Shown piece after piece: positions 1-64,000 of a DNA stretch of 64,000 nt. Source of the stretch: Ruegeria arenilitoris (GTDB lineage: Bacteria > Pseudomonadota > Alphaproteobacteria > Rhodobacterales > Rhodobacteraceae). The position numbers were made by a program, and so were the translations under genes. Where the stretch lies: assembly GCF_013032445.1 (NCBI RefSeq), contig NZ_WQCA01000008.1, forward strand, positions 186,001-250,000. The letters run 5' to 3'. Numbering within the stretch: position 1 is the first letter of the stretch; each line of letters opens with the position of its first letter. Under the pieces are notes generated by a model. That model was not told the origin of the DNA. It ran no database searches and saw only the letters and a program-made list of their open reading frames with translations.

Positions 1-1125
1 CCCTCGGGCGAGGTGTTTTCACCGGCAAAGATACAGAAGGTCGGCACGCGTTTACGCCGCACCGGAACGTTTAGCGTCGTTTCGATCGAGGAACATGAGA
101 CGCCCAATCCGGATGGCACGCTGGATTTCGATGCCACGTTTGAAGACATGCCCAAACGCCGCCTGACCTTTGGGATCGAAGCGGCATCCAACGCCGGGCT
201 GGACGTAACCGCGACGTGGACGCACCGCAACGTATTCCGCCGCGCCGAACGACTGAGGTTCGAAGCCGCGCTGCGAAACATCGGCGGAACCGAAGATCTG
301 GATGGTCGTATAGGCCTGCGCCTGGATCAACCCGACCGTTTGGGTCCGGATGACAACACGTTTTGGAGCGCTTTGCTCGAGCGGCGCAACACCGAGAACT
401 ACAATGTGACCGTCGCTTCGCTGGCTTATGGTGCGCGGCGCACCTTTTCAGACAGGCTCTATGCAGAAGCCGCAGCCGGGTTCCAATGGTCTGACGCGGA
501 TGATGCATATGGCGATGGCCGCAAGTTCCGCTATTTCATCATCCCGTTCCGGTCGGAATGGGATGAACGTGACAGCAAAGTCAGCGCGACACGCGGGTTT
601 TATCTGGATTCTCAGGCCATGCCATTTGCCGGACTGTCCGGCACACAGAATGGCATTCGGCTGTTCTTTGACGGGCGCGGCTATACCAGCCTGAATACAG
701 GTGGGCGGCTGGTTCTGGCGGGCCGAGTCCAGTTGGGGTCTGTCATCGGCCCTTCTGCAAGCGGTGTGACGCCGGACTTCCTGTTCTTCTCGGGTGGTGC
801 AGGAACCGTACGCGGGCAGCCCTATGAAAGCCTTGGCATCCCGGTCAACGGCGGTGTCGCGGGGGGTAAGTCCTTTCTGGGACTATCCGGCGAAGTTCGT
901 GGAAAAGTCACCGAGGCAATATCCCTTGTCGGGTTCTACGATTTCGGTACCGTGGACACATCGTCCTTTATCGGCAGCGATGCCGAGTATCATTCAGGTG
1001 CCGGGCTTGGGGTCAGGTATGATCTGGGCGGGTTCGGCCCGCTGCGTCTGGACCTGGCCTTGCCTGTTCAGGGCGATACTGGCGATGGATTGCAGTTTTA
1101 TATCGGGATCGGGCAGGCATTTTGA
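1..1125 (+). CDS. tamA: TamA-like Omp85-family outer membrane protein (3' part)
   Basis: This is the C-terminal part of an Omp85/BamA-superfamily beta-barrel protein. The frame is open to the left edge, so the start and the POTRA domains lie outside; about 374 residues are visible. Alternating beta-strand sequence fills the frame. The loop-6 hallmark VRG is present in GTVRGQPYESLG, and the chain ends in an aromatic residue (GIGQAF), the usual outer-membrane insertion signal. The next gene, tamB, overlaps its stop codon by four bases. That pairing identifies it as TamA rather than BamA: TamA in the outer membrane works with inner-membrane-anchored TamB in outer-membrane assembly and lipid transport. 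The internal GTG at 13 is not a credible start. Confidence 0.9.
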   Translation, partial: PSGEVFSPAKIQKVGTRLRRTGTFSVVSIEEHETPNPDGTLDFDATFEDMPKRRLTFGIEAASNAGLDVTATWTHRNVFRRAERLRFEAALRNIGGTEDLDGRIGLRLDQPDRLGPDDNTFWSALLERRNTENYNVTVASLAYGARRTFSDRLYAEAAAGFQWSDADDAYGDGRKFRYFIIPFRSEWDERDSKVSATRGFYLDSQAMPFAGLSGTQNGIRLFFDGRGYTSLNTGGRLVLAGRVQLGSVIGPSASGVTPDFLFFSGGAGTVRGQPYESLGIPVNGGVAGGKSFLGLSGEVRGKVTEAISLVGFYDFGTVDTSSFIGSDAEYHSGAGLGVRYDLGGFGPLRLDLALPVQGDTGDGLQFYIGIGQAF

Positions 1126-4100
1126 TACGGCGTTATTCATATCCTGTTGTGACTACGGTGCTGATCCTGACTGCACCGCCTGTCATCGCGCAGGAGGATG
1201 ATGGCGGCGGCAGCATGCTTGAGCGGTTCCTTCAGGACACGCTGTCGGGCGATGACCAGAACGTCACCGTCAAGGGCCTACAGGGGGCGCTGAGCGCACG
1301 CGCCACTATTCAAGAGATCACCATCTCGGACGATGAAGGCGTCTGGCTGACCATCAAGGACGCTGAACTGGACTGGAACCGGTTGGCCCTGATCCGGGGG
1401 CGGTTCTCGGTAAACGCGTTGACCGCGCAGGAAATCGACATCGCCCGCACTCCTGGCACGACTACGAAAGAAGAGCCGCCCGCCTCGGCCGAAACGCAAC
1501 CCTTTCAACTGCCCGAACTGCCTGTTTCCATTGAAATTGGTGAAATCCGGGTGGATGAGCTGTTGCTGGGTGAGCCTCTGATCGGAGTTTCAGCTGCCCT
1601 GTCCGTGACCGGCAACCTGTCGCTGGCCGATGGAGCGCTGGACACCAATCTGGACATCACTCGACTGGACCGGGCAGGTGACAGGATAAAGATTGCCGCC
1701 GGGTTCCAGAACTCATCGCGAGAAATCAATCTGGATTTAGATGTGAATGAGGCCGAAGGCGGCCTAATTTCCACCGCATTGAAAATCCCTGACAGCCCCC
1801 CGATTGGCTTTTCGGCCAAAGGCGCCGGGCCGCTAACAGATTTCACCGCCGACATTGTGCTGAGCAGTGACAAGCAGCCGCGCGTAACCGGTCAGGTCCA
1901 ACTGCGCGCGGCAGAAAGCGGCGCAGCAGACGGCATCGCCTTTACCGCAGATCTTGGCGGTGACCTGACGCCCTTCATGGCCGAGGATCTGGACCCATTC
2001 TTTGGGCCGAGAACACGACTGTTCGTGGACGGACAAACCAAACCCGAAGGCGCGTTGGACATCCCCGATCTGGAGTTGACCACGCAGGCACTAGACCTGA
2101 AGGGTGAACTGCAACTGGCCGAAGGCGGCACCCTGCAGCTTGCGGCTTTGCAGGGCCGGATCACCCCGCCGGACGGAGATACCGTGGTGCTGCCGATTGC
2201 GGGTGGAGATACCTCGATCGAAGCCGCACAGATTTCTGCCCTGTTCGATCAGAAAAACGGCAACCTGTGGGATCTGAGCCTTACGGCAGACGCGTTTCAG
2301 TCACCGCAGGCGAAACTGGACAACGCCCGGATCACCGCTCAGGGCACATTGGAACAGGGTGAGGCGTTTTCAATCGCCGGTGATCTTCAGGCCATCGTTG
2401 ACGGTATCGATCTGAACGATCAGGCATTGAACACCGCTTTAGGAGACCGCGTTACGCTGGACGGTCAGTTCGACTATGGCAGCGACCAATCCGTGAACCT
2501 CTCGGGATTCGAGTTGGTCGGGACCGACTATACATTGGCACTGGACGCGCTGATTGACGGGTTGGACAGCGGGTTGACGGTTGATGGATCAGCCACGCTC
2601 AGGGCGTCGGACCTGTCACGGTTTTCAGAGCTGGCGCAGATGGATCTGGGTGGTACAGCTACGGCGCGGGTCGAGGGCAAAGGCTCTCCTTTGGAGCGCA
2701 GCTTTGACGGCAAGGTAGTGGTCGAAGGCCGCGATCTGGTCACCGGACGCGACGATATCGACCCTGTCATCAAGGGCGAGACGACGATCACGCTGGATGC
2801 CAGCCGCGGCAGCGACGGCATCACCATCCGCGAGTTCGACCTGAACAGCCAAGCCGCACAAGCACAGGCCAGCGGTGACGTCACGACACCCGACGGAAAC
2901 GTGACCATTGACGGGCAAGCCAGCGTAAACGCACCTGACCTGTCGGTTTTCTCTGGTCTGGCCAAACGCGAGCTCAGCGGCGCCCTGCAGGCTGAACTGG
3001 ACGGCAAAGGTACGGTGCAGACGCTGGAATTCGACGGCACGGCCAACGTGACCGGGCAGGACATCAAGACCGGGATGGCCGAGATTGATCCGTTGCTGAC
3101 CGGAAAAACCGCTATCACTTGGGACGGCGCGCGCACGACCGAACGGATCGAAATTCGCGAGGCGACAGTAAATGGTACCGCCCTGACCGCGCAGGTCGCC
3201 GCGACCGTTGATGACCCGACTGGCGATTTGGCAGTGGATGGAAACGCCCGCGTAAATGCCCCTGACCTTTCGTTGTTTTCGGGTCTGGCCAAACGCGATC
3301 TGGCTGGTTCGATTTCGGCAAACCTACAAGGTAATGCTGCCCTTGCCAGCAAAGCTTTTGACATTCAGGGCGACGTGGATGCGGACGACATTCAAACCGG
3401 CATAGAAATGGTCGACAAACTGATCCAGGGTCGCACAACCCTGGATGTCGATGCCGAAAAGGGCGAGGAAGGGGTGGATATTCGCACCTTCCGCCTGAAG
3501 GGCACTGCCCTGTCCGCCAGCGCGTCTGGCAAACTGGACCGTGAAGCCGGAGGGCTGGATTTCACTGCTCAGCTTGATGATCTGTCCCGTGTCCTGACCA
3601 CAATGTCTGGCCCGCTGACATTGGATGGAAATGTCGCCCCAACCAGATTGGGGCTTGAGGGCACCATGCGGCTGAACGGGCCGGACAGCTCTTACGCATC
3701 ACTGACAGGCACCGTCGATACCGATGGTTCGGCGGATGTGGATTTCGACGCCAAACTGAACAAGATCGAGCGTTTCGCGCCCGAATTTCCCGGCACCATC
3801 GCGGCAACCGGAAACGCCAAACGCAACAGCGGCGTCTGGACCATCGATGGCTCGGCCAATGGCCCTGCCGAAATCAGCAGTATTGTCAAAGGCACCTTTG
3901 ACGAAAACAGCGGCGAAGCCGATCTGCAGGCGCAGGGCAGCGTAAATCTGGGTATTGCCAACCTGTTTATCTCGCCCAACAAGATCGACGGAACAGCCCG
4001 GCATAACTTGCGACTTAAGGGTAAGCCCGCACTGGAATCGCTCAGCGGCTCTATCACCACATCCGGCACGTCGTTTGCGATCCCCGATATCGGGCAGACA

Positions 4101-5204
4101 GTCACCGGCATCAGCGGATCGGTCGAGTTGGCACAAAGCCGGGCTACGATCTCGCTGAATGGTGGTATGCGCGCGGGCGGTAATTTTACTGTCTCGGGTC
4201 CCGTGGATTTGACGCCGCCGCTCAACGCGAACATCGTCACACGCCTCAACCAGCTCGTGCTCACCGACAAGCTGCTTTATGAAACCACGCTAGACGGTGA
4301 GATCGCCATAACCGGGGCGTTGGCGGGTAGCAGCACCATTTCCGGTCAGATTACGTTCGAAGAGACCAACATCAACCTCGCAGCCGCGACCGGTGCAGTC
4401 GGAGCTGCTCCGATCCCCGAAATCCAGCATATCAACGAGAGCCAGGCAGGTTTTATCACCCGTGAAAGAGCACGGCTGGTTGTGGAAGAGAATGCAACCC
4501 AAAGCGACTCACGCATCGCTTTGGACATTAGCTTGCTGGCCCCCAAAGCGGTTTTCGTGCGTGGACGCGGCGTGAATGCCGAACTGGGGGGGAGCCTGTT
4601 CATCCGTGGTACAACAAACTCGGTCGTACCATCCGGGCAAATTCAGCTGATCCGAGGTAATTTCGACATTCTGGGCCGCAGGCTGGCGCTGACCAAGGGA
4701 ATCGTCACGCTGCAGGGGGATTTGAAACCGTATATTGAGTTCGCCTCATCGACCAGCACCTCTGAAGGCACCGCCACAATCGAAATCGCCGGTCCGCTGG
4801 ATGCGCCCGAAGTCGATGTCTATTCAGACCCCGAGCGCCCTGCCGAAGAGGCGCTGGCAATGCTGTTGTTCGGCAACCGTTTCTCGGAACTGTCGCCGTT
4901 CGTCGTCGCGCAAATGGCGGCTTCGCTTGCCCAGCTCAGCGGTGCCGGGGGAGATGCGACAAAAGGTGTCCGTGAAGCAACTGGCCTGGATACAATCGAC
5001 GTCGGAACAGCAGAAGGTGGAGGCGGAGTATTGGGTGGCGGCGCTTACCTCAGCGACAACCTTTACACTGACTTCAGCGTCAACACTGAGGGCGACACCG
5101 AAGTGAACCTGAATCTGGACGTTACCGAAAGCTTCACCGTGCGCGGCACTGTGGACGGGCGCGGTGAAACCGGGCTTGGTGTGTTCTTCCAGCGGGATTA
5201 TTAA
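1122..5204 (+). CDS. tamB: TamB translocation and assembly module protein
   Basis: A 1360-residue protein of the TamB/DUF490 (AsmA-like) family. It begins with a TTG that overlaps the tamA stop (TTGA), giving a hydrophobic N-terminal segment ending near AQ at residues 23-24 that serves as a signal or anchor. The body is long, repetitive, beta-rich and acidic, as in proteins that form a hydrophobic groove across the periplasm. The conserved C-terminal DUF490 region lies at about residues 1030-1360 (GQIQLIRGNFDILGRR, then LEGD-like and GxVDG segments). Residues 485-811 are three tandem copies of one 109-residue unit, listed separately. With TamA it forms the envelope-spanning TAM complex. The length is usual for alphaproteobacterial TamB. 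Confidence 0.93.
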   Translation: MIRRYSYPVVTTVLILTAPPVIAQEDDGGGSMLERFLQDTLSGDDQNVTVKGLQGALSARATIQEITISDDEGVWLTIKDAELDWNRLALIRGRFSVNALTAQEIDIARTPGTTTKEEPPASAETQPFQLPELPVSIEIGEIRVDELLLGEPLIGVSAALSVTGNLSLADGALDTNLDITRLDRAGDRIKIAAGFQNSSREINLDLDVNEAEGGLISTALKIPDSPPIGFSAKGAGPLTDFTADIVLSSDKQPRVTGQVQLRAAESGAADGIAFTADLGGDLTPFMAEDLDPFFGPRTRLFVDGQTKPEGALDIPDLELTTQALDLKGELQLAEGGTLQLAALQGRITPPDGDTVVLPIAGGDTSIEAAQISALFDQKNGNLWDLSLTADAFQSPQAKLDNARITAQGTLEQGEAFSIAGDLQAIVDGIDLNDQALNTALGDRVTLDGQFDYGSDQSVNLSGFELVGTDYTLALDALIDGLDSGLTVDGSATLRASDLSRFSELAQMDLGGTATARVEGKGSPLERSFDGKVVVEGRDLVTGRDDIDPVIKGETTITLDASRGSDGITIREFDLNSQAAQAQASGDVTTPDGNVTIDGQASVNAPDLSVFSGLAKRELSGALQAELDGKGTVQTLEFDGTANVTGQDIKTGMAEIDPLLTGKTAITWDGARTTERIEIREATVNGTALTAQVAATVDDPTGDLAVDGNARVNAPDLSLFSGLAKRDLAGSISANLQGNAALASKAFDIQGDVDADDIQTGIEMVDKLIQGRTTLDVDAEKGEEGVDIRTFRLKGTALSASASGKLDREAGGLDFTAQLDDLSRVLTTMSGPLTLDGNVAPTRLGLEGTMRLNGPDSSYASLTGTVDTDGSADVDFDAKLNKIERFAPEFPGTIAATGNAKRNSGVWTIDGSANGPAEISSIVKGTFDENSGEADLQAQGSVNLGIANLFISPNKIDGTARHNLRLKGKPALESLSGSITTSGTSFAIPDIGQTVTGISGSVELAQSRATISLNGGMRAGGNFTVSGPVDLTPPLNANIVTRLNQLVLTDKLLYETTLDGEIAITGALAGSSTISGQITFEETNINLAAATGAVGAAPIPEIQHINESQAGFITRERARLVVEENATQSDSRIALDISLLAPKAVFVRGRGVNAELGGSLFIRGTTNSVVPSGQIQLIRGNFDILGRRLALTKGIVTLQGDLKPYIEFASSTSTSEGTATIEIAGPLDAPEVDVYSDPERPAEEALAMLLFGNRFSELSPFVVAQMAASLAQLSGAGGDATKGVREATGLDTIDVGTAEGGGGVLGGGAYLSDNLYTDFSVNTEGDTEVNLNLDVTESFTVRGTVDGRGETGLGVFFQRDY
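2574..3554 (+). repeat. three tandem 109-codon repeats inside tamB
   Basis: Three consecutive in-frame units of exactly 327 bases start at 2574, 2901 and 3228 (residues 485, 594 and 703). Each opens with (L/V)-x-(V/I)-D-G and continues A-x-(V/L)-(N/R)-A-x-DLS-x-FS-x-LA. Each later carries a GxxxxDxxxxG(K/E/R)T turn. Copies 2 and 3 are the closest, for example NAPDLSVFSGLAKREL against NAPDLSLFSGLAKRDL. The units end where LDFTAQLDD begins. Confidence 0.85.
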
Positions 5205-5716
5205 CTGTTCCGCCGGATACCAATTGGTTGTCCAACCTGTGGAGCGGCAAGCAGCTTGGCGTGATCCCCGACCATGCGGACCAGCCGGGCAGCCGCCCAA
5301 TCCGGGTAGGGCTCTGACCGGCCGGTAGTGTGGCTGACATTCATGAACAGCGCTTCCTGCGTGGCGCAGACAGCATCGTCTTTTTCTGACAGCATCTGCG
5401 CAAAATAGTGGCCGCGTTTTTGGTCTGAATCCAGCATCCGAAAGCGAAAATAGAACGGCTCGTCCGGCCGAACCTCGCGCAGGAAATTCATATGGGATTG
5501 AAGGACATACGGTCCCTGCCCCAGCGCCTTGACCTGCACCTCGCCCAGCCCAAGGTGATCGACCATCAGCTTTTCCAGCGCCATATCGAAGGCCACGCTG
5601 TAAAAACCCACGTTCATGTGGCCGTTATAGTCGACCCAGTCTGGCAGAACCGAGAACCCCCGGATTTCAACCGGCGCGTCATAAGGGCCGTCATGTCCGC
5701 TGAGAGGCCTATTCAT
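5201..5716 (-). CDS. acyl-CoA thioesterase, 4HBT hot-dog fold
   Basis: A 171-residue hot-dog thioesterase. The 4-hydroxybenzoyl-CoA-thioesterase type active-site region is clear: DWVDYNGHMN, with the Asp near the start of the central helix followed by NGHMN. The family hydrolyses acyl-CoA thioesters in the cytoplasm; the substrate cannot be read from sequence. The start at 5716 is chosen because a GAGGAGG Shine-Dalgarno precedes it. It overlaps the end of the upstream cyclase gene by eight bases, so the two are translationally coupled. The stop codon overlaps the end of tamB on the other strand by four bases. Related thioesterases accompany carnitine and betaine catabolism in roseobacters, but no such partner is present here. 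Confidence 0.82.
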   Translation of the reverse strand: MNRPLSGHDGPYDAPVEIRGFSVLPDWVDYNGHMNVGFYSVAFDMALEKLMVDHLGLGEVQVKALGQGPYVLQSHMNFLREVRPDEPFYFRFRMLDSDQKRGHYFAQMLSEKDDAVCATQEALFMNVSHTTGRSEPYPDWAAARLVRMVGDHAKLLAAPQVGQPIGIRRNS

Positions 5717-6497
5717 CTCCGTCCTCCTCAAAGATCGCAACAGCCCGTACAAAACCTGCCGAGGCCCCTTTGATCTTGAACGGAAAGCAAGAGATTTCAA
5801 ACCCGGTGGGCGGCAGGTCTTCGAGGTTGGTCAGCTTTTCGATATGGCAATAGCCGATCTCGATCGAGGCGCGATGACCTTCCCAGATGATCGAGGCGTC
5901 CTTGGTCTCGGCATATTCCTGTGCGGTCAGGGGAAAAGGCGCGTCCCAGCTCCAGGCATCCGTACCGGTCACGCGCACGCCGCGTTCGGTCAGATACAAG
6001 GTCGCCTCGCGCCCTATGCCGCAGCCCTTCATCAGATAATCCGGTTGGCCGTACCGCGTACCCGCCGATGTGTTTACGATCACGATGTCCAAAGGCTGTA
6101 GGTCATGCCCGATCCGTTTTAGCTCGGCCTCGACATCAGCCGCTGTCGCCACATAGCCATCGTCAAAATGGCGGAAATCCAGTTTCACGCCGGGGTTCAT
6201 GCACCATTCCAGCGGCACCTCGTCGATGGTGATCGCCCGTTCGCCGTTATTCATGGTTGAATGATGGTGATACGGCGCATCCAGATGAGTGCCGTTATGG
6301 GTGGCAAGCCGCAGCCGCTCAATGGCCCAACCCTCGCCGCCCGGCAGGTCGTCTTTCTGCAGTCCTGGGAAAAACGCCATGACCTGTTCAGCGGTCTGAT
6401 CGTGGGTCAGATACTCGATCTCGGGCAGCATGATCGGCGGGTCGGAGACAATTCCGGTTTCCAGCGGCACGGACAGATCGACAAAACGGCGGGCCAT
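5709..6497 (-). CDS. cyclase-family metal-dependent hydrolase (KynB-like fold)
   Basis: A 262-residue member of the cyclase/kynurenine formamidase superfamily. The metal-binding signature HNGTHLDAPYHH (HxGTHxDxPxH) is present near residues 67-78. A further conserved GTDAWSWD segment lies in the second half. Members hydrolyse amide or lactone bonds with a divalent metal; kynurenine formamidase is one, but no kynurenine genes are near, so the substrate is open. The start at 6497 (MARRFVDLS) is chosen because a GGAGG lies six bases upstream; longer in-frame starts lack one. It is followed by the overlapping thioesterase gene, suggesting a two-gene unit acting on a ring-opened acid and its CoA ester. 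Confidence 0.8.
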   Translation of the reverse strand: MARRFVDLSVPLETGIVSDPPIMLPEIEYLTHDQTAEQVMAFFPGLQKDDLPGGEGWAIERLRLATHNGTHLDAPYHHHSTMNNGERAITIDEVPLEWCMNPGVKLDFRHFDDGYVATAADVEAELKRIGHDLQPLDIVIVNTSAGTRYGQPDYLMKGCGIGREATLYLTERGVRVTGTDAWSWDAPFPLTAQEYAETKDASIIWEGHRASIEIGYCHIEKLTNLEDLPPTGFEISCFPFKIKGASAGFVRAVAIFEEDGDE

Positions 6498-6561
6498 ATG
6501 CTCCTCCATCACCAAGGTGATGACAGGTTTGGCCGCAAGCAACACTCTGTCAAGGAAAGAA

Positions 6562-6588
6562 AAAAGGCGACCCAAGGGGCCGCCTTTT
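6562..6588 (-). terminator. Rho-independent terminator of formate dehydrogenase operon
   Basis: Perfect eight-base stem AAAAGGCG / CGCCTTTT with an 11-base loop, followed on the minus strand by a T-rich tract. It lies 21 bases after the fdsA stop and before the cyclase start, separating the two units. The A-rich and T-rich flanks could make it work in both directions. Confidence 0.8.
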
Positions 6589-6608
6589 CACATTTATAAA
6601 TGGTGGTC

Positions 6609-9392
6609 TTATTCCGCCGCGATGGCGTCTTCGATCTTTTCGACCCGGATCGCCGAGAACTTGAACTCGGGGATTTTGCCATAAGGGTCGACGGCCGAGT
6701 TGGTCAGGATGTTCGCCGCCGCCTCGACATAAGCAAACGGGATGAACACCATATCCTCGGCAATCGCCCGGTCGGCCCGCGCCATGATCTCGATCGAGCC
6801 ACGACGGGTGGTCAGACGGATCATCTCGCCCGGCTCAATCCCCATCAGTTTCAGCGTACGGGGGTTCAGCGAACAGTTCGCCTCGGGCTCCACCGCATCC
6901 AGAACGTTGGACCGGCGGGTCATCGATCCGGTGTGCCAATGCTCCAACTGACGGCCGGTGGTGGCGATCATCGGATATTCCTCATCCGGAGCCTCATCCG
7001 GCGGAATGACGCTGGCCGGGGTGAACCGTGCCTTGCCGTCCGCGCGCGGGAAACCGTCACCGAACACAATCGCCTGCCCCGGGTCTGTCTCGGACAGCGA
7101 CGGATAGGTGATGGTCTCGGTCTCCAGCCGCTCCCACGTGATGTTGTTGAGCGAGTTCATCGTCAACTTCATCTCGGCAAAGACCTGTGACACATCGGTG
7201 TAATCCCAGTTCAGGCCGATGCGCTGCGCCAGTTCGACGGTGATCTTCCAATCCTCACGCGCCTCACCCGGAGGGGTCACAGCCGGACGCACACGCTGTA
7301 CCTGACGGTTGGTGTTCGACACGGTGCCGTTCTTCTCATACAGCGCCGAGGCAGGCAGGATGATGTCGGCATAGTTCGCCGTCTCGGTCAGGAAGATGTC
7401 CTGCACGATCATCAGGTCCAGCTTGGCCAGCGCGTCGCGTGCATGGTTCACATCGGGGTCGGACATGGCCGGGTTTTCACCCATGATGTACATACCCTTG
7501 ATGTTGCCCGCATAAGCCTGATCGATGATCTCGGTCACTGTCAGACCCTTCTCGTTCGAGAAGTCGTCCGAGTTCCAGACATCGTTGAACTTGGCGCGAA
7601 TGCCATCGTCGGTCACAGTCTGGTAGTCCGGCAGGAACATCGGGATCAGACCGGCGTCCGAGGCACCCTGCACGTTGTTCTGACCGCGCAGCGGGTGCAG
7701 ACCCGCGCCAGGTTTACCAACGTTGCCGGTCATCAGAGCCAGCGAGATCAGGCAGCGCGAGTTGTCGGTGCCGTGAATGTGCTGGCTGACGCCCATGCCC
7801 CAGAAGATCAGACCAGCCTTGGCCTGCGCAAAGGTACGCGCGACGCGGCGCAACTGATCCGGTTCGATGCCACAGATCGGCGACATTGCCTCGGGCGTGA
7901 ACTGGCGTAGGTGCTCTTTCTCGGCCTCCCAGTTCTCGGTCCAGCGGTGAATGTACTGGCTGTCATAGAGCTCTTCTTCGACGATCACGTTCATGATCGC
8001 GTTGAGCATCGAGACATCGGCACCCGGACGGAACTGCAGCATCTCATCCGCAAACTTGCGCATCCCAACGCCGCGCGGATCCATCACGATCAGCTTGCCG
8101 CCGCGCTTGGCGAACTGCTTGAAATAAGTCGCCGCAACCGGGTGGTTCTCGATCGGGTTCGAGCCGATGATGATCGCCACGTCCGCGTTTTCGATCTCGT
8201 TGAAGGTCGCGGTCACAGCGCCCGATCCCACGTTCTCGATCAGAGCAGCAACGGACGACGCGTGGCACAGACGGGTGCAGTGGTCGACGTTGTTGTGCCT
8301 AAAGCCCTGACGGATGAACTTCTGGAACAGATACGCTTCTTCGTTGGTGCACTTGGCCGAACCAAAGCCTGCAACGCTGCGCGGATCTTCTTCGCGCAGG
8401 GTTTTCAGCTTGGTGGCGGCCAGATCCATCGCCTCTTCCCACGTCGCTTCGCGGAAATGGGTCGACAGGTTGCCCGGATCGACGTTCAGGCCCTTGGCAG
8501 GCGCATCCTCGCGCCGGATCAGCGGTTTGGTCAAACGGTGTGGGTGATGGATATAGTCAAAACCGAACCGGCCTTTGACGCACAGACGGCCTTCGTTTGC
8601 GGGGCCATTGATGCCCTCGACATATTTGACCTTGCCGTCCTTGACCTTCAGCGAGACTTTACAGCCCACACCGCAGAACGGGCAGACGCTTTCGGTCTCA
8701 GAATCGTAGTCCTTGCTGTCGCCCTTCTGCTGATCGTCCAGCACGGTGGCAGGCATCAGGGCACCGGTCGGGCAGGCCTGAACGCATTCGCCACAGGCGA
8801 CACAGGTTGAGTCACCCATCGGGTCGTTCTGATCGAACACCACCTGCGCAGTATGGCCACGACCGGCCATGCCGATCACGTCATTCACCTGCACTTCACG
8901 GCAAGCACGGACGCACAGGTTGCAGTTGATGCATGCATCCAGGTTGACGCGCATCGCAACGTGGCTGTCATCCAGTAGCGGGATTTTCTCGACCTCTTTC
9001 GCCGGGAAACGGCTGTCGCTGACATCGTTCAGCTTGGCCATATCCCAGAAGTGGCTGGAGGTGTCGTGCGCCTCTTCGGGCTGATCAGCAACCAACAGTT
9101 CCATGACCATGGCGCGCGATTTCTCGGCACGGTCACTGTCGGTCTTGACGACCATACCGTCCGCCGCGGGACGAATGCACGAGGCGACCAGCGTGCGCTC
9201 GCCTTCCACCTCAACCATACAGGCGCGGCAATTGCCGTCGGGGCGATAGCCCGGCTGCGGCTTGTGGCACAGGTGCGGAATGGTGAACCCCTGCCCCTTG
9301 GCGGCTTCCCAGATGGTCCAGCCCTCGGGCACGGTGACATCTTCGCCGTTCAGGTTGAAGGTGACGGTCTTGTTTGGGCTTGCATCAAGCAT
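6609..9392 (-). CDS. fdsA: formate dehydrogenase alpha subunit, NAD-linked, Mo-bis-MGD
   Basis: The 927-residue catalytic subunit of a soluble NAD-dependent formate dehydrogenase, which oxidises formate to CO2. The order is as follows. A [2Fe-2S] domain has C42, C55, C58 and C72. The NuoG-type HxxxC region follows. Two ferredoxin 4Fe-4S motifs are CINCNLC...C (about 154-164) and CVACGEC...C (about 197-207). The molybdopterin domain begins with CPFCGVGC at 237-244 plus C271. The molybdenum ligand is Cys376 (RLCHASS), so this is the cysteine and not the selenocysteine form. It lies 13 bases after the fused diaphorase subunit. The fdsC/fdhD maturation gene and fdsD, common in such operons, are not next to it. 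A terminator follows directly. Confidence 0.93.
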   Translation of the reverse strand: MLDASPNKTVTFNLNGEDVTVPEGWTIWEAAKGQGFTIPHLCHKPQPGYRPDGNCRACMVEVEGERTLVASCIRPAADGMVVKTDSDRAEKSRAMVMELLVADQPEEAHDTSSHFWDMAKLNDVSDSRFPAKEVEKIPLLDDSHVAMRVNLDACINCNLCVRACREVQVNDVIGMAGRGHTAQVVFDQNDPMGDSTCVACGECVQACPTGALMPATVLDDQQKGDSKDYDSETESVCPFCGVGCKVSLKVKDGKVKYVEGINGPANEGRLCVKGRFGFDYIHHPHRLTKPLIRREDAPAKGLNVDPGNLSTHFREATWEEAMDLAATKLKTLREEDPRSVAGFGSAKCTNEEAYLFQKFIRQGFRHNNVDHCTRLCHASSVAALIENVGSGAVTATFNEIENADVAIIIGSNPIENHPVAATYFKQFAKRGGKLIVMDPRGVGMRKFADEMLQFRPGADVSMLNAIMNVIVEEELYDSQYIHRWTENWEAEKEHLRQFTPEAMSPICGIEPDQLRRVARTFAQAKAGLIFWGMGVSQHIHGTDNSRCLISLALMTGNVGKPGAGLHPLRGQNNVQGASDAGLIPMFLPDYQTVTDDGIRAKFNDVWNSDDFSNEKGLTVTEIIDQAYAGNIKGMYIMGENPAMSDPDVNHARDALAKLDLMIVQDIFLTETANYADIILPASALYEKNGTVSNTNRQVQRVRPAVTPPGEAREDWKITVELAQRIGLNWDYTDVSQVFAEMKLTMNSLNNITWERLETETITYPSLSETDPGQAIVFGDGFPRADGKARFTPASVIPPDEAPDEEYPMIATTGRQLEHWHTGSMTRRSNVLDAVEPEANCSLNPRTLKLMGIEPGEMIRLTTRRGSIEIMARADRAIAEDMVFIPFAYVEAAANILTNSAVDPYGKIPEFKFSAIRVEKIEDAIAAE

Positions 9393-9405
9393 GGCTCTGT
9401 CTCCC

Positions 9406-11109
9406 TCAGATTTCGTCAGCGAAATGTTTTATGACAAGGCGGATCGGGTTCGGAGCAGCCTGCCCCAGACCGCAGATCGAGGCGTCGCCCATGACCTGAC
9501 ACAGATCTTCCAGCAGATCAGTGTCCCACTTGTCGGCCTGCATCAGCTTCACCGCCTTTTCGCAGCCCGCCCGGCATGGCGTACACTGGCCGCAGCTTTC
9601 ATCCTCGAAGAAGCGCAGCATGTTCAGTGCCGCATCGCGGGCAGTATCCTGATCGGACAGAACCACAACCGCGGCAGAGCCGATGAAAGTTCCATGCGGT
9701 TGCAAGGTGTCGAAGTCCAGCGGGATATCATCCATCGACGCGGGCAGCAGGCCCGAGGACGGGCCACCCGGTTGATAGGCCTTGAAGGTCTGGCCTTCGG
9801 CCATACCACCAGCGGCCTCAATCACATCCAGAATGGTCGAACCGGCGGGCAACAGATATACACCCGGCTTCGCAACTCGGCCCGAGACCGAATAGCTGCG
9901 CAGGCCCTTACGACCGTTCTTTTCAGTGCTGTTCAGGCACTCTGGCCCCTCGCGGCAAACTTTAGTGACCCAATACAGCGTCTCGACATTGTGCACCAAG
10001 GTCGGACGGTTAAAGACCCCAACCTGCGCCACGAACGGAGGACGGTGACGCGGCAGGCCTTTCTTGCCTTCGATCGACTCGATCATCGCGGATTCTTCAC
10101 CGCAGATGTAAGCACCAGCACCCCGGCGCAAGTCGATGTAACCCGGCTCAACAATCCCGGCCTCTTCCAGCGCGGCGATCTCGCGGCGCAGAATCTCCAG
10201 AACCGCCGGGTATTCGTCACGCATGTAGATAAAGCAGGTCTCGGCCTCGACAGCCCAGCCCGCGATCAACATGCCTTCGAGGAACACATGCGGCGTGCGC
10301 TCCAGATAGTAACGGTCTTTGAATGTGCCGGGCTCGCCTTCATCCCCGTTCACGGCCAGATAGCGCGGACCTTCGTTCATACGAACAAAGCCCCATTTCT
10401 TGCCGGACGGGAAGCCAGCACCACCCAGACCGCGCAGGCCCGAGGACAGAACGTCTTCCTGAACCTTCTCCCAATCACCGCTTTCGCGCAGCTCTTTCAG
10501 CTTGGCGTAACCGCCATTTGCCTCATAAGCGGCAAAGGCTTCGTAGTCGGGCAGATGGGCGTGGGTGTCATTGGCAGCAATCGCGGCCTGCACCATTTCG
10601 GGGGTCGCATGGTCGATATGGTTGTGACCAATCTCAAGCACAGGAGAGGTATCGCAGCGGCCCATGCACGGCGCGCGAACAACACGAACCTCAGCAGGGT
10701 CCAAACCATCTTCCAGCGCTTTTTGCAGCTGCTGGGCACCGGCCATTTCACAGGACAGAGAATCACAAACCCGGATAGTCAACGCCGGAGGAGGCGTCTC
10801 GCCTTCTTTCACCACATCGAAATGTGCGTAGAAGGTTGCGGTTTCGTAAATCTCAGCCTGACCGATCCGCATCTCGACCGCCAGCGCGGCGATGTGATCA
10901 GCGCTGATATGGCCGTGTTCGTCCTGAATCAAATGCAGGAATTCGATCAGCAGATCGCGGCGGCGCGGGCGGTCGCCCAGCAGGCGATGAATCTCAGCCT
11001 GCGCTTCGTCCGTGAACTGACGGCCTTTGGGCGTGTGCCGCCCTTTGCCTTTACCTGACTTCCAGACGCCCTTTGGCGCGCCTGATGGCTTGGTGTCTAA
11101 TGGTGCCAT
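9406..11109 (-). CDS. formate dehydrogenase NuoE/NuoF-like fused diaphorase subunit
   Basis: A 567-residue fusion of the two electron-output subunits (FdsG and FdsB types). Residues about 40-180 are NuoE-like with a thioredoxin-fold [2Fe-2S] site: CDSLSCEMAG and, later, CMGRC. From about residue 210 it is NuoF-like: the FMN/NADH-binding glycine-rich segment GLRGLGGAGFPSGKKW, then GAYICGEESAMIESIEG, and the 4Fe-4S motif ESCGQCTPCRAGC near residue 500. It passes electrons from the alpha subunit to NAD+ in the cytoplasm. It is the first gene of the operon, in the same direction as the LysR gene upstream. The fusion is intact, with no frameshift. A short basic Gly/Lys-rich head precedes the NuoE domain. 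Confidence 0.92.
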   Translation of the reverse strand: MAPLDTKPSGAPKGVWKSGKGKGRHTPKGRQFTDEAQAEIHRLLGDRPRRRDLLIEFLHLIQDEHGHISADHIAALAVEMRIGQAEIYETATFYAHFDVVKEGETPPPALTIRVCDSLSCEMAGAQQLQKALEDGLDPAEVRVVRAPCMGRCDTSPVLEIGHNHIDHATPEMVQAAIAANDTHAHLPDYEAFAAYEANGGYAKLKELRESGDWEKVQEDVLSSGLRGLGGAGFPSGKKWGFVRMNEGPRYLAVNGDEGEPGTFKDRYYLERTPHVFLEGMLIAGWAVEAETCFIYMRDEYPAVLEILRREIAALEEAGIVEPGYIDLRRGAGAYICGEESAMIESIEGKKGLPRHRPPFVAQVGVFNRPTLVHNVETLYWVTKVCREGPECLNSTEKNGRKGLRSYSVSGRVAKPGVYLLPAGSTILDVIEAAGGMAEGQTFKAYQPGGPSSGLLPASMDDIPLDFDTLQPHGTFIGSAAVVVLSDQDTARDAALNMLRFFEDESCGQCTPCRAGCEKAVKLMQADKWDTDLLEDLCQVMGDASICGLGQAAPNPIRLVIKHFADEI

Positions 11110-11164
11110 GATGCCCTCCGATTGAGGCTCCGTGTCTCATCAGAATAACATATCGTCAAATCGC

Positions 11165-11184
11165 TTATCGCAATCGCACGATAA
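11165..11184. promoter_or_regulatory. inverted repeat, candidate LysR-type operator
   Basis: TTATCG and CGATAA form a perfect six-base inverted repeat with an eight-base spacer. It sits in the 85-base gap between the LysR gene and the first formate dehydrogenase gene. Further TATCG and TTATC words nearby (11153 and 11191) suggest more than one site. The T...A palindrome form suits LysR-type regulators. Binding is inferred. Confidence 0.45.
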
Positions 11185-11194
11185 CGACACCTTA

Positions 11195-12076
11195 TCACCG
11201 CAAAGACGTCACCACCGCCCGCAACGCCTCGACCGTGGGCAGTTCCGGATCACGGGATAGGGTCGCCAGACAAATCGGTTTACTGACAACGGGATCGACC
11301 AGTGGCAGCACCTTTGTTCCCTTCAAATCACCCAGCGCGCGGACCAAAACGCGCGGAACCACGGTGGCCGCCAGCCCTTCGCGCGCCATGACCATTGAGG
11401 CAGTGAAACCGCTGGTTTCTGCAACAACCTGCGGGTGCAGTCCCTGGTCTGCAAAAATCCGTTCCAAAATGCGCCGGTTTTGCATCTGTGGCTCTAACAG
11501 GCTGAGCGGGAATTCGGCCACCTGCGCCCATGGGATCGGGCCGGTCTCATTGGTCATGTGCGACGGGACCAGCAGCACATAGGTCTCTTCGTACAAAGGC
11601 TGCACCTGCCGCAGATCGGTGCCGATACTGTCGCCATAGGTGATACCCGCATCCAGACTGCCTTCGTCCAACCGGTGCTGGATCGCGGTGGCCGACATGG
11701 TTTCAATCCGTGTGACAATGCGAGGGTGCGCTTGCCGAAGGCGTTTGGTCAGACGCCCGGTGAACGCAATCGCCGTTGGAATCACGCCCAGTATCAGCGT
11801 GCCGATGATCTCGCCCTTGATGGCCAGCACCTGTTGTTCCAGCGCCTTGGCATCATCGAGGATACGCCGCGCCCGCTGGACGATCATTTCACCCTCTTCT
11901 GTAAGACCTTGAAACCGATTGGCACGGCGGACAATGGAAACACCCAGCCGATCCTCGAGGTTGCGGATGCGCATAGAGAACGCAGGCTGCGAAATCCCGC
12001 ATTCCTCAGCCGCCTTGGCAAAGTGCCGATGCCGCGCCAACGCGCTGAGCAGTTGAAGGTCGCGGATTTCGATCAT
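11195..12076 (-). CDS. LysR-family transcriptional regulator, likely of formate dehydrogenase
   Basis: A 293-residue LysR-type regulator. The N-terminal winged helix-turn-helix is typical (residues about 1-60, FAKAAEECGISQPAFSMRIRNLEDRLG). The coiled linker and periplasmic-binding-protein-like effector domain follow (GTLILGVIPTAIAF from about residue 93). It lies immediately upstream of the formate dehydrogenase genes in the same orientation, with an inverted repeat in the gap, so control of that operon is the natural inference (the role of FdsR in other bacteria). LysR genes are more often divergent from their targets; here it could also be co-transcribed. The effector is unknown. Formate or an oxidant are possible. 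Confidence 0.88.
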   Translation of the reverse strand: MIEIRDLQLLSALARHRHFAKAAEECGISQPAFSMRIRNLEDRLGVSIVRRANRFQGLTEEGEMIVQRARRILDDAKALEQQVLAIKGEIIGTLILGVIPTAIAFTGRLTKRLRQAHPRIVTRIETMSATAIQHRLDEGSLDAGITYGDSIGTDLRQVQPLYEETYVLLVPSHMTNETGPIPWAQVAEFPLSLLEPQMQNRRILERIFADQGLHPQVVAETSGFTASMVMAREGLAATVVPRVLVRALGDLKGTKVLPLVDPVVSKPICLATLSRDPELPTVEALRAVVTSLR

Positions 12077-12142
12077 TTGGGGCCTCGGGGCTGCGGATAA
12101 GACAGGATAACCTGCTCATCCCGCAGGAAAAGCCCCAAACAA

Positions 12143-13240
12143 TCAGGTATTAAACAAGAAGTGCATCACATCGCCGTCCTTGACGATGTAGCCCTTGCCC
12201 TCAGCCCGCATCTTGCCCGCCTCTTTGGCACCCTGTTCACCATTGGCGGATACATAGTCGTCATAAGCGATGGTTTCGGCGCGGATGAAGCCTTTTTCGA
12301 AATCACCGTGGATCACGCCAGCCGCCTGCGGCGCGGCGGTACCCGTACGGATGGTCCAAGCACGGGCCTCTTTCGGGCCAACGGTGAAATAGGTTTCCAA
12401 CTTGAGCAGGTCATAACCGGCGCGGATCAGGCGGTCGAGGCCGGGTTCTTCCAGACCCATTTCCTCAAGGAACATCTGTGCCTCTTCGTCTTCAAGCAGG
12501 CTAATCTCTTCTTCGATCTTGGCGCTGATGATGACATGCGCATTGCCTTGCGCTGCGGCCATCTCGGCAACCTTGGCTGAATATTCGTTGCCCTCGGCGG
12601 CTTCTTCCTCGGACACGTTGCAGACATAGAGCACCGGCTTGGTGGTCAGCAGTTGCAGCATCTTCCACGCTTTCGCATCCTCATCGGACACGTCAACCAG
12701 ACGCGCGGGTTTGCCATTTTCCAGCATCGCTTGCGCTTCGGCCAGCAGGCGATCCTGCTGCTGGGCTTCCTTGTCGTTGCCCTTCAGCTTGCGCACCAGA
12801 TTGGCGCGGCGCTTTTCGATGCTTTCCAGATCGGCCAGCATCAGTTCGGTTTCGATGGTGTCGGCATCAGCCACCGGATCGACACGGCCATCCACATGGG
12901 TCACGTCGCCATCTTCGAAACAGCGCAGCACATGGGCGATGGCGTCGGTCTCGCGAATGTTGGCCAGAAACTGGTTGCCCAGCCCCTCACCTTTCGAAGC
13001 CCCCTTCACCAGACCGGCGATATCCACGAAGGTCATCCGCGTGGGGATGATCTGTTTCGAACTGGCAATTGCCGCCAGTTTGTCCAGGCGATCATCAGGA
13101 ACGGCAACATCGCCCACGTTGGGTTCAATCGTGCAGAACGGGAAATTCGCCGCCTGCGCGGCTGCGGTCTTGGTCAACGCATTGAAGAGGGTCGACTTGC
13201 CCACGTTCGGCAAACCCACGATTCCCATTTTAAAGCCCAT
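12143..13240 (-). CDS. ychF: YchF/OLA1-type redox-regulated ATPase
   Basis: A 365-residue Obg-related P-loop protein of full family length. The Walker A is GLPNVGKST near residues 8-16. The switch region [12 protein letters not shown] follows. The G4-like position is NVSEE instead of NKxD, the change that makes this family bind ATP. A C-terminal TGS domain ends in [18 protein letters not shown]. YchF associates with ribosomes and modulates translation and oxidative-stress responses. It is a single gene, divergent from the lipid A deacylase-like gene and separated from it by about 200 bases of promoter sequence. Confidence is very high. Confidence 0.97.
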
Positions 13241-13439
13241 GACGGTCTCCTGATGTCATTCGAGGGGTGCTTCTATGCAGGTCCGGGTCAATGCGCAAGT
13301 CAGACCGCGTCAAGCCCGGCCAAGTCCAAATTGCAACATCACGGAAATGTTCACCCCTTGCCAGCTTGCCCGAATTCGAAACACCACTCTAAGATCGGCA
13401 AATAGAACGATGCGAACAAACAATAAGTGAATAGTAGGT

Positions 13440-13925
13440 ATGAAGAGTCTTATTACAGCATTTGCGCTGCTGCTGGCCACCCAGACAGCGCAAGCCCAAT
13501 CCCTTGTATTTGGCGCCGGGTACTCAGATTTCTCCGACAGCGCAGCAGATGACGAAGCCGTATTCGCGCTCGAATACCAGCACCGCCCGTTTTACGAAGC
13601 AACACGCTTTTCCGCCACGTGGGGCGGTGCCCTGACCGTGGATACGGCAAGCGACGTTCATATCGGCATCGGCTTGATCGGCTTCTACACCTTCGCCGAC
13701 CGCTGGTTTGTCGAAGGTAGTGTCATGCCGGGATACTTTTCCGAAGGTGACGACCTGAACGATCTTGGCGGCGAATTCCAGATCCGGAGCCTTTTGGGTG
13801 TGGGGTACACTCTGGAAAGTGGTAACAAGATATCCTTTGCCATCACCCACAAGTCCAACGCCAGCACGCATGACGATAACCCCGGCGTCAACTCGGCCCT
13901 GCTGCGATACCACTACCAGTTTTGA
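13440..13925 (+). CDS. PagL-like lipid A 3-O-deacylase (acyloxyacyl hydrolase)
   Basis: A 161-residue secreted outer-membrane barrel with a signal peptide (residues 1-19, ending AQAQS). It has about eight short beta-strands, and the C-terminal RYHYQF ends in an aromatic residue. The pair ITHKSNAS near residues 139-146 matches the PagL His-x-Ser catalytic motif (H-x-S-N). The third PagL residue, a Glu, is not obvious after it. PagL removes the 3-linked acyl chain of lipid A in the outer membrane, which softens immune recognition and alters permeability. The gene stands alone between ychF and trpA. The family call rests on the motif and size; catalytic activity is inferred. Confidence 0.75.
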   Translation: MKSLITAFALLLATQTAQAQSLVFGAGYSDFSDSAADDEAVFALEYQHRPFYEATRFSATWGGALTVDTASDVHIGIGLIGFYTFADRWFVEGSVMPGYFSEGDDLNDLGGEFQIRSLLGVGYTLESGNKISFAITHKSNASTHDDNPGVNSALLRYHYQF

Positions 13926-14003
13926 GGCAATCTGACCCGGCGGGATTGATTTCCGGGCAAAGTTTCTGCACATCAGGTTCAACTCTGAATGCAAGGACTG
14001 CAG

Positions 14004-14795
14004 ATGACCCGTATTGACGCCAAGTTCGCCGCCCTGAAGGCCGAAGGGAAAAAGGCCTTTGTCGCATATATCATGGCAGGCGACCCCGATTTCGACACGT
14101 CGCTTGAGATTGTGAAAGGCCTGCCCGGAGCCGGAGTCGACGTGATCGAACTGGGTCTGCCCTTTACCGATCCCATGGCGGATGGCCCGACCATTCAGGC
14201 CGCGGGTCAACGGGCGCTGGACGGGGGCATGACCCTGCAGCGCACGCTGGATCTGGCGCGTGCGTTCCGCGAAACCGACGACACGACGCCCATTGTGCTG
14301 ATGGGCTACTACAACCCAATCTACAGCCGGGGCGTGGACAAGTTTCTGGCTGATGCCCAAGCCGCGGGTATCGACGGCCTGATCGTCGTGGACCTGCCGC
14401 CGGAAGAAGACGAAGAGCTGTGCCTGCCCGCTCAGGCGGCCGGTCTGAACTTCATCCGTCTGGCGACCCCAACCACCGACGACAAACGCCTGCCCCGCGT
14501 GCTGCAGAACACTTCGGGCTTTGTGTATTATGTCTCGATCACCGGCATCACCGGCGCGGCCGAGGCGCAGGCCACGAATGTCGGCCCGGAAGTCGCCCGG
14601 ATCAAATCCGCAACTGACCTGCCGGTGATCGTGGGCTTTGGCATCAATACGCCCGAGAAATCCAAAGGCATCGCCAGCGTCGCCGATGGTGCCGTGGTCG
14701 GTTCGGCCATTGTCAGCCAGATCGCGGAGGGCAAACCCGTGGCCGAGGTTTTGGACTTTGTGAAAACGCTGGCTGACGGCGCGCATTCTGCCTGA
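14004..14795 (+). CDS. trpA: tryptophan synthase alpha chain
   Basis: A 263-residue TIM-barrel TrpA that cleaves indole-3-glycerol phosphate to indole. The catalytic residues are visible: Glu in [16 protein letters not shown] and the Asp of the same segment. The phosphate-binding [13 protein letters not shown] lies near the end. The start at 14004 is preferred because AAGGA lies about seven bases upstream; an in-frame ATG at 13989 adds five residues and has no such site. The gene is alone on the plus strand with its own terminator. trpB and trpF lie about 6.5 kb away on the opposite strand, so the alpha and beta subunits are not co-transcribed here. Confidence 0.96.
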
Positions 14796-14820
14796 TCGTT
14801 CAGCGCGCTATCCATCCAAA

Positions 14821-14857
14821 AAAACCGCAGCAAGCGACTGGCCTGCTGCGGTTTTTT
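14821..14857 (+). terminator. Rho-independent terminator after trpA
   Basis: A twelve-base perfect stem (14821-14832 with 14844-14855) has an 11-base loop and a six-T tract. It lies 25 bases after the trpA stop. The A-tract on the left side could let it act on minus-strand transcripts too. Confidence 0.93.
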
Positions 14858-14932
14858 CTTGTTCGCAACCAATTGCGCCAACCCGATTGCCCCAGTAGAA
14901 ATATCTGACCACTCAACCAAAGGCACGGCCCC

Positions 14933-16099
14933 ATGCCCGTAATCACCACTATCGAAGACCTGCGACGCATCTATGAACGCCGGGTGCCGCGGATGTTCTA
15001 CGACTATGCCGAAAGCGGCAGTTGGACCGAACAGACCTTCCGCGACAACAGCTCGGATTTCTCGGATATCCGCCTGCGCCAGCGTGTTGCGGTGGACATG
15101 GACGGGCGCTCGACTGCTTCGCAGATGATCGGAGAGGACGTCGCGATGCCGGTCGCGTTGGCCCCGGTCGGGCTGACGGGCATGCAGCACGCGGATGGAG
15201 AGATGAAGGCCGCCAAAGCTGCCGAAGAGTTTGGGGTGCCCTTTACCCTGTCGACCATGTCGATCAACTCGATCGAGGATGTGGCCGAGCACACCACGAA
15301 GCCCTTCTGGTTTCAGCTTTATACGATGAAGGATCAGGACTATGTCAGCCGGCTGATCCAACGCGCCAAGGATGCAAAATGTTCGGCCCTTGTGATCACG
15401 CTGGACCTGCAGATTCTGGGCCAACGCCACAAGGACCTGAAAAACGGCCTGTCCGCACCTCCAAAACTGACGGCAAAAACCATCGCAAACCTTGCGACCA
15501 AATGGGCGTGGGGCATCGAAATGCTGAGCGCAAAGCGCCGCGAATTCGGAAACATCGTTGGTCATGTCGAGGGCATCTCGGACGCTTCCTCTCTGGGCGC
15601 GTGGACTGCTGAGCAATTTGATCCCAGCCTCGACTGGAGCAAGGTCGAAAAGCTGATGGAACAATGGGGCGGCAAGGTCATCCTCAAAGGCATTCTGGAT
15701 GTCGAAGACGCCAAGATGGCCGCAAAGCTGGGGGCTGATGCCATCGTCGTGTCGAACCATGGCGGGCGGCAGTTGGACGGTGCGCTTAGCTCGATCCGTA
15801 TGCTGCCGCAGATCATGGACGCGGTCGGCGGGGATATCGAGGTTCATCTGGATAGCGGCATCCGGTCTGGTCAGGACATTCTGAAAGCCGTCGCTCTCGG
15901 GGCCAAAGGCACCTATATCGGCCGCGCTTTTGTCTATGGGCTGGGTGCGATGGGGCAGAAAGGTGTCACAACGGCGCTGGAAGTCATCCAGAAGGAACTG
16001 GACACCACGATGGCCCTGTGCGGCGAGCGCAACGTTGGCGATCTGGGACGGCACAATCTGCTTATCCCCGCAGATTTCGGTGGCCGCTGGCAGGAGTGA
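14933..16099 (+). CDS. lldD: FMN-dependent alpha-hydroxy-acid dehydrogenase (L-lactate dehydrogenase type)
   Basis: A 388-residue flavoenzyme of the LldD/glycolate oxidase family that oxidises L-lactate or a related 2-hydroxy acid and passes electrons to the respiratory chain. The FMN and substrate residues are present: Tyr in FYDYAESGSWTE, LAPVGLTGM, the WFQLY segment, a Lys in VILKGIL, and the active-site SNHGGRQLDG. HLDSGIRSGQDILKA and GRAFVYG follow. The length matches the family. LldD, mandelate dehydrogenase and glycolate oxidase share these residues, so lactate is the likely but not proved substrate. The gene is monocistronic between two terminator-like structures. Confidence 0.85.
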   Translation: MPVITTIEDLRRIYERRVPRMFYDYAESGSWTEQTFRDNSSDFSDIRLRQRVAVDMDGRSTASQMIGEDVAMPVALAPVGLTGMQHADGEMKAAKAAEEFGVPFTLSTMSINSIEDVAEHTTKPFWFQLYTMKDQDYVSRLIQRAKDAKCSALVITLDLQILGQRHKDLKNGLSAPPKLTAKTIANLATKWAWGIEMLSAKRREFGNIVGHVEGISDASSLGAWTAEQFDPSLDWSKVEKLMEQWGGKVILKGILDVEDAKMAAKLGADAIVVSNHGGRQLDGALSSIRMLPQIMDAVGGDIEVHLDSGIRSGQDILKAVALGAKGTYIGRAFVYGLGAMGQKGVTTALEVIQKELDTTMALCGERNVGDLGRHNLLIPADFGGRWQE

Positions 16100-16100
16100 T

Positions 16101-16124
16101 TTGACCTTTGAAATAAAAGGTCAA
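16101..16124. promoter_or_regulatory. perfect nine-base inverted repeat between lldD and rplY
   Basis: TTGACCTTT, a six-base spacer (GAAATA) and AAAGGTCAA begin two bases after the lldD stop. There is no T-run on the plus side, so it is a poor terminator. The left arm also contains TTGACC, close to a -35 consensus for the rplY promoter. It could be a weak terminator or an operator. Confidence 0.4.
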
Positions 16125-16221
16125 AAAACCCTTTCCAAACCCAATGAATCAAGCTAAGGACGCGGCTTCACGCGGGCATACAGCCTTGGAGGATGCCCGC
16201 CCTAACATTTGGAGATATATC

Positions 16222-16875
16222 ATGGCTGGTGAGATTCCTGATCTCGTAGCTCTGGAACGGACGGGGACAGGCAAGGGCGCCGCTCGTCAAGCACGCCGCG
16301 ACGGCATGGTTCCGGGCATTGTTTTTGGTGGTGACAAAGAGCCGCTGCCGATCCAGATCCCGTTCAACGTCCTGTTCAAGAGCCTGAAAGCAGGCCGGTT
16401 CAAGTCCACCCTGTGGAACCTGAAGGTCGAAGGCCACGAAGACGTTCGCGTCATCTGCCGCGACGTTCAGCGTGACGTCGTCAAAGACCTGCCGACCCAC
16501 CTGGACCTGATGCGCCTGCGCCGGACCACCAAGATCGCGCTGTACATCCCGGTTGAGTTCATCAACGAAGAAGAAGCACCCGGCATCAAGAAGGGCGGCG
16601 TTCTGACCGTTGTTCGTCCGGAAGTCGAACTGATGTGCACCGCCGGTGACATTCCTGAGAAGATCACTGTTGATCTGACCGGTCTGAACATCAACGACGT
16701 TGTGACCATCTCGTCCGTTGATCTGCCCACAGGCACTAAACCGACCATCGACCGCGATTTCGTGATCGCGAACATCTCGGCACCGACCGGCCTGTCGTCC
16801 AGCGACGATGAGGAAGGTGAAGAAGTGGCCGCAGACGAAGTTGAAGTCGTCGGCCAGGAAGAAGCAGAAGAATAA
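16222..16875 (+). CDS. rplY: ribosomal protein bL25 (CTC form)
   Basis: A 217-residue bL25 of the long Ctc/TL5 type. It binds 5S rRNA in the large ribosomal subunit. The N-terminal L25 domain (residues 1-90, [25 protein letters not shown]) is followed by the beta-rich TL5 C-terminal domain and a strongly acidic tail ([21 protein letters not shown]). The start at 16222 is chosen because GGAGA lies eight bases upstream and because the family begins there; the frame continues upstream without a ribosome site. A strong terminator follows, and pth lies just beyond, the common rplY-pth order. Confidence 0.95.
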
Positions 16876-16903
16876 GTCCGGACCCAACTATCCGGATATT
16901 GAG

Positions 16904-16930
16904 ACGGGGCCTCTAGCAGGCCCCGTTTTC
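16904..16930 (+). terminator. Rho-independent terminator after rplY
   Basis: ACGGGGCC / GGCCCCGT form an eight-base perfect stem with a seven-base loop, followed by TTTTCTTTT. It lies 28 bases after the rplY stop. Confidence 0.92.
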
Positions 16931-17002
16931 TTTTGACACCTAGGCTGGAAAACGGGTGGCATTCCGTGCCATCAACCACGTGCATCGCACAAGGACGAGA
17001 CT

Positions 17003-17683
17003 ATGAAACTGTTTGTCGGATTGGGGAACCCGGGATCGAAATACGCCCGCAACCGGCACAATATCGGCTTCATGGCCGTGGACCGGATCGCTGAAGATCA
17101 CGGTTTCGGCCCATGGAAATCCAAGTTTCAATCCGAGATTGCCGAGGGGCGTCTAGGCCGCGAGAAGGTCCTGCTGATCAAGCCGCAGACCTTCATGAAC
17201 CGCTCTGGTCAGTCGGTGGGCGAAGCGATGCGGTTCTACAAACTGGATTCGACCGATGTAACCGTCTTTCATGACGAGTTGGACCTTGCCCCCGGTAAAG
17301 TACGCGTCAAGGCGGGTGGTGGTCATGCTGGCCACAACGGATTGCGATCAATCCACGAACATATCAGCCCCGCCTATGACCGGGTGCGGCTGGGTATCGG
17401 GCATCCGGGACGGAAAGAGCTAGTTTCGCCGTATGTCCTGAGCGATTTTGCCAAAGCCGATGCCGACTGGCTTGATGAAGTTCTACGCGGTGTGTCAGGC
17501 GGCGCTGGATTTCTGGCCGATAGGGAAAGCGGCAAGTTCATGAATGCGGTCGCTCTGCGCACCGCGCCGCCGCGATCTTCGAAATCTCCGGCCAAAGAAA
17601 CGACACCCGCTGCCGCTCCTGCACCGGAACCCGAGGTCGATGAACGCTCGGCCATGCAAAAGCTGCTGGACAAGTTCAAGTAA
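17003..17683 (+). CDS. pth: peptidyl-tRNA hydrolase
   Basis: A 226-residue Pth that releases peptides from stalled peptidyl-tRNA. The conserved residues are visible: the N-terminal [22 protein letters not shown] with catalytic His, [20 protein letters not shown] with the catalytic Asp, and [13 protein letters not shown]. Beyond about residue 185 it carries a Pro/Ala-rich tail ([17 protein letters not shown]) and a terminal helix, which make it longer than the usual 190-200 residues. It follows rplY after a terminator, so it probably has its own promoter within the 70-base gap. Confidence 0.97.
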
Positions 17684-17765
17684 GGCTGCTGACCTTGCCG
17701 TAACGTCCCAATTGCGGAACTGCGTCGGACGGGTTCCAATGTTGCGGGGATACGGGAGGCGATAG

Positions 17766-18929
17766 ATGAAAGCTCTGTTGAAGTGGGTGCTGCGCATCCT
17801 GCTTATGTTGGTGCTGGCCGCAGTTGTCGTAGGTTTTTGGAAACGCGAAGAGATTCAACGGCTGATGGCTGTGAACTCTTTGTTTTCCGAAGAGAAGATC
17901 GTCCACAATTTCTCTCACATGAATGAGGCGTTCCTGACGACCGATCTTCCGCGCGGCAACAGGCCAACATGGGAACTGCCCTATGGCCCTGGCTTTGATT
18001 TGCCCGAAGGGACGGATCAATGGATCGAGGATCGGGCCGTAACCTCTCTGCTGGTGATGCAGGACGGACAAATCCGGTTCGAAGAGTACTATCTGGGCAC
18101 CGCCCCCGAGGATCGCCGAATCTCATGGTCGGTTGCAAAAAGCTATCTCTCAGCCCTGTTCGGTATTCTGCTGGCCGAAGGTGCCATCGACTCGCTGGAT
18201 GATCCGGTAGTGAAATACGCGCCCAAGCTGAAGGGCAGCGCCTATGACAGCGCGACAATCCGCAATGTGCTAAACATGGCCAGTGGCGTTACCTTTGACG
18301 AGGACTATTTCGACCCCAACTCAGACATTAATCGGATGGGCCGCGTGGTGGCATTGGGCGGAGAGTTGGATGACTTCGCGGCTTCGCTACAGGACACTTT
18401 CGCTACCCCGGGCGAGACCTGGCAGTACGTCTCGATCGACACCCACGTCATCGGCATGGTGATCCGTGGCGCAACCGGGCGCAGTGTGACCGAGTTGTTG
18501 ACCGAAAAGATCATTCAGCCGCTGGGTTTGGAGTATGATGGCTACTACGTGACCGATGGTGCCGGGGTTGCCTTTGTGCTGGGTGGGTTGAACTTCACAA
18601 CACGCGATTTCGCCCGCTTTGGTCAGATGATCCTGCAAAACGGAGAGATTGATGGTCAACAATTGGTGCCTGCAGACTGGATTGCTGAATCCGTCCTGCC
18701 CAACGCGCCGACCGAGACGGGCAAAATCGGGTACGGCTATCAATGGTGGATTCCGGTCGGAGCGCATGAGGGTGAGTTCCTCGCACGTGGCGTTTATGGT
18801 CAGTACATCTATTTCGACCAGCCGCGTGGGGTTCTGATCGTGACAACCGGGGCGGATCGGAAATTCCGCGATGACGGCGTGAACGAAGCAAACATAGAAA
18901 TGTTCCGCAAGATCGCCCAAAGCCTGTAA
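17766..18929 (+). CDS. membrane-anchored serine hydrolase, class C beta-lactamase fold
   Basis: A 387-residue protein with one N-terminal membrane segment (residues 5-24, LLKWVLRILLMLVLAAVVVG) and a beta-lactamase/NylB-type hydrolase domain in the periplasm. The nucleophile motif SxxK is SVAK in ISWSVAKSYLSAL near residue 121. The Tyr motif is YVS in ETWQYVSIDTHVIG. The third box is a GVYGQYIYFD segment in place of KTG. The family includes beta-lactamases, esterases, peptidases and 6-aminohexanoate-dimer hydrolase. The exact substrate is not readable. It stands between pth and the DUF2237 gene in the same direction, with 82 and 9 bases between. Confidence 0.85.
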   Translation: MKALLKWVLRILLMLVLAAVVVGFWKREEIQRLMAVNSLFSEEKIVHNFSHMNEAFLTTDLPRGNRPTWELPYGPGFDLPEGTDQWIEDRAVTSLLVMQDGQIRFEEYYLGTAPEDRRISWSVAKSYLSALFGILLAEGAIDSLDDPVVKYAPKLKGSAYDSATIRNVLNMASGVTFDEDYFDPNSDINRMGRVVALGGELDDFAASLQDTFATPGETWQYVSIDTHVIGMVIRGATGRSVTELLTEKIIQPLGLEYDGYYVTDGAGVAFVLGGLNFTTRDFARFGQMILQNGEIDGQQLVPADWIAESVLPNAPTETGKIGYGYQWWIPVGAHEGEFLARGVYGQYIYFDQPRGVLIVTTGADRKFRDDGVNEANIEMFRKIAQSL

Positions 18930-18938
18930 GGTAGGCCT

Positions 18939-19313
18939 ATGGAAAAACAGGACAGTATCAATGTGTTGGGCGGTGTGCTCGCCCCGTGTTCCCGCGATCC
19001 GCTGACCGGATTTTTTCGGGACGGCGCGTGCAACACCTGCCCCGAGGATCAAGGCAGCCATACAGTTTGCGCTGTGATGACAGCCGAATTTCTGGCTTTT
19101 TCGAAATATGTCGGAAACGATCTGAGCACCCCACGCCCCGAGTTCAACTTTCCCGGCCTGAAACCCGGTGACAGCTGGTGCCTGTGCGCCGGGCGCTTTC
19201 TGCAGGCCCATGACGAAGGCTGTGCGCCCAAGGTGCATCTTGAGGCCACCCATCAGCGCGCGCTGGACGTGGTGCCGCTGCGCCTGCTGGCCGAACACGC
19301 GGCAACGGAATAA
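18939..19313 (+). CDS. DUF2237 family protein
   Basis: A 124-residue protein of the small DUF2237 family, whose function is unknown to me. The family signature is clear: NVLGGVLAPCSRDPLTGFFRDG near the start, CNTCPEDQGSHTVCAVMTAEFL, and GDSWCLCAGRFLQAH with VHLEATHQRAL near the end. Several conserved cysteines and histidines could bind a metal. It starts nine bases after the serine hydrolase stop, with a GGTAGG just upstream, so the two are probably co-transcribed. It converges on the slipin gene, with a hairpin between them. Confidence 0.9.
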   Translation: MEKQDSINVLGGVLAPCSRDPLTGFFRDGACNTCPEDQGSHTVCAVMTAEFLAFSKYVGNDLSTPRPEFNFPGLKPGDSWCLCAGRFLQAHDEGCAPKVHLEATHQRALDVVPLRLLAEHAATE

Positions 19314-19316
19314 ACA

Positions 19317-19344
19317 GGCCGGCCCGGGATACCCCGGACCGGCC
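19317..19344. terminator. bidirectional hairpin between DUF2237 and slipin genes
   Basis: GGCCGG...CCGGCC with an inner CCGGG/CCCGG stem occupies the 42-base gap between two convergent genes. The T-rich tails are short (CTTATT on the plus strand), so strength is uncertain. Confidence 0.6.
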
Positions 19345-19355
19345 CTTATTCGGGA

Positions 19356-20501
19356 TCACTCCCGCAGTTTGACAAGGTCGGACATCAGACCTTCGGTCCC
19401 GTTGTGGACCGTCAGCCGCTCGACCTTTCCGGCGATGGTTTCCAGCGCCTCCAGCTCTTTCAGCCGCAGCATCACCGGGTTTTCCGCCATCACCTTGGCG
19501 GTGTTCAGCAGGGACCGCGTGGCGTTGGTTTCTTCCCGCCGCCGGATGACGTTGGCCTCGGCCTGTTTCTCGGCGGCGACCACGGCGGTCAGGATCTCGC
19601 GCATCTCCCCGGGCAGGATGACGTCTTTCAACGCGATCTCACCCACTTCGATACCGATCCCGGCCATCTGTGCCCGCACCCGATCCGCAGCCTCGGTGTC
19701 GACGGTCACTTTCTCGGCCAGCAGCCGGTCCAGTGTCATCGCCCCCAAGGTTTTCCGGAACGCCAGTTGCAGCGCCCGATGCAGAGCCTGATCGAAGTCC
19801 TTGACCGTCCCCACCGCCGTGACCGGATCAACGACCCGGTAGTCGGCGCTGAGGTTGACCCGGATGGTCACCCGGTCCTTGGTCAGGATCTCTTGCCCGG
19901 TCACCTCATGGGTGCGTTGCCGCAGGTCGATCTGCTTGACCTCGACGTTCCGCCCGACTTTCCAGAAGGCGTGCGCACCGGGGTTCAGTTGATCCACCAG
20001 CACTCCGTCCACCGTCAGCAGCCCGGTATGCCCTTCGGCAACCTCGACCTGCGTCAGGTTCAGCCGCAGCCCGGCCCGAACCAGCCGCTGCGCGACTGCT
20101 TTGGGAACGGCCATGGTTTCAGTCAGCGCGTGATGCTCGACCTCCCACGGACCTGCTGTTTTCCAGACCAGCGCTCGCGCTTCGGGGTTCAGCACCCGAA
20201 CAGGTACCCCATCCCGCAGCAGAACCAGAATTTCTTCAGGTCCGGCCCGGAACTCGGTCAGATGCTTGGCGGCCAGTTCAGGCCGGTTCTGCATCAGCGC
20301 TCGCTCATAGGGCGACACGAAAAAGAGCTTCTCCAGATCGTGCAGTTCGGTCAGCACATCCTTGCGCGGCAGCCGGTGTTTCCCGGGGCCGAGGATTGCA
20401 TCGAACACCCCATTGCGCAGGACCAGCATCCGCTGGGTCTCGGTCAGGGTCAGCCGCCGGTGGCCGGTCAGCCGGTCAATCAGATCTTGGAACAGTGTCA
20501 T
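19356..20501 (-). CDS. slipin (band-7/SPFH) family protein lacking a membrane segment
   Basis: A 381-residue SPFH-domain protein. Residues about 1-130 are a non-hydrophobic N-terminal region rich in charged residues (LTGHRRLTLTETQRMLVLRNG, LGPGKHRLP). The band-7 core runs about 140-330 (EGHTGLLTVDGVLVDQLNPGAHAFW, KDRVTIRVNLSADYRVVDPV, EKVTVDTEAADRVRAQMAGIGIEVGEIALKDVILP). A helical alpha-rich end has AEKQAEANVIRRREETNATRSLLNTAKV. Most slipins have an N-terminal hairpin membrane anchor; none is visible here, so it may be a soluble or peripheral oligomer. The start has AAGGAG eight bases upstream. Two tRNA-like sequences lie about 400 bases upstream on the same strand. Slipins of this form occur in RNA-repair neighbourhoods of other bacteria, as I recall it. 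Confidence 0.88.
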   Translation of the reverse strand: MTLFQDLIDRLTGHRRLTLTETQRMLVLRNGVFDAILGPGKHRLPRKDVLTELHDLEKLFFVSPYERALMQNRPELAAKHLTEFRAGPEEILVLLRDGVPVRVLNPEARALVWKTAGPWEVEHHALTETMAVPKAVAQRLVRAGLRLNLTQVEVAEGHTGLLTVDGVLVDQLNPGAHAFWKVGRNVEVKQIDLRQRTHEVTGQEILTKDRVTIRVNLSADYRVVDPVTAVGTVKDFDQALHRALQLAFRKTLGAMTLDRLLAEKVTVDTEAADRVRAQMAGIGIEVGEIALKDVILPGEMREILTAVVAAEKQAEANVIRRREETNATRSLLNTAKVMAENPVMLRLKELEALETIAGKVERLTVHNGTEGLMSDLVKLRE

Positions 20502-20900
20502 ATCATTTCTCCTTTTCGTCTCGCTCTATCGTCGTCGCAAATGCGAACTCCTTTTCATGTTTTCAGTGGGTTGCACCCCGAACGGGTGACAGTTGTGAAG
20601 CCTTCGGATAAAGGCGGGAAAGATCCGGACATCCCCCGCGCCATGCCCCTGTGCGGGAGGGTCATAGAGAGGGGCGCGGGACCCATGCGCCGTGTGACCC
20701 AAGGGTCATACGGGACACCGATCCGGCGGCACCGTCATCTGCCCTCCGGCCCAAGGCCAGAGCAGCGAAGGCCCCTGCCCCGCCCGGCCAAAGCCTGACG
20801 TTGCGCGGTGCCGCCCCTGCTGGGGAACACCCGGACCCATATGTTTTGGACCGTTTTCACGGGCCGGCGTGGAAGGCCAGTGCTGACTGAACAGCTATGT
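20502..20900 (-). other. 400-base untranslated region between tRNA-like pair and slipin gene
   Basis: No credible gene is seen on either strand. The region holds a CACCC-N5-GGGTG hairpin (20574-20588), a 14-base palindrome (20695-20708, listed separately) and several GC-rich potential hairpins. It could be a structured leader of the slipin mRNA or its promoter and activator region. Confidence 0.5.
20695..20708. promoter_or_regulatory. palindrome upstream of slipin gene, candidate operator
   Basis: TGACCC-AA-GGGTCA is a perfect inverted repeat about 195 bases upstream of the slipin start. A further GGGTCA half-site lies at about 20659. The position suits an upstream activator or repressor site. 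No factor can be named. Confidence 0.35.
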
Positions 20901-20972
20901 CAAATGGCGGGAATCGAACCCGCTACCCTTCGATTTGCAGTCGATTGCTCTAACCAGAATGAGCTACATTTG
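20901..20972 (-). tRNA. tRNA-like sequence, anticodon GCA (Cys), six-base acceptor
   Basis: Read on the minus strand it has a D stem GCTC/GAGC, an anticodon arm with seven-base loop CTGCAAA (anticodon GCA, cysteine), and a T arm GCGGG/CCCGC with loop TTCGATT. The acceptor stem is only six base pairs, CAAATG/CATTTG. The top pair of the anticodon stem is A-A. CCA is not encoded (the next bases are ACAT). It begins exactly where the other tRNA-like sequence ends. It differs from an ordinary bacterial tRNA-Cys, so it may be a tRNA-like RNA, a transferred phage-type tRNA or a pseudogene. Confidence 0.55.
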
Positions 20973-21048
20973 GTGCTTTTGAAGGAATCGAACCTTCGCC
21001 TGCAGAGTTGAGTCTGCCGCTCTATCCACCTGAGCTACAAAGCGCACC
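20972..21048 (-). tRNA. tRNA-like sequence with six-base anticodon loop, type uncertain
   Basis: The minus strand gives a D stem GCTC/GAGC, an anticodon stem GCAGA/TCTGC enclosing only six bases (CTCAAC), a T stem GAAGG/CCTTC with TTCGATT, and an acceptor GCTTTG/AAAAGC with one mismatch. The 3' side reads GCACCA, so CCA is encoded but overlaps the first bases of the following tRNA-like sequence. An outer GGTGC/GCACC pairing (21044-21048 with 20972-20976) could close the whole structure. The anticodon cannot be assigned with confidence: CAA (Leu) if the loop lacks its last base, TCA if it lacks its first. Confidence 0.5.
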
Positions 21049-21337
21049 AATCCCCGGTTTCGGCCCTGGCATACGGTTTCGGCAGCGCCGTCCGCACCGG
21101 GAGAGTGATCACCTCTGCCCGCTAGGGTCCGGCCCGTTGTGACCGGTAACGGCGGGTTTAGGCGAAGGCGCTGGATTCGCTCAATAATTTCTTGCGCCCC
21201 AAAAAAGAACCTGTGGCGAGCACGCAACAAAATTACCCAGTTGCGCAATATTCGAAAAGGCGGCACGCCAAAAACAAATCGGCGCACCCGTCAAAGGCAC
21301 GCCGCTCTTTTCTGAAATTTCAAAATTTACCGCTTGG
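21049..21337. other. intergenic region upstream of tRNA-like pair
   Basis: About 290 bases follow the trpB stop and contain no gene. The part from 21180 to 21330 is much more AT-rich than its surroundings. On the minus strand TTGTTT and GAATAT lie 18 bases apart (from about 21280 down), which would fit a sigma-70 promoter reading into the tRNA-like pair. A weak -24/-12-like arrangement is discussed under the rejected items. Confidence 0.4.
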
Positions 21338-22585
21338 TCAATCGGCCGTTCGGCCTTCGGTATCCGACATGTCGAAGTTCAGATATTTGGCCACGGTCTG
21401 AACGTCTTTGTCGCCGCGTCCGCACATGTTCATGCAGATCAGGTGGTCTTTGGGCAGTTCGGGCGCGATTTTCATCACATGGGCCAGCGCATGGGAGGGC
21501 TCCAGCGCCGGGATGATGCCTTCGGTCGCGCAGCACAGCTGGAACGCCTCAAGCGCTTCTTTGTCAGTGATCGAGACATAGTTGGCGCGGCCAATGTCGT
21601 GCAGCCAGGAATGCTCAGGCCCGATACCTGGATAATCCAGACCGGCCGAGATCGAATAACCTTCGAGAATCTGGCCGTCATCGTCCTGCAGCAAGTAGGT
21701 GCGGTTTCCATGCAGTACGCCCGGACGACCACCCGTCAGCGAGGCACAATGCTCCATCTTTTCGTTCACGCCCTTACCACCAGCCTCAACGCCGATGATG
21801 TTAACGTCTTTGTCGTCGAGGAACGGGTAGAACAGGCCCATTGCGTTCGAGCCACCACCAATGGCCGCAATAAGCGTATCCGGCAGGCGGCCTTCGGCCT
21901 TCATCATCTGCTCTTTGGCTTCCTTGCCGATTATCGACTGGAAGTCACGCACCATTGCTGGATAGGGGTGCGGACCGGCAACGGTACCGATGCAGTAGAA
22001 CGTGTCGCGCACGTTGGTCACCCAATCGCGCAGCGCGTCGTTCATCGCGTCTTTCAGCGTGCCACGGCCCGAGGTCACCGGGATCACTTCGGCCCCTAGC
22101 AGGCGCATACGGAACACGTTCGGCGCCTGACGCTGCACATCATGCGCGCCCATATAAACCACGCATTTCAGGCCGAACTTGGCGCAGACGGTGGCGGTGG
22201 CCACGCCGTGCTGACCGGCACCGGTTTCAGCAATGATCCGGGTCTTGCCCATGCGACGCGCCAGAATGATCTGACCCAGCACGTTGTTGATCTTGTGCGC
22301 GCCGGTGTGATTCAGCTCATCGCGCTTCAGGTAGATCTTGGCACCGCCCAGATGCTCGGTCAGGCGCTCCGCGTAATACAGCGGCGAGGGGCGACCCACA
22401 TAGTTCGCCCACAGATCGTCCATCTCGGCCCAGAAGGTGGGATCGTCCTTGGCCTTTTCATATTCTTCTTCCAGCGACAGGATCAGGGGCATCAGCGTTT
22501 CGCTAACAAACCGCCCGCCGAAGATGCCAAAGCGGCCCTGTTCGTCGGGACCGGACATGAAGGAATTGAAAAGATCGTTGGCCAT
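21338..22585 (-). CDS. trpB: tryptophan synthase beta chain
   Basis: A 415-residue PLP enzyme that joins indole and serine to tryptophan. The cofactor lysine is in [16 protein letters not shown]. The phosphate-binding glycine loop is [12 protein letters not shown], and [12 protein letters not shown] and [15 protein letters not shown] are also intact. The start at 22585 ([10 protein letters not shown]) has GGAGA six bases upstream; an ATG four codons earlier is less likely. It is the last gene of a trpF-orf-trpB group on the minus strand. Its alpha partner is in this window but far away on the other strand. Confidence 0.97.
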
Positions 22586-22652
22586 GGGTGTCTCCATCGT
22601 CGTACGCGACGTTCATAGGAGGTAGCGGCGGGATTTGCCATGGCAAAACGTA

Positions 22653-22988
22653 TCATTCCGCCGCCTGAACGCGCTGTGCCCAAACCTGTAACGCCTGATC
22701 TCTGCTGGGCACTGCAATACAGGGAAAGTGATGAAACTCGTTCACCTCGGCCAGACGCGTGGCCGCCTGCACGACGCGGCGGTGCGGTCCGGAATGGGCA
22801 AAGGTCAGCATCGCCTCGGCGTCGTGCCAGACACTCAGCGAGAAATAGAGCCCCTGATGCGGGAAGACCTCTACTTTCACGCACAGCGGGTCACCCCGCG
22901 CCTGCAGCATTGCCTGACGGGCACGCCAGAAAAACTCCGGCCCATAGTACCACCGTTTCAATGAAACTCCGCCAATCGCTGCCAGCAT
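22653..22988 (-). CDS. small ferredoxin-fold protein between trpF and trpB
   Basis: A 111-residue protein with sequence features of the dimeric alpha/beta-barrel (antibiotic-biosynthesis-monooxygenase-like or DUF3291-like) proteins: FFWRARQAMLQARGDPLC, VKVEVFPHQGLYFSLSVWHDAEAMLTF and AHSGPHRRVV. Such proteins may be small oxygenases or have no known role. GGGGAGGA lies just upstream of the start. It sits between trpF and trpB with 47 and 67 bases on each side, so it is likely co-transcribed, but a role in tryptophan synthesis is not implied by sequence. I do not recognise a specific function. Confidence 0.65.
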   Translation of the reverse strand: MLAAIGGVSLKRWYYGPEFFWRARQAMLQARGDPLCVKVEVFPHQGLYFSLSVWHDAEAMLTFAHSGPHRRVVQAATRLAEVNEFHHFPCIAVPSRDQALQVWAQRVQAAE

Positions 22989-23035
22989 TGCCGCGTCCTC
23001 CCCTATCGGAGGTACGCAGGCACCCGGTGTTCAGA

Positions 23036-23680
23036 TCACCGGGCGGCGTCAATAAAGGCGCGGATCAGGACTGCGTCCTTCACGCCGGGCGCGCTTTCCA
23101 CACCCGAAGACACATCGACCTGACGCGCGCCGGTCATGCGCATGGCTTCGGCCACATTGTCAGGCGTCAGCCCTCCGGCCAGCATCCACGGACGGCGCCA
23201 GTACTTGCGTCCCGCCAGCAGACGCCAGTCAAAAGCCAGCCCGTTTCCGCCCGGCAGCTTGGCGTTGCGCGGCGGTTTGGCGTCGATCAGAAGTTGGTCT
23301 GCGACCTCGGAGTACTGGTCGATTGCCGCAAGATCCTCGGCCTCGGCCACGCCGATGGCTTTCATCACGGGCAGACCAAACCGTTCGCGAACCTTGGCCA
23401 CGCGATCCGGGCTTTCCTTTCCGTGCAGCTGCAACATGTCCAGCGGCACGCTGGCTACAATACGGTCCAGTTCCTCATCCGACGCGTTGACGGTTAGCGC
23501 GACCTTGGCGATCCCGGCAGGCACCAGATGTGCCAGTTCGGCAGCGGTCTCAATTTCCAGATGCCGCGGCGATTTCGGAAAGAACACAAACCCGACGTAG
23601 CGCGCGCCAGCCTCAGTAGCCACGCGCACGTGATCAGGGGCGGTCAGACCGCAGATTTTAACACTTGTATCTTGGGGCAT
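23036..23680 (-). CDS. trpF: phosphoribosylanthranilate isomerase
   Basis: A 214-residue TIM-barrel TrpF, which isomerises phosphoribosylanthranilate in tryptophan synthesis. The active-site Cys is in [15 protein letters not shown] near residue 10. The general acid Asp is in [14 protein letters not shown] near the end. [13 protein letters not shown] and [16 protein letters not shown] are family segments. It starts nine bases after the LapA-like gene stop in the same direction, so it may be co-transcribed with ihfB and lapA. Confidence 0.96.
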
Positions 23681-23689
23681 TGGTTTGCC

Positions 23690-24043
23690 TCAGCTGGCCT
23701 CGTCCAGCAGGGCCAGAACTTCGTCCTGACCTTCGTTCTGCTTTTTCTTGAGCTTTTTGACTTCGCGCTCAAGCTTGCGCACTTCGCTTTTCTTGGCGGA
23801 CGCATCCCGGCGGTGCTTGTGCTCGCGCAGCCATTCCCAGAGGAAACCGATGATCAGGCCCGCAACCACACCACCCAACACCACCACGAACAGTGGCAGC
23901 GACGTGCTGAAGTTAAAGCCCACAACCTCGGCAAAAGGCTCCGGCATCAGCGACAGTTCAACCGTCTCACGATTGGCAAGCGAAACGGAAATAAGCACGA
24001 TCCCGAGGATCGCCAGAAAAGCATATCGAAGGTAACGCATCAT
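23690..24043 (-). CDS. LapA-domain (DUF1049) membrane protein
   Basis: A 117-residue inner-membrane protein. It has two hydrophobic segments (YAFLAILGIVLISVSLAN near the start, and LPLFVVVLGGVVAGLIIGFLWEW in the middle). A basic, coiled-coil C-terminal tail follows (EVRKLEREVKKLKKKQNEGQ). This matches the LapA/DUF1049 family, linked in enterobacteria with LapB in lipopolysaccharide assembly control. LapB is not adjacent here. It lies three bases after ihfB and just before trpF, an arrangement common in Rhodobacterales. Confidence 0.85.
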   Translation of the reverse strand: MMRYLRYAFLAILGIVLISVSLANRETVELSLMPEPFAEVVGFNFSTSLPLFVVVLGGVVAGLIIGFLWEWLREHKHRRDASAKKSEVRKLEREVKKLKKKQNEGQDEVLALLDEAS

Positions 24044-24046
24044 AGC

Positions 24047-24331
24047 TTAGGCTTTACCGTTCAATCGATCCCTAAGCAACTTGCCAGTTTTGAAAAACGG
24101 CACACATTTTTCTTCGACTTGAACGGTCTCACCGGTGCGAGGATTGCGACCCACCCGCGCGTCACGCTGTTTCACCGAAAACGCACCGAAACCGCGTAAC
24201 TCCACACGATCACCTCGTGCCATGGCATCCGTCACTTCTTCGAACACTGTATTCACGATCCGCTCGACGTCGCGTTGGTACAGATGCGGGTTCTCGTCGG
24301 CAATTTTCTGAATCAGTTCTGAACGGATCAT
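24047..24331 (-). CDS. ihfB: integration host factor beta subunit
   Basis: A 94-residue DNA-bending protein of the HU/IHF family. The beta subunit pattern is clear: [23 protein letters not shown], then [27 protein letters not shown] with the intercalating proline, and [15 protein letters not shown]. It pairs with IhfA to bend DNA in replication, recombination and sigma-54 promoter activation. The start at 24331 has GGGAGG upstream; the open frame extends about 55 codons further without a credible start. Confidence 0.96.
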
Positions 24332-24547
24332 GAGCGCTACCCTCCCAGGCGACCGGTTAACCATCTCTATTGTTCTGAACAGTATAGGAAAAAAGTCGGA
24401 TCGGGGGAACGTAAACTCTTTGTGCAAAGCCTTAATTTTGCTGCTAAACCGCGCGATTTTTTGCTTGTTCACGCGAATTCCGCGCGTAAAGCGCAAACCA
24501 CACCCGGAATAAGCCCGAAAATCGGAACATATTGATTCGCAACAAAA

Positions 24548-24575
24548 ACGGCCCCGCGCGTCTGCGCGAGGCCGT
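24548..24575 (-). terminator. Rho-independent terminator after rpsA
   Basis: ACGGCC...GGCCGT with an inner CGCG/CGCG stem, followed on the minus strand by TTTTTGTT. It lies 27 bases after the rpsA stop. Confidence 0.9.
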
Positions 24576-24602
24576 AAATTCGGCTAAGGCTGAGGCCCGG
24601 GC

Positions 24603-26279
24603 TTAGTCGCCCGACTTCAGCGCTGCACCCAGGATATCGCCCAGCGATGCGCCCGAGTCGGAGGAACCGTACTGTTCCACGGCCTCTTTCTCTTCGGCGA
24701 TTTCGCGTGCCTTGATCGACAGGCCCAGGCGGCGGGTCTTGCTGTCGACGTTGGTGACGCGGACGTCGACCTTGTCACCGACCGAGAAACGCTCGGGGCG
24801 CTGCTCAGCACGGTCACGCGACAGGTCCGAACGACGGATGAAGGACTTCATGCCTTCGTACTCGACCTCGATGCCGCCATCTTCGATCGCGGTCACTTCG
24901 ACGGTGATAACAGAACCACGTTTCACGCCGCCCACGGCTTCGGCGAACTTGTCACCGCCCAGGGCTTTGATCGACAGCGAGATACGCTCTTTCTCAACGT
25001 CAACTTCCGAGACAACAGCCGAAACCATATCGCCTTTGCGGTAGTTCTGGATCGCGTCCTCGCCACGCTCGTCCCAGGACAGGTCCGACAGGTGAACCAT
25101 GCCGTCGATGTCGCCTTCGAGGCCAATGAACAGACCGAATTCGGTGATGTTCTTGACTTCGCCTTCGACTTCGGTGCCCTCGGGGTGCGTTTCTGCAAAC
25201 ACTTCCCACGGGTTGCGCTGAGTCTGCTTCAGGCCCAGAGACACGCGACGTTTGGCGCCGTCGATTTCCAGAACCATGACGTCGACTTCCTGGCTGGTCG
25301 AAACGATCTTGCCGGGGTGGACGTTTTTCTTGGTCCAGGACATCTCGGACACGTGCACCAGACCTTCGACACCGGCTTCCAGTTCGACGAACGCGCCGTA
25401 GTCGGTGATGTTGGTGACGCGACCCTGATGAACCGAGCCAAGCGGGTATTTCGCAGCAACCAGATCCCACGGATCTTCCTGCAGCTGCTTCATGCCAAGG
25501 CTGATGCGGTGGGTTTCTTTGTTGATCTTGATGACCTGAACCTTGATGGTTTCGCCGATCGTCAGGATCTCGGACGGGTGGTTCACACGGCGCCATGCCA
25601 TGTCGGTGACGTGCAGCAGGCCGTCTACGCCGCCCAGGTCAACAAATGCACCGTATTCGGTGATGTTTTTGACAACACCCTCGACGGTTTGACCTTCGGA
25701 CAGGTTGCCGATGACTTCGGCACGCTGTTCGGCACGCGATTCTTCCAGGATTGCGCGACGCGACACAACGATGTTGCCACGGCGGCGGTCCATTTTCAGA
25801 ATCTGGAACGGCTGCTTCAGACCCATCAGCGGGCCAGCGTCGCGCACGGGGCGAACGTCAACCTGCGAGCCGGGCAGGAACGCAACTGCGCCACCCAGAT
25901 CGACGGTGAAGCCACCTTTGACGCGGCCAAAGATTGCACCTTCGACGCGCTGGTCGTCGGCATATGCTTTTTCCAGACGGTCCCATGCCTCTTCACGGCG
26001 GGCCATCTCGCGCGAGATGACGGCTTCGCCACGGGCGTTTTCTGCGGCACGCAGGTAAACTTCGACCTCGTCGCCTACAGCGATTTCAGGGGCTTCGCCG
26101 GGATTTGCGAATTCTTTCAGATCAACGCGGCCTTCCATTTTGTAGCCTACGTCGATGATGGCTTGGCCGGCTTCGATCGCCAGAACCTTGCCTTTGACAA
26201 CAGAACCCTCTTCGGGTGTGTCCATTTCGAAGCTTTCATTCAGGAGGGCTTCGAATTCCTCCATGGATGCGTTAGCCAT
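24603..26279 (-). CDS. rpsA: ribosomal protein bS1
   Basis: A 558-residue S1 protein with six S1/OB repeats, full length for alphaproteobacteria. The first two repeats bind the ribosome and the later ones bind mRNA, for example GAFVDLGGVDGLLHVTDMAW and GAFVELEAGVEGLVHVSEMSW. It unfolds structured mRNAs for initiation. It is normally next to cmk; here three small genes lie between them (26.5-28.2 kb). A hairpin at 26396-26415 separates it from the DUF6525 gene, so it has its own promoter between 26280 and 26395. Confidence 0.98.
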   Translation of the reverse strand: MANASMEEFEALLNESFEMDTPEEGSVVKGKVLAIEAGQAIIDVGYKMEGRVDLKEFANPGEAPEIAVGDEVEVYLRAAENARGEAVISREMARREEAWDRLEKAYADDQRVEGAIFGRVKGGFTVDLGGAVAFLPGSQVDVRPVRDAGPLMGLKQPFQILKMDRRRGNIVVSRRAILEESRAEQRAEVIGNLSEGQTVEGVVKNITEYGAFVDLGGVDGLLHVTDMAWRRVNHPSEILTIGETIKVQVIKINKETHRISLGMKQLQEDPWDLVAAKYPLGSVHQGRVTNITDYGAFVELEAGVEGLVHVSEMSWTKKNVHPGKIVSTSQEVDVMVLEIDGAKRRVSLGLKQTQRNPWEVFAETHPEGTEVEGEVKNITEFGLFIGLEGDIDGMVHLSDLSWDERGEDAIQNYRKGDMVSAVVSEVDVEKERISLSIKALGGDKFAEAVGGVKRGSVITVEVTAIEDGGIEVEYEGMKSFIRRSDLSRDRAEQRPERFSVGDKVDVRVTNVDSKTRRLGLSIKAREIAEEKEAVEQYGSSDSGASLGDILGAALKSGD

Positions 26280-26395
26280 GTGGCGTTGTTTTCCTTTACA
26301 GTACGTTTTTGCTGGCCGAGCGGTTGTCTCCGCCGGTCTTGTTTCGTGATGCCTGATCGCGTGATCCGGGGCGCATCTGATTACACAAACACAAA

Positions 26396-26415
26396 GGGCC
26401 GAGGTGACCCGGCCC
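26396..26415 (-). terminator. hairpin terminator upstream of rpsA
   Basis: GGGCCG/CGGCCC stem with an eight-base loop, followed on the minus strand by TTTGTGTTTGTG. It lies about 100 bases after the DUF6525 stop and about 115 bases before the rpsA start. Confidence 0.6.
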
Positions 26416-26516
26416 TGCTCAGATACGTCATCCAGACGTTAACCGCCCTTGTTCAGACAGCGCGCGTATAGGCGGATTCCCCATGATGTGCAAGCAGAAA
26501 GCCAATTTTCGCGCTG

Positions 26517-26816
26517 TCAGGCAGAATTCTCGCCCGCCCGCGCCGCCAAAGGATGCGCGTCCCATATTTTCGCATCCCGACGCAACATAGCCTGCTCGAC
26601 TTCTTCCAGCCGGCCCAGTGCAGCCGAAGGGTCAGCGCCACCACCCGCGCCCCGCCAAATCCGAAAGGCCGAGTCAGGACTCCAGGGCAGGCATGCGTTT
26701 GCCAACCATTGCCGCAATTGCGGGGGCAGCGCGTCATAAGCTTGCATGGATGGCCTCTGACGTCTGCGGCGCTTGAGGCCGCTACGTAGGTTTCTGCCCG
26801 TACGGCGCTTTGCCAT
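26517..26816 (-). CDS. DUF6525 family small basic protein
   Basis: A 99-residue, strongly basic small protein of a family restricted, as far as I know, to Rhodobacterales and named DUF6525. The conserved head is MAKRRTGRNLRSGLKRRRR, followed by MQAYDALPPQLRQWLANACLPWSP and a Leu/Ala helix. The arginine-rich head could bind nucleic acid, but no function is known. The start at 26816 is preferred over an ATG four codons upstream on family grounds; the ribosome site is poor. Confidence 0.75.
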   Translation of the reverse strand: MAKRRTGRNLRSGLKRRRRQRPSMQAYDALPPQLRQWLANACLPWSPDSAFRIWRGAGGGADPSAALGRLEEVEQAMLRRDAKIWDAHPLAARAGENSA

Positions 26817-26890
26817 CAGGCCCACCACATCCAGACAAACTGGGTTGAAATGTTGGAAAGCAGAAAGTGGGGCATACGATCCTCTAAGTG

Positions 26891-26906
26891 AGATGTTATT
26901 ACATCT
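26891..26906. promoter_or_regulatory. inverted repeat upstream of DUF6525 gene
   Basis: AGATGT-TATT-ACATCT lies in an AT-rich 144-base gap between two minus-strand genes, about 75 bases before the DUF6525 start. The position suits an operator or a weak hairpin terminator for the upstream gene. There is no T-run. Confidence 0.3.
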
Positions 26907-26960
26907 ACTTCAAATGGATCGCAACGCGATTTTGCCCCTAGGATTGAAGCTTAAGGCAGC

Positions 26961-27476
26961 TTAGATTTCCTCGCCCTTCTTCAACAACTCTTCGATCAGT
27001 TCCCGCTGAAGATTGCCACTGTCGCCCCCGCCGAATTGCTGCGCCCCACCGGAATAGAGCGAGCCATAGGTTTTGGCGATGTTCACCGTCTGCGCCAACC
27101 CCGAGATCAGTTGGTCCTTTTCCAGCGGTGACAACGGATGAATAAACGCCGCCCACAGCATCCCATTGGCAATCGCATAGCGCGCGTCCAAGGCGCTGTC
27201 GAAATTGGCTTGCATCATGCGCTGCATGTCGTCGGCAGTTAGTCCTTCGGCGCTGCGGATCGGAACCATCGCGCGCATCCGGTCGGCATTGCTGTCGGTG
27301 ATGACCAGCACCGGAACGTCTGACACTGTCAACTGGAATCCCGGCCCACGCGGCTGTGCCTCGGGGTCGAGCGCGAAGATGATCTTGCCCAGACGTTCAT
27401 AGTCCATTGGCGGCTCGGCTTCCTGAGCGGCCAGGCTTCCGGCCAGAAAAATCAGCGTTAGGGCTAGTCGGATCAT
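26961..27476 (-). CDS. secreted hypothetical protein, chaperone-like fold suspected
   Basis: A 171-residue protein with a signal peptide (MIRLALTLIFLAGSLAAQ). The mature part has mixed alpha/beta sequence: LTVSDVPVLVITDSNADRMRAMVPI, then a helical stretch with MMQANFDSALDARYAIANGMLWAAFIHPLSPLEKDQL, and a Gly/Gln-rich end. The order of elements resembles the CesT/type III secretion chaperone-like fold that occurs in secreted proteobacterial proteins, but this is inference. The start at 27476 gives the signal peptide; the longer frame adds 19 unlikely residues. I do not recognise a named family. It diverges from the YHS gene. Confidence 0.65.
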   Translation of the reverse strand: MIRLALTLIFLAGSLAAQEAEPPMDYERLGKIIFALDPEAQPRGPGFQLTVSDVPVLVITDSNADRMRAMVPIRSAEGLTADDMQRMMQANFDSALDARYAIANGMLWAAFIHPLSPLEKDQLISGLAQTVNIAKTYGSLYSGGAQQFGGGDSGNLQRELIEELLKKGEEI

Positions 27477-27694
27477 CGCATCTCTCCTGCAGGCTATGCC
27501 CCAACCATAGGGGCCGCCTGACAGGCTGACCAAACAAAGCTTGGTGAAGAGCTTACTCCGTCCGACCGCAAGTTTGAACGATCTGCAAGGTTTGATGGGC
27601 TTGCTGCGATAGCCCGTTCAGAACTGCCCCTCTACCTATGTTTCAGCGGTTGGCCAGCCGGTTAACCGAAACTTGAAAAGGAAAGGAAATTCCA

Positions 27695-28174
27695 ATGAAG
27701 TCTCTGGTTCTGACCACCCTCATCGCCGCTCTGCCGCTGGTCGCGGCCCCGGCCTTTGCCGCAGACGAAATCAACGTCTCTAACGGTATCTCGGCCGCAG
27801 GAGCGCCGCTGGCCGCGCATGGTGTCGATCTGGTCGCGCTGGTGAATGACGGCAACCCCGTCGAGGGCTTTGCCACCCATTCCGCCACCTATGACGGCGC
27901 GTCCTACTACTTTACCAACGCCGCAAACCGAGAAGCGTTCGAGGCCAACCCCGCCGCCTATCTGCCGCAGCATGGCGGGTTCTGTTCGTTCGGCGTATCC
28001 GTGGGCAAGAAGTTCGATGGCGACCCGGATCAGTATCTGGTCGCGGATGGCAAGCTGTACCTGTTCCTAAACGCTGAAACCCGTGCAGCCTTCCTGAAGG
28101 ACGTAGGAGCCACGGCAAAAACCGCTGACGATCAGTGGGCGAATATCAAAAGCGTCGCCGTCGGCGAGTTGTAA
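27695..28174 (+). CDS. periplasmic YHS-domain protein
   Basis: A 159-residue secreted protein with a signal peptide (MKSLVLTTLIAALPLVAAPAFA, cut near residue 22). One YHS-like domain follows (AAHGVDLVALVNDGNPVEGFATHSATYDGASYYFTNAANREAFEANPAAYLPQHGGFCSFGV). YHS domains often bind metal or sit beside metal transporters; only one conserved Cys is visible. The start has GGAAAGG upstream. It is monocistronic between a divergent hypothetical gene and convergent cmk, and ends with a strong terminator that overlaps cmk. Confidence 0.85.
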   Translation: MKSLVLTTLIAALPLVAAPAFAADEINVSNGISAAGAPLAAHGVDLVALVNDGNPVEGFATHSATYDGASYYFTNAANREAFEANPAAYLPQHGGFCSFGVSVGKKFDGDPDQYLVADGKLYLFLNAETRAAFLKDVGATAKTADDQWANIKSVAVGEL

Positions 28175-28184
28175 TCGCGAAAGC

Positions 28185-28213
28185 CCGCGGCGTTATGGCG
28201 TCGCGGTTTTTTT
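28185..28213 (+). terminator. strong terminator of YHS gene, inside the 3' end of cmk
   Basis: CCGCGGCG / CGTCGCGG (eight pairs, one G-U), a six-base loop and seven Ts. It begins 10 bases after the YHS stop and overlaps the last codons of cmk on the opposite strand (stop at 28193). Confidence 0.85.
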
Positions 28214-28810
28214 CTGTTCGATGAAGGCCACGGCCTGAGACAATGCCGCCTCGATACTCAGTTCAGAGGTGTCCAGAAGAACGGCATCGTCAGCGGGTTT
28301 CATCGGGGCGGTACTGCGTTGGGCATCCCGCGCATCACGTTCGCGCACATCGGCCAGCACGTGTTCGCGGGTGACGTCCGAGCCTTTGGCGCTCAGTTCC
28401 AGAAAACGTCTTTCGGCCCGCACCTCAGCGCTTGCGGTGACGAACAGCTTCACCTCAGCTTCGGGGCAGATCACTGTCCCAATATCGCGTCCGTCCAAGA
28501 CTGCACCCCCGGCACGTCGGGCAAAAGCGCGCTGGAAATCGACCAACGCCGCGCGGACCTCGGGGATCACCGCCACTTTCGACGCCGCCTGTGCAATCTC
28601 GGCTGTGCGCAGATCACCCTGTTCCAGCTCCTCAGCGGTCAACGCCTGCGCCGCCTCGACAGGATCGCTGCCGTCCAGCGTCCGACGTCCAACCGCGCGG
28701 TAGAGCAATCCGGTATCCAGATGCGCGAACCCGAAATGCGCAGCTACGCCTTTCGAGATCGTGCCCTTGCCCGCCGCCGCGGGACCGTCAATGGCGACCG
28801 TAAAGCTCAC
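28193..28810 (-). CDS. cmk: cytidylate kinase
   Basis: A 205-residue CMP kinase, which phosphorylates CMP and dCMP. The P-loop is [11 protein letters not shown] near residues 9-19. The family segments [22 protein letters not shown] and [31 protein letters not shown] are intact. It starts with GTG overlapping the aroA stop (GTGA), so the two are coupled. In most relatives rpsA follows directly; here three small genes intervene. Confidence 0.96.
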
Positions 28811-30153
28811 GTGCGTTCGACCTTGGCACCCAAAGACGCCATCAGCGGTTCGAAAATCGGGAACGAGGTTGCGATCGGGCCGCCGTCATCCACGGAAACC
28901 GCAGTCTTCGCGCCCATCCCCATCACCATGAACGACATGGCGATACGGTGGTCCAGAAAGCTCTCGCAGGTGCCGCCGCCGGGGACGTTACCGATGCCCA
29001 GCCCGTCGACCGACCACCATTCCTCGCCCTCTTCAACGGTCACGCCGTTGGCGCGCAGCCCGCGTGCCATCGCGTCGATCCGGTCGCTTTCCTTGACGCG
29101 CAGCTCTTTAACGCCGCCCATCATCGTCGTACCCGTGGCATTCGCCGCGACCACGGACAGAACGGGATATTCGTCGATCATCGAGGCCGCCCGCTCCGGT
29201 GGCACATTGATGCCCTTCATATTGGGAGAGTATTTCGCGCGCAGATCGGCAACTGGCTCGCCACCCTCTTCGCGTTCATTTTCATAGGTCAGATCGGCCC
29301 CCATTTCACGCAACGTGGTAAACAGACCCGCGCGGGTCGGGTTCAGGCCGATACCCGGCACCAGAACGTCCGAGCCGGGCGTGATCAGCGCCGCACAGAC
29401 CGGAAAGGCCGCGCTGGACGGATCGCGCGGTACGGCAATGACCTGCGGTTTCAGCTCGGGGCGCCCGGTCAGAGTGATCACCCGGCCCTCATCCTTGTCT
29501 TCAACGGTGATTTCAGCACCGAAACCGGCCAGCATTCGTTCCGAATGGTCGCGGGTGGCCTCTTTCTCGATCACCACAGTCTTGCCGGGTGCGTTCAATC
29601 CGGCCAGCAGAACGGCGGATTTCACCTGCGCAGACGGCACTGGAACTTCATAGCGGACCGGAACGGGTTCCGCCGCGCCCACGATGGTCATCGGCAAGCG
29701 CCCACCGGAACGGCCCACGGATTGCGTGCCAAACAGCTCCAGCGGATCGGTCACCCGCGCCATCGGGCGTTTGTTCAGGCTCGCGTCGCCGGTGAATGTC
29801 GCCGTGATAGGGCAGGTCGCCATCGCGCCCATGATCAGCCGCACCCCAGTGCCCGAGTTGCCGCAATCGATCACCTGATCGGGCTCGGCAAAGCCACCGA
29901 CGCCAACACCATGCACGGTCCATTCACCGCCGCCGTGATCCGTCACCTCGGCGCCAAAGGCGCGCATCGCCTTGGCGGTATCCAGAACGTCTTCACCTTC
30001 AAGCAGGCCCGAGATTTTGGTCTCCCCTACCGCCATAGCACCCAGAATCAGCGACCGGTGCGAGATCGATTTGTCACCGGGCACCTCTGCCGTGCCGGTC
30101 AGCGGGCCGCAGGGATGCGAGGTCATCGGGATGGGCGTGCCGTGTCCGGACAT
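28807..30153 (-). CDS. aroA: 3-phosphoshikimate 1-carboxyvinyltransferase (EPSP synthase)
   Basis: A 448-residue EPSP synthase of the shikimate pathway. The substrate-binding [15 protein letters not shown] and [12 protein letters not shown] segments are present, with [13 protein letters not shown]. The active-site Asp lies in [18 protein letters not shown]. The E in [16 protein letters not shown] is intact. The features fit the class II type. AGGAG precedes the start. The stop overlaps cmk, so aroA-cmk form one unit. Confidence 0.97.
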
Positions 30154-30252
30154 GGGGGCTCCTGTTTTCGCTATCAGTGCCCAAGCCGATTAGCGAATTG
30201 GCGCCGGTTGGTCCAGCCGCAATGACGCGCCGCTTGGGTGCGAAAGCGTCTA

Positions 30253-31326
30253 TCAGGCCTCACCCAGCCATTTCGCGGGGTTTTCTTCTGCAATCTGCCT
30301 GAAAATCTCTTCCCCCAGTACATTCCGCAACCGGATACAGACCGCCTTTTCCGACAGCGCCTCCAGCCGGGTCATGTAGTAATCCGACCCGAACAGAACC
30401 CGGGACCTGAGCCTTTCGCTTTCGTCATCATCGCCGGTCAGGAACATCCTCAGAAACGGGGCGTATTCCTCGAACTGAAACAGCGTGTAGGAAATGTCGG
30501 TCCACAGACCCGGATAATCTCCGCTGCCGATCATGCGCCGAATCGCGACCTGCCAGTTTCGGCCAAAAGCGTCGTCCAGAGGATCCTCAAGGTCGGGATT
30601 GATGTAAGCATCCCAATCACGCTGCCCACCAAAATGCGCCAGGCAAATCCGAAGTTTTGGATGCGCACGCATAACCGGAATAAAGGCCTCTGGCTCCGTG
30701 TATCGATCTGCCCAATGGTCTGAAAGATATCGCCCCTGTACGCCACCGCGCGAGCAATGCGACATTACGGGCAGGTTCTTTTCCTCCAACCGGGGGTACA
30801 CTTTCTGCATCAGGACCGGATCGTCAGGCGCAAACCCCAATCGCGGATAGAGTTTGAGGCCACGGAACTTCAAACCGTCAATTGCGCGCCAAAGTTCCTG
30901 CGCCTGAGGATCGGAACGCGGGTCAATCGTTGCAAACGGGATCACTGACCGACCAACCTCTGGATCACCGGACAGCTTTGCCAACTCGTCATGCTGCGCG
31001 CTCAGTGGGACCTCTGGCGCACCAAACCCAAACGCCGACATTTCCATTGGTAGCGCTACGAACCGGGTATTGTTCGGATAGTGTCGTCTGAGGTTGTCCA
31101 AAATGTCGCGTTGGCTGGCCTCGTCCGCTTCCTTCTGAAAGCGGTACAGTCGAGCCAGTTTTTCAGAGACAGATTGTTGGCCGATCAGGTGTGCGCCAAA
31201 TGACAAAGCCTTTATCAGCCACGGCATCTTCCTGAACGGTTTGAGCGCCGGGTACGGGTAAGCCGCCGGCACGTGACGCGAATGGAACAAGTGCGTGTGA
31301 CAGTTCGTGATCCGAATATCAGACAT
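30253..31326 (-). CDS. amidohydrolase-family TIM-barrel protein
   Basis: A 357-residue amidohydrolase of the amidohydrolase-2 type. The N-terminal metal motif is HTHLFH at residues about 10-15. Conserved later positions are LKLYPRLGF, MSHCSRGG and ICLAHFGGQ (second and third histidine clusters) and VLFGSDYYMTR (the C-terminal Asp). The family includes decarboxylases and lactonases. The substrate is unknown. It is flanked by trmB and aroA in the same orientation, but about 100 bases away from each, so it is probably a single unit. Confidence 0.82.
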   Translation of the reverse strand: MSDIRITNCHTHLFHSRHVPAAYPYPALKPFRKMPWLIKALSFGAHLIGQQSVSEKLARLYRFQKEADEASQRDILDNLRRHYPNNTRFVALPMEMSAFGFGAPEVPLSAQHDELAKLSGDPEVGRSVIPFATIDPRSDPQAQELWRAIDGLKFRGLKLYPRLGFAPDDPVLMQKVYPRLEEKNLPVMSHCSRGGVQGRYLSDHWADRYTEPEAFIPVMRAHPKLRICLAHFGGQRDWDAYINPDLEDPLDDAFGRNWQVAIRRMIGSGDYPGLWTDISYTLFQFEEYAPFLRMFLTGDDDESERLRSRVLFGSDYYMTRLEALSEKAVCIRLRNVLGEEIFRQIAEENPAKWLGEA

Positions 31327-31405
31327 GGCAATCCTGGAAAAACGCTAAGCTAAGAAACACACTCAGCCTAGCACAGCGTTCAGGATTACAGAAATTTGAA
31401 ACGGA

Positions 31406-32119
31406 TCAGACCCCGGTCCGCCGGAAGGTCAAATAATGCGGCGTCCGCCCTTCGCGCAGGGCCTTTTGTTCATAGCGGGTGGAAATCCAATCCTCCCAAG
31501 GCTCGCGCCAATCAATTGGGCGCTCGGCCAGCCATTCGAAGCCGGCACGCGGCACCTCTTCCAACGTTTGGCGAACATAGTCGGGGATGTCAGTGGCCAC
31601 GCGGAAGATCGAGCCGGGTTTCAGCGCCCGTGCCAGAGGCTCCAGATGTTCCTGTGTCACAAAGCGGCGGCGATGGTGCCGGGTTTTGGGCCAGGGATCA
31701 GGATACAGCAGGAACGCGCGCGAGATACTGGCTTCGGGCAGCACGTCAAACAGATCGCGTGCATCACCGGGATAGACAGCAAGGTTCTCGACCCCCGCCT
31801 GACGTATCTTGCCCAACAGCATGGCAACACCGTTGATATAGGGCTCGGCGCCGATGATCCCGATATCAGGGTTACTGGCGGCTTGATGGACCAGATGCTC
31901 ACCGCCGCCAAAGCCGACCTCCAGCCAGACCTCCTTGCCTCCGAACAGCGCCTTCAGGTCCAAAGGATGGCGTTCTGGGTTGGCCTCCCAATCGACAGCG
32001 CCCGGCGACAGGGCGTCGAGGTCTTCGTTCAGATACGTCTTTTGGCTGGGCTTGAGGGTCTTGCCCTTGAAGCGACCATAGAAGTTTCTGCGGGGGCGTT
32101 GTGGTGTCTGGGTGCTCAT
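31406..32119 (-). CDS. trmB: tRNA (guanine-N7-)-methyltransferase
   Basis: A 237-residue SAM-dependent enzyme that methylates G46 of tRNA. The SAM-binding motif is VWLEVGFGGGEHL, followed by GAEPYINGVAMLLGK, and the catalytic Asp region is LLYPDPWPKTRHHRRRFV. The end FLAERPIDWREPWEDWISTRYEQKALREGR matches the family. The start is not certain: 32119 (MSTQTPQRPRRNFYG) suits the family, while an ATG four codons upstream is also possible. A terminator at 32173-32198 ends metK just upstream, so trmB may have its own promoter. Confidence 0.95.
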   Translation of the reverse strand: MSTQTPQRPRRNFYGRFKGKTLKPSQKTYLNEDLDALSPGAVDWEANPERHPLDLKALFGGKEVWLEVGFGGGEHLVHQAASNPDIGIIGAEPYINGVAMLLGKIRQAGVENLAVYPGDARDLFDVLPEASISRAFLLYPDPWPKTRHHRRRFVTQEHLEPLARALKPGSIFRVATDIPDYVRQTLEEVPRAGFEWLAERPIDWREPWEDWISTRYEQKALREGRTPHYLTFRRTGV

Positions 32120-32172
32120 GGCGGTGCCCATACTGCGCGGGTCGCCACGTTGCAACCCCGGCGCAGAACCGA

Positions 32173-32198
32173 AAAGCGCGCCAACCTCGGCGCGCTTT
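32173..32198 (-). terminator. Rho-independent terminator after metK
   Basis: AAAGCGCGCC / GGCGCGCTTT, ten perfect pairs and a six-base loop, with TTTTCGG on the minus side. It lies 14 bases after the metK stop. Confidence 0.8.
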
Positions 32199-32211
32199 CC
32201 TTGGTTTCAGA

Positions 32212-33393
32212 TCAAACCGCCGCTTTCAGGGCGTCGGCCAGATCGGTGCGTTCCCAACTGAAGCCGCCATCGGCATTCGGCTCGCGACCGAAATGACCAT
32301 AGGCTGCAGTGCGCTGATAGATCGGTTTGTTCAACTCCAGATGCTGACGAATGCCGCGCGGTGTCAGGTCCATCACCTGACCGACGGCTTTCTCGATCAC
32401 CGCGTCCGCAATCTGACCCGTACCGTGCGTGTCCGCATAAATCGACAGAGGTTTGGACACACCGATCGCATAGCTCAACTGAATGGTGCAGCGCTCGGCC
32501 ATACCCGCAGCGACCACATTCTTGGCCAGATAGCGCGCGGCATATGCGGCTGAACGGTCCACCTTGGTCGGGTCTTTGCCCGAAAACGCGCCACCGCCGT
32601 GCGGCGCGGCACCGCCGTAGGTATCGACAATGATCTTGCGCCCTGTCAGACCCGCATCGCCATCCGGTCCGCCAATCACGAACTTGCCGGTGGGGTTTAC
32701 GTGCCATTCAGTTTCTGCGGTCAGCCAGCCCTCGGGCAAGGTTTCGGTGATGTAGGGTTCGACGATGGCGCGGATGTCCTTCGAGGTCAGCGTCTCCTCC
32801 AGATGCTGGGTCGACAGCACGATTGAGCTAACACCGACCGGCTTGCCGTCTCTGTACACGACCGACAATTGCGACTTTGCGTCCGGCCCCAATGCGGGCT
32901 CGGTCCCGTTCTTGCGCACCTCAGCCAAACGACGCAGAATCGCGTGCGAATACTGGATCGGAGCCGGCATCAAAGCGGGCGTTTCGGTCGTTGCATAACC
33001 GAACATGATACCCTGATCGCCTGCACCCTCGTCCTTGTCTTCCGACGCGTCCACACCCTGCGCGATATGGGCGGACTGTTCGTGCAACAGGTTCGTCACC
33101 TCGACGGTCTCATGGTGAAACTTGTCCTGCTCGTATCCGATATCCTTGATACAGGCCCGCGCGATTTCGTCGATTCGACCCATATAATCGTGCAGCTTTT
33201 CCTGATCAGAAAGACCTACCTCTCCACCAATCACCACACGGTCGGTCGTGGCAAAGGTTTCGCACGCCACGCGCGCTTCGGGTTCTTCGTTAAGAAAAGC
33301 GTCAAGTACGGCATCGGATATCCGGTCGCAAACCTTGTCCGGGTGCCCTTCGGAAACGGATTCCGAAGTAAAAACATAGTTCTGTCGGGACAT
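32212..33393 (-). CDS. metK: S-adenosylmethionine synthetase
   Basis: A 393-residue MetK that makes SAM from methionine and ATP. Family motifs: [18 protein letters not shown] at the start, [11 protein letters not shown], and [27 protein letters not shown]. It is slightly longer than the E. coli enzyme, usual for alphaproteobacteria. It lies within the miaB-phoH-ybeY-corC-lnt-metK-trmB cluster but has its own leader carrying a SAM/SAH-type riboswitch, so it is regulated by SAM level. Confidence 0.98.
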
Positions 33394-33398
33394 AAAAG

Positions 33399-33443
33399 TG
33401 CTCCATTAAGATTTCCCCATCACGCCAGGAAGCCGTTGTGACA
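33399..33443 (-). promoter_or_regulatory. SAM/SAH riboswitch upstream of metK
   Basis: The minus strand reads TGTCACAACGGCTTCCTGG, CGTGA, a variable loop, and AATGGAGCA just before the metK start. This is the short SAM/SAH riboswitch known upstream of metK in Rhodobacterales: GTCAC pairs with GTGA, and the loop pairs with the AATGGAGCA segment to form a pseudoknot. The Shine-Dalgarno (GGAG) lies in the pseudoknot strand, so ligand binding would block translation of metK. Confidence 0.9.
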
Positions 33444-33489
33444 GGCATGCGAGTGGATACGCCCACAGCAACACGGGGTCAATCGGTAA

Positions 33490-34986
33490 TTAAACCCGTT
33501 CCCGTCGAGCGTTGCGCCAAAGCAGCGCATACAGTACCGCCAGCAGTGCGAAGACCGGAATATCCCCGATCCGGGCAAATAATGTCCGGGGCAGCGATGC
33601 CGGTAATTTTGCGTCCACAAAGCCCGCCTGCCCCAAAGCCAGTGAGACAGTGACGCGCCCCAACGGATCTATCATCGCCGACACCCCGGTGTTGGCCGAA
33701 CGCATCATAGGCAGGCCCTGCTCAATCGCGCGCATCTGCGCCTGTGCCAGATGCTGGTACGGTCCGGACCGCGTGCCGAACCAGGCGTCATTGGTGATTT
33801 GCAGCAGGAAATCAGCGCGGGCAGGCGCGGCCAAAACATCCTGCGTGAAAACCGCCTCATAGCAGATCAACGGCAGGGCCTTACCCAGCTTTCCCGCGTC
33901 CATCAGTACAGCGCCCGGTCCCGAACTGAACCCGTGACCAGCGGTGGTGGCCATCCCGTGGATGCCGAACCTTGCCATCAGGTTTCCGAACGGCACGTAT
34001 TCTCCGAACGGTGCAAGATGGTGCTTGTCATACAGGCCCTGCTGCTGGCCCTGCTCATCCAGATAGATCATCGAGTTGTAGATGCGCGGCCCATCACCCC
34101 GTTGAATCCCCAGAAACACAGGCACGCCCTGCGCTGCATCGGTAACGGCAGTCAAATACGGCTGCGCGCTGCCCAGCCAAGCGGGGATTGAGGTTTCCGG
34201 CCAAACGATCAGATCTGGCCGGGGGTGTGCGGCAGTGAACTCGATCTGGCGCGCAAAGAACAAGGGCGCATAATCCGGGTCCCATTTCTGATGCTGTGGC
34301 GCGTTAGGCTGGATCAGGCGCACGATGTGGTCGGTTTCTATGACAGGCGGGCGCGTTACAGCATAGCCCAGCGCCAAACAGGCCGCGCCAACCGTCAGTC
34401 CCAGTGGCAGTGCGAACCCGCTACGTTGCGCCAGCGCCGCGCCTAGTGGCAAGGTTGCCAGCAGAGTCACCGCCCCCAGACCATACGGCCCGAACAGGGA
34501 CAGAAGTTGCACCACCGGCGTGTCGACCCAGACCTGCGCCAGACCAGCCCAGGGGAACCCCGTCAACACATAGCCTCGGGCGCATTCCGCCAGAGACACT
34601 GCGACTGCAAGAAAAACCGCCTGCCCGACAGGGTGTCCACCCGGTCGTTTCGCAGCCCAAAAAGCCAGCGCCCAAAACAGAGCCAACCCACCTGCCATGA
34701 AGATCAGGGCAAAGGGCGCCATCCAGGCGTGGCGCTCGGCGTCTACGAAAAACGGCTCGACAATCCAACTGAGACCGTGGGCAAAGTAACCGGTGGCAAA
34801 GGCCCAGCCCAACCACGCGGCCCGACCACGTGTCTCAATCGAAAGAAACAAAGGGGCTAACAGCACCAGTGCAACCAGAGTGGCTACCCAAATACCAAAC
34901 GGCGCAAGACCAAACGCTGCCAGCGAACCCAACAGGGCCGACAGGACGAACCTTAACCAAAACGGCCAGCCCCGCGATGGGTTCAT
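33490..34986 (-). CDS. lnt: apolipoprotein N-acyltransferase
   Basis: A 498-residue inner-membrane enzyme that adds the third acyl chain to lipoproteins. The first half has several membrane helices (WPFWLRFVLSALLGSLAAFGL and others to about residue 200). A nitrilase-type domain follows with the catalytic triad: Glu in IVWPETSIPAWLG, Lys in DKHHLAPFGEYVPF, and Cys in LPLICYEAVF. A last helix ends the protein. Its start overlaps the corC-like stop by four bases, so the two are coupled. Confidence 0.95.
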   Translation of the reverse strand: MNPSRGWPFWLRFVLSALLGSLAAFGLAPFGIWVATLVALVLLAPLFLSIETRGRAAWLGWAFATGYFAHGLSWIVEPFFVDAERHAWMAPFALIFMAGGLALFWALAFWAAKRPGGHPVGQAVFLAVAVSLAECARGYVLTGFPWAGLAQVWVDTPVVQLLSLFGPYGLGAVTLLATLPLGAALAQRSGFALPLGLTVGAACLALGYAVTRPPVIETDHIVRLIQPNAPQHQKWDPDYAPLFFARQIEFTAAHPRPDLIVWPETSIPAWLGSAQPYLTAVTDAAQGVPVFLGIQRGDGPRIYNSMIYLDEQGQQQGLYDKHHLAPFGEYVPFGNLMARFGIHGMATTAGHGFSSGPGAVLMDAGKLGKALPLICYEAVFTQDVLAAPARADFLLQITNDAWFGTRSGPYQHLAQAQMRAIEQGLPMMRSANTGVSAMIDPLGRVTVSLALGQAGFVDAKLPASLPRTLFARIGDIPVFALLAVLYALLWRNARRERV

Positions 34987-35870
34987 GCAGCAAGATCCGG
35001 CAGCATGACACGCAACCGCTTGATCCGGCGCGGGTCAGCGTCGATCACCTCGAATTCGGGGCCTTCGGGATGCAGAACGACCTCGCCCCGTGCGGGTACG
35101 CGACCCGACAGCATGAAGACCAGACCGCCCAGAGTATCAATCTCTTCCTCGTCCACGTCCTCGTGACTGGTCAGCGAGCGCCCGATCTCAGCCTCGAACT
35201 CTTCTAGCGGCACCCGGGCCTGAACGATGTAGCAACCGGGCTTTTCCTGTACCCAAAGCTGGTCCTCGTCAGCGTCGTGTTCGTCGGCAATCTCACCGAC
35301 CACCTGTTCGATCAGATCCTCGATGGTCAGCAAGCCATCAACACCGCCATATTCATCGATAACCAGCGCCATGTGGCGGCGTTCTGTCTGCATTTTCGTC
35401 AGCAGCACACCTATCGGCATCGAGGGCGGCACAAACAACAATGTCCGCAGCATAGACACTAGATCAAACTCGGTGCTGCCGCCGTTAAATCCATGGGTCA
35501 GCGCGAAATCCTTGAGGTGCACGAACCCCAAGGGCGTGTCCAGCGTGCCCTCATACACCGGTATCCGGGACAACCCGCTGTCGCGAAACAGTTGTGCCAG
35601 CTCATCTTTGGAAATCGTTGAAGGGACTGCGATGATCTCGGCCGTTGGAATGGCCACATCCTCGACCCGCATCCGCCGCAGGTTGATCATACCACGCGGC
35701 TGCGCCTTGTCGGCCTCGTGCCCATTGGCTACGTGGACTTCATCCTCGTCCGGTGGCGAGAACGCATCCACTATTCGAGAAAACAATCCGGGTTTCTCTT
35801 TGACATTGTCACCGCCGTTCTTTGGTTGCGCGCTCTGCGCCGCCATAGAACTGCCGTCTGTATCGCCCAT
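34983..35870 (-). CDS. CBS-domain CorC/HlyC-type protein
   Basis: A 295-residue soluble protein with two CBS domains (about 60-200, e.g. IISKDELAQLFRDSGLSRIPVYEGTLD and MALVIDEYGGVDGLLTIEDLIEQVVGEI) and a C-terminal CorC_HlyC domain (VQARVPLEEFEAEIGR, EEIDTLGGLVFMLSGRVPARGE). The family is linked to magnesium and cobalt efflux control (CorC) and to hemolysin-like proteins; no hemolytic role is implied. It lies between ybeY and lnt, a conserved order. An AGGA sits close to the start. Confidence 0.92.
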   Translation of the reverse strand: MGDTDGSSMAAQSAQPKNGGDNVKEKPGLFSRIVDAFSPPDEDEVHVANGHEADKAQPRGMINLRRMRVEDVAIPTAEIIAVPSTISKDELAQLFRDSGLSRIPVYEGTLDTPLGFVHLKDFALTHGFNGGSTEFDLVSMLRTLLFVPPSMPIGVLLTKMQTERRHMALVIDEYGGVDGLLTIEDLIEQVVGEIADEHDADEDQLWVQEKPGCYIVQARVPLEEFEAEIGRSLTSHEDVDEEEIDTLGGLVFMLSGRVPARGEVVLHPEGPEFEVIDADPRRIKRLRVMLPDLAA

Positions 35871-35905
35871 AATCCTGTTCCAATTAATCGGCCGTATAGG
35901 CCTGT

Positions 35906-36400
35906 CTACGCGTTATATGGGTCATCAAGACCCAGTTTGCCAAGTATATCGACCTCGACGGCTTCCATCAAATCCGCGTCTTCATCACGGATGTGATCGT
36001 ATCCCAATAAATGCAAAGTTCCGTGAATGATCAGGTGCGTGACGTGATCATCCATGGGCTTGCCCGCCTCGTCCGCCTCGCGCGCGCAGGTGTCATAGGA
36101 AATCGCAATATCCCCCAGCGCGATTTCACCTGTGAAGTCTTGTTCGGGCTGCAGCGGCGACTGGCCCGGTTGGTCAGCAGCCAAATCCTCGGCTGGCCAA
36201 CTGAGCACATTGGTTGGAGTGGGCTTTTCCCGAAACTCGGCATTCAGATCGGCGATCCGGGTGTCGTCACAGGCCAGCAGGCTGATTTCACACAGATCAG
36301 CGTCCAGATCGCAATGATCCAATACCGCCTGTATGGCCCGCGTGGCCAAGGGCTCCAGCCGCTGCCAGCGCGTGTCTTCGATCGTTATTTCAAGGTTCAT
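35906..36400 (-). CDS. ybeY: endoribonuclease/rRNA maturation factor YbeY
   Basis: A 164-residue metal-dependent RNase in 16S rRNA maturation and ribosome quality control. The zinc motif is HLIIHGTLHLLGYDH (H-x3-H-x5-H) near residue 125. The RNA-binding Arg precedes it. The start at 36400 (MNLEITIED) fits the family; the in-frame GTG seven codons upstream is less likely. It lies between phoH and the CorC-like gene as in most proteobacteria. Confidence 0.95.
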   Translation of the reverse strand: MNLEITIEDTRWQRLEPLATRAIQAVLDHCDLDADLCEISLLACDDTRIADLNAEFREKPTPTNVLSWPAEDLAADQPGQSPLQPEQDFTGEIALGDIAISYDTCAREADEAGKPMDDHVTHLIIHGTLHLLGYDHIRDEDADLMEAVEVDILGKLGLDDPYNA

Positions 36401-36433
36401 GTCACCGTGCCCAAAGCCCACGGCCCTGGACGA

Positions 36434-37456
36434 TTACCCCGTCTCACGGCCTGAGTCGGCCTCATACGCTTCGATAATGGCGGCGACAAGCGGGTGGCGG
36501 ACCACGTCTTTCGAGGTGAAATAGTTGAAGCTGATATTCGGGATCGTCTTCAGCAACCGTTCGGCATCCGCAAGCCCCGACTGAACCCCACGTGGCAGGT
36601 CCACCTGCGACCGGTCTCCGGTAATGACCATGCGGCTGCCCTCACCCAAACGTGTCAGGAACATCTTCATCTGCATGGTGGTAGCGTTCTGCGCCTCGTC
36701 CAGCACAACAAACGCGTTGGCCAGCGTCCGACCGCGCATGAACGCCAGCGGAGCGATTTCGATTCGTTTTTCTTCGATCAACTTGGCTAACTGCTTGCCG
36801 GGCAGAAAATCGTTCAGCGCGTCATAGAGCGGTTGCATGTAAGGATCGACCTTGTCCTTCATGTCGCCCGGTAGATAGCCCAGCTTTTCACCAGCCTCGA
36901 CGGCGGGACGGCTGAGAATGATCCGGTCCACATGCCCTCCGATGAACATCGACACGCCGACAGCCACCGCCAGATAGGTTTTGCCGGTGCCCGCAGGGCC
37001 GATTCCAAAGGCCAGTTCGTTGTTGAACAGGGATTGGACATAGGCCTTTTGTGCATCTGTGCGTGGCTCAACCAGTTTTTTGCGGGTTTTGATTTCAACC
37101 GTGCCACCCTTGAACATCTCAAGCTGGTCGCCGTCGCGGCTGCCGGTTCCTGTCTCGGAACTGCCCATCCGTAGCTCGCGGTCCACGTCCGCAGCCTCTA
37201 CATCGCGACCGCCCTCAAGACGGGTATAAAGCGCCTGCAGCACCTCAATGGCCTGTTTTTGCGAGTCTTCGTCGCCCATGACAACCAACTGATTGCCGCG
37301 TCGCACGATCTGCACAGACAGCTTGTGTTCGATTTCGGTCAGGTTGCGGTCATACTCGCCGCACAAATCAATCAACAACCGATTGTCAGGGAATTCAACA
37401 AACGCCTCGCTCTGGGGCATGTCATCTTGCGGTGGGGTAAGGGCACCGATGGCCAA
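36434..37456 (-). CDS. phoH: PhoH-family ATPase (PhoH-like protein YbeZ)
   Basis: A 340-residue P-loop protein. The Walker A is GIGPAGTGKTYLA near residue 150 and the Walker B FVVLDEAQNATTMQMKMFLTRLG. An N-terminal KH-like region precedes it (IEHKLSVQIVRRGNQLVVMG). The family is an RNA helicase-like partner of YbeY. The start is taken as TTG at 37456 because AGGAG lies seven bases upstream and the alphaproteobacterial family begins AIGALTPPQDD. The frame also extends 20 codons further to an unsupported ATG at 37516. Confidence 0.93.
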   Translation of the reverse strand: MAIGALTPPQDDMPQSEAFVEFPDNRLLIDLCGEYDRNLTEIEHKLSVQIVRRGNQLVVMGDEDSQKQAIEVLQALYTRLEGGRDVEAADVDRELRMGSSETGTGSRDGDQLEMFKGGTVEIKTRKKLVEPRTDAQKAYVQSLFNNELAFGIGPAGTGKTYLAVAVGVSMFIGGHVDRIILSRPAVEAGEKLGYLPGDMKDKVDPYMQPLYDALNDFLPGKQLAKLIEEKRIEIAPLAFMRGRTLANAFVVLDEAQNATTMQMKMFLTRLGEGSRMVITGDRSQVDLPRGVQSGLADAERLLKTIPNISFNYFTSKDVVRHPLVAAIIEAYEADSGRETG

Positions 37457-37590
37457 TCCGTTCTCCTGTCTTGGCGTTTCACCCTGAGCGTAGACAACAA
37501 ATCTCGGTAGGCGCAAGCCACAGATTCAAATTTTCACCAATGGATGGTAAAACCGCCGACGCGGGACACAGATCGGCAAGACCCGCGCCA

Positions 37591-38355
37591 TCAGAATGTA
37601 TAGTTCAATCCAAATCTCAGGCCACGGTAACGAGGTGTGGATTTCGTCGAAAATCCGTTGTCAAACTCAACGGTACGTGAATCGAACTGCACGTATTCAT
37701 ACTCGCCTGTGATCGACCAGTTTTCATTCAGCTTGTGCTCCGCCCCAATACTGGCCGAGTACCCGCCGCGCGTATCACTTTCTTCAAAGCGTTGTGGGAC
37801 GGGCCCAAGGGCCAAACTGCTGGTGGTTTCAACGTCACCTTGCACATACCCGACTGAAACAAAATAAAGGACGGATCCGCTTTTGTTGGTCAGACCATTA
37901 CGTAACCGTATCGAGAGAACGTCCGAGACCTTCGAACCTCCGGTGGCCGTGATGCCGCCAATCTCGGTTGAGACCAAATCATCAATCGTTCCAGTATCAT
38001 AACCCAGTTCGACCCCATAGACATAGTCACGCCCGCCCGCGGCCGGAAGAACACCACGCCAGCCACCTCGAATACCGAAATACCCTCCGCGCAGGTCCAA
38101 TTCACCAACTTGGAATGTTCCCGCCGGGGTCCGCAGACCGAATCGATCCGACCCGTTTGAGGCATGACCGCCACTGAGGCCCAAATAGAAAGCGCTTACG
38201 TCACTACCAAGGCGCTTGGAACTGACAACCGGGGGATCAGTCACGCCCTGTTCGAGATTGCCCGCAACCGTTGCGTTAGAACAAAGTGAAAGGACCAAAA
38301 CCGCAGTTAAAGCAACTCGGCTATTTGATCCAAAGCAACGTGTTAGAAAAAGCAC
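37591..38355 (-). CDS. outer membrane beta-barrel protein
   Basis: A 254-residue protein with a signal peptide (residues 1-31, VALTAVLVLSLCSNATVAG). An eight-stranded-type barrel follows (FYLGLSGGHASNGSD, YGVELGYDTGTIDD, LYFVSVGYVQGDV, GGYSASIGAEHKL, WSITGEYEYVQFDS), and the C-terminus is RFGLNYTF with a terminal Phe. It resembles Omp25/OmpW-like porins of alphaproteobacteria; ligand unknown. It starts with GTG after a good GGAGG eight bases upstream. It interrupts the usual miaB-phoH order and appears more AT-rich than its neighbours. Confidence 0.85.
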   Translation of the reverse strand: MLFLTRCFGSNSRVALTAVLVLSLCSNATVAGNLEQGVTDPPVVSSKRLGSDVSAFYLGLSGGHASNGSDRFGLRTPAGTFQVGELDLRGGYFGIRGGWRGVLPAAGGRDYVYGVELGYDTGTIDDLVSTEIGGITATGGSKVSDVLSIRLRNGLTNKSGSVLYFVSVGYVQGDVETTSSLALGPVPQRFEESDTRGGYSASIGAEHKLNENWSITGEYEYVQFDSRTVEFDNGFSTKSTPRYRGLRFGLNYTF

Positions 38356-38537
38356 TCGAAACCTCCATCGTCCCAGCCCGCGATTCGGGTCAGCACATAC
38401 TTGGGCCTTAAGGGACGCGTAAACTTAGCGCCCAAAAAACCTGAGCTTTCTCGGACCATAGTTACCAGTGATAAATCAAGGGTTAAAAACGGAAACAAAT
38501 GCTGACTATGGTTTTCAAACAGCACTTGCCCACAGGA

Positions 38538-39857
38538 TCAAACCAGCGCCCCTGCTAACGAATTGGCCCCAGAGTCGGTGATCAAAACTTCTCGCAAGTC
38601 ACCCACATCGACATTTGCATCAGACACATGAACCGAATGCAAATACTCAGACTTTCCAACCATTTGCCCCGGCAAACGACCAGTTTTCTCAAACAGAACG
38701 CGGACCTTGCGGCCAACCATCGAGTCCTGAATTTCCCGTTGATGCCAGGTGATCATTTCCTGCAGGCGCTGTAGGCGGTCATCCGCCGCCGCAGGATCGA
38801 CCTGAGGTCGTTCGGCCGCTGGGGTCCCGGGGCGTGTCGAGTATTTGAAGGAATAGGCATAGCCGTATTTAACCTCTTCGACCAAATCCAGCGTGGCCTG
38901 AAAATCCTCTTCGGTTTCTTCAGGGAAGCCGACGATAAAGTCACCGGACATAACAATATCTGGGCGTGCGGCACGAATACGCTCGATCAGACGAAGGTAG
39001 CTCTCAGCCGTGTGGCTGCGGTTCATGCGCTTGAGGATGCGGTCTGATCCCGACTGTACCGGCAGGTGTAGATAGGGCATCAGCTTTTCGCAGGTTCCAT
39101 GCGCCTCGATCAGATCCTCCGCCATGTCATTGGGGTGCGAGGTGGTAAAGCGGATACGCTCCAGCCCGTCGACCTTGTTCAACTCCCAGATCAGACCGGC
39201 CAGCGTCATGTCTCCGTTTGGACCCGTGCCATGATAGGCGTTGACGTTCTGACCCAGCAGAGTGATCTCGCGCACGCCGCGTTCGACCAGATCATGCGCC
39301 TCACGAATGATGCGATCCGCCGGGCGGCTGACCTCGGCACCGCGGGTATAAGGCACCACGCAGAAGGCGCAGAACTTGTCGCAGCCTTCCTGCACGGTCA
39401 GAAACGCCGTCGGGCCACGCTTGGCCTTGGGGCGGTTCTTCAGCTTTTCGAACTTGTCCTCCTCGGGGAAATCCGTGTCCAGCGCCTTGGCACCGGTGCG
39501 GGTCTTGGCCTCCATCTCGGGCAGGCGGTGATAGCTTTGCGGCCCAACCACCAGATCGACCAGCGGCTGACGGCGCATGATTTCCTCGCCCTCGGCCTGC
39601 GCCACGCAACCCGCCACACCGATCTTCAGATCAGGCTTTTCCGCTTTCAGCCCCTTGAACCGGCCCAACTCGGAATAGACTTTTTCGGCGGCCTTTTCCC
39701 GGATGTGGCAAGTGTTCAACAGAATCATATCCGCATCATCGGGGCTTTGGGTTTCCACATAGCCCTGCCCGCCCAGCGTCTCGGACATGCGCTCGCTGTC
39801 ATAGACGTTCATCTGGCAACCATAGGTTTTGATGTACAGCTTTTTGGGTTCTGACAT
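38538..39857 (-). CDS. miaB: tRNA-2-methylthio-N6-dimethylallyladenosine synthase
   Basis: A 439-residue radical-SAM methylthiotransferase that makes ms2i6A at position 37 of tRNAs. The N-terminal UPF0004 domain has Cys residues in [29 protein letters not shown] and GVAGCVAQ for the auxiliary cluster. The radical-SAM motif is CDKFCAFC near residue 157. A TRAM domain ends the protein. It is followed by the barrel protein gene and then phoH. Confidence 0.97.
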
Positions 39858-39977
39858 GGATATGGCCTTTGCGTTCGCGGGATCGGCGTCATCTATACCT
39901 TACGAACGCCGCTTGCAATGCCGGGGCGGATACCCGATTTTGGCCGAAGATTCCAGCAAAGTGGAACCGGACAGGCA

Positions 39978-40841
39978 ATGCAATACGACTCACTCGACGT
40001 TTTCCTGAATTCAGGCAAATCGGCGCTGGCCAAAGGCCCGGTCGCCCTGATCTTTGCCGAGGACATGGTCGAGATCGACAGCACCATCCGGCACCATCTG
40101 CATCTGGGGTTCAAATCCGTGATCGCCTTCATGCCGCAGGATTTCGCGTTGGACCCCGAGCTGTCCGAGCGCATCCACCGCGTCGCCCTGACCTGTGTAC
40201 CCAGCGCCGTTGTCTTCGACACCATCAACAGAATCATCCACGCCGCCCCCGGCATCTGGATGTATTACTGCTACAACGCCGAATACCTGTTCTTTCCGTT
40301 TTGCGAGACCCGAACGGTGGGCGAATTGCTGGCCTTTCACGCCGAAGAACGCCGCGACGCGATGCTGAGCCATGTGATCGACCTCTATGCCGACGACCTG
40401 AACGCTTATCCGAACGGAGTCGCACCGGACCGCGCGATGCTGGACAGCACCGGCTATTATGCCCATACCCGCCACAACGCCGAAGGCCACCCGGTCGAGC
40501 GGCAGTTGGACATGTCCGGTGGCCTGCGCTGGCGGTTCGAGGATCACATTCCATACGAGCGCCGCGGCATTGACCGGATCGCCCTTTTCAAATCCCGCAA
40601 GGGTCTGGAGCTGCGTCTCGATCACACCTTCAACGAGCCGGAATACAACACCTATTCCTGCCCATGGCACCACAATATGACGGCCGCCGTCTGCTCATTC
40701 CGCGCCGCAAAGGCGTTGAAAAGCAATGCCGGGTCTACCTTCGACATCCCCAGCTTTTGCTGGCACAACTCGGTGCCGTTCCAGTGGACGTCCGGTCAAT
40801 TACTCGATCTGGGGCTGATCGAATCGGGCCAGTGGTTCTGA
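39978..40841 (+). CDS. hypothetical protein, glycosyltransferase family 2-like
   Basis: A 287-residue protein with a pattern seen in a Rhodobacterales family often annotated as glycosyltransferase family 2, though the canonical GT-A motifs are faint. Features: ALIFAEDMVEIDSTIRHHLHLGFKSVIAFMP near the start, IWMYYCYNAEYLFFPFCETR in the middle, and YNTYSCPWHHNMTAAVCSFR and DIPSFCWHNSVPFQW near the end. Aromatic, His and Cys residues are abundant. The start at 39978 gives a family-like N-terminus; the frame is open 20 codons further upstream. Substrate and role are not known. Confidence 0.65.
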   Translation: MQYDSLDVFLNSGKSALAKGPVALIFAEDMVEIDSTIRHHLHLGFKSVIAFMPQDFALDPELSERIHRVALTCVPSAVVFDTINRIIHAAPGIWMYYCYNAEYLFFPFCETRTVGELLAFHAEERRDAMLSHVIDLYADDLNAYPNGVAPDRAMLDSTGYYAHTRHNAEGHPVERQLDMSGGLRWRFEDHIPYERRGIDRIALFKSRKGLELRLDHTFNEPEYNTYSCPWHHNMTAAVCSFRAAKALKSNAGSTFDIPSFCWHNSVPFQWTSGQLLDLGLIESGQWF

Positions 40842-40843
40842 GC

Positions 40844-41641
40844 CTAGCGCTGCAGCAGAATCGGGAACCAATCCTCGCGCAGGCGCTGGCCGGGGGTCAT
40901 TTCATGGCCCGGAAACGGCGGTGAGGTCCGGCCCGGACGTTCCACATAGCGCGCATCATCTCCAACCAGACGCAGCGAAAACGCCCGGCGGCGGCTGTCG
41001 GATTGGTTGCCACGCGCACCGTGCAGCGTTCGGTAGTTGAAGGCCACCGCGTCACCCGGCTCCATCTCGAATTCCACGACCTTCATCCCTTCGGCATCAG
41101 GGTCCGGGACGGGGATGTACTGGCCTTCGTCGGGGAAAAACCCCTCTTCCGAGACCCAGCGGGTCGGCAAAACCTCTTTCTCCCACCGGTGCGAGCCCGC
41201 CACACAACGCAGCGTTGCCTGTTTCACCTGGTCTAGTGGGGACCAGAAGCTGATGGTTTGCTGCCCTTCGACAAAGTAGTACGGCCCGTCCTGATGCCAT
41301 GGCGTCGCCATTGAGGTGCCCGGCTCCTTGACCAAAACGTGGTCGTGGAACATCTGCACGGTCTGCGATTTCATCAGATCCGCCGCAACCTCAGCCGCCG
41401 GAGAGGTTTCGATCGCCTCACGAAACTGATCAATCCGCGACCAGTTGCAGTAATCGTCAAAAAACAGGCCGGTCTCGCCCTGTTTCTTGTTGTCCGACGC
41501 ATAAGGCCCGGGGTCGGCCATGTTCGCGGCGACGCCGTCGCGCAGAGCCTCGACGTGATCGGCAAACAGCCCTTTGATCAGGACAACACCGTCCTGTTGG
41601 TAGGTGTCGATCATCTCTTGCGTGACCAGAGGGTGCGTCAT
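40844..41641 (-). CDS. phytanoyl-CoA dioxygenase (PhyH)-family oxygenase
   Basis: A 265-residue Fe(II)/2-oxoglutarate-dependent oxygenase. The iron ligands are visible: HQDGPYYFVEG (H-x-D) near residue 125 and the distal His in NYRTLHGARGNQS, followed by the Arg that binds 2-oxoglutarate (RRRAFSLRLVGDD). The family hydroxylates various substrates. The start at 41641 has GGAGAC six bases upstream. It diverges from a LysR gene that is its likely regulator, and converges on the GT2-like gene with a two-base gap. Confidence 0.88.
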   Translation of the reverse strand: MTHPLVTQEMIDTYQQDGVVLIKGLFADHVEALRDGVAANMADPGPYASDNKKQGETGLFFDDYCNWSRIDQFREAIETSPAAEVAADLMKSQTVQMFHDHVLVKEPGTSMATPWHQDGPYYFVEGQQTISFWSPLDQVKQATLRCVAGSHRWEKEVLPTRWVSEEGFFPDEGQYIPVPDPDAEGMKVVEFEMEPGDAVAFNYRTLHGARGNQSDSRRRAFSLRLVGDDARYVERPGRTSPPFPGHEMTPGQRLREDWFPILLQR

Positions 41642-41702
41642 GTCTGTCTCCGTGCCTTTGGGTGCTGTGATCTGCACATGGGGATGCCCTCTGTTCAAGT
41701 CA

Positions 41703-41717
41703 TATCTTTCAAAGATA
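41703..41717. promoter_or_regulatory. perfect inverted repeat in divergent PhyH/LysR promoter region
   Basis: TATCTTT-C-AAAGATA is a perfect 15-base inverted repeat 11 bases upstream of the LysR start. The 87-base gap is shared by the two divergent genes, so this is a likely site for the LysR protein, which would repress its own gene and control the oxygenase. Confidence 0.55.
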
Positions 41718-41728
41718 CACTTAACTTC

Positions 41729-42619
41729 ATGTTATATATTTCACTGCGCCAATATGAATATGTCTGCGCCATCGGACGGCATGGCAGCCTGTCCGCCGCC
41801 GCGCAGCACCTGAACGTTTCGCAACCAGCACTGTCCAACGCACTAACCCGGGTCGAAGAACAACTGGGCTATCCCCTGTTTGCCCGCAGGCGCGGTGCGG
41901 CAATGGCTCTTACCCCACAGGGCCGCAGTTTCATCGAAGAAGCCGAGGCCTTGCTGGCCAGCGCCGCCCGGCTGGAAAACGCCACCGATACCGGCACGGG
42001 CAAGGCCCGGTTACGGCTGGGGTGTTTCGTCGATCTGGCTCCGTTTCTGCTGGCCCGTGCGCTGCGGCAATTGCGCGCCGAGATGCCGGATGTGGTGGTA
42101 TCCTACAGGGTGGACAGTTTCGAAGGGTTGATTTCCGGCCTGATCGACGGGCGGATCGACCTCGCGCTGACCTACGGGCTGAGCATGGACGCGACGTTCA
42201 CCCGGCACACGCTGTACACCAGCTCTCCGCGCGCGCTTTTTTCGCCGGATCACCCTTTGGCCTCGAATAGCCAGGTTTCCATGCGCGACCTAGCCACCCA
42301 TCCGTTGATCCTGTCCGAAGAAGGCCTATCCGCACAACACGTGTTAGGGCTGTTTCGGCAGATCGGAGAAAGCCCGAAAGTGGCCCACCGCGCGGCCTCG
42401 CTGGAAATTCAACGCAGCCTCGCGGCCCACAATGAGGGCGTTGCGATCAGCTATGCCAACCCACCTGCCGAGGTCAGCTATGACGGGATGCCCCTGCTAA
42501 GCCTGCCGATTTCAGACCCGTTTGCAGCCGAACCCGTGGTACTGGCCCGACATGGCACAGGCCCCACCGATGCGCATACGTCGCTCGCCGAGCGGGCACT
42601 GACAGGACTGGTGACGTGA
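41729..42619 (+). CDS. LysR-family regulator divergent from PhyH-type oxygenase
   Basis: A 296-residue LysR-type regulator. The winged helix-turn-helix (SLRQYEYVCAIGRHGSLSAAAQHLNVSQPALSNALTRVEEQLG) is typical, followed by the ligand domain (RLRLGCFVDLAPFLLARALRQL). The ATG at 41729 is the first start that gives the family N-terminus; the frame is open upstream across the divergent promoter and into the oxygenase gene, which is not coding. Effector unknown. Confidence 0.9.
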   Translation: MLYISLRQYEYVCAIGRHGSLSAAAQHLNVSQPALSNALTRVEEQLGYPLFARRRGAAMALTPQGRSFIEEAEALLASAARLENATDTGTGKARLRLGCFVDLAPFLLARALRQLRAEMPDVVVSYRVDSFEGLISGLIDGRIDLALTYGLSMDATFTRHTLYTSSPRALFSPDHPLASNSQVSMRDLATHPLILSEEGLSAQHVLGLFRQIGESPKVAHRAASLEIQRSLAAHNEGVAISYANPPAEVSYDGMPLLSLPISDPFAAEPVVLARHGTGPTDAHTSLAERALTGLVT

Positions 42620-42621
42620 GG

Positions 42622-43038
42622 TTATTTCTTCCGCAGACGGATCACGACGTCGACCGAGGCGATCTCGACCCCGTCGGGGGCCTCGGGCAGGCGCTGAATC
42701 ACCAGCTGATCTGAAGGCGCGTCGCTCAGGCGGGTTTCATCTTCCCAGTAGAAATGGGGGTGATCATGGGTATTGGTATCGAAATAGCTTTTTGAACCGT
42801 CCACCGTGATTTCCTGCAAAACACCGGCTTCGCAAAACGCACGCAGCGTGTTGTAGACTGTTGCAAGAGAAACGGCATCGCCGTTCTTCTTAGCCGATTC
42901 AAACAAGCTTTCCGCCGTGACATGGCGATGACGGCCGTCGCCAACCAGCAGCTCGGCCAAAGCCATACGCTGACGCGTCGGGCGCAATCCCGCATCGACC
43001 AACCAATTTGTGGCTCTGCTCTGGCTTTGAGGTGTCAT
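42622..43038 (-). CDS. irr: iron response regulator Irr (Fur family)
   Basis: A 138-residue Fur-family protein of the Irr type. The DNA-binding region is LRPTRQRMALAELL and TVYNTLRAFCEAGVLQEIT. The haem-linked HxH motif is DTNTHDHPHFYWEDE. Irr represses iron-using genes in alphaproteobacteria under iron limitation and is degraded on haem binding. It diverges from fabA across a 188-base region with two palindromes. This order with fabA-fabB-fabI is common in Rhodobacterales. Confidence 0.92.
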   Translation of the reverse strand: MTPQSQSRATNWLVDAGLRPTRQRMALAELLVGDGRHRHVTAESLFESAKKNGDAVSLATVYNTLRAFCEAGVLQEITVDGSKSYFDTNTHDHPHFYWEDETRLSDAPSDQLVIQRLPEAPDGVEIASVDVVIRLRKK

Positions 43039-43062
43039 GAATCCGATACCCGTTTGTTGCTG

Positions 43063-43076
43063 ACTTATATATAAGT
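43063..43076. promoter_or_regulatory. palindrome upstream of irr
   Basis: ACTTATATATAAGT is a perfect 14-base palindrome 25 bases upstream of the irr start. It can hold a -10 element in either direction and could be an autoregulatory site. It does not match an Irr ICE box of which I am sure. Confidence 0.4.
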
Positions 43077-43089
43077 GCTCATGTCAGGT

Positions 43090-43105
43090 AATTTCAAATG
43101 AAATT
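43090..43105. promoter_or_regulatory. inverted repeat between irr and fabA
   Basis: AATTTCA-AA-TGAAATT is a perfect seven-base inverted repeat. It lies about 120 bases upstream of the fabA start in the shared promoter region. It is a candidate operator for control of fatty-acid synthesis. No factor is identified. Confidence 0.35.
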
Positions 43106-43226
43106 CATTCGCAAAGATTGCCCTGAACACAACATGATGTGGGCGACCGCTCTTGCAGGACCTTGCATACGGGTGCTAGGTGAGGCCAGATTATAGAAAC
43201 GGACCCCTGGCAGGAGAGGCGGCAGA

Positions 43227-43736
43227 ATGGCCCAATTCCCGAGCAGCTTTGACAAGGACGATCTGCTGAAATGCGCCCGAGGCGAATTATTCGGCCCCGG
43301 CAATGCGCAGTTGCCTGCTCCGCCAATGCTGATGATGGACCGGATCACCGATATCTCGGCTGATGGCGGCGCGCATGGAAAAGGTCACGTTCTGGCCGAG
43401 TTCGATATCACCCCGGACTTGTGGTTCTTTGACTGCCATTTCCCCGGCAACCCGATCATGCCGGGCTGTCTTGGGCTGGATGGTCTGTGGCAGTTGACCG
43501 GGTTCAATCTGGGCTGGCGCGGCTGGCAGGGCCGCGGCATGGCCGTGGGCGTGGGTGAGGTCAAGCTGACTGGCATGGTACGCCCGGACCGCAAGATGTT
43601 GACCTATAAAATCGATTTCAAAAAGGCGATCCAGACCCGCCGCCTGACCATGGGTGTGGCGGATGGTATCGTCGAAGCGGACGGCGAAATGATTTACGAC
43701 GTCAAAGACATGAAAGTCGTTCTGTCCGAAGCCTAA
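43227..43736 (+). CDS. fabA: 3-hydroxydecanoyl-ACP dehydratase/isomerase
   Basis: A 169-residue hot-dog enzyme that dehydrates and isomerises 3-hydroxydecanoyl-ACP, the branch point to unsaturated fatty acids. The active-site His is in [26 protein letters not shown] with the Asp in the same segment. AGGAGAGG precedes the start. It begins a fabA-fabB-fabI operon. Confidence 0.97.
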
Positions 43737-43767
43737 GCCGGACCGGCCTGAAATAAGGAGCACGCAC

Positions 43768-44997
43768 ATGCGTCGAGTAGTTGTCACCGGTCTGGGGGTT
43801 GTTTCCTCCATCGGGAACAATGCCGAAGAGGTTCTGGCCTCGCTGAAGGCCGGCAAGTCCGGCATTGAGGCCAATGAGCAGATGGTTGAACACGGCTTTC
43901 GCAGCCAGATCGCCGGATCGCTGAAGATTGACGTGTCCGAGCATGTGGACAAGCGCACCCTGCGCTTCATGGGCCCCGGTGCGGCCTATGCCCATATCGC
44001 GATGAGCCAGGCGATCGCCGATGCCGGCTTGACTGAAGAGCAGGTGGTGAACCCGCGCACCGGTCTGGTTGCCGGGTCCGGTGGCCCTTCGACCAGTGCG
44101 ATGCTGACCGCACATCAGACCGTGCTGAAAACCGGTGCGACTAAGCGGATTGGTCCGTTTGCGGTGCCCAAATGCATGTGCTCGACGATTTCCGCGAACC
44201 TTGCAACCGCGTTCAAGATCAAAGGCATCAACTACTCGATCACCTCGGCTTGCTCGACATCGTTGCATTGCATCGGCAACGCGGCAGAACAGATCATGCT
44301 GGGCAAGCAGGACGTTATGTTTGCTGGCGGCGGCGAGGAATTGGATTGGACCCTGTCTTGCCTGTTCGACGCGATGGGTGCGATGTCTTCGAAATACAAT
44401 GACGCACCCGAGAAAGCCTCGCGGGCGTTCGATCAGGATCGCGACGGCTTCGTAATTTCGGGCGGTGGCGGCATCGTCGTGCTTGAGGATCTGGACCACG
44501 CGCTGGCGCGCGGCGCCAAGATTTACGCCGAAGTCACCGGCTATGCCGCCACTTCGGACGGTCACGACATGGTGGCCCCCTCGGGCGAAGGCGGCGAGCG
44601 CGCGATGCGTCTGGCGCTGGGCACCCTGCCCGAAGGCCGCAAAGTCGATTATATCAACGCTCACGGCACCTCGACCCCGGTTGGCGATGTGGGCGAGGTC
44701 GAAGCCGTCCGCCGCATCTTTGGCGAAGGCAACGTGCCGCCGATTTCATCGACCAAGTCGATGACCGGCCACGCGCAGGGCGCTGCTGGCGCGCTAGAAG
44801 CCATATTCTGTCTGCTCATGCTGGACAATGACTTTATTACTCCGTCGATCAACGTCGACACGCTTGCCGAAGGCATCCTGCCCGGTGAAATTGCAACTCA
44901 AGTAGTTGAAAACGCTGGTCTGGACAGTGTCATGACCAATAGCTTCGGCTTTGGCGGCACTAACGGGTCCATGGTTCTGTCAAAATATAACGGGTGA
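43768..44997 (+). CDS. fabB: 3-oxoacyl-ACP synthase I
   Basis: A 409-residue condensing enzyme that elongates unsaturated acyl-ACPs. The catalytic Cys is in [15 protein letters not shown] near residue 166. The two His residues are in [17 protein letters not shown] and [24 protein letters not shown] ends the core. It lies 31 bases after fabA with AAGGAG upstream. Confidence 0.97.
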
Positions 44998-45002
44998 AAA
45001 TG

Positions 45003-45794
45003 ATGTCGGATCTTCTCAAGGGCAAACGCGGCCTGATAATGGGCGTGGCCAACGACCGCTCGATTGCTTGGGGCATTGCCAAAGCCATGCACGAGGCCGG
45101 CGCGGAACTGGCATTCACCTATCAAGGTGAAGCTTTCGGCAAACGGCTGGAACCCCTGGCCCAGAGCCTTGGCAGCGATTTCATGGTGGATGCGGATGTC
45201 ACCGACGACGAGTCGCTGGACCACGCGTTTAGCGAATTGGGCGAACGCTGGCCGACGATTGATTTCGTGGTCCATGCGATTGCCTATTCGGACAAGTCAG
45301 AACTGACCGGCCGGTTCCTGAACACCACTCGGGCGAACTTCAAACACTCGATGGACGTGTCGGCCTATTCCTTTATCGAGGTTGCACGCCGCGCCTATCC
45401 GCTGATGAAAGACAATGGCGGCTCGCTGCTGACTCTGACCTATCAGGGCTCGAATCGGGTTGTGCCGAACTACAACGTAATGGGCGTAGCAAAAGCAGCG
45501 CTGGAGTCGGCAACGCGCTATCTGGCCAACGACCTTGGCCCCGAAGGCATTCGCGTCAACGCCATCTCACCCGGCCCGATGAAGACGCTGGCGGGCGCGG
45601 CCATTGGTGGCGCACGCAAGACTTACAAGTTCTGCGATCAGAACGCGCCAATGCGTTCGAACGCAACTCTTGAGGCCGTTGGTGGCACCGCCGTTTATCT
45701 TGCATCCGAAGCCGGTGCCTGCACCTCGGGCGAGATCATCAAAGTCGACGGTGGCTTCCACGTTCTGGGTATGCCGCAGCCAGATCACATGTGA
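45003..45794 (+). CDS. fabI: enoyl-ACP reductase (NADH)
   Basis: A 263-residue FabI that makes the last reduction of the fatty-acid cycle. The family pattern is GKRGLIMGVANDRSIAWGIAKA. The catalytic Tyr-x6-Lys lies in QGSNRVVPNYNVMGVAKAALESA. The start could be 45000 or 45003 (adjacent ATGs) or a GTG at 44994 overlapping the fabB stop; 45003 fits the family best, with GGGTGA just upstream. Confidence 0.96.
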   Translation: MSDLLKGKRGLIMGVANDRSIAWGIAKAMHEAGAELAFTYQGEAFGKRLEPLAQSLGSDFMVDADVTDDESLDHAFSELGERWPTIDFVVHAIAYSDKSELTGRFLNTTRANFKHSMDVSAYSFIEVARRAYPLMKDNGGSLLTLTYQGSNRVVPNYNVMGVAKAALESATRYLANDLGPEGIRVNAISPGPMKTLAGAAIGGARKTYKFCDQNAPMRSNATLEAVGGTAVYLASEAGACTSGEIIKVDGGFHVLGMPQPDHM

Positions 45795-45808
45795 CCCGAT
45801 CTTTCCCT

Positions 45809-45841
45809 GCCCGCGCCAAGATTTAACCATCTTTCGCGGGC
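45809..45841 (+). terminator. hairpin after fabI
   Basis: GCCCGCG/CGCGGGC encloses a second AAGAT/ATCTT stem, 15 bases after the fabI stop. It has no T-run, so it may be a weak or Rho-assisted terminator. Confidence 0.45.
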
Positions 45842-45853
45842 ACGGATAGCGGC

Positions 45854-46039
45854 ATGAGCAAAGCAGAACACATCATCGCAAACACCTCTCGGACCTCCCG
45901 TCGCAAGCAAGGTTTTCTGGGACAACGTGGGCGGATCGCCTTGTTGACCCTAACCATGCTGCTAATGCTGTTTGTGTTCTATACGCAAGCAGATGTACGC
46001 GCAGACTTCGCATCCTGGACCAGCCTGATTTCAGGCTGA
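45854..46039 (+). CDS. small predicted membrane protein
   Basis: A 61-residue frame with a basic N-terminus (SRTSRRKQGFLGQRGR), one hydrophobic segment (IALLTLTMLLMLFVFYTQA) and a short tail. The pattern is that of a one-pass membrane protein. It follows fabI by 60 bases, after a hairpin, and converges on the FKBP gene with a 23-base gap. The ribosome site is weak. No family is recognised. Confidence 0.4.
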   Translation: MSKAEHIIANTSRTSRRKQGFLGQRGRIALLTLTMLLMLFVFYTQADVRADFASWTSLISG

Positions 46040-46062
46040 TCCAACTCACTGGCCCAACGTGG

Positions 46063-46491
46063 TCAGTTGACCGAGACGACCTCAATATCGAAAATCAGGT
46101 CCTGACCGGCCAGAGGGTGGTTTGCGTCAAGCGTAACAGTTGCCTCGTCGGAATCGACCACCGTCACCGGCACGGCCTGCCCGTCTGGTGTCTGCATCTG
46201 CAACTGGGTGCCGGGGTCCAGCGGAACGTCATCCGGGAAGCCTTCACGCGGAATTTGCTGACGCGCGGCGGGGTTGATCGGGCCATAGGCATCCACGCAG
46301 GCGATCTCAACCCGCTTTTTCTCACCCACGGTCAGACCCGGCATGGCCGTATCCAGCCCGGGGATGATCTGGCCTGACCCGACCACAAATTCCAACGGAT
46401 CGCGCCCTTCGGAGCTGTCGAACACATTGCCGTCCAACAGCGTCCCTGTGTAGTGGATGCGAACCGTGTCGCCTTGTTTGATCTCGGTCAT
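46063..46491 (-). CDS. FKBP-type peptidyl-prolyl isomerase, SlyD-like
   Basis: A 142-residue cytoplasmic prolyl isomerase of the SlyD type. The FKBP part is QGDTVRIHYTGTLLDGNVFDSSEGRDPLEFVVGSGQIIPGLD; the inserted flap domain follows (KKRVEIACVDAYGPINPAARQQIPREGFPDDVP), and the end closes the FKBP fold (VDANHPLAGQDLIFDIEVVSV). There is no His-rich metal tail. It diverges from the dehalogenase gene. Confidence 0.9.
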   Translation of the reverse strand: MTEIKQGDTVRIHYTGTLLDGNVFDSSEGRDPLEFVVGSGQIIPGLDTAMPGLTVGEKKRVEIACVDAYGPINPAARQQIPREGFPDDVPLDPGTQLQMQTPDGQAVPVTVVDSDEATVTLDANHPLAGQDLIFDIEVVSVN

Positions 46492-46618
46492 AGGTGGCCT
46501 CCGGCCGTTAAGGGTTTAAGCGACCAAACCTAGGGAGTGACACGGCATTGTAAACCCTCCCCCCTTTTGCGCCTGCAACTCTTGTGCCAACCTGCGCGCG
46601 ATTAAGGGAGGGGTACTG

Positions 46619-47305
46619 ATGCCAATAACCACATGCGTATTCGACGCCTATGGCACGCTGTTCGACGTCGCCGCCGCCGCGCGGCAGGCGGCAGCCGAGC
46701 CTGGTTTCGAGAAGCTGCAGCAGAAATGGCCCGAACTGGCCAATCACTGGCGGCTGAAGCAGCTGCAATACACTTGGCTGCGCGCAATCACCGACGCCCA
46801 TGCCGATTTCTGGGATGTGACCCAAGACGGGCTGGACTGGGCACTTGAGGCCACCGGGCTGGACGGCGACCCGGTTATGCGCCAGCGACTGCTGGATCTG
46901 TATTGGGAGTTGCAGGCCTACCCCGAGGTTCCCCAGATGCTGGTTGATCTGAAGGCCGGAGGGCTGAACACCGCGATTCTGTCGAACGGGTCGCTGCCAA
47001 TGCTGGATGGTGCGGTGCAGTCGGCTGGGATTGGTGATGTTTTGGACGATGTTCTGTCGGTTGAAACCGTGGGTGTCTTCAAACCCCATTCCAGCGTCTA
47101 TGATCTGGTTCAACAGAGATTTGGCTGCGCCCGTGATGAAGTTCTGTTTGTCAGCTCAAACGGCTGGGATGCTGCAGGGGCCAGTGGTTATGGCTTTGAA
47201 ACCGCGTGGGTGAACAGGGCAAAAGAGCCAATGGACCGCTTGCCATGGGAACCAACGCATGTACTGTCCGACCTGACAAGAATCCCTCAACTGGCTGGAC
47301 TTTAA
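46619..47305 (+). CDS. haloacid dehalogenase, type II
   Basis: A 228-residue HAD-superfamily hydrolase of the L-2-haloacid dehalogenase type. The nucleophile Asp is in VFDAYGTLFDV. Motif 2 is AILSNGS. Motif 3 Lys is VGVFKPHSSVYDL, and motif 4 is VSSNGWDAAGA. The family removes halide from 2-haloalkanoic acids, with inversion. The gene is followed by an alpha/beta hydrolase overlapping by one base (TAATG). Whether haloacids are the real substrate is not certain. Confidence 0.85.
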   Translation: MPITTCVFDAYGTLFDVAAAARQAAAEPGFEKLQQKWPELANHWRLKQLQYTWLRAITDAHADFWDVTQDGLDWALEATGLDGDPVMRQRLLDLYWELQAYPEVPQMLVDLKAGGLNTAILSNGSLPMLDGAVQSAGIGDVLDDVLSVETVGVFKPHSSVYDLVQQRFGCARDEVLFVSSNGWDAAGASGYGFETAWVNRAKEPMDRLPWEPTHVLSDLTRIPQLAGL

Positions 47306-48132
47306 TGGCATTTTTCACGACTTCCGACGACAGGCGCCTCTACTACTCCGATACCGGGTCCGGAACCCCGGTGCTGTGCCTTGCCGGATTGACCCGTAAC
47401 AGCCGGGATTTCTCGTTCCTCACGCCGCATATCTCTGACCTGCGGATGATCACGATGGATTACCGGGGCCGCGGGCACTCGGACTACGACCCGGACTTCA
47501 TGAACTACAACGTTCTGCGTGAATCCCATGACGCAATCGAATTGCTGGATCATTTGGGGCTGGATCGCGTGGCCGTTCTGGGCACATCACGCGGCGGTCT
47601 GATTGCGATGGCACTGGCCGCCAGCCACCCCGAACGCCTGTCCGCCGTAGTCCTGACAGATGTGGGGCCGGTCATTGAGACCTCGGGTATGGCCAAGATC
47701 ATGGATTATGTCGGGCGACCGCCGGCGGCGAAGACATATGACGAGGCAGCAGCTACCCTGCAGCAAGTGATGGAGCCGCAATTCCCCGGCGTCCCGCTTA
47801 GCAGGTGGCGCGCGCAGGCCGAGGTTCAGTATGAACAGACCGAGGACGGTTTGGCTCTGCGCTATGATCCCGCCTTGCGCAAGGCCTTGCTGGATCAGGC
47901 CGCTGCCGGGGCCATCCCGGATATGTGGATGTTCTTTGAAGCGCTGCGCGACATCCCGACCGGCGTCATACGGGGCGCGAACTCGGACGTTCTCGGCAAA
48001 GAAACGCTGAGCGAAATGCACAAACGCCATCCCGGTCTTATCTCAGTTGAGGTTCCGGATCGCGGGCATGTTCCGTTTCTGGATGAACCGCAGTCGCTGG
48101 ACCTTATTCGCAAGGTATTGGACGCCGCATGA
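47305..48132 (+). CDS. alpha/beta hydrolase
   Basis: A 275-residue alpha/beta hydrolase. The nucleophile is Ser in VLGTSRGGLIAMALAASHPERL. The oxyanion part is VLCLAGLTRNSRDF, and the His is in VPDRGHVPFLDEPQSLDLI. It overlaps the upstream dehalogenase stop and the downstream dehydratase start (ATGA), so the three genes are coupled. Substrate unknown. The start at 47305 is the first to give the family N-terminus (MAFFTTSDDRRLYYSDTG). Confidence 0.85.
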   Translation: MAFFTTSDDRRLYYSDTGSGTPVLCLAGLTRNSRDFSFLTPHISDLRMITMDYRGRGHSDYDPDFMNYNVLRESHDAIELLDHLGLDRVAVLGTSRGGLIAMALAASHPERLSAVVLTDVGPVIETSGMAKIMDYVGRPPAAKTYDEAAATLQQVMEPQFPGVPLSRWRAQAEVQYEQTEDGLALRYDPALRKALLDQAAAGAIPDMWMFFEALRDIPTGVIRGANSDVLGKETLSEMHKRHPGLISVEVPDRGHVPFLDEPQSLDLIRKVLDAA

Positions 48133-49103
48133 GCACTTTGCAAATGATCGAAGCCGCCGCCGAGCGGTTGAAGGGCCACGTTCGGGAAACGCCCCTTCTG
48201 ACTTCGCCATTTCTGGATGAACTGGCGGGGCGCCGGGTGCTGGTGAAACCCGAATGCCTGCAACATACCGGCAGCTTCAAGTTTCGTGGCGCGTGGTCGG
48301 CGATCTCGGTTTTGGACGAGGCGGATCGGCAGCGTGGGGTAATCGCCTTTTCCTCGGGCAACCATGCACAGGGCGTGGCTTATGCCGCCACGCAACACGG
48401 AATTTCGTCGGTAATTGTTATGCCTTCGGATGCGCCGCAGTTGAAGATCAACAACACCCGCGCCCTGGGCGGTGAAGTGGTTCTGTACGACCGTGCCAAT
48501 GAAAGCCGCGAAGAGATTGGCGAGGCGCTGGCGGCCGAACGTGGCCTGACCCTGATCCGCCCCTACGACGAACCGCAGGTGATTGCTGGCCAAGGCACCA
48601 CCGGGTTGGAGCTTGCCCGGCAAGCCGCCGAGATGGGCGTCGAGCAGGCCGATGTACTGGTCTGCTGCGGGGGTGGCGGGCTGACCTCGGGGATTGCGCT
48701 GGCCCTGGAAGCTCATGCGCCCGGCCTGCGCGCCCGCCCGTGCGAGCCCGAAGGGTTCGACGATGTTAAACGCTCTCTGGCAACGGGCCGGATACAGAAC
48801 AACAATGCTGCTTCGGGAAATATCTGTGACGCGATCCTGACGCCGCAGCCGGGGCAGATCACCTTTCCGATCCTGAGCCGCCTGTGCGGGCCGGGCCTGT
48901 CGGTCACCGAAGAAGAAGCGATGCGGGCCATGGCGCAGGCCTTCCTGCGACTGAAACTAGTGTTGGAACCGGGCGGTGCGGTGTCACTGGCCTCGGCCCT
49001 GTTTCGTCGTGACGAGATCGAAGGCGAAGCGGTGATCGTTGTGGCATCGGGGGGCAATGCAGACCCCGAAGTATTTGGAAAAGCACTGGAATTCCTGACC
49101 TGA
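48129..49103 (+). CDS. PLP-dependent threonine/serine dehydratase
   Basis: A 324-residue fold-type II PLP enzyme of the threonine dehydratase/serine racemase group. The PLP Lys is in TGSFKFRGAWSAISVL. The phosphate-binding loop is CCGGGGLTSGIALAL, and SSGNHAQGVAYAA is the substrate loop. It acts on L-threonine or L-serine, giving the 2-oxo acid and ammonia. The length suits the short form without a regulatory ACT domain. Confidence 0.88.
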   Translation: MSTLQMIEAAAERLKGHVRETPLLTSPFLDELAGRRVLVKPECLQHTGSFKFRGAWSAISVLDEADRQRGVIAFSSGNHAQGVAYAATQHGISSVIVMPSDAPQLKINNTRALGGEVVLYDRANESREEIGEALAAERGLTLIRPYDEPQVIAGQGTTGLELARQAAEMGVEQADVLVCCGGGGLTSGIALALEAHAPGLRARPCEPEGFDDVKRSLATGRIQNNNAASGNICDAILTPQPGQITFPILSRLCGPGLSVTEEEAMRAMAQAFLRLKLVLEPGGAVSLASALFRRDEIEGEAVIVVASGGNADPEVFGKALEFLT

Positions 49104-49161
49104 CATGAATCAATGATTGGGTCACTGTGATGTCTTAACGTATGGCGACGGGGATTGAGTC

Positions 49162-49959
49162 ATGCAGATCTTGGATCTTGGCGAGGTGCAGTTGCACTAT
49201 CGGGTCGATGGTGATCCGGATGGTGCGCCAATTGTTTTTGCCAACTCACTGGGCACCGATCTGCGTCTATGGGACGCTGTGTTGCCTCACCTGCCTGCGG
49301 GCCTGCGGATCATCCGCTATGACAAACGCGGGCATGGGTTGTCGTCGCAGCCCCCGGCTCCCTATTCCATGGGTGCGCTGGTGCGCGATGCCGAGGCGCT
49401 GCTGGAGCATCTGAACGTGCGGGATTGCGTTTTTGTCGGCCTGTCCATCGGCGGGCTGATCGCACAGGGTCTGGCGGTGAAGCGGATGGATCAGGTCCGT
49501 GCGCTGGTTCTGTCGAACACGGCCGCCAAGATTGGCATCCCTTCGATCTGGCAGGATCGGATGGACGCAGTGCATCAAGGCGGTATCGAAGCACTGGCCG
49601 ATGCGACGATGGAGCGGTGGTTTTCGAAGAATTACCGTGCCTCGCCCGATCATCTGTTCTGGCGCAACATGATGGTGCGACAGCCCGTGGACGGGTATCT
49701 GGGCTGTTGCGCCGCGATCTCAGGCACGGATTTCTACACCCCCACCAGCGGCCTGCGCCTGCCCACGCTGGGAATTGCAGGCAGCGAGGATGGCTCGACC
49801 CCACCCGATTTGGTGCGCGAAACGGTCGACCTGATCCCCGGCTCGAAATTCGAACTGATGCGCCGGGCCGGTCACCTGCCCTGCGTCGAACAACCGGCGG
49901 AATACGCGGCTCTGCTACGGGGTTTCCTGACCGAAACCGGACATTTAGAAGGAGCGTGA
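49162..49959 (+). CDS. pcaD: 3-oxoadipate enol-lactonase
   Basis: A 265-residue alpha/beta hydrolase of the PcaD type, which opens the enol-lactone in the beta-ketoadipate pathway. The family pattern is IVFANSLGTDLRLWDAVLPHL and VFVGLSIGGLIAQGLA with the nucleophile Ser, and the His near RRAGHLPCVEQPAEYAALL. The rest of the pathway is not in the window, so PcaD is a homology call; a related esterase is possible. Confidence 0.8.
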   Translation: MQILDLGEVQLHYRVDGDPDGAPIVFANSLGTDLRLWDAVLPHLPAGLRIIRYDKRGHGLSSQPPAPYSMGALVRDAEALLEHLNVRDCVFVGLSIGGLIAQGLAVKRMDQVRALVLSNTAAKIGIPSIWQDRMDAVHQGGIEALADATMERWFSKNYRASPDHLFWRNMMVRQPVDGYLGCCAAISGTDFYTPTSGLRLPTLGIAGSEDGSTPPDLVRETVDLIPGSKFELMRRAGHLPCVEQPAEYAALLRGFLTETGHLEGA

Positions 49960-49961
49960 CA

Positions 49962-50684
49962 ATGGCAGATTTCCTGTTGGTACATGGGTCCTGTCACGGA
50001 GCCTGGTGTTGGCGCGATCTGATCCCCGCGCTTGAGGCCTTGGGCCATTCGGCACGCGCCATCGATATGCCGAGCCACGGCGCGGACCCGACGCCGATTG
50101 CCGATGTCACGCTGGACGGCTGCCGGGATGCGGTTCTGTCGGCCTCAACCCCGCAGACGATTATCGTCGGCCATTCCTGGGGGGGTTATCCGATCAGCGC
50201 GGCCGCCGAGGCCAACCCCAAAGCCATGCGGGCGCTGATCTATCTGTGCGCCTATGTTCCACAGGACGGCCTGTCTATGGTCGAGATGCGCAGGAGGGCC
50301 CCGCGTCAACTGATCGTCGACGCTGTCGAAAAATCCACCGACGGTTTGTCTTACGCAGTAAGGCCAGAGAAGGTGCGCGACCTTTTCTACCACGATTGCG
50401 CACCGGAAATCGTGCCTTATGCCTTCGCGCGTCTTTGTCGGCAGGCCGTTGCCCCGCAGGAAACCCCTCTTCCTTTGTACGGCAATTTCGCACGCGTCCC
50501 CAAGGCCTATATTCGCGCCACAGACGACCACACAATTCCGACAGAGTACGAAGAAGAAATGAGCCACATCGCGCCCGAAGAGTTGCGCGCAACGATCAAC
50601 AGCTCTCATTCTCCGTTCTTCTCGCACCCCCGCCATCTGGCGGAAATTCTGGACGATCTGGAACAAAAATTGCCGGCGGCCTAA
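49962..50684 (+). CDS. alpha/beta hydrolase, methylesterase/hydroxynitrile lyase-like
   Basis: A 240-residue hydrolase of the plant-type methylesterase/hydroxynitrile lyase group. The N-terminal FLLVHGSCHGAWCWRDLIPALE and the nucleophile Ser in IIVGHSWGGYPIS are characteristic. The Asp is in IRATDDHTIP and the His in NSSHSPFFSHPRHLAEIL. It starts three bases after the PcaD-like stop, with AAGGAG upstream, so the two are co-transcribed. Substrate unknown. Confidence 0.82.
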   Translation: MADFLLVHGSCHGAWCWRDLIPALEALGHSARAIDMPSHGADPTPIADVTLDGCRDAVLSASTPQTIIVGHSWGGYPISAAAEANPKAMRALIYLCAYVPQDGLSMVEMRRRAPRQLIVDAVEKSTDGLSYAVRPEKVRDLFYHDCAPEIVPYAFARLCRQAVAPQETPLPLYGNFARVPKAYIRATDDHTIPTEYEEEMSHIAPEELRATINSSHSPFFSHPRHLAEILDDLEQKLPAA

Positions 50685-50755
50685 CCAAGCGTAACGGGTG
50701 CTTCACACGTGAACCAAGCGTGCTAGGGTCCGGTTAAAACTTGCGACTGGGTGCC

Positions 50756-51955
50756 ATGCGTCTGCCTTTTCTCTTCGTTCTCGGTACGGTCATGATCGAC
50801 GCAATGGGCATCGGTCTGGTTTTGCCAATCATGCCCGACCTGATTGTCGAGGTTCAGGGGGGTACCCTAGCCGATGCCGCAATCTGGGGCGGCGTTCTGA
50901 GTACTGCCTTTGCGGCGATGCAGTTCGTATTCGGTCCGATTCTGGGCAACCTCTCCGACGCCTACGGGCGGCGCGCGGTTCTGTTGGTGTCGCTGTTCGT
51001 GATGTCGCTGGACTACGTGGTGATGGCCGTTGCAGGCAGCATCTGGCTGTTGCTGGCGGGGCGCATCATCGGCGGCATCACCGCCGCCACCCATGCCACG
51101 GCCGCCGCGTTCATGGCCGATGTGTCGAAACCGCATGAAAAGGCCGCGAATTTCGGCCTTCTGGGCGCCGCCTTCGGGGTTGGGTTCGTATTGGGCCCGG
51201 TAATCGGAGGGCTGCTGAGCGAATACGGCACCCGCGCGCCTTTCTGGGCCGCCGCCGCCCTATCCGCGCTGGCGTTTCTAGCAGGCCTGCTGGTGATGCC
51301 GGAAACGGTGACCGACAAAACCCGCCGGGCCTTCAGCCTGCGCCGGGCCAATCCGGTGAATTCGCTGCGGGCCATCGCCTCACTGCCCGGTATTCGCCCG
51401 ATGCTGTGGGTCTATTTCCTGTATTCGGTGTCGATCTACGTCTACCCCGCGATCTGGGCCTATTTCACGACCGAGCGTTTCGGCTGGTCGCCACAGATGA
51501 TCGGCCTGTCGCTGGGTGTCTACGGCATCGGTATGGCAGCCGTCCAGGGCGGCCTGATCCGCCCCGCAACGCGGTATCTGGGTGAGCGGGTCACGATCAT
51601 CTTCGGCATGGGGTTCGAGATCGCCAGCTTCCTGCTGCTGGCCTTCCTGACCAACGGTTTCATTGCCCTGATGCTGATCCCAGTCACCGCGCTGGGCGCG
51701 GTCGTCACTCCGGCTCTGCAGGCCCTGACGTCTCGTGCCACGCCGGACTCGCAGCAGGGTGAACTGCAGGGGGTGCTGACCTCCTTACACGCGTTGTCGA
51801 TGGTGATCTCTCCACTGGTGATGACAAGTGTGTTCGCGCAGTTCGTGAAACCCGATGCAGCACTGTATCTGCCCGGGGCACCGTTTGTACTGGCGATGCT
51901 GTTGATGGTCTTCGGGTTTGCACTCTTTTTGCGGTCGCGCCCTATCGCGGCGTAA
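50756..51955 (+). CDS. MFS efflux transporter, TetA-like
   Basis: A 399-residue 12-helix transporter of the major facilitator superfamily. It resembles the tetracycline-type exporters (FLFVLGTVMIDAMGIGLVLPIMP; GNLSDAYGRRAVLLVSL, the loop 2-3 motif; GPVIGGLLSEYG, motif C). The exported substrate cannot be read from sequence; drug resistance is not demonstrated. The start at 50756 (MRLPFLF) is preferred to the TTG five codons upstream. Confidence 0.85.
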   Translation: MRLPFLFVLGTVMIDAMGIGLVLPIMPDLIVEVQGGTLADAAIWGGVLSTAFAAMQFVFGPILGNLSDAYGRRAVLLVSLFVMSLDYVVMAVAGSIWLLLAGRIIGGITAATHATAAAFMADVSKPHEKAANFGLLGAAFGVGFVLGPVIGGLLSEYGTRAPFWAAAALSALAFLAGLLVMPETVTDKTRRAFSLRRANPVNSLRAIASLPGIRPMLWVYFLYSVSIYVYPAIWAYFTTERFGWSPQMIGLSLGVYGIGMAAVQGGLIRPATRYLGERVTIIFGMGFEIASFLLLAFLTNGFIALMLIPVTALGAVVTPALQALTSRATPDSQQGELQGVLTSLHALSMVISPLVMTSVFAQFVKPDAALYLPGAPFVLAMLLMVFGFALFLRSRPIAA

Positions 51956-52037
51956 CAACGACCTCTGAATGACGGTTTCCGTCTTGCGACACAAAGTTTC
52001 TCGCGCCACCGTGGACCAAAGGGAGTGAGGTACAAGA

Positions 52038-53132
52038 ATGCAAACTATCAAAGCCGCCGTCTGCCGGGCGTTCAACGCGCCTCTGGTCATCGAAGACATC
52101 CAGATCGCGCCCCCCGGCACCGAAGAGGTCGAGGTGACGCTGGATGCGGTGGCGATCTGCCATTCCGACATCACTTACGCCACCGGGGCCTGGGGCGGGC
52201 ACTTGCCTGCCGTCTACGGGCACGAAGCCGCAGGCGTGATCACCGCAACCGGAGACGCGGCAGGAGGGTTTCAGGTGGGCGATGCGGTCGTGGTAACCCT
52301 GATTCGCGCCTGCGGGTCCTGCCCATCCTGCGCAGGTGGTCAGCCGACGATCTGCGAGACGCCCTATGACTCGGTCAACGGACCGCTGCGCACGTCGGAC
52401 GGGGGGCCACTGGATCAGGCAATGGCCTGCGGAGCATTTGCCGAGAAAGTCGTCGTCAGCCACCGACAAATCGTGAAAATCCCCGAAACCATGCCCAAGG
52501 ATGTCGCCAGCCTGCTGTCTTGTGGGGTGATCACCGGGGTTGGTGCGGCGGTGAATGCAGCCAAGCTCCGCCCCGGTCAGGACGTGGTTGTCATCGGTGC
52601 AGGTGGCGTCGGGCTGAATGCCATTCAGGGCGCACGCCTCGCTGGCGCGCGGCGGATTGTGGCAGTCGACATGACCGAAGATAAACTGGAAATCGCCAGG
52701 GAATTCGGCGCCACCCACGGCGTTCTGGCCAGCCAAAAGCAACCGTGGAAAGCCGCCTACAAAGCTCTGGGCGGGCGCGGCGCCGATGCGGTCCTGATCA
52801 CCGTTGGCGCGATCCCGGCATATGATCAGGCCCCGCGTTATTTGGGCCGTGGTGGCAAGGCGATCATGATCGGCATGCCGCATTCAGGCGATATGTCCAG
52901 CTATGAACCCGTTGTTCTGGCGGCGCTGGGTCAGGGGCTTGTCGGCTCGAAGATGGGCGATGTGGTTATTCAGCGCGATATTCCGTGGATGATCGACCTC
53001 TATGAACAGGGGCGGTTGAAGCTGGATGAACTGATCTCGGGCCGTTGGTCTCTGGACCAGATCAACGAGGCAATTGAGGACACCAAAACCGGATCGGCCA
53101 AGCGCAACGTGATCCTGTTCGAGAGGGGGTAA
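52038..53132 (+). CDS. zinc-dependent alcohol dehydrogenase
   Basis: A 364-residue medium-chain dehydrogenase. The catalytic zinc site is AICHSD with GHEAAG. The structural zinc site is CGSCPSCAGGQPTIC. The Rossmann glycine motif is GAGGVGLNAIQGA. It oxidises alcohols with NAD(P). It lies six bases before the enolase-superfamily gene, so the two form a unit. The natural substrate is unknown. A well-placed GGGAG precedes the start. Confidence 0.9.
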   Translation: MQTIKAAVCRAFNAPLVIEDIQIAPPGTEEVEVTLDAVAICHSDITYATGAWGGHLPAVYGHEAAGVITATGDAAGGFQVGDAVVVTLIRACGSCPSCAGGQPTICETPYDSVNGPLRTSDGGPLDQAMACGAFAEKVVVSHRQIVKIPETMPKDVASLLSCGVITGVGAAVNAAKLRPGQDVVVIGAGGVGLNAIQGARLAGARRIVAVDMTEDKLEIAREFGATHGVLASQKQPWKAAYKALGGRGADAVLITVGAIPAYDQAPRYLGRGGKAIMIGMPHSGDMSSYEPVVLAALGQGLVGSKMGDVVIQRDIPWMIDLYEQGRLKLDELISGRWSLDQINEAIEDTKTGSAKRNVILFERG

Positions 53133-53138
53133 CGGCGG

Positions 53139-54371
53139 ATGAAACTGCAGGACCTCGACATCATCGTCACCGCCCCGCCCGCGCCGGGCTGGGGTGGGCG
53201 CTATTGGATACTGGTGAAAGTCACCACTGATACCGGGATCACCGGTTGGGGCGAATGTTATGCGTCCTCGGTTGGCCCCGATGCGATGCAGCATGTCATT
53301 CGCGACGTCTTCGAAAGGCACATGCTGGGTGAAAATCCGGAAAACATTGAGCTGATGTTCCGCCGCGCCTATTCCAGCGGTTTCACCCAGCGCCCGGACC
53401 TGACCGTGATGGGCGCATTCTCGGGGCTTGAGATCGCGTGCTGGGACATTCTGGGCAAGGATCGCGACCGCCCGGTCTATGCCCTGCTGGGCGGGCTGAT
53501 GAACAAGCTTATCCGGGCCTATACCTACCTCTACCCCCTACCCCAGCATAGCCTGACCGATTTCTGGACCTCGCCCGAACAGGCCGGGGAATGCGCGGCC
53601 GAGATGGTGCGGCGCGGGTTCACGGCGGTGAAATTCGATCCCGCCGGCCCTTACACCATTCGCGGCGGGCATATGCCGGCGATGTCCGATATTTCGATGT
53701 CGGTCGCCTTCTGCAAAGCGATCCGAGAGACCGTGGGTGACAAGGCCGATCTGCTGTTCGGCACACATGGCCAGTTCAACACGGCGGGCGCGATCCGGCT
53801 GGGCCAAGCGCTGGAGCCGTATTCTCCGCTATGGTTCGAAGAGCCCACCCCGCCAGACATGATCGAGGACATGGCCCGCGTTGCCCGAAACGTCCGCATC
53901 CCTGTAGCCACCGGCGAACGCATGACCACCAAGGCCGAATTCGGTGCCGTCCTGCGTGCTGGGGCCGCCGAGATCCTACAACCTGCATTGGGTCGCGCCG
54001 GTGGCATTTGGGAGATGAAAAAGGTCGCCGCCATGGCCGAGGTGTTCAACGCCCAGATGGCCCCCCACCTTTATGCCGGGCCGGTCGAATGGGCCGCCAA
54101 CATCCATCTCGCCGCGTCGATCCCGAATCTGCTGCTGCTGGAGACCATCGAAACCCCGTTCCATGACGCCCTGATCAAAGGCACGCTTCGTGTGGACGAG
54201 GGCTTTGTACACGCCCCGACCGCGCCCGGTTTGGGGATCGACGTGGACGAAGATCTGGCCCGCGCGCATCCTTACACCGGCGACGGGTTGCACCTGCAAA
54301 TGCAGGAAGTGCCCTGCGACTATGTCAACGGCAACGCCTTTCAGGGCGGCGCGCCAGCGACCGAGGGGTGA
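53139..54371 (+). CDS. mandelate racemase/muconate lactonizing (enolase) superfamily enzyme
   Basis: A 410-residue enolase-superfamily protein of the galactonate dehydratase/mannonate dehydratase-like branch. The N-terminal capping domain is followed by the barrel with metal-ligand regions around FGTHGQFNT, LWFEEPTPPD and IPVATGERM, and a late acid-base His in MAPHLYAGP. It abstracts the proton alpha to a carboxylate, typically dehydrating a sugar acid. With the upstream dehydrogenase it could make a short sugar-acid or polyol pathway; the substrate is not determined. Confidence 0.86.
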   Translation: MKLQDLDIIVTAPPAPGWGGRYWILVKVTTDTGITGWGECYASSVGPDAMQHVIRDVFERHMLGENPENIELMFRRAYSSGFTQRPDLTVMGAFSGLEIACWDILGKDRDRPVYALLGGLMNKLIRAYTYLYPLPQHSLTDFWTSPEQAGECAAEMVRRGFTAVKFDPAGPYTIRGGHMPAMSDISMSVAFCKAIRETVGDKADLLFGTHGQFNTAGAIRLGQALEPYSPLWFEEPTPPDMIEDMARVARNVRIPVATGERMTTKAEFGAVLRAGAAEILQPALGRAGGIWEMKKVAAMAEVFNAQMAPHLYAGPVEWAANIHLAASIPNLLLLETIETPFHDALIKGTLRVDEGFVHAPTAPGLGIDVDEDLARAHPYTGDGLHLQMQEVPCDYVNGNAFQGGAPATEG

Positions 54372-54429
54372 CAATCAAACCCGGTTTGGGTCATATTGGC
54401 CCTACCCCAAGTTGCGAAACAGGCCACTC

Positions 54430-54771
54430 GTGACCACCAAGCCAGAAGACACCAAAAGCGCTCAGGCAGATAGTCCTGCCGATATGAAAGAAAGCGCCGC
54501 CCAGGCTGCGGCCTTTCTGAAAGTGCTGGCGCATGAGGGGCGGCTGATGATCCTGTGCCATCTGGGTGAAGGCGAGAAATCTGTGAGCGAGCTTGAGGAC
54601 CTGCTTCAAACCCGTCAGGCAGCTGTCAGCCAAATGTTGGCGCGACTACGTCAAGAACGGTTGGTCTCGACCCGCAGAGAAGGAAAAACCATCTATTACT
54701 CGCTGCAGGATGGCAATACCGCGCAGGTCATCGGGCTGCTGTATGATCTGTTCTGCAAGCCGGACAGTTAG
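54430..54771 (+). CDS. ArsR-family repressor, SqrR/BigR-like persulfide sensor
   Basis: A 113-residue ArsR-type repressor. The winged-helix core is FLKVLAHEGRLMILCHLGEGEKSVSELEDLL and RQAAVSQMLARLRQERLVSTRREGKTIYYSL. Two cysteines, in ILCHL and in LYDLFCKPDS, occupy the positions of the SqrR/BigR dithiol that senses persulfide. The start is a GTG at 54430, or an internal ATG at 54484; neither has a strong ribosome site. It converges on the ABC/cNMP gene with a four-base stop overlap. Confidence 0.85.
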   Translation: MTTKPEDTKSAQADSPADMKESAAQAAAFLKVLAHEGRLMILCHLGEGEKSVSELEDLLQTRQAAVSQMLARLRQERLVSTRREGKTIYYSLQDGNTAQVIGLLYDLFCKPDS

Positions 54772-57716
54772 TTCGAGACATAGCCCGCGATCACCTGCAA
54801 CAGCTTGAAGGCGGTCGCAGCGTCGTTTTCAACCACAGCCAGGAATTCCTCCTCACCGATCCGCAGACAGGACAGCTCGGTCTCGGCAACCATGCTGAGC
54901 GCGCGGGGTTCCTTGCGGATCAGCCCCAGTTCCCCAACCAGCGCGCCCGGTCCGACCTTGGTGATCAGTTGGTCGGGTCCTTCCTTCTGCGGCAGGTACA
55001 GCCCTGCCTTCCCTTCCAACACCACATAGGCGCCGTCGGTGGGCTGGTCGTCCTTCAGGAACACGACCTCGCCCGGCTGGGCATCATACCAGCGCGCACC
55101 AAAGGCCAGCAGACGCAACTGTCTGCGGTCGAGACCGGAAAACAGCGGTGTCTGCTCCAACGCGCGCAGCTTGCGCGCCAGGTCGGCCGAGGCGGCGCTG
55201 TCCTCTTCCACCGTGGTATCCCCTTTATCTGAAACCACACGACCTTGCCGGATTTCAACAAAACTGTCGAACTTGTCCGGGTTTTCAAAATGGTCATTCA
55301 GATAGATCACGGTCGTATCCGGCAACAACTCGCGCAGGTTTTTGTAGACCGCGACCTGAGTTCTCATGTCATAGCTGGCAAGCGCATTTTCCAGGATCAG
55401 AATATCAGGCTTCTTGATCGTCGCACGTGTAAAGGCCAACGGTTCGGCAAAGACGGCAGGCAGGTTCTGACCACCGATTGCGACCGGCACGTCGTAAATC
55501 AGCTCAACCACCAGCGGACGCGCACCGTTTGCGTCCAGAACATCGACAATCAACTTGCGCGCCTCGTCCGAACGACCGCCGCCAATTTGGCTGACCTTGC
55601 CGAACAGAGCATTCTCCATCACCGTCAAACCGGGCGCGAAAGCGTCTTTATGCAGTGGCAAAAAGACATCCTGCAAGCCCTCTAACAGCTTTTCCGAGTG
55701 GCTATGACGCAGTTCCAGAATGCGGTTCTTAAGCTCATCCGTGAAGGCGGGCCCGATCTGTTCAGCCGAGATCACAAACGGCACCGCCAGAAGGTTCGCC
55801 AGCTTTTCGTCATCCAGCCCCGACACGCCCTCGTTCCGGGTCTTCTCGACAAGCTCAAGTGCGGTCTCGTAAGTTTTGGCTTCCAGACCAAGCTTGCGGA
55901 ACAACGGATGGTCTGTTCCGTCCAGACCAAAGATCTGGCGCAGCATCTCAATCACGTCGCGGGTCAGACTGACCAGCGTTTTGTCCAGCCCCAACTCACG
56001 CAGCTGCCCAAGGAAAACGGTCTGGCGGGCCAACAGCTCCTGCGTAACCGGAACCCGTGGCGTCGCGAACAGCAGATTTTCCGCGACAGGTAACGCCGAA
56101 TTATACGTGCACCAGTCAAAGACCAACGCCTGTTGATCCAGACCGGCCTTTTGCACTGCCTGTTGCACAACAGGGCGCAGCTCAACCAGTTTCTGCGCAA
56201 GTTCCGGATGTTCGGCGGCGACGAATACCTGATCCGATCCACGTTGGAACAAAGCGGCCCCCGACCCCATTCCATCAATCAAATGCAGCCACCAGTCCCG
56301 TAACGCCTCGGGGCTATCCAAACCGGCCAGCGATGGATCGAGCCAGTCTGCTTGATATGGATCGGGGCTGTTGCCTGCGCGCTGCGTCTCGGCAAAGTCG
56401 GGGTCGTCGGTTTGGGTTGTTAGTGGCCTTTGTCGCATCGGCATCATGACATTGTCGCCCAGCGTGCCCTGAAACATGACCGGACGTGACGAGGCATAGC
56501 CGATGCGCGCGGCGACGACGCTTTGGTGCAGGGTCGCCAGATTTTCGTCGCCCACCTCAACCCGACCCGAACTGGGCAGGATTTCCCGCGTCAGCAGCTC
56601 GGCCACAGCGCGTCGATCCTCTTCGCTGGGGGCAGCGATGCCGATGGTTTGCCCGCCGGCAAATGTGAGGTTCAGATCATCCAGCACCTGATTGCCGTCC
56701 ATATCCCGGACCGAAACCCGATCCAGCAAGATATCGCCATTCAGACGCGGGCAGGTTTCGGGCTCGCCCTCGAACAGCTTTTCATCCGGCATCCCCGGCG
56801 GCGCAAAGCGTTCGATCACCACATCCCAGCGCAGCGACATGTCCTGCGTCTGGTTGTAATAGGTCAGCAGTTCCTTCCACGGCGAGCTCAGATCCTTGTA
56901 CGCGGCCAAGGCCGCCACCAGCGCCCCCAGCGAGACCGAGCCCTGCAGAACCAGAAGACCACCAACCAGGTAGAACATGAAAGGCGTCAACTGCGAGATG
57001 AAGTTGTTGATGAACTTCATAAAAAACTTTTTCTGGTAGATCTCGAACCGGATACCGAACAAACGCCCCAACTGTTCTGAGATCATCGCACGTCGATAGC
57101 GCCAACCGCCATTACCCCGCAGGGTCGAAGCCCCGGCGGCGTTCTCGCCGATCTGAGCGGCCAGAATGCGGACTTCCTGAATGCGTTTCTTGTTCAGTAG
57201 GTTGATCTGCCGCTGCAGCTTGGGGATCAGCCACGCCTGCAGCGGGATCAACGCCACGGCGGCAAGGCCGAACCAGACGCTTTGCAGGAACAGGAAAGAC
57301 AGGATCGTGATCATCTGACCGGCTTGCAGCACCGGCTGGCTGATCGCATCCCCCATCAAACCGCCCATCGGCTCGCTTTCGGCGGTGATCATCGACACCA
57401 TCTCGCCCTGGCTAACCCGTTCGAAATAGGGTTGCGGAAAGCGCAGGGCGCGGTTGATCAGTTGGTAACGGAACCGGCGCAACATCCGTTCGCTCAGCAC
57501 GCCTTTCATGGTGTTGATGCGCATCTTCATCAGGCCATGCGCCAGCACCGCCACCAGAAAGGCACAGCAAAGGATGATCAGGAATGTCGTTTGCGGTAGC
57601 TCATATCCCAGAAAGTCGACCACAGGACTGGCCGCACCGATCGCATCGTTGATGATGCGCTTGGGTAGTTCCAGCGTTAAATACAACAATGGAAATAGCG
57701 TGGACGTCACGGCCAA
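54768..57716 (-). CDS. degenerate ABC transporter fused to cyclic-nucleotide-binding domain
   Basis: A 982-residue protein counted from TTG at 57716; the coding frame extends 20 codons further to an ATA at 57776. The order is: a six-helix ABC membrane domain (residues 1-300); a nucleotide-binding domain from about 328; a 265-residue insertion (about 425-690); the rest of that domain; and a cNMP-binding domain (about 850-975, PGEVVFLKDDQPTDGAYVVLEG). The Walker A position reads GIAAPSEEDRR (359-369), with no GKS/T. The Q-loop Gln is also missing (GYASSRPVMF). The signature is IGGQ (747-750). Walker B, DILILENA (771-778), and the switch His (809) are kept. The protein probably cannot hydrolyse ATP normally. 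Substrate unknown. Confidence 0.8.
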   Translation of the reverse strand: MAVTSTLFPLLYLTLELPKRIINDAIGAASPVVDFLGYELPQTTFLIILCCAFLVAVLAHGLMKMRINTMKGVLSERMLRRFRYQLINRALRFPQPYFERVSQGEMVSMITAESEPMGGLMGDAISQPVLQAGQMITILSFLFLQSVWFGLAAVALIPLQAWLIPKLQRQINLLNKKRIQEVRILAAQIGENAAGASTLRGNGGWRYRRAMISEQLGRLFGIRFEIYQKKFFMKFINNFISQLTPFMFYLVGGLLVLQGSVSLGALVAALAAYKDLSSPWKELLTYYNQTQDMSLRWDVVIERFAPPGMPDEKLFEGEPETCPRLNGDILLDRVSVRDMDGNQVLDDLNLTFAGGQTIGIAAPSEEDRRAVAELLTREILPSSGRVEVGDENLATLHQSVVAARIGYASSRPVMFQGTLGDNVMMPMRQRPLTTQTDDPDFAETQRAGNSPDPYQADWLDPSLAGLDSPEALRDWWLHLIDGMGSGAALFQRGSDQVFVAAEHPELAQKLVELRPVVQQAVQKAGLDQQALVFDWCTYNSALPVAENLLFATPRVPVTQELLARQTVFLGQLRELGLDKTLVSLTRDVIEMLRQIFGLDGTDHPLFRKLGLEAKTYETALELVEKTRNEGVSGLDDEKLANLLAVPFVISAEQIGPAFTDELKNRILELRHSHSEKLLEGLQDVFLPLHKDAFAPGLTVMENALFGKVSQIGGGRSDEARKLIVDVLDANGARPLVVELIYDVPVAIGGQNLPAVFAEPLAFTRATIKKPDILILENALASYDMRTQVAVYKNLRELLPDTTVIYLNDHFENPDKFDSFVEIRQGRVVSDKGDTTVEEDSAASADLARKLRALEQTPLFSGLDRRQLRLLAFGARWYDAQPGEVVFLKDDQPTDGAYVVLEGKAGLYLPQKEGPDQLITKVGPGALVGELGLIRKEPRALSMVAETELSCLRIGEEEFLAVVENDAATAFKLLQVIAGYVSN

Positions 57717-57776
57717 CAGGATCAGTTGATCGCGTTTTGAGTACTTCCAAATAAACCGGAAAATCGAACGTTCTAT
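57717..57776 (-). other. upstream coding extension of ABC/cNMP gene with ATA as possible start
   Basis: In frame with the ABC gene, these 60 bases read ATA followed by ERSIFRFIWKYSKRDQLIL, a family-like N-terminus completing the first membrane helix. No ATG, GTG or TTG lies in frame between the upstream stop near 57850 and 57716. The ATA at 57774-57776 sits where relatives start, with AGGGGCAGG just upstream. Confidence 0.55.
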
Positions 57777-57976
57777 GGAACCTGCCCCTGTTGTGGATAA
57801 CTGATCCGATCCTGAAGAAAGTGCCGCAAATCCAACACTCTGAATTTACAGCAATCGTGACCTGTGACGCAAATGGTTTCCAGTTAGAAATTATCCGCCA
57901 TGTGTGAACAAGTTCATTTGCGCCGCAACGGTTTAGCCCGTAAGCTTCGCTTCAGGACGATATCGGGAGGAACAAT

Positions 57977-58366
57977 TTGACTGCCAGCATAGGCGCAGTG
58001 CTATTGATGCTCTGCTTATTGCAGATCAAACATATGTTTGCGGACTATTTTCTTCAGACTCCAAAAATGTTGTCCGGGCGCGGTGAATACTTTCACTGGG
58101 GCCGCGCACAGCATGCAGCTGTGCATGTTGTCGGGTCAATAATCGTCTTCCTGCTTTTCGGGGCGCCGTGGTCATTTATTCTGATCATTTCCGCGCTGGA
58201 ATGGATCGTCCATTTCAATATCGACTTTGCCAAGGCCAATTATTCGGACAAGAAAAAACTGTCTCCGGCACAGGCGGCTTTCTGGCGTGCCACTGGGCTG
58301 GATCAGTTGATGCACAACCTGACTTATATCGCGATGGTCTGGGCTTGGGTGAAATTCGCCGCCTGA
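57977..58366 (+). CDS. DUF3307 family membrane protein
   Basis: A 129-residue integral membrane protein of the DUF3307 family. It starts with TTG at 57977, six bases after GGGAGG. Hydrophobic segments are IGAVLLMLCLLQ, AAVHVVGSIIVFLLF, WSFILIISALEWIVHF and NLTYIAMVWAWVKFA. The conserved KHMFADYFLQT and HxxxDxxK-like sequence (VHFNIDFAKANYSDKK) are present. Function unknown. It diverges from the ABC gene. Confidence 0.85.
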   Translation: MTASIGAVLLMLCLLQIKHMFADYFLQTPKMLSGRGEYFHWGRAQHAAVHVVGSIIVFLLFGAPWSFILIISALEWIVHFNIDFAKANYSDKKKLSPAQAAFWRATGLDQLMHNLTYIAMVWAWVKFAA

Positions 58367-58400
58367 CCGGCACTGCGCCTACGGCGAATTTCTGGACCGG

Positions 58401-59705
58401 CTAGCCCAATACCGAAAAACTGCTTTCTTCATTGATCGGACGTTTGCGGGAATAGAAGCCGACATCGATCATGCGCTTGATATAGGGCAGTTCGAACTGC
58501 AGCGGCTGCGCATCGTGATCCGCCCCGCCTTCGCAATAGTCGATCAGAGCGGCCATCATCTTGCCCGCGATCGGCGCGTTCTTGTATTGGTTTCCACTGG
58601 TACCGCAGGCCATGTAGAATCCCGGCAGGCTGGACTTGTCATAGATCGGAATCCAGTCGGTCGAGGCGTCATACAGATCGACCACTCCGCGTGTCTTGGA
58701 CGGAATACCAAGACTGGGCACACGTTGCGCATAACGCATCGCCTGTGTGGTCCACTGGTCGGTGAAGTCATGATTGTAGTGCACGTCATCCTCGCACCAC
58801 TGATGCGGATCGCATTCCGGATCTTCCGAGCCGACCAGGATGTGGTTGCCATGCTCGGGGCGGCAATAGCATGCGATGTCGCTGTCCGACACGATGGTGC
58901 CGTCGTTTTCGAAATCGAACCCTTCGGGCGCGGGGACGTGTACAACTTCTTGCCGCAGGGGGCGGGTTTCGATGGTCATGTCGTCCAGCACGCCCGCCAT
59001 CTTGTTGATGATCGCCGAACCCGGTCCGGCCACATTCACCACCACCTTGGCGCGAAGCTCCTCGCCCGAAGCTAGTTTGACGCCGGTCACGCGCCCGCCG
59101 TCGGTCAGAATCTCCATCACTTCAGCGCCGGTGCGCACCTCGGCTCCGTGCTGCTTGGCAGCATCCATAAGGTTCTGGGCCGACAAGGCCGGGTCGGTGA
59201 CATAACCCGCTTGCGGCCAATACACCGCGCCTTGCATCTTGCGCCCGTTCGGTTGGCCGAATTCCGGGTCATCCATGCGGCGCGGCGGAGCGAAACTCTC
59301 CAGAGAATAGACCGGCAGGCGCTCGGTAATTTGCTCGGACGACCATTCCTCGAACGGACAATCCAGATCAGCACTGTTCTTAATGTGCTTTTCCAACATC
59401 CCATTGGCGTCTGTTTTCATCACCAGACATCCCGTCTCGCGGAACTGCGCCAGATTGGCATCTTCGGGCAGACCCAGATACGCGGCCCAGTCGCGCCAAT
59501 AGTGATACCCCTCCCACGCAAACGCGGTGCCATCGAAGGTCGAGTAATGCATCCGAATGATCGCACAGGACCCTGCGGTCGACCCATGGCCCACCTGAGA
59601 ATTTCGATCCAACGACAGTGTTTTCCACCCGGCTTTTGCCATCTCGAACGCGATGGCGGCTCCGATGACACCAGTGCCGATGATGATTGCGTCTGGTTGG
59701 CTCAT
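58401..59705 (-). CDS. FAD-dependent amino-acid oxidase-type (DAO) oxidoreductase
   Basis: A 434-residue flavoprotein of the DAO family. The FAD-binding glycine motif is AIIIGTGVIGAAIAFEMAKAG at the start. The second FAD region is VVNVAGPGSAIINKMAG. IYDKSSLPGFYMACGTSGNQYKNAP lies near the end. The family oxidises sarcosine, dimethylglycine or other N-methyl amino acids. It is the last gene of a four-gene operon; its start overlaps the TetR stop by four bases. Its substrate is likely an N-methylated compound by context. Confidence 0.86.
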   Translation of the reverse strand: MSQPDAIIIGTGVIGAAIAFEMAKAGWKTLSLDRNSQVGHGSTAGSCAIIRMHYSTFDGTAFAWEGYHYWRDWAAYLGLPEDANLAQFRETGCLVMKTDANGMLEKHIKNSADLDCPFEEWSSEQITERLPVYSLESFAPPRRMDDPEFGQPNGRKMQGAVYWPQAGYVTDPALSAQNLMDAAKQHGAEVRTGAEVMEILTDGGRVTGVKLASGEELRAKVVVNVAGPGSAIINKMAGVLDDMTIETRPLRQEVVHVPAPEGFDFENDGTIVSDSDIACYCRPEHGNHILVGSEDPECDPHQWCEDDVHYNHDFTDQWTTQAMRYAQRVPSLGIPSKTRGVVDLYDASTDWIPIYDKSSLPGFYMACGTSGNQYKNAPIAGKMMAALIDYCEGGADHDAQPLQFELPYIKRMIDVGFYSRKRPINEESSFSVLG

Positions 59706-60376
59706 GACAGGTCTCCTTTCCAGCAGCGCAGGGAATATGCGCTGAATTCCTCAACTTCTTCAGGTTTCGGTTCGACGCCGGTGAACGCGTACAGGTAGTG
59801 CGGCACCATCGAAATCCGTGTTTCTATCGGCTCGTTCAGTTGCGCCAGATCGTATCCGATCTGCATGTAATACAGCACTCGGGCACGGGTTTCGGCCTCG
59901 ACCTCAGGATACCCGTAGCGGGCAAACATGGCGTGCAAGGCCTCGAGCCGCCGGGCGTCCGATTGATCCAAAGCGCGGCGTACCTTGCCCGATTTGCGCG
60001 CCCAGTCCCGCACGGCAAAGTCCAGTGCCGTATCAAACAGATCCGTGTTCACCACGCAGCGATGCACGTTGCAGACCGCCGCCGTGATGGTCTCCGCCGG
60101 GGCCTCAGCTTGTGCAACCAGTCCCGCCGTATTTGTGGCCTGCCAGCGGGCCAGCAAAGCGTCCAGTAATTCTTGCCGCGACTTGAAGTACCAATAGAAC
60201 GAGGACCGCGACACCGCCATCCGCTCGGCCAGGCTCAGAACCTTGATCTGGTCCACCCCGTCCGAGATCAGCACATCCATCGCCACATTCAGCCAGTCGT
60301 CACGCGTGACCTTGATGTTGCCGACCAGAGGTTCAGCCTTGGGGTCGTCCCTGTGCAGGATCGGTTTAGTATTCAT
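59702..60376 (-). CDS. TetR/AcrR-family regulator
   Basis: A 224-residue TetR-type repressor. The helix-turn-helix (DWLNVAMDVLISDGVDQIKVLSLAERMAVSRSSFYWYFKSRQELLDALLARW) is typical. The variable ligand domain follows. It starts directly before the MttB stop and overlaps the start of the oxidoreductase, so it is inside the operon and likely senses the substrate. Ligand unknown. Confidence 0.9.
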   Translation of the reverse strand: MNTKPILHRDDPKAEPLVGNIKVTRDDWLNVAMDVLISDGVDQIKVLSLAERMAVSRSSFYWYFKSRQELLDALLARWQATNTAGLVAQAEAPAETITAAVCNVHRCVVNTDLFDTALDFAVRDWARKSGKVRRALDQSDARRLEALHAMFARYGYPEVEAETRARVLYYMQIGYDLAQLNEPIETRISMVPHYLYAFTGVEPKPEEVEEFSAYSLRCWKGDLS

Positions 60377-61927
60377 TCAACTCTCCGGCGGTGCGCCGCC
60401 TTCGGCAGTACGGCGCGTGATGAAATCCTGCAAGGCGCCCAGTCGGTCACTGTCACCGGTGGGTGGTTTGAAGTCGTTGAGAATACCCTTCCATACACCG
60501 GTTGCACGGTGATTTGCATCAACCGAGCCGCGCTCGGTCCAAGTGCCGAAATTGGCATAGTCGTGGACGTGGGGTTGATAGAATTCGGTATTGTACCGCT
60601 CCATCGTCTGGCTCGTGGCGAAGAAGTGACCGCTGGGTTCAACTTCACGCAGGGCGGTGTCGAAGCCGATCTCGGCGGTTCCGGCCTGCGCCCCGTGGCA
60701 CAGTTCGGCGACCATGTTCAGTACCTCAGCATCGCAGACCAGCTTTTCGAAGGATACGGTCAGCCCACCTTCGAGCCAACCAGCTGAGTGGATGATCACC
60801 GTCGCCCCAGCCATCAGACAGCCCCAAAGACCGAACTGGTTCTCATTGGCTGCCTGTACGTCGTTGATGTTCGATGCCGACCCGGCAGCGGATCGCCACG
60901 GCAGCCCCAGATGCCGCGCCAACTGCCCCGCCGCCAGCGACGCCTGAAAATGCGAGGGCGTGCCAAATGCCGGCGCGCCTGACTTCATGTCCACATTGCT
61001 GGTGAACGTGCCATAGCACACAGGCGCACCGGGTTTGGTCAGTTGGGTCAGTGTCAGCGCGGCCAACGCCTCGGCGTGGGACAGCGTAATCGCGCCCGCC
61101 ACGGTGATCGGCGCCATTGCCCCCATCAGGGTAAAGGGCGTGATGATCGACATCTGACCATGACGGGCAAAGTCGATCAGGCCCTGCGCCATCGGGATAT
61201 CCAATGTCCGTGGACTGTTGGTATTGATGATCGTGTAGCAATGCGCATTGCCGCGAAACTCGTCATCCGACAGGCCCCGCGCGGTGGACAGCATCTCAAA
61301 GCAATCCATTACCTGCGGCGTGCCGCGCGAGAAGAAGAACGGGAACTTGTCCGTCAACTCCATCTGCGCCTGAGTGGTGAAGTAGTGGCGCAGATGGGTC
61401 GGCACGTCTTGCGGCTCGACCTGAGGTGAGATCATCTGGAACACGTCGAAATGATGCGTGAGCTTCAGGAAGTCCAAATAGTCCTGCCCGGTCGCGGGGC
61501 GGCGGCCCCGTTCTAGATCGGTGGCATTTGGCGCCCCTGCACCCGGCTGAAACACAAGACTGCCGAGTTCCAGCGTAAAGTTGCGATGGCGTGCACCGGC
61601 CTGGCAGGCGATCGATTTCGGGGCCGAAGCAACAGCGGCCTCGACCATATCGCGCCCGATGAAAACCATTTCGGTGTCTTCGTCCACGCGCGCACCGCCC
61701 ACAGCAAAAATCCGGCGGGCTTCGGGCAACAGGACCTTAACGCCCAGTTCTTCCAGCATGCGCAGGGACGTTTCGTGCATGTCGGCGATCTGATCGGTCG
61801 GGAACACTTCCATCTGAGGGAACGGGTTCCTGAGCTGACGATAGTTCACGTCGCGCTTGGGTGGAGGAGCAGCCTCAACCCCGCGTCCTCGCCGTCGTCG
61901 CCCGCGTTCGGATGTTTGCGAGATCAT
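60377..61927 (-). CDS. MttB-family trimethylamine methyltransferase-like protein, non-pyrrolysine
   Basis: A 516-residue member of the MttB superfamily with no in-frame amber codon, so it belongs to the non-pyrrolysine branch, like the glycine betaine methyltransferase MtgB. Family features: GGARVDEDTEMVFIGRDMVEAAV, GAGAPNATDLERGRRPATGQDYLDFLKLTHHF, and a barrel with GSASNINDVQAANENQFGL. It would transfer a methyl group from a quaternary or tertiary amine to a corrinoid protein. No corrinoid protein gene is in the window. The start lies two bases after the upstream GcvT-domain gene stop. Confidence 0.86.
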   Translation of the reverse strand: MISQTSERGRRRRGRGVEAAPPPKRDVNYRQLRNPFPQMEVFPTDQIADMHETSLRMLEELGVKVLLPEARRIFAVGGARVDEDTEMVFIGRDMVEAAVASAPKSIACQAGARHRNFTLELGSLVFQPGAGAPNATDLERGRRPATGQDYLDFLKLTHHFDVFQMISPQVEPQDVPTHLRHYFTTQAQMELTDKFPFFFSRGTPQVMDCFEMLSTARGLSDDEFRGNAHCYTIINTNSPRTLDIPMAQGLIDFARHGQMSIITPFTLMGAMAPITVAGAITLSHAEALAALTLTQLTKPGAPVCYGTFTSNVDMKSGAPAFGTPSHFQASLAAGQLARHLGLPWRSAAGSASNINDVQAANENQFGLWGCLMAGATVIIHSAGWLEGGLTVSFEKLVCDAEVLNMVAELCHGAQAGTAEIGFDTALREVEPSGHFFATSQTMERYNTEFYQPHVHDYANFGTWTERGSVDANHRATGVWKGILNDFKPPTGDSDRLGALQDFITRRTAEGGAPPES

Positions 61928-61929
61928 CC

Positions 61930-64000
61930 TCAGCCCCTCATCGCCTTGCCTTGCGGGTCGTAGGGCGACGGCGAGATTACCCGCGCGGGGCGTTCGACAC
62001 CGACCACGTGCACAATCAGTTCGGTGCCTGGTTCAGCCTTATCGCGGTTAACCAGAGCCATCGCCAGCGACTTGCCGGTATAGTGGCCGTAACCGCCCGA
62101 GGTCACAAAACCCACGCGGTCTTGGCCCGACCAGATCGGCTCGTACCCGCTGGCGTCGGCGTCCAGAGCGTCCACCTCTAGCGTCACCTGAACCTGTGCG
62201 GGGCCGTTGCCATCTCGTTCAGCCATGGCAGCGTCCTTGCCAACAAAGTCCTTGTCCCAGTCGATCCAACGGTCCATTCCGGTCATGCCCGGCGTGTAAA
62301 GCTGCGTGAATTCCGCCGACCAGATGCCAAAACTCTTTTCAAGCCGCGTTGAGAGCATCGCGTTGAAGCCACATTCGCGGATACCCTCATCCGCTCCGGC
62401 CTCAAGCAGCATGCGCCGCAGCTTGATGTGATCGCCATAGCGGCAGTTGATCTCATACCCCTTCTCACCGGTTACTGACATGCGCGCGACGCGGGCGCGC
62501 ACCAGACCAATGTCGAAATCACCGCAGCCCATGAATTTCAGGCCCGAGATATCCTGTTCCGCCAGCTTCTCGACCACCGCCTGCGACTTCGGTCCGACCA
62601 CGGCAAAGCCGCAGTATTCCTCACCCAGATCGCGGATAGTTACGCCGTCGATCATGTGATCGTCGAACCAGCGCATATGCCAGGCACGCAGATAGTAGCT
62701 GCCCATGATCCACCAGGTGCCGTCGCCCCAGTTAAGCACGGTCAGATCACCCTTGAGCCGCCCGTTCTCGCCCAGCATCGGGGCCAGCTTGGCGCGACCC
62801 GGTGCAGGCAGTTTCGATGCCATGACCTTATCCAGCCAGACCTCGGCGTTCGGCCCGGTGACCTCGAACCGCGAAAAGCCTGAAATATCCAAAAGGCCAA
62901 CACCTTCGCGGATCACCTTGCATTCATCGGCCACTATTTCATGCGCGTTCGAACGCTTGAGCGTCGGCGTTTCCTCGAACCCTTTGGGTGCGAAGTACAG
63001 CGGCACCTCAAGGTCCCAACTGACACCCCATTTGCACCCGGCTTCGGTCATCGCATCATGCGCTGGCGCCATTTTTAGCGGACGACCTGCAGGCAGTTGC
63101 TCGTTCGGATAAGTCATCACGAAGCGACGGGAATAAAACTGGCCCGTCGTCTCGCGGATGTAGCGTTTGTTCTGGGCGAAATCGCCATAGCGCGCCACGT
63201 CCATTGGCCAGGCATCCGCCTCTGGCTCACCGTGGATCATCCATTCAGCCAGCGTCTTGCCGACACCGCCGCCCTGCAGGAAGCCCGCCATCACTGCACA
63301 AGCCGACCAATAGCCGGGTTTGCCCGGAACCGGGCCGACCAAGGGGTTCCCGTCCGGCGAAAACGTAAACGCGCCGTTCACCCATGTTTTGATGCCGACG
63401 TTTTGGATTGACGGATAGCGTTCAAAGCCCAGCGTCAGCTCATTCTCGATCCGGTCGAGCTGTTCCTGAAACAGTTCCTCGCCATAGTTCCACGGCGCGC
63501 CGTCCATGGCCCAGTGTTCGTGGTCAACTTCGTAGATGCCGACCAGAACGCCCTTCTGGTCCTGCCGCATATAGGTGAAACCTTCGAGATCCACGGTCAT
63601 CGGCATCTCAAAATCGGCCTCGGCCACTTCAGGCACCGTGTCGGTGATCAAATAGTGATGCTTCAAAGGCGACACCGGCAATTCCACCCCGGCCATGCGG
63701 CCCACCTGCTTGGCCCAGAGACCCGCCGCGTTGACCACATGCTCGCACGTGATCGTGCCTCGGTCGGTCACCACCTGCCAGCCATCGGCAGTCTGGATCA
63801 GTTCCTCGACCTTGGTTTCTTCATAGTACTCGGCGCCGCGTTTCTTAGCTGCTGTGGCATAGGCCTGCACAGTGCCGGTCGTGTCGATATAGCCCTCACG
63901 ATCCGCCCACATCGCGCCCAGAACGCCCTCGGTAGACATGATCGGGCACCGTCTTTGCGCCTCTTCCGGGGAGAGCAACTCGCAATCATCGATGCCAATG
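61930..64000 (-). CDS. FAD-dependent dehydrogenase fused to GcvT (dimethylglycine/sarcosine dehydrogenase-like), 5' end cut
   Basis: The frame is open to the right edge; about 690 residues are visible. The first part is the DAO-type FAD domain without its N-terminal glycine motif (GVLGAMWADREGYIDTTGTVQAYA, NAAGLWAKQVGRMAG). The second part is GcvT-like (GVGLLDISGFSRFEVTGPNAEVWLDKVM, MSVTGEKGYEINC, IDWDKDFVGKDAAM). The enzyme demethylates dimethylglycine or sarcosine, passing the one-carbon unit to tetrahydrofolate. It is the first visible gene of the MttB-TetR-DAO operon. Confidence 0.9.
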   Translation of the reverse strand, partial: IGIDDCELLSPEEAQRRCPIMSTEGVLGAMWADREGYIDTTGTVQAYATAAKKRGAEYYEETKVEELIQTADGWQVVTDRGTITCEHVVNAAGLWAKQVGRMAGVELPVSPLKHHYLITDTVPEVAEADFEMPMTVDLEGFTYMRQDQKGVLVGIYEVDHEHWAMDGAPWNYGEELFQEQLDRIENELTLGFERYPSIQNVGIKTWVNGAFTFSPDGNPLVGPVPGKPGYWSACAVMAGFLQGGGVGKTLAEWMIHGEPEADAWPMDVARYGDFAQNKRYIRETTGQFYSRRFVMTYPNEQLPAGRPLKMAPAHDAMTEAGCKWGVSWDLEVPLYFAPKGFEETPTLKRSNAHEIVADECKVIREGVGLLDISGFSRFEVTGPNAEVWLDKVMASKLPAPGRAKLAPMLGENGRLKGDLTVLNWGDGTWWIMGSYYLRAWHMRWFDDHMIDGVTIRDLGEEYCGFAVVGPKSQAVVEKLAEQDISGLKFMGCGDFDIGLVRARVARMSVTGEKGYEINCRYGDHIKLRRMLLEAGADEGIRECGFNAMLSTRLEKSFGIWSAEFTQLYTPGMTGMDRWIDWDKDFVGKDAAMAERDGNGPAQVQVTLEVDALDADASGYEPIWSGQDRVGFVTSGGYGHYTGKSLAMALVNRDKAEPGTELIVHVVGVERPARVISPSPYDPQGKAMRG

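What the first reader, a model, noticed from the sequence alone, without database searches (positions are those of the whole stretch)
19356..21056. Slipin gene with a pair of abutting, structurally odd tRNA-like sequences upstream
Seen: two tRNA-like sequences on the minus strand (20972-21048 and 20901-20972) with no gap between them. Both have six-base acceptors. One has a six-base anticodon loop, and the encoded CCA of the first overlaps the start of the second. A 400-base leader leads into a slipin gene whose product has no membrane segment. Known: slipins and band-7 proteins occur in RNA-repair neighbourhoods in other bacteria, as I recall. Inferred: the pair may be a substrate, sensor or decoy RNA working with the slipin, and not a source of normal tRNAs, since it departs from the ordinary Cys tRNA form.
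Basis: partly seen in the sequence, partly recalled or inferred. Interest (0 to 1): 0.78.

Follow-up and report, generated by a model that had tools for sequence, protein, structure and literature searches.

The report
Slipin-linked RNA with switching fake anticodons
Upstream of a bacterial slipin gene lies a conserved structured RNA that imitates two joined transfer RNAs and whose "anticodons" change between close relatives while the rest stays fixed, which suggests a bait for enzymes that attack real transfer RNAs.

Summary
Two abutting tRNA-like modules (20971-21043 and 20900-20972, minus strand) lie in the slipin leader. Of 86 related slipin loci, 77 have at least one ARAGORN tRNA upstream; 22 distant SPFH loci have none.

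An unreported 5' domain precedes the pair: a three-way junction (21059-21154), 18 of 24 pairs with double changes, no Rfam match. Its model hits 7 of 7 same-genus slipin genomes and 0 of 30 others.

The striking property is the anticodon. Module 2 carries 22 anticodons in 72 seven-base loops. Between loci with slipins at least 97% identical, anticodon sites differ at 41%, fourfold slipin sites at 12%, anticodon-stem sites at 0.7%. Neighbouring loop bases match real host tRNA loops better than shuffles (0 of 5000).

RtcB, RtcR and RlaP were not found in this genome; RtcR or RlaP flank the slipin in beta/gamma relatives. A 2016 paper (recalled, not readable here) described Band-7 proteins with a tRNA-like RNA: a new variant of a known kind. 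Best reading, inferred: slipin-scaffolded bait for anticodon-cutting enzymes.

The parts
21156..21184 (-). Promoter-like site: TTGAGC (21184-21179), 17 bases, CTAAAC (21161-21156); similar to, but weaker than, CTTGAA-N17-CTATAC and CTTGCG-N17-CTATAG before the RNA in Rhizobiales relatives, which resemble RpoH (sigma-32) promoters (label recalled)
   Evidence: read and the upstream listing; no significance test; the sigma-70 scan found none
21059..21154 (-). 5' structured RNA domain: three-way junction with a conserved helix (GGUGCG...CGUAUGCC)
   Evidence: R1 match 93.2 bits; covariation; no Rfam match up to E 1 over it
20971..21043 (-). tRNA-like module 1 (M1), six-base anticodon loop CTCAAC at 21007-21012, encoded CCA
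20900..20972 (-). tRNA-like module 2 (M2), Cys-like loop CTGCAAA at 20934-20940 (GCA at 20936-20938), no CCA, overlaps the CCA of M1 by two bases
20502..20899 (-). Rest of the leader up to the slipin start; some relatives have another T-arm, without a D-arm, just after M2
19356..20501 (-). Slipin (SPFH/Band-7) gene, 381 aa, no membrane segment; three N-terminal beta units, SPFH domain, long helix
   Evidence: Pfam Band_7 2.5e-29; AlphaFold2 model pLDDT 84.3, pTM 0.62

Best explanation
A two-part ribonucleoprotein system. One transcript (inferred) carries a 5' three-way junction, one or two tRNA-like modules and the message for a soluble slipin. Shown: conserved structure, association with this slipin family, and anticodon loops that are exchanged fast while stems stay fixed. 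Inferred: the slipin, like other SPFH proteins, forms a ring or cage and holds the RNA, perhaps through the 5' domain. The modules show a loop that copies that of a particular host tRNA, so an enzyme that recognises and cuts that tRNA's anticodon loop binds or cuts the bait. That either spares real tRNAs or, in relatives with RtcR, yields cut ends that RtcR senses. Arms races with anticodon-directed toxins then favour a frequent change of anticodon.
For: Association: 77 of 86 slipin loci have at least one ARAGORN tRNA in up to 1.8 kb upstream (two of the nine misses hold under 400 bases upstream), 0 of 22 distant SPFH loci. R1 hits 7 of 7 same-genus slipin genomes (82-95 bits; two of them supplied a sequence to the model) and 0 of 30 same-genus genomes without it. 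Structure: 34 of 53 pairs with double changes for the whole RNA in 30 sequences; 18 of 24 for the 5' domain in 46 sequences, 95.5% of cells paired, 78.5% shuffled (0 of 500), at most 51.6% slid. Anticodons: 22 kinds in 72 seven-base M2 loops. In 29 pairs of loci with slipins at least 97% identical, per-site difference 0.414 in the anticodon, 0.120 at fourfold sites, 0.083 in the leader spacer, 0.034 in the T arm, 0.007 in the anticodon stem. Mimicry: of 39 distinct M2 loops 35 have a host tRNA with that anticodon in the reference; positions 32, 33, 37 and 38 match it at 114 of 140 places, 93.8 by permutation, 0 of 5000 reach it. Link to RNA damage: RtcR beside the slipin in four of the six plasmid-collection loci and a homologue of the Citrobacter RlaP gene downstream in five of six. 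Salmonella RtcR-controlled repair is regulated by damaged tRNAs (PMC7790460, title, abstract excerpt, passages). In Anabaena a slipin gene, rtcB and a silent tRNA array answer to one repressor (PMC10272220, passages).
Against: No direct evidence of expression, of slipin binding or of cleavage. RtcR, RtcB and RlaP were not found in this genome, and near the alpha slipin genes only one weak RtcR relative (L075) and no RlaP homologue turned up in the fetched stretches. Pairs and loci are not independent (many are Mesorhizobium); host reference loops come from two genomes and not all their tRNAs. M1 loops are mostly six bases and mimic real loops less clearly (exact matches 1 of 15, which 1980 of 5000 permutations reach; flank matches 27 against 19.7, 18 of 5000). 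In nine E. coli and one Citrobacter leader only one T-arm without a D-arm is seen and its hairpin loop does not vary within E. coli, so variable anticodons are not universal. Outside alphaproteobacteria R1 is clear only in Photobacterium (28.9 bits, E 2e-5), marginal in one Burkholderia (E 0.007), not significant in Subdoligranulum (E 0.11), with no leader hit in E. coli, Citrobacter or the other Burkholderia. The D loop also varies (22 of 29 close pairs), which bait for anticodon cutters alone does not explain.
Confidence: 0.42

Rival explanations
1. Cis-acting sensor leader: the tRNA-like modules control slipin expression, for example by being cut by an anticodon nuclease or processed by RNase P or Z, and the RNA has no separate life.
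For: The RNA lies in the slipin leader with a promoter-like site before the whole unit; sigma-54-like TGGCAC...GC sites precede the RNA in the Enterobacterales and Burkholderia loci.
Against: Regulation of one gene does not need so rapid a change of anticodon or a large 5' domain. Partly compatible with the best explanation.
Confidence: 0.22
2. Structural scaffold or guide RNA: the RNA shapes or loads the slipin cage for RNA repair or decay, as Y RNA does for Ro; anticodon changes are incidental gene conversion from real tRNAs.
For: Conserved 5' domain; RtcR and RlaP homologues beside the slipin in beta/gamma relatives; D loops change as well.
Against: Anticodon sites differ about three times as much as fourfold sites while the flanking stem is almost fixed; conversion should carry stems too.
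Confidence: 0.22
3. Functional auxiliary tRNAs in an ordinary tandem tRNA operon.
For: Good cloverleaves, normal M2 loops, CCA on M1.
Against: CCA of M1 overlaps the M2 acceptor, M2 has no CCA, M1 loops of six bases are common (25 of 41), and the genome has another tRNA-Cys (L184, G000:C1:414787-414857).
Confidence: 0.06
4. Decaying tRNA or prophage remnants that happen to lie beside a slipin gene.
For: Atypical features.
Against: Covariation and association with slipin loci. The slipin finds no match in 50,697 phage records; the RNA finds at most a 57-base stretch in the 20 rows listed of 113, annotated there as tRNA-Arg.
Confidence: 0.02

Closest known systems
SPFH/Band-7 module with cognate tRNA-like RNA in RNA-repair systems (Burroughs and Aravind 2016, NAR 44:8525; recalled, only its reference entry seen)
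   Same: Band-7 protein with a tRNA-like RNA upstream; beta/gamma relatives carry RtcR and RlaP homologues
   Different: Here no RtcB, RtcR or RlaP found in the genome; a tandem of two modules; a covarying 5' three-way junction; exchangeable anticodon loops. Whether that paper noted any of these could not be checked
Ro (Rsr) and YrlA Y RNA in the rsr-yrlBA-rtcBA operon of Salmonella (PMC7790460, passages)
   Same: Protein with a cognate RNA that has a tRNA-like domain, in an RtcR-controlled operon; that paper offers competitive inhibition of an anticodon nuclease as a possible role of the domain
   Different: The protein here is SPFH, not Ro/TROVE; two modules; variable anticodons; no Rfam Y RNA match
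Silent tRNA array, rtcB and slipin alr0740 under TrcR in Anabaena (PMC10272220, passages)
   Same: slipin, RNA ligase and a tRNA-rich RNA derepressed together
   Different: 26 tRNA genes on a megaplasmid, not a slipin leader
Eukaryotic vault (major vault protein and vault RNA)
   Same: In the 50 listed Foldseek rows major vault protein aligns over 382-464 columns, gaps included (E 9.6e-10 to 6.6e-8); other SPFH proteins over at most 297; both have beta units before an SPFH-like domain, and an associated small RNA
   Different: TM-scores are low (0.29-0.38 by query); stomatins rank first; aligned ranges were not printed; sequence search up to E 1 lists no vault protein; no cage shown

Membership tests
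SPFH/Band-7 plus tRNA-like RNA module (Burroughs and Aravind 2016, recalled) | SPFH/Band-7 protein | tested here: met
   Pfam Band_7 2.5e-29
SPFH/Band-7 plus tRNA-like RNA module (Burroughs and Aravind 2016, recalled) | conserved tRNA-like RNA in front of the gene | tested here: met
SPFH/Band-7 plus tRNA-like RNA module (Burroughs and Aravind 2016, recalled) | RNA ligase or repair nucleotidyltransferase in the same system | tested here: not met
   No RtcB or RlaP match in this genome; ATP-grasp RNA ligases not searched; RlaP homologue downstream in five of six plasmid-collection loci
RtcR-controlled RNA repair operon | RtcR in the genome | tested here: not met
   RtcR not found
ordinary tRNA genes | separate acceptor ends with room for CCA on each | tested here: not met
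   M1 CCA overlaps M2 acceptor, M2 lacks encoded CCA
Y RNA (YrlA) | match to an Rfam Y RNA family | tested here: not met
   none listed up to E 1 in 20480-21340
vault particle | barrel cage of MVP-type repeats with RNA | not testable with these tools
   only a fold lead

The most novel reading that the evidence does not exclude
An RNA immune receptor with an exchangeable recognition site: a soluble vault-like slipin cage displays tRNA-like baits whose anticodon loops are swapped in an arms race with anticodon-cutting toxins, so the loop carried by each strain records which tRNA its enemies attack.
Probability: 0.25. Interest if true: 0.92.

Novelty: new variant of a known kind. Interest (0 to 1): 0.78.

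Why it matters
Anticodons of real tRNA genes are normally fixed. Here they differ more than fourfold codon sites between close relatives, on an otherwise nearly frozen scaffold, and still look like real tRNA loops, which points to strong selection by something that reads anticodon loops. That makes the old question of why SPFH proteins and tRNA-like RNAs travel together testable, and offers a sequence record of which tRNAs may be under attack in each lineage. About 30% of complete E. coli genomes (1617 of 5426) carry the related slipin-nucleotidyltransferase locus, so laboratory work is feasible.

Tried and rejected
Ordinary tRNA operon, phage remnant and chance were tested and rejected. A known Rfam RNA for the 5' domain: none. 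RNA repair by RtcB/RtcR/RlaP in this organism: genes not found. Of the seven same-genus slipin carriers, RtcB matches only G011 and G024, RlaP only G024, RtcR none; G037 of another family has RlaP but no RtcB. Known defence family: no PADLOC match for the slipin or the Citrobacter nucleotidyltransferase. Weak R1 hits in genomes without the slipin (G062 32 bits, G264 26.7, G048 26.8) have no ARAGORN tRNA nearby and lie among other open reading frames, so I take them as chance. Slipin carriers where the pattern is weak or missing: G254 (one tRNA-like module, no R1 hit), G037 (two modules, R1 only 23.9 bits and only in the local search), G205 and G302 (R1 about 50 bits but no ARAGORN tRNA; modules seen by eye only, that of L134 lacking a D arm), E. 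coli and Citrobacter (one T-arm, no variable loop), Subdoligranulum (two T-arms, no ARAGORN tRNA, R1 E 0.11). The sigma-70 scan found no promoter.

Rows dropped and choices: of nine plasmid records with a match over at least 80% of the slipin I fetched six. L071 and L078 had too little upstream sequence for the T-arm scan (84 of 86 used). The anticodon counts use L037-L116 without L073 (titled Oceanobacillus): 75 of the 77 scanned have a cloverleaf by my parser (L042 and L056 do not), and 72 of 75 M2 loops have seven bases. M2 was taken as the last cloverleaf of a locus, so in single-module loci the assignment is by rule. The M1 count (41) leaves out loci where my parser found only one cloverleaf. 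Alignments used subsets: A4 30 of the 31 ranges I had made (Photobacterium left out), A5 46 of 67 non-identical 5' domains. Host loops came from 40 own and 43 Mesorhizobium tRNA genes read by ARAGORN, not the full sets.

Full report
What is there. On the minus strand the leader of a 381-aa slipin gene (19356-20501) holds two abutting tRNA-like modules. ARAGORN and Rfam both find them. M1 (20971-21043) has a six-base anticodon loop and an encoded CCA whose CA also starts the acceptor of M2 (20900-20972). M2 has a normal Cys-type loop and no CCA.

Conservation. A slipin search of 61 genomes found close orthologues in 7 of 37 same-genus genomes and a relative in G037 of another family (42% identity). 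All eight have two abutting tRNA-like sequences upstream, in five different anticodon combinations (alignment). Two sets of distant SPFH genes, 9 and 13 loci, have none. A scan of public genomes kept 80 loci, and six more came from plasmid-collection records. Of these 86, 77 have at least one ARAGORN tRNA upstream. A T-arm scan gives 2.04 per locus against 0.07 in mononucleotide shuffles, 84 loci.

A further domain. Before the pair most loci show a motif GGTGC...GTATGCC or CGTGC...GTATACG. Aligned, it folds into a three-way junction: 24 pairs, 18 with compensatory changes. 95.5% of cells pair, 78.5% in shuffles and at most 51.6% when slid; the covariation score is 0.490 against 0.168, 0 of 500. 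The shuffles do not remove shared ancestry, but every slide does far worse. The whole RNA has 34 of 53 pairs with double changes. A covariance model of the 5' domain (R1) matches the window at 21059-21154 with 93.2 bits. It hits the seven same-genus slipin carriers (82-95 bits; two of them supplied sequences to the model) and none of the 30 same-genus genomes without the slipin; G037 is missed at the genome level, and the only other hit among 61 is G048 at 26.8 bits. In 289 genomes of the class it scores above 50 bits in three, all slipin carriers. Two of five carriers there (G037, G254) do not score, and two genomes without the slipin score 32 and 26.7 bits with no ARAGORN tRNA nearby. Outside alphaproteobacteria the 5' domain is clear by R1 only in Photobacterium.

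Exchangeable anticodons. In alphaproteobacteria 72 of 75 M2 loops have seven bases and show 22 anticodons; 25 of 41 M1 loops have six bases. For pairs of loci with slipins at least 97% identical (29 pairs), the anticodon differs in 16. The per-site difference is 0.414 in the anticodon, 0.120 at fourfold slipin sites, 0.083 in the leader spacer, 0.034 in the T arm and 0.007 in the anticodon stem. L084 and L102 differ at 1% of fourfold sites, yet carry TTTACAC and TTCCTAA loops and different D loops. The loops are not random. With 83 real tRNAs from this genome and one Mesorhizobium as reference, 35 of 39 distinct M2 loops have an anticodon in the reference, and positions 32, 33, 37 and 38 agree with the real loop at 114 of 140 places, 93.8 under permutation, 0 of 5000; whole loops agree in 14, 8.8 under permutation, 34 of 5000. 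So M2 tends to imitate particular host tRNA loops on a nearly constant stem. In 49 of 72 the third anticodon base is U; I have no tested explanation.

Protein. AlphaFold2 gives pLDDT 84.3 and pTM 0.62, with three beta units, an SPFH domain and a long C-terminal helix. Sequence search matches solved stomatins from about profile position 174 on, HflK and QmcA from about 148-162. Foldseek ranks stomatins first and aligns major vault protein over the most columns, at low TM-score; I treat vault likeness as a lead. No membrane segment.

Context. In Citrobacter, Photobacterium and two Burkholderia the slipin faces RtcR; a homologue of the Citrobacter nucleotidyltransferase lies downstream in five of six plasmid-collection loci, and the Citrobacter one is Pfam RlaP, described as an RNA repair pathway polymerase-beta family. 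A sigma-54-like site precedes the RNA in E. coli, Citrobacter and both Burkholderia. 1617 of 5426 complete E. coli genomes match at least 80% of a stretch with both genes, between yjbD and lysC, while the K-12 MG1655 record listed matches only its yjbD end. In this genome RtcR, RtcB and RlaP were not found. Rhizobiales loci show CTTGAA or CTTGCG, 17 bases, CTATA before the RNA, which resembles RpoH promoters; the label is recalled and the match untested; the window has a weaker version.

Mechanism. Shown: a conserved multi-domain RNA that goes with one slipin family, with fast exchange of anticodon loops that tend to imitate real ones. Inferred: the slipin scaffolds it, and the loops are bait for anticodon-directed enzymes. 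The Salmonella work offers competitive inhibition of an anticodon nuclease as one possible role of a tRNA-like Y RNA domain (PMC7790460, passages), and the Anabaena work has slipin, rtcB and a tRNA array under one repressor (PMC10272220, passages).

Print. Searches listed no title or excerpt about this RNA; several of these lists were capped (12, 13, 89, 109). Passages were also read in PMC9938897, PMC11090510, PMC9650030, PMC6514570 and PMC11237479. The 2016 paper that I recall describing SPFH/Band-7 with a novel tRNA-like molecule is not held; I saw only its reference entry. The association itself is therefore not claimed as new. The variable anticodons, the mimicry and the 5' junction may be, subject to reading that paper.

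Noticed in passing
window 33399-33447, minus: SAM/SAH riboswitch, 58.1 bits.
   Followed up: no
L041, L046, L048, L054, L114 and others, just after M2: A further T-arm, often with a short hairpin and no D-arm, that looks like a minimal third tRNA-like module.
   Followed up: partly
L031, L032, L263 (E. coli, Citrobacter): Slipin and RlaP-type locus with a sigma-54-like site and a leader with one T-arm; 1617 of 5426 complete E. coli genomes match at least 80% of the stretch; one strain has a zeta-toxin family gene next to it.
   Followed up: partly
M2 anticodons of 72 alpha loci: Third anticodon base is U in 49 of 72, so ANN-reading anticodons dominate.
   Followed up: no
M2 D loops, L076-L116: D loops vary in length and sequence between close relatives, and the same D loop occurs with different anticodon loops.
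   Followed up: partly
L134: M2 appears, by eye, to have lost its D arm while anticodon and T arms remain.
   Followed up: no
L114:5001-6137: The slipin match holds one in-frame stop; not examined.
   Followed up: no
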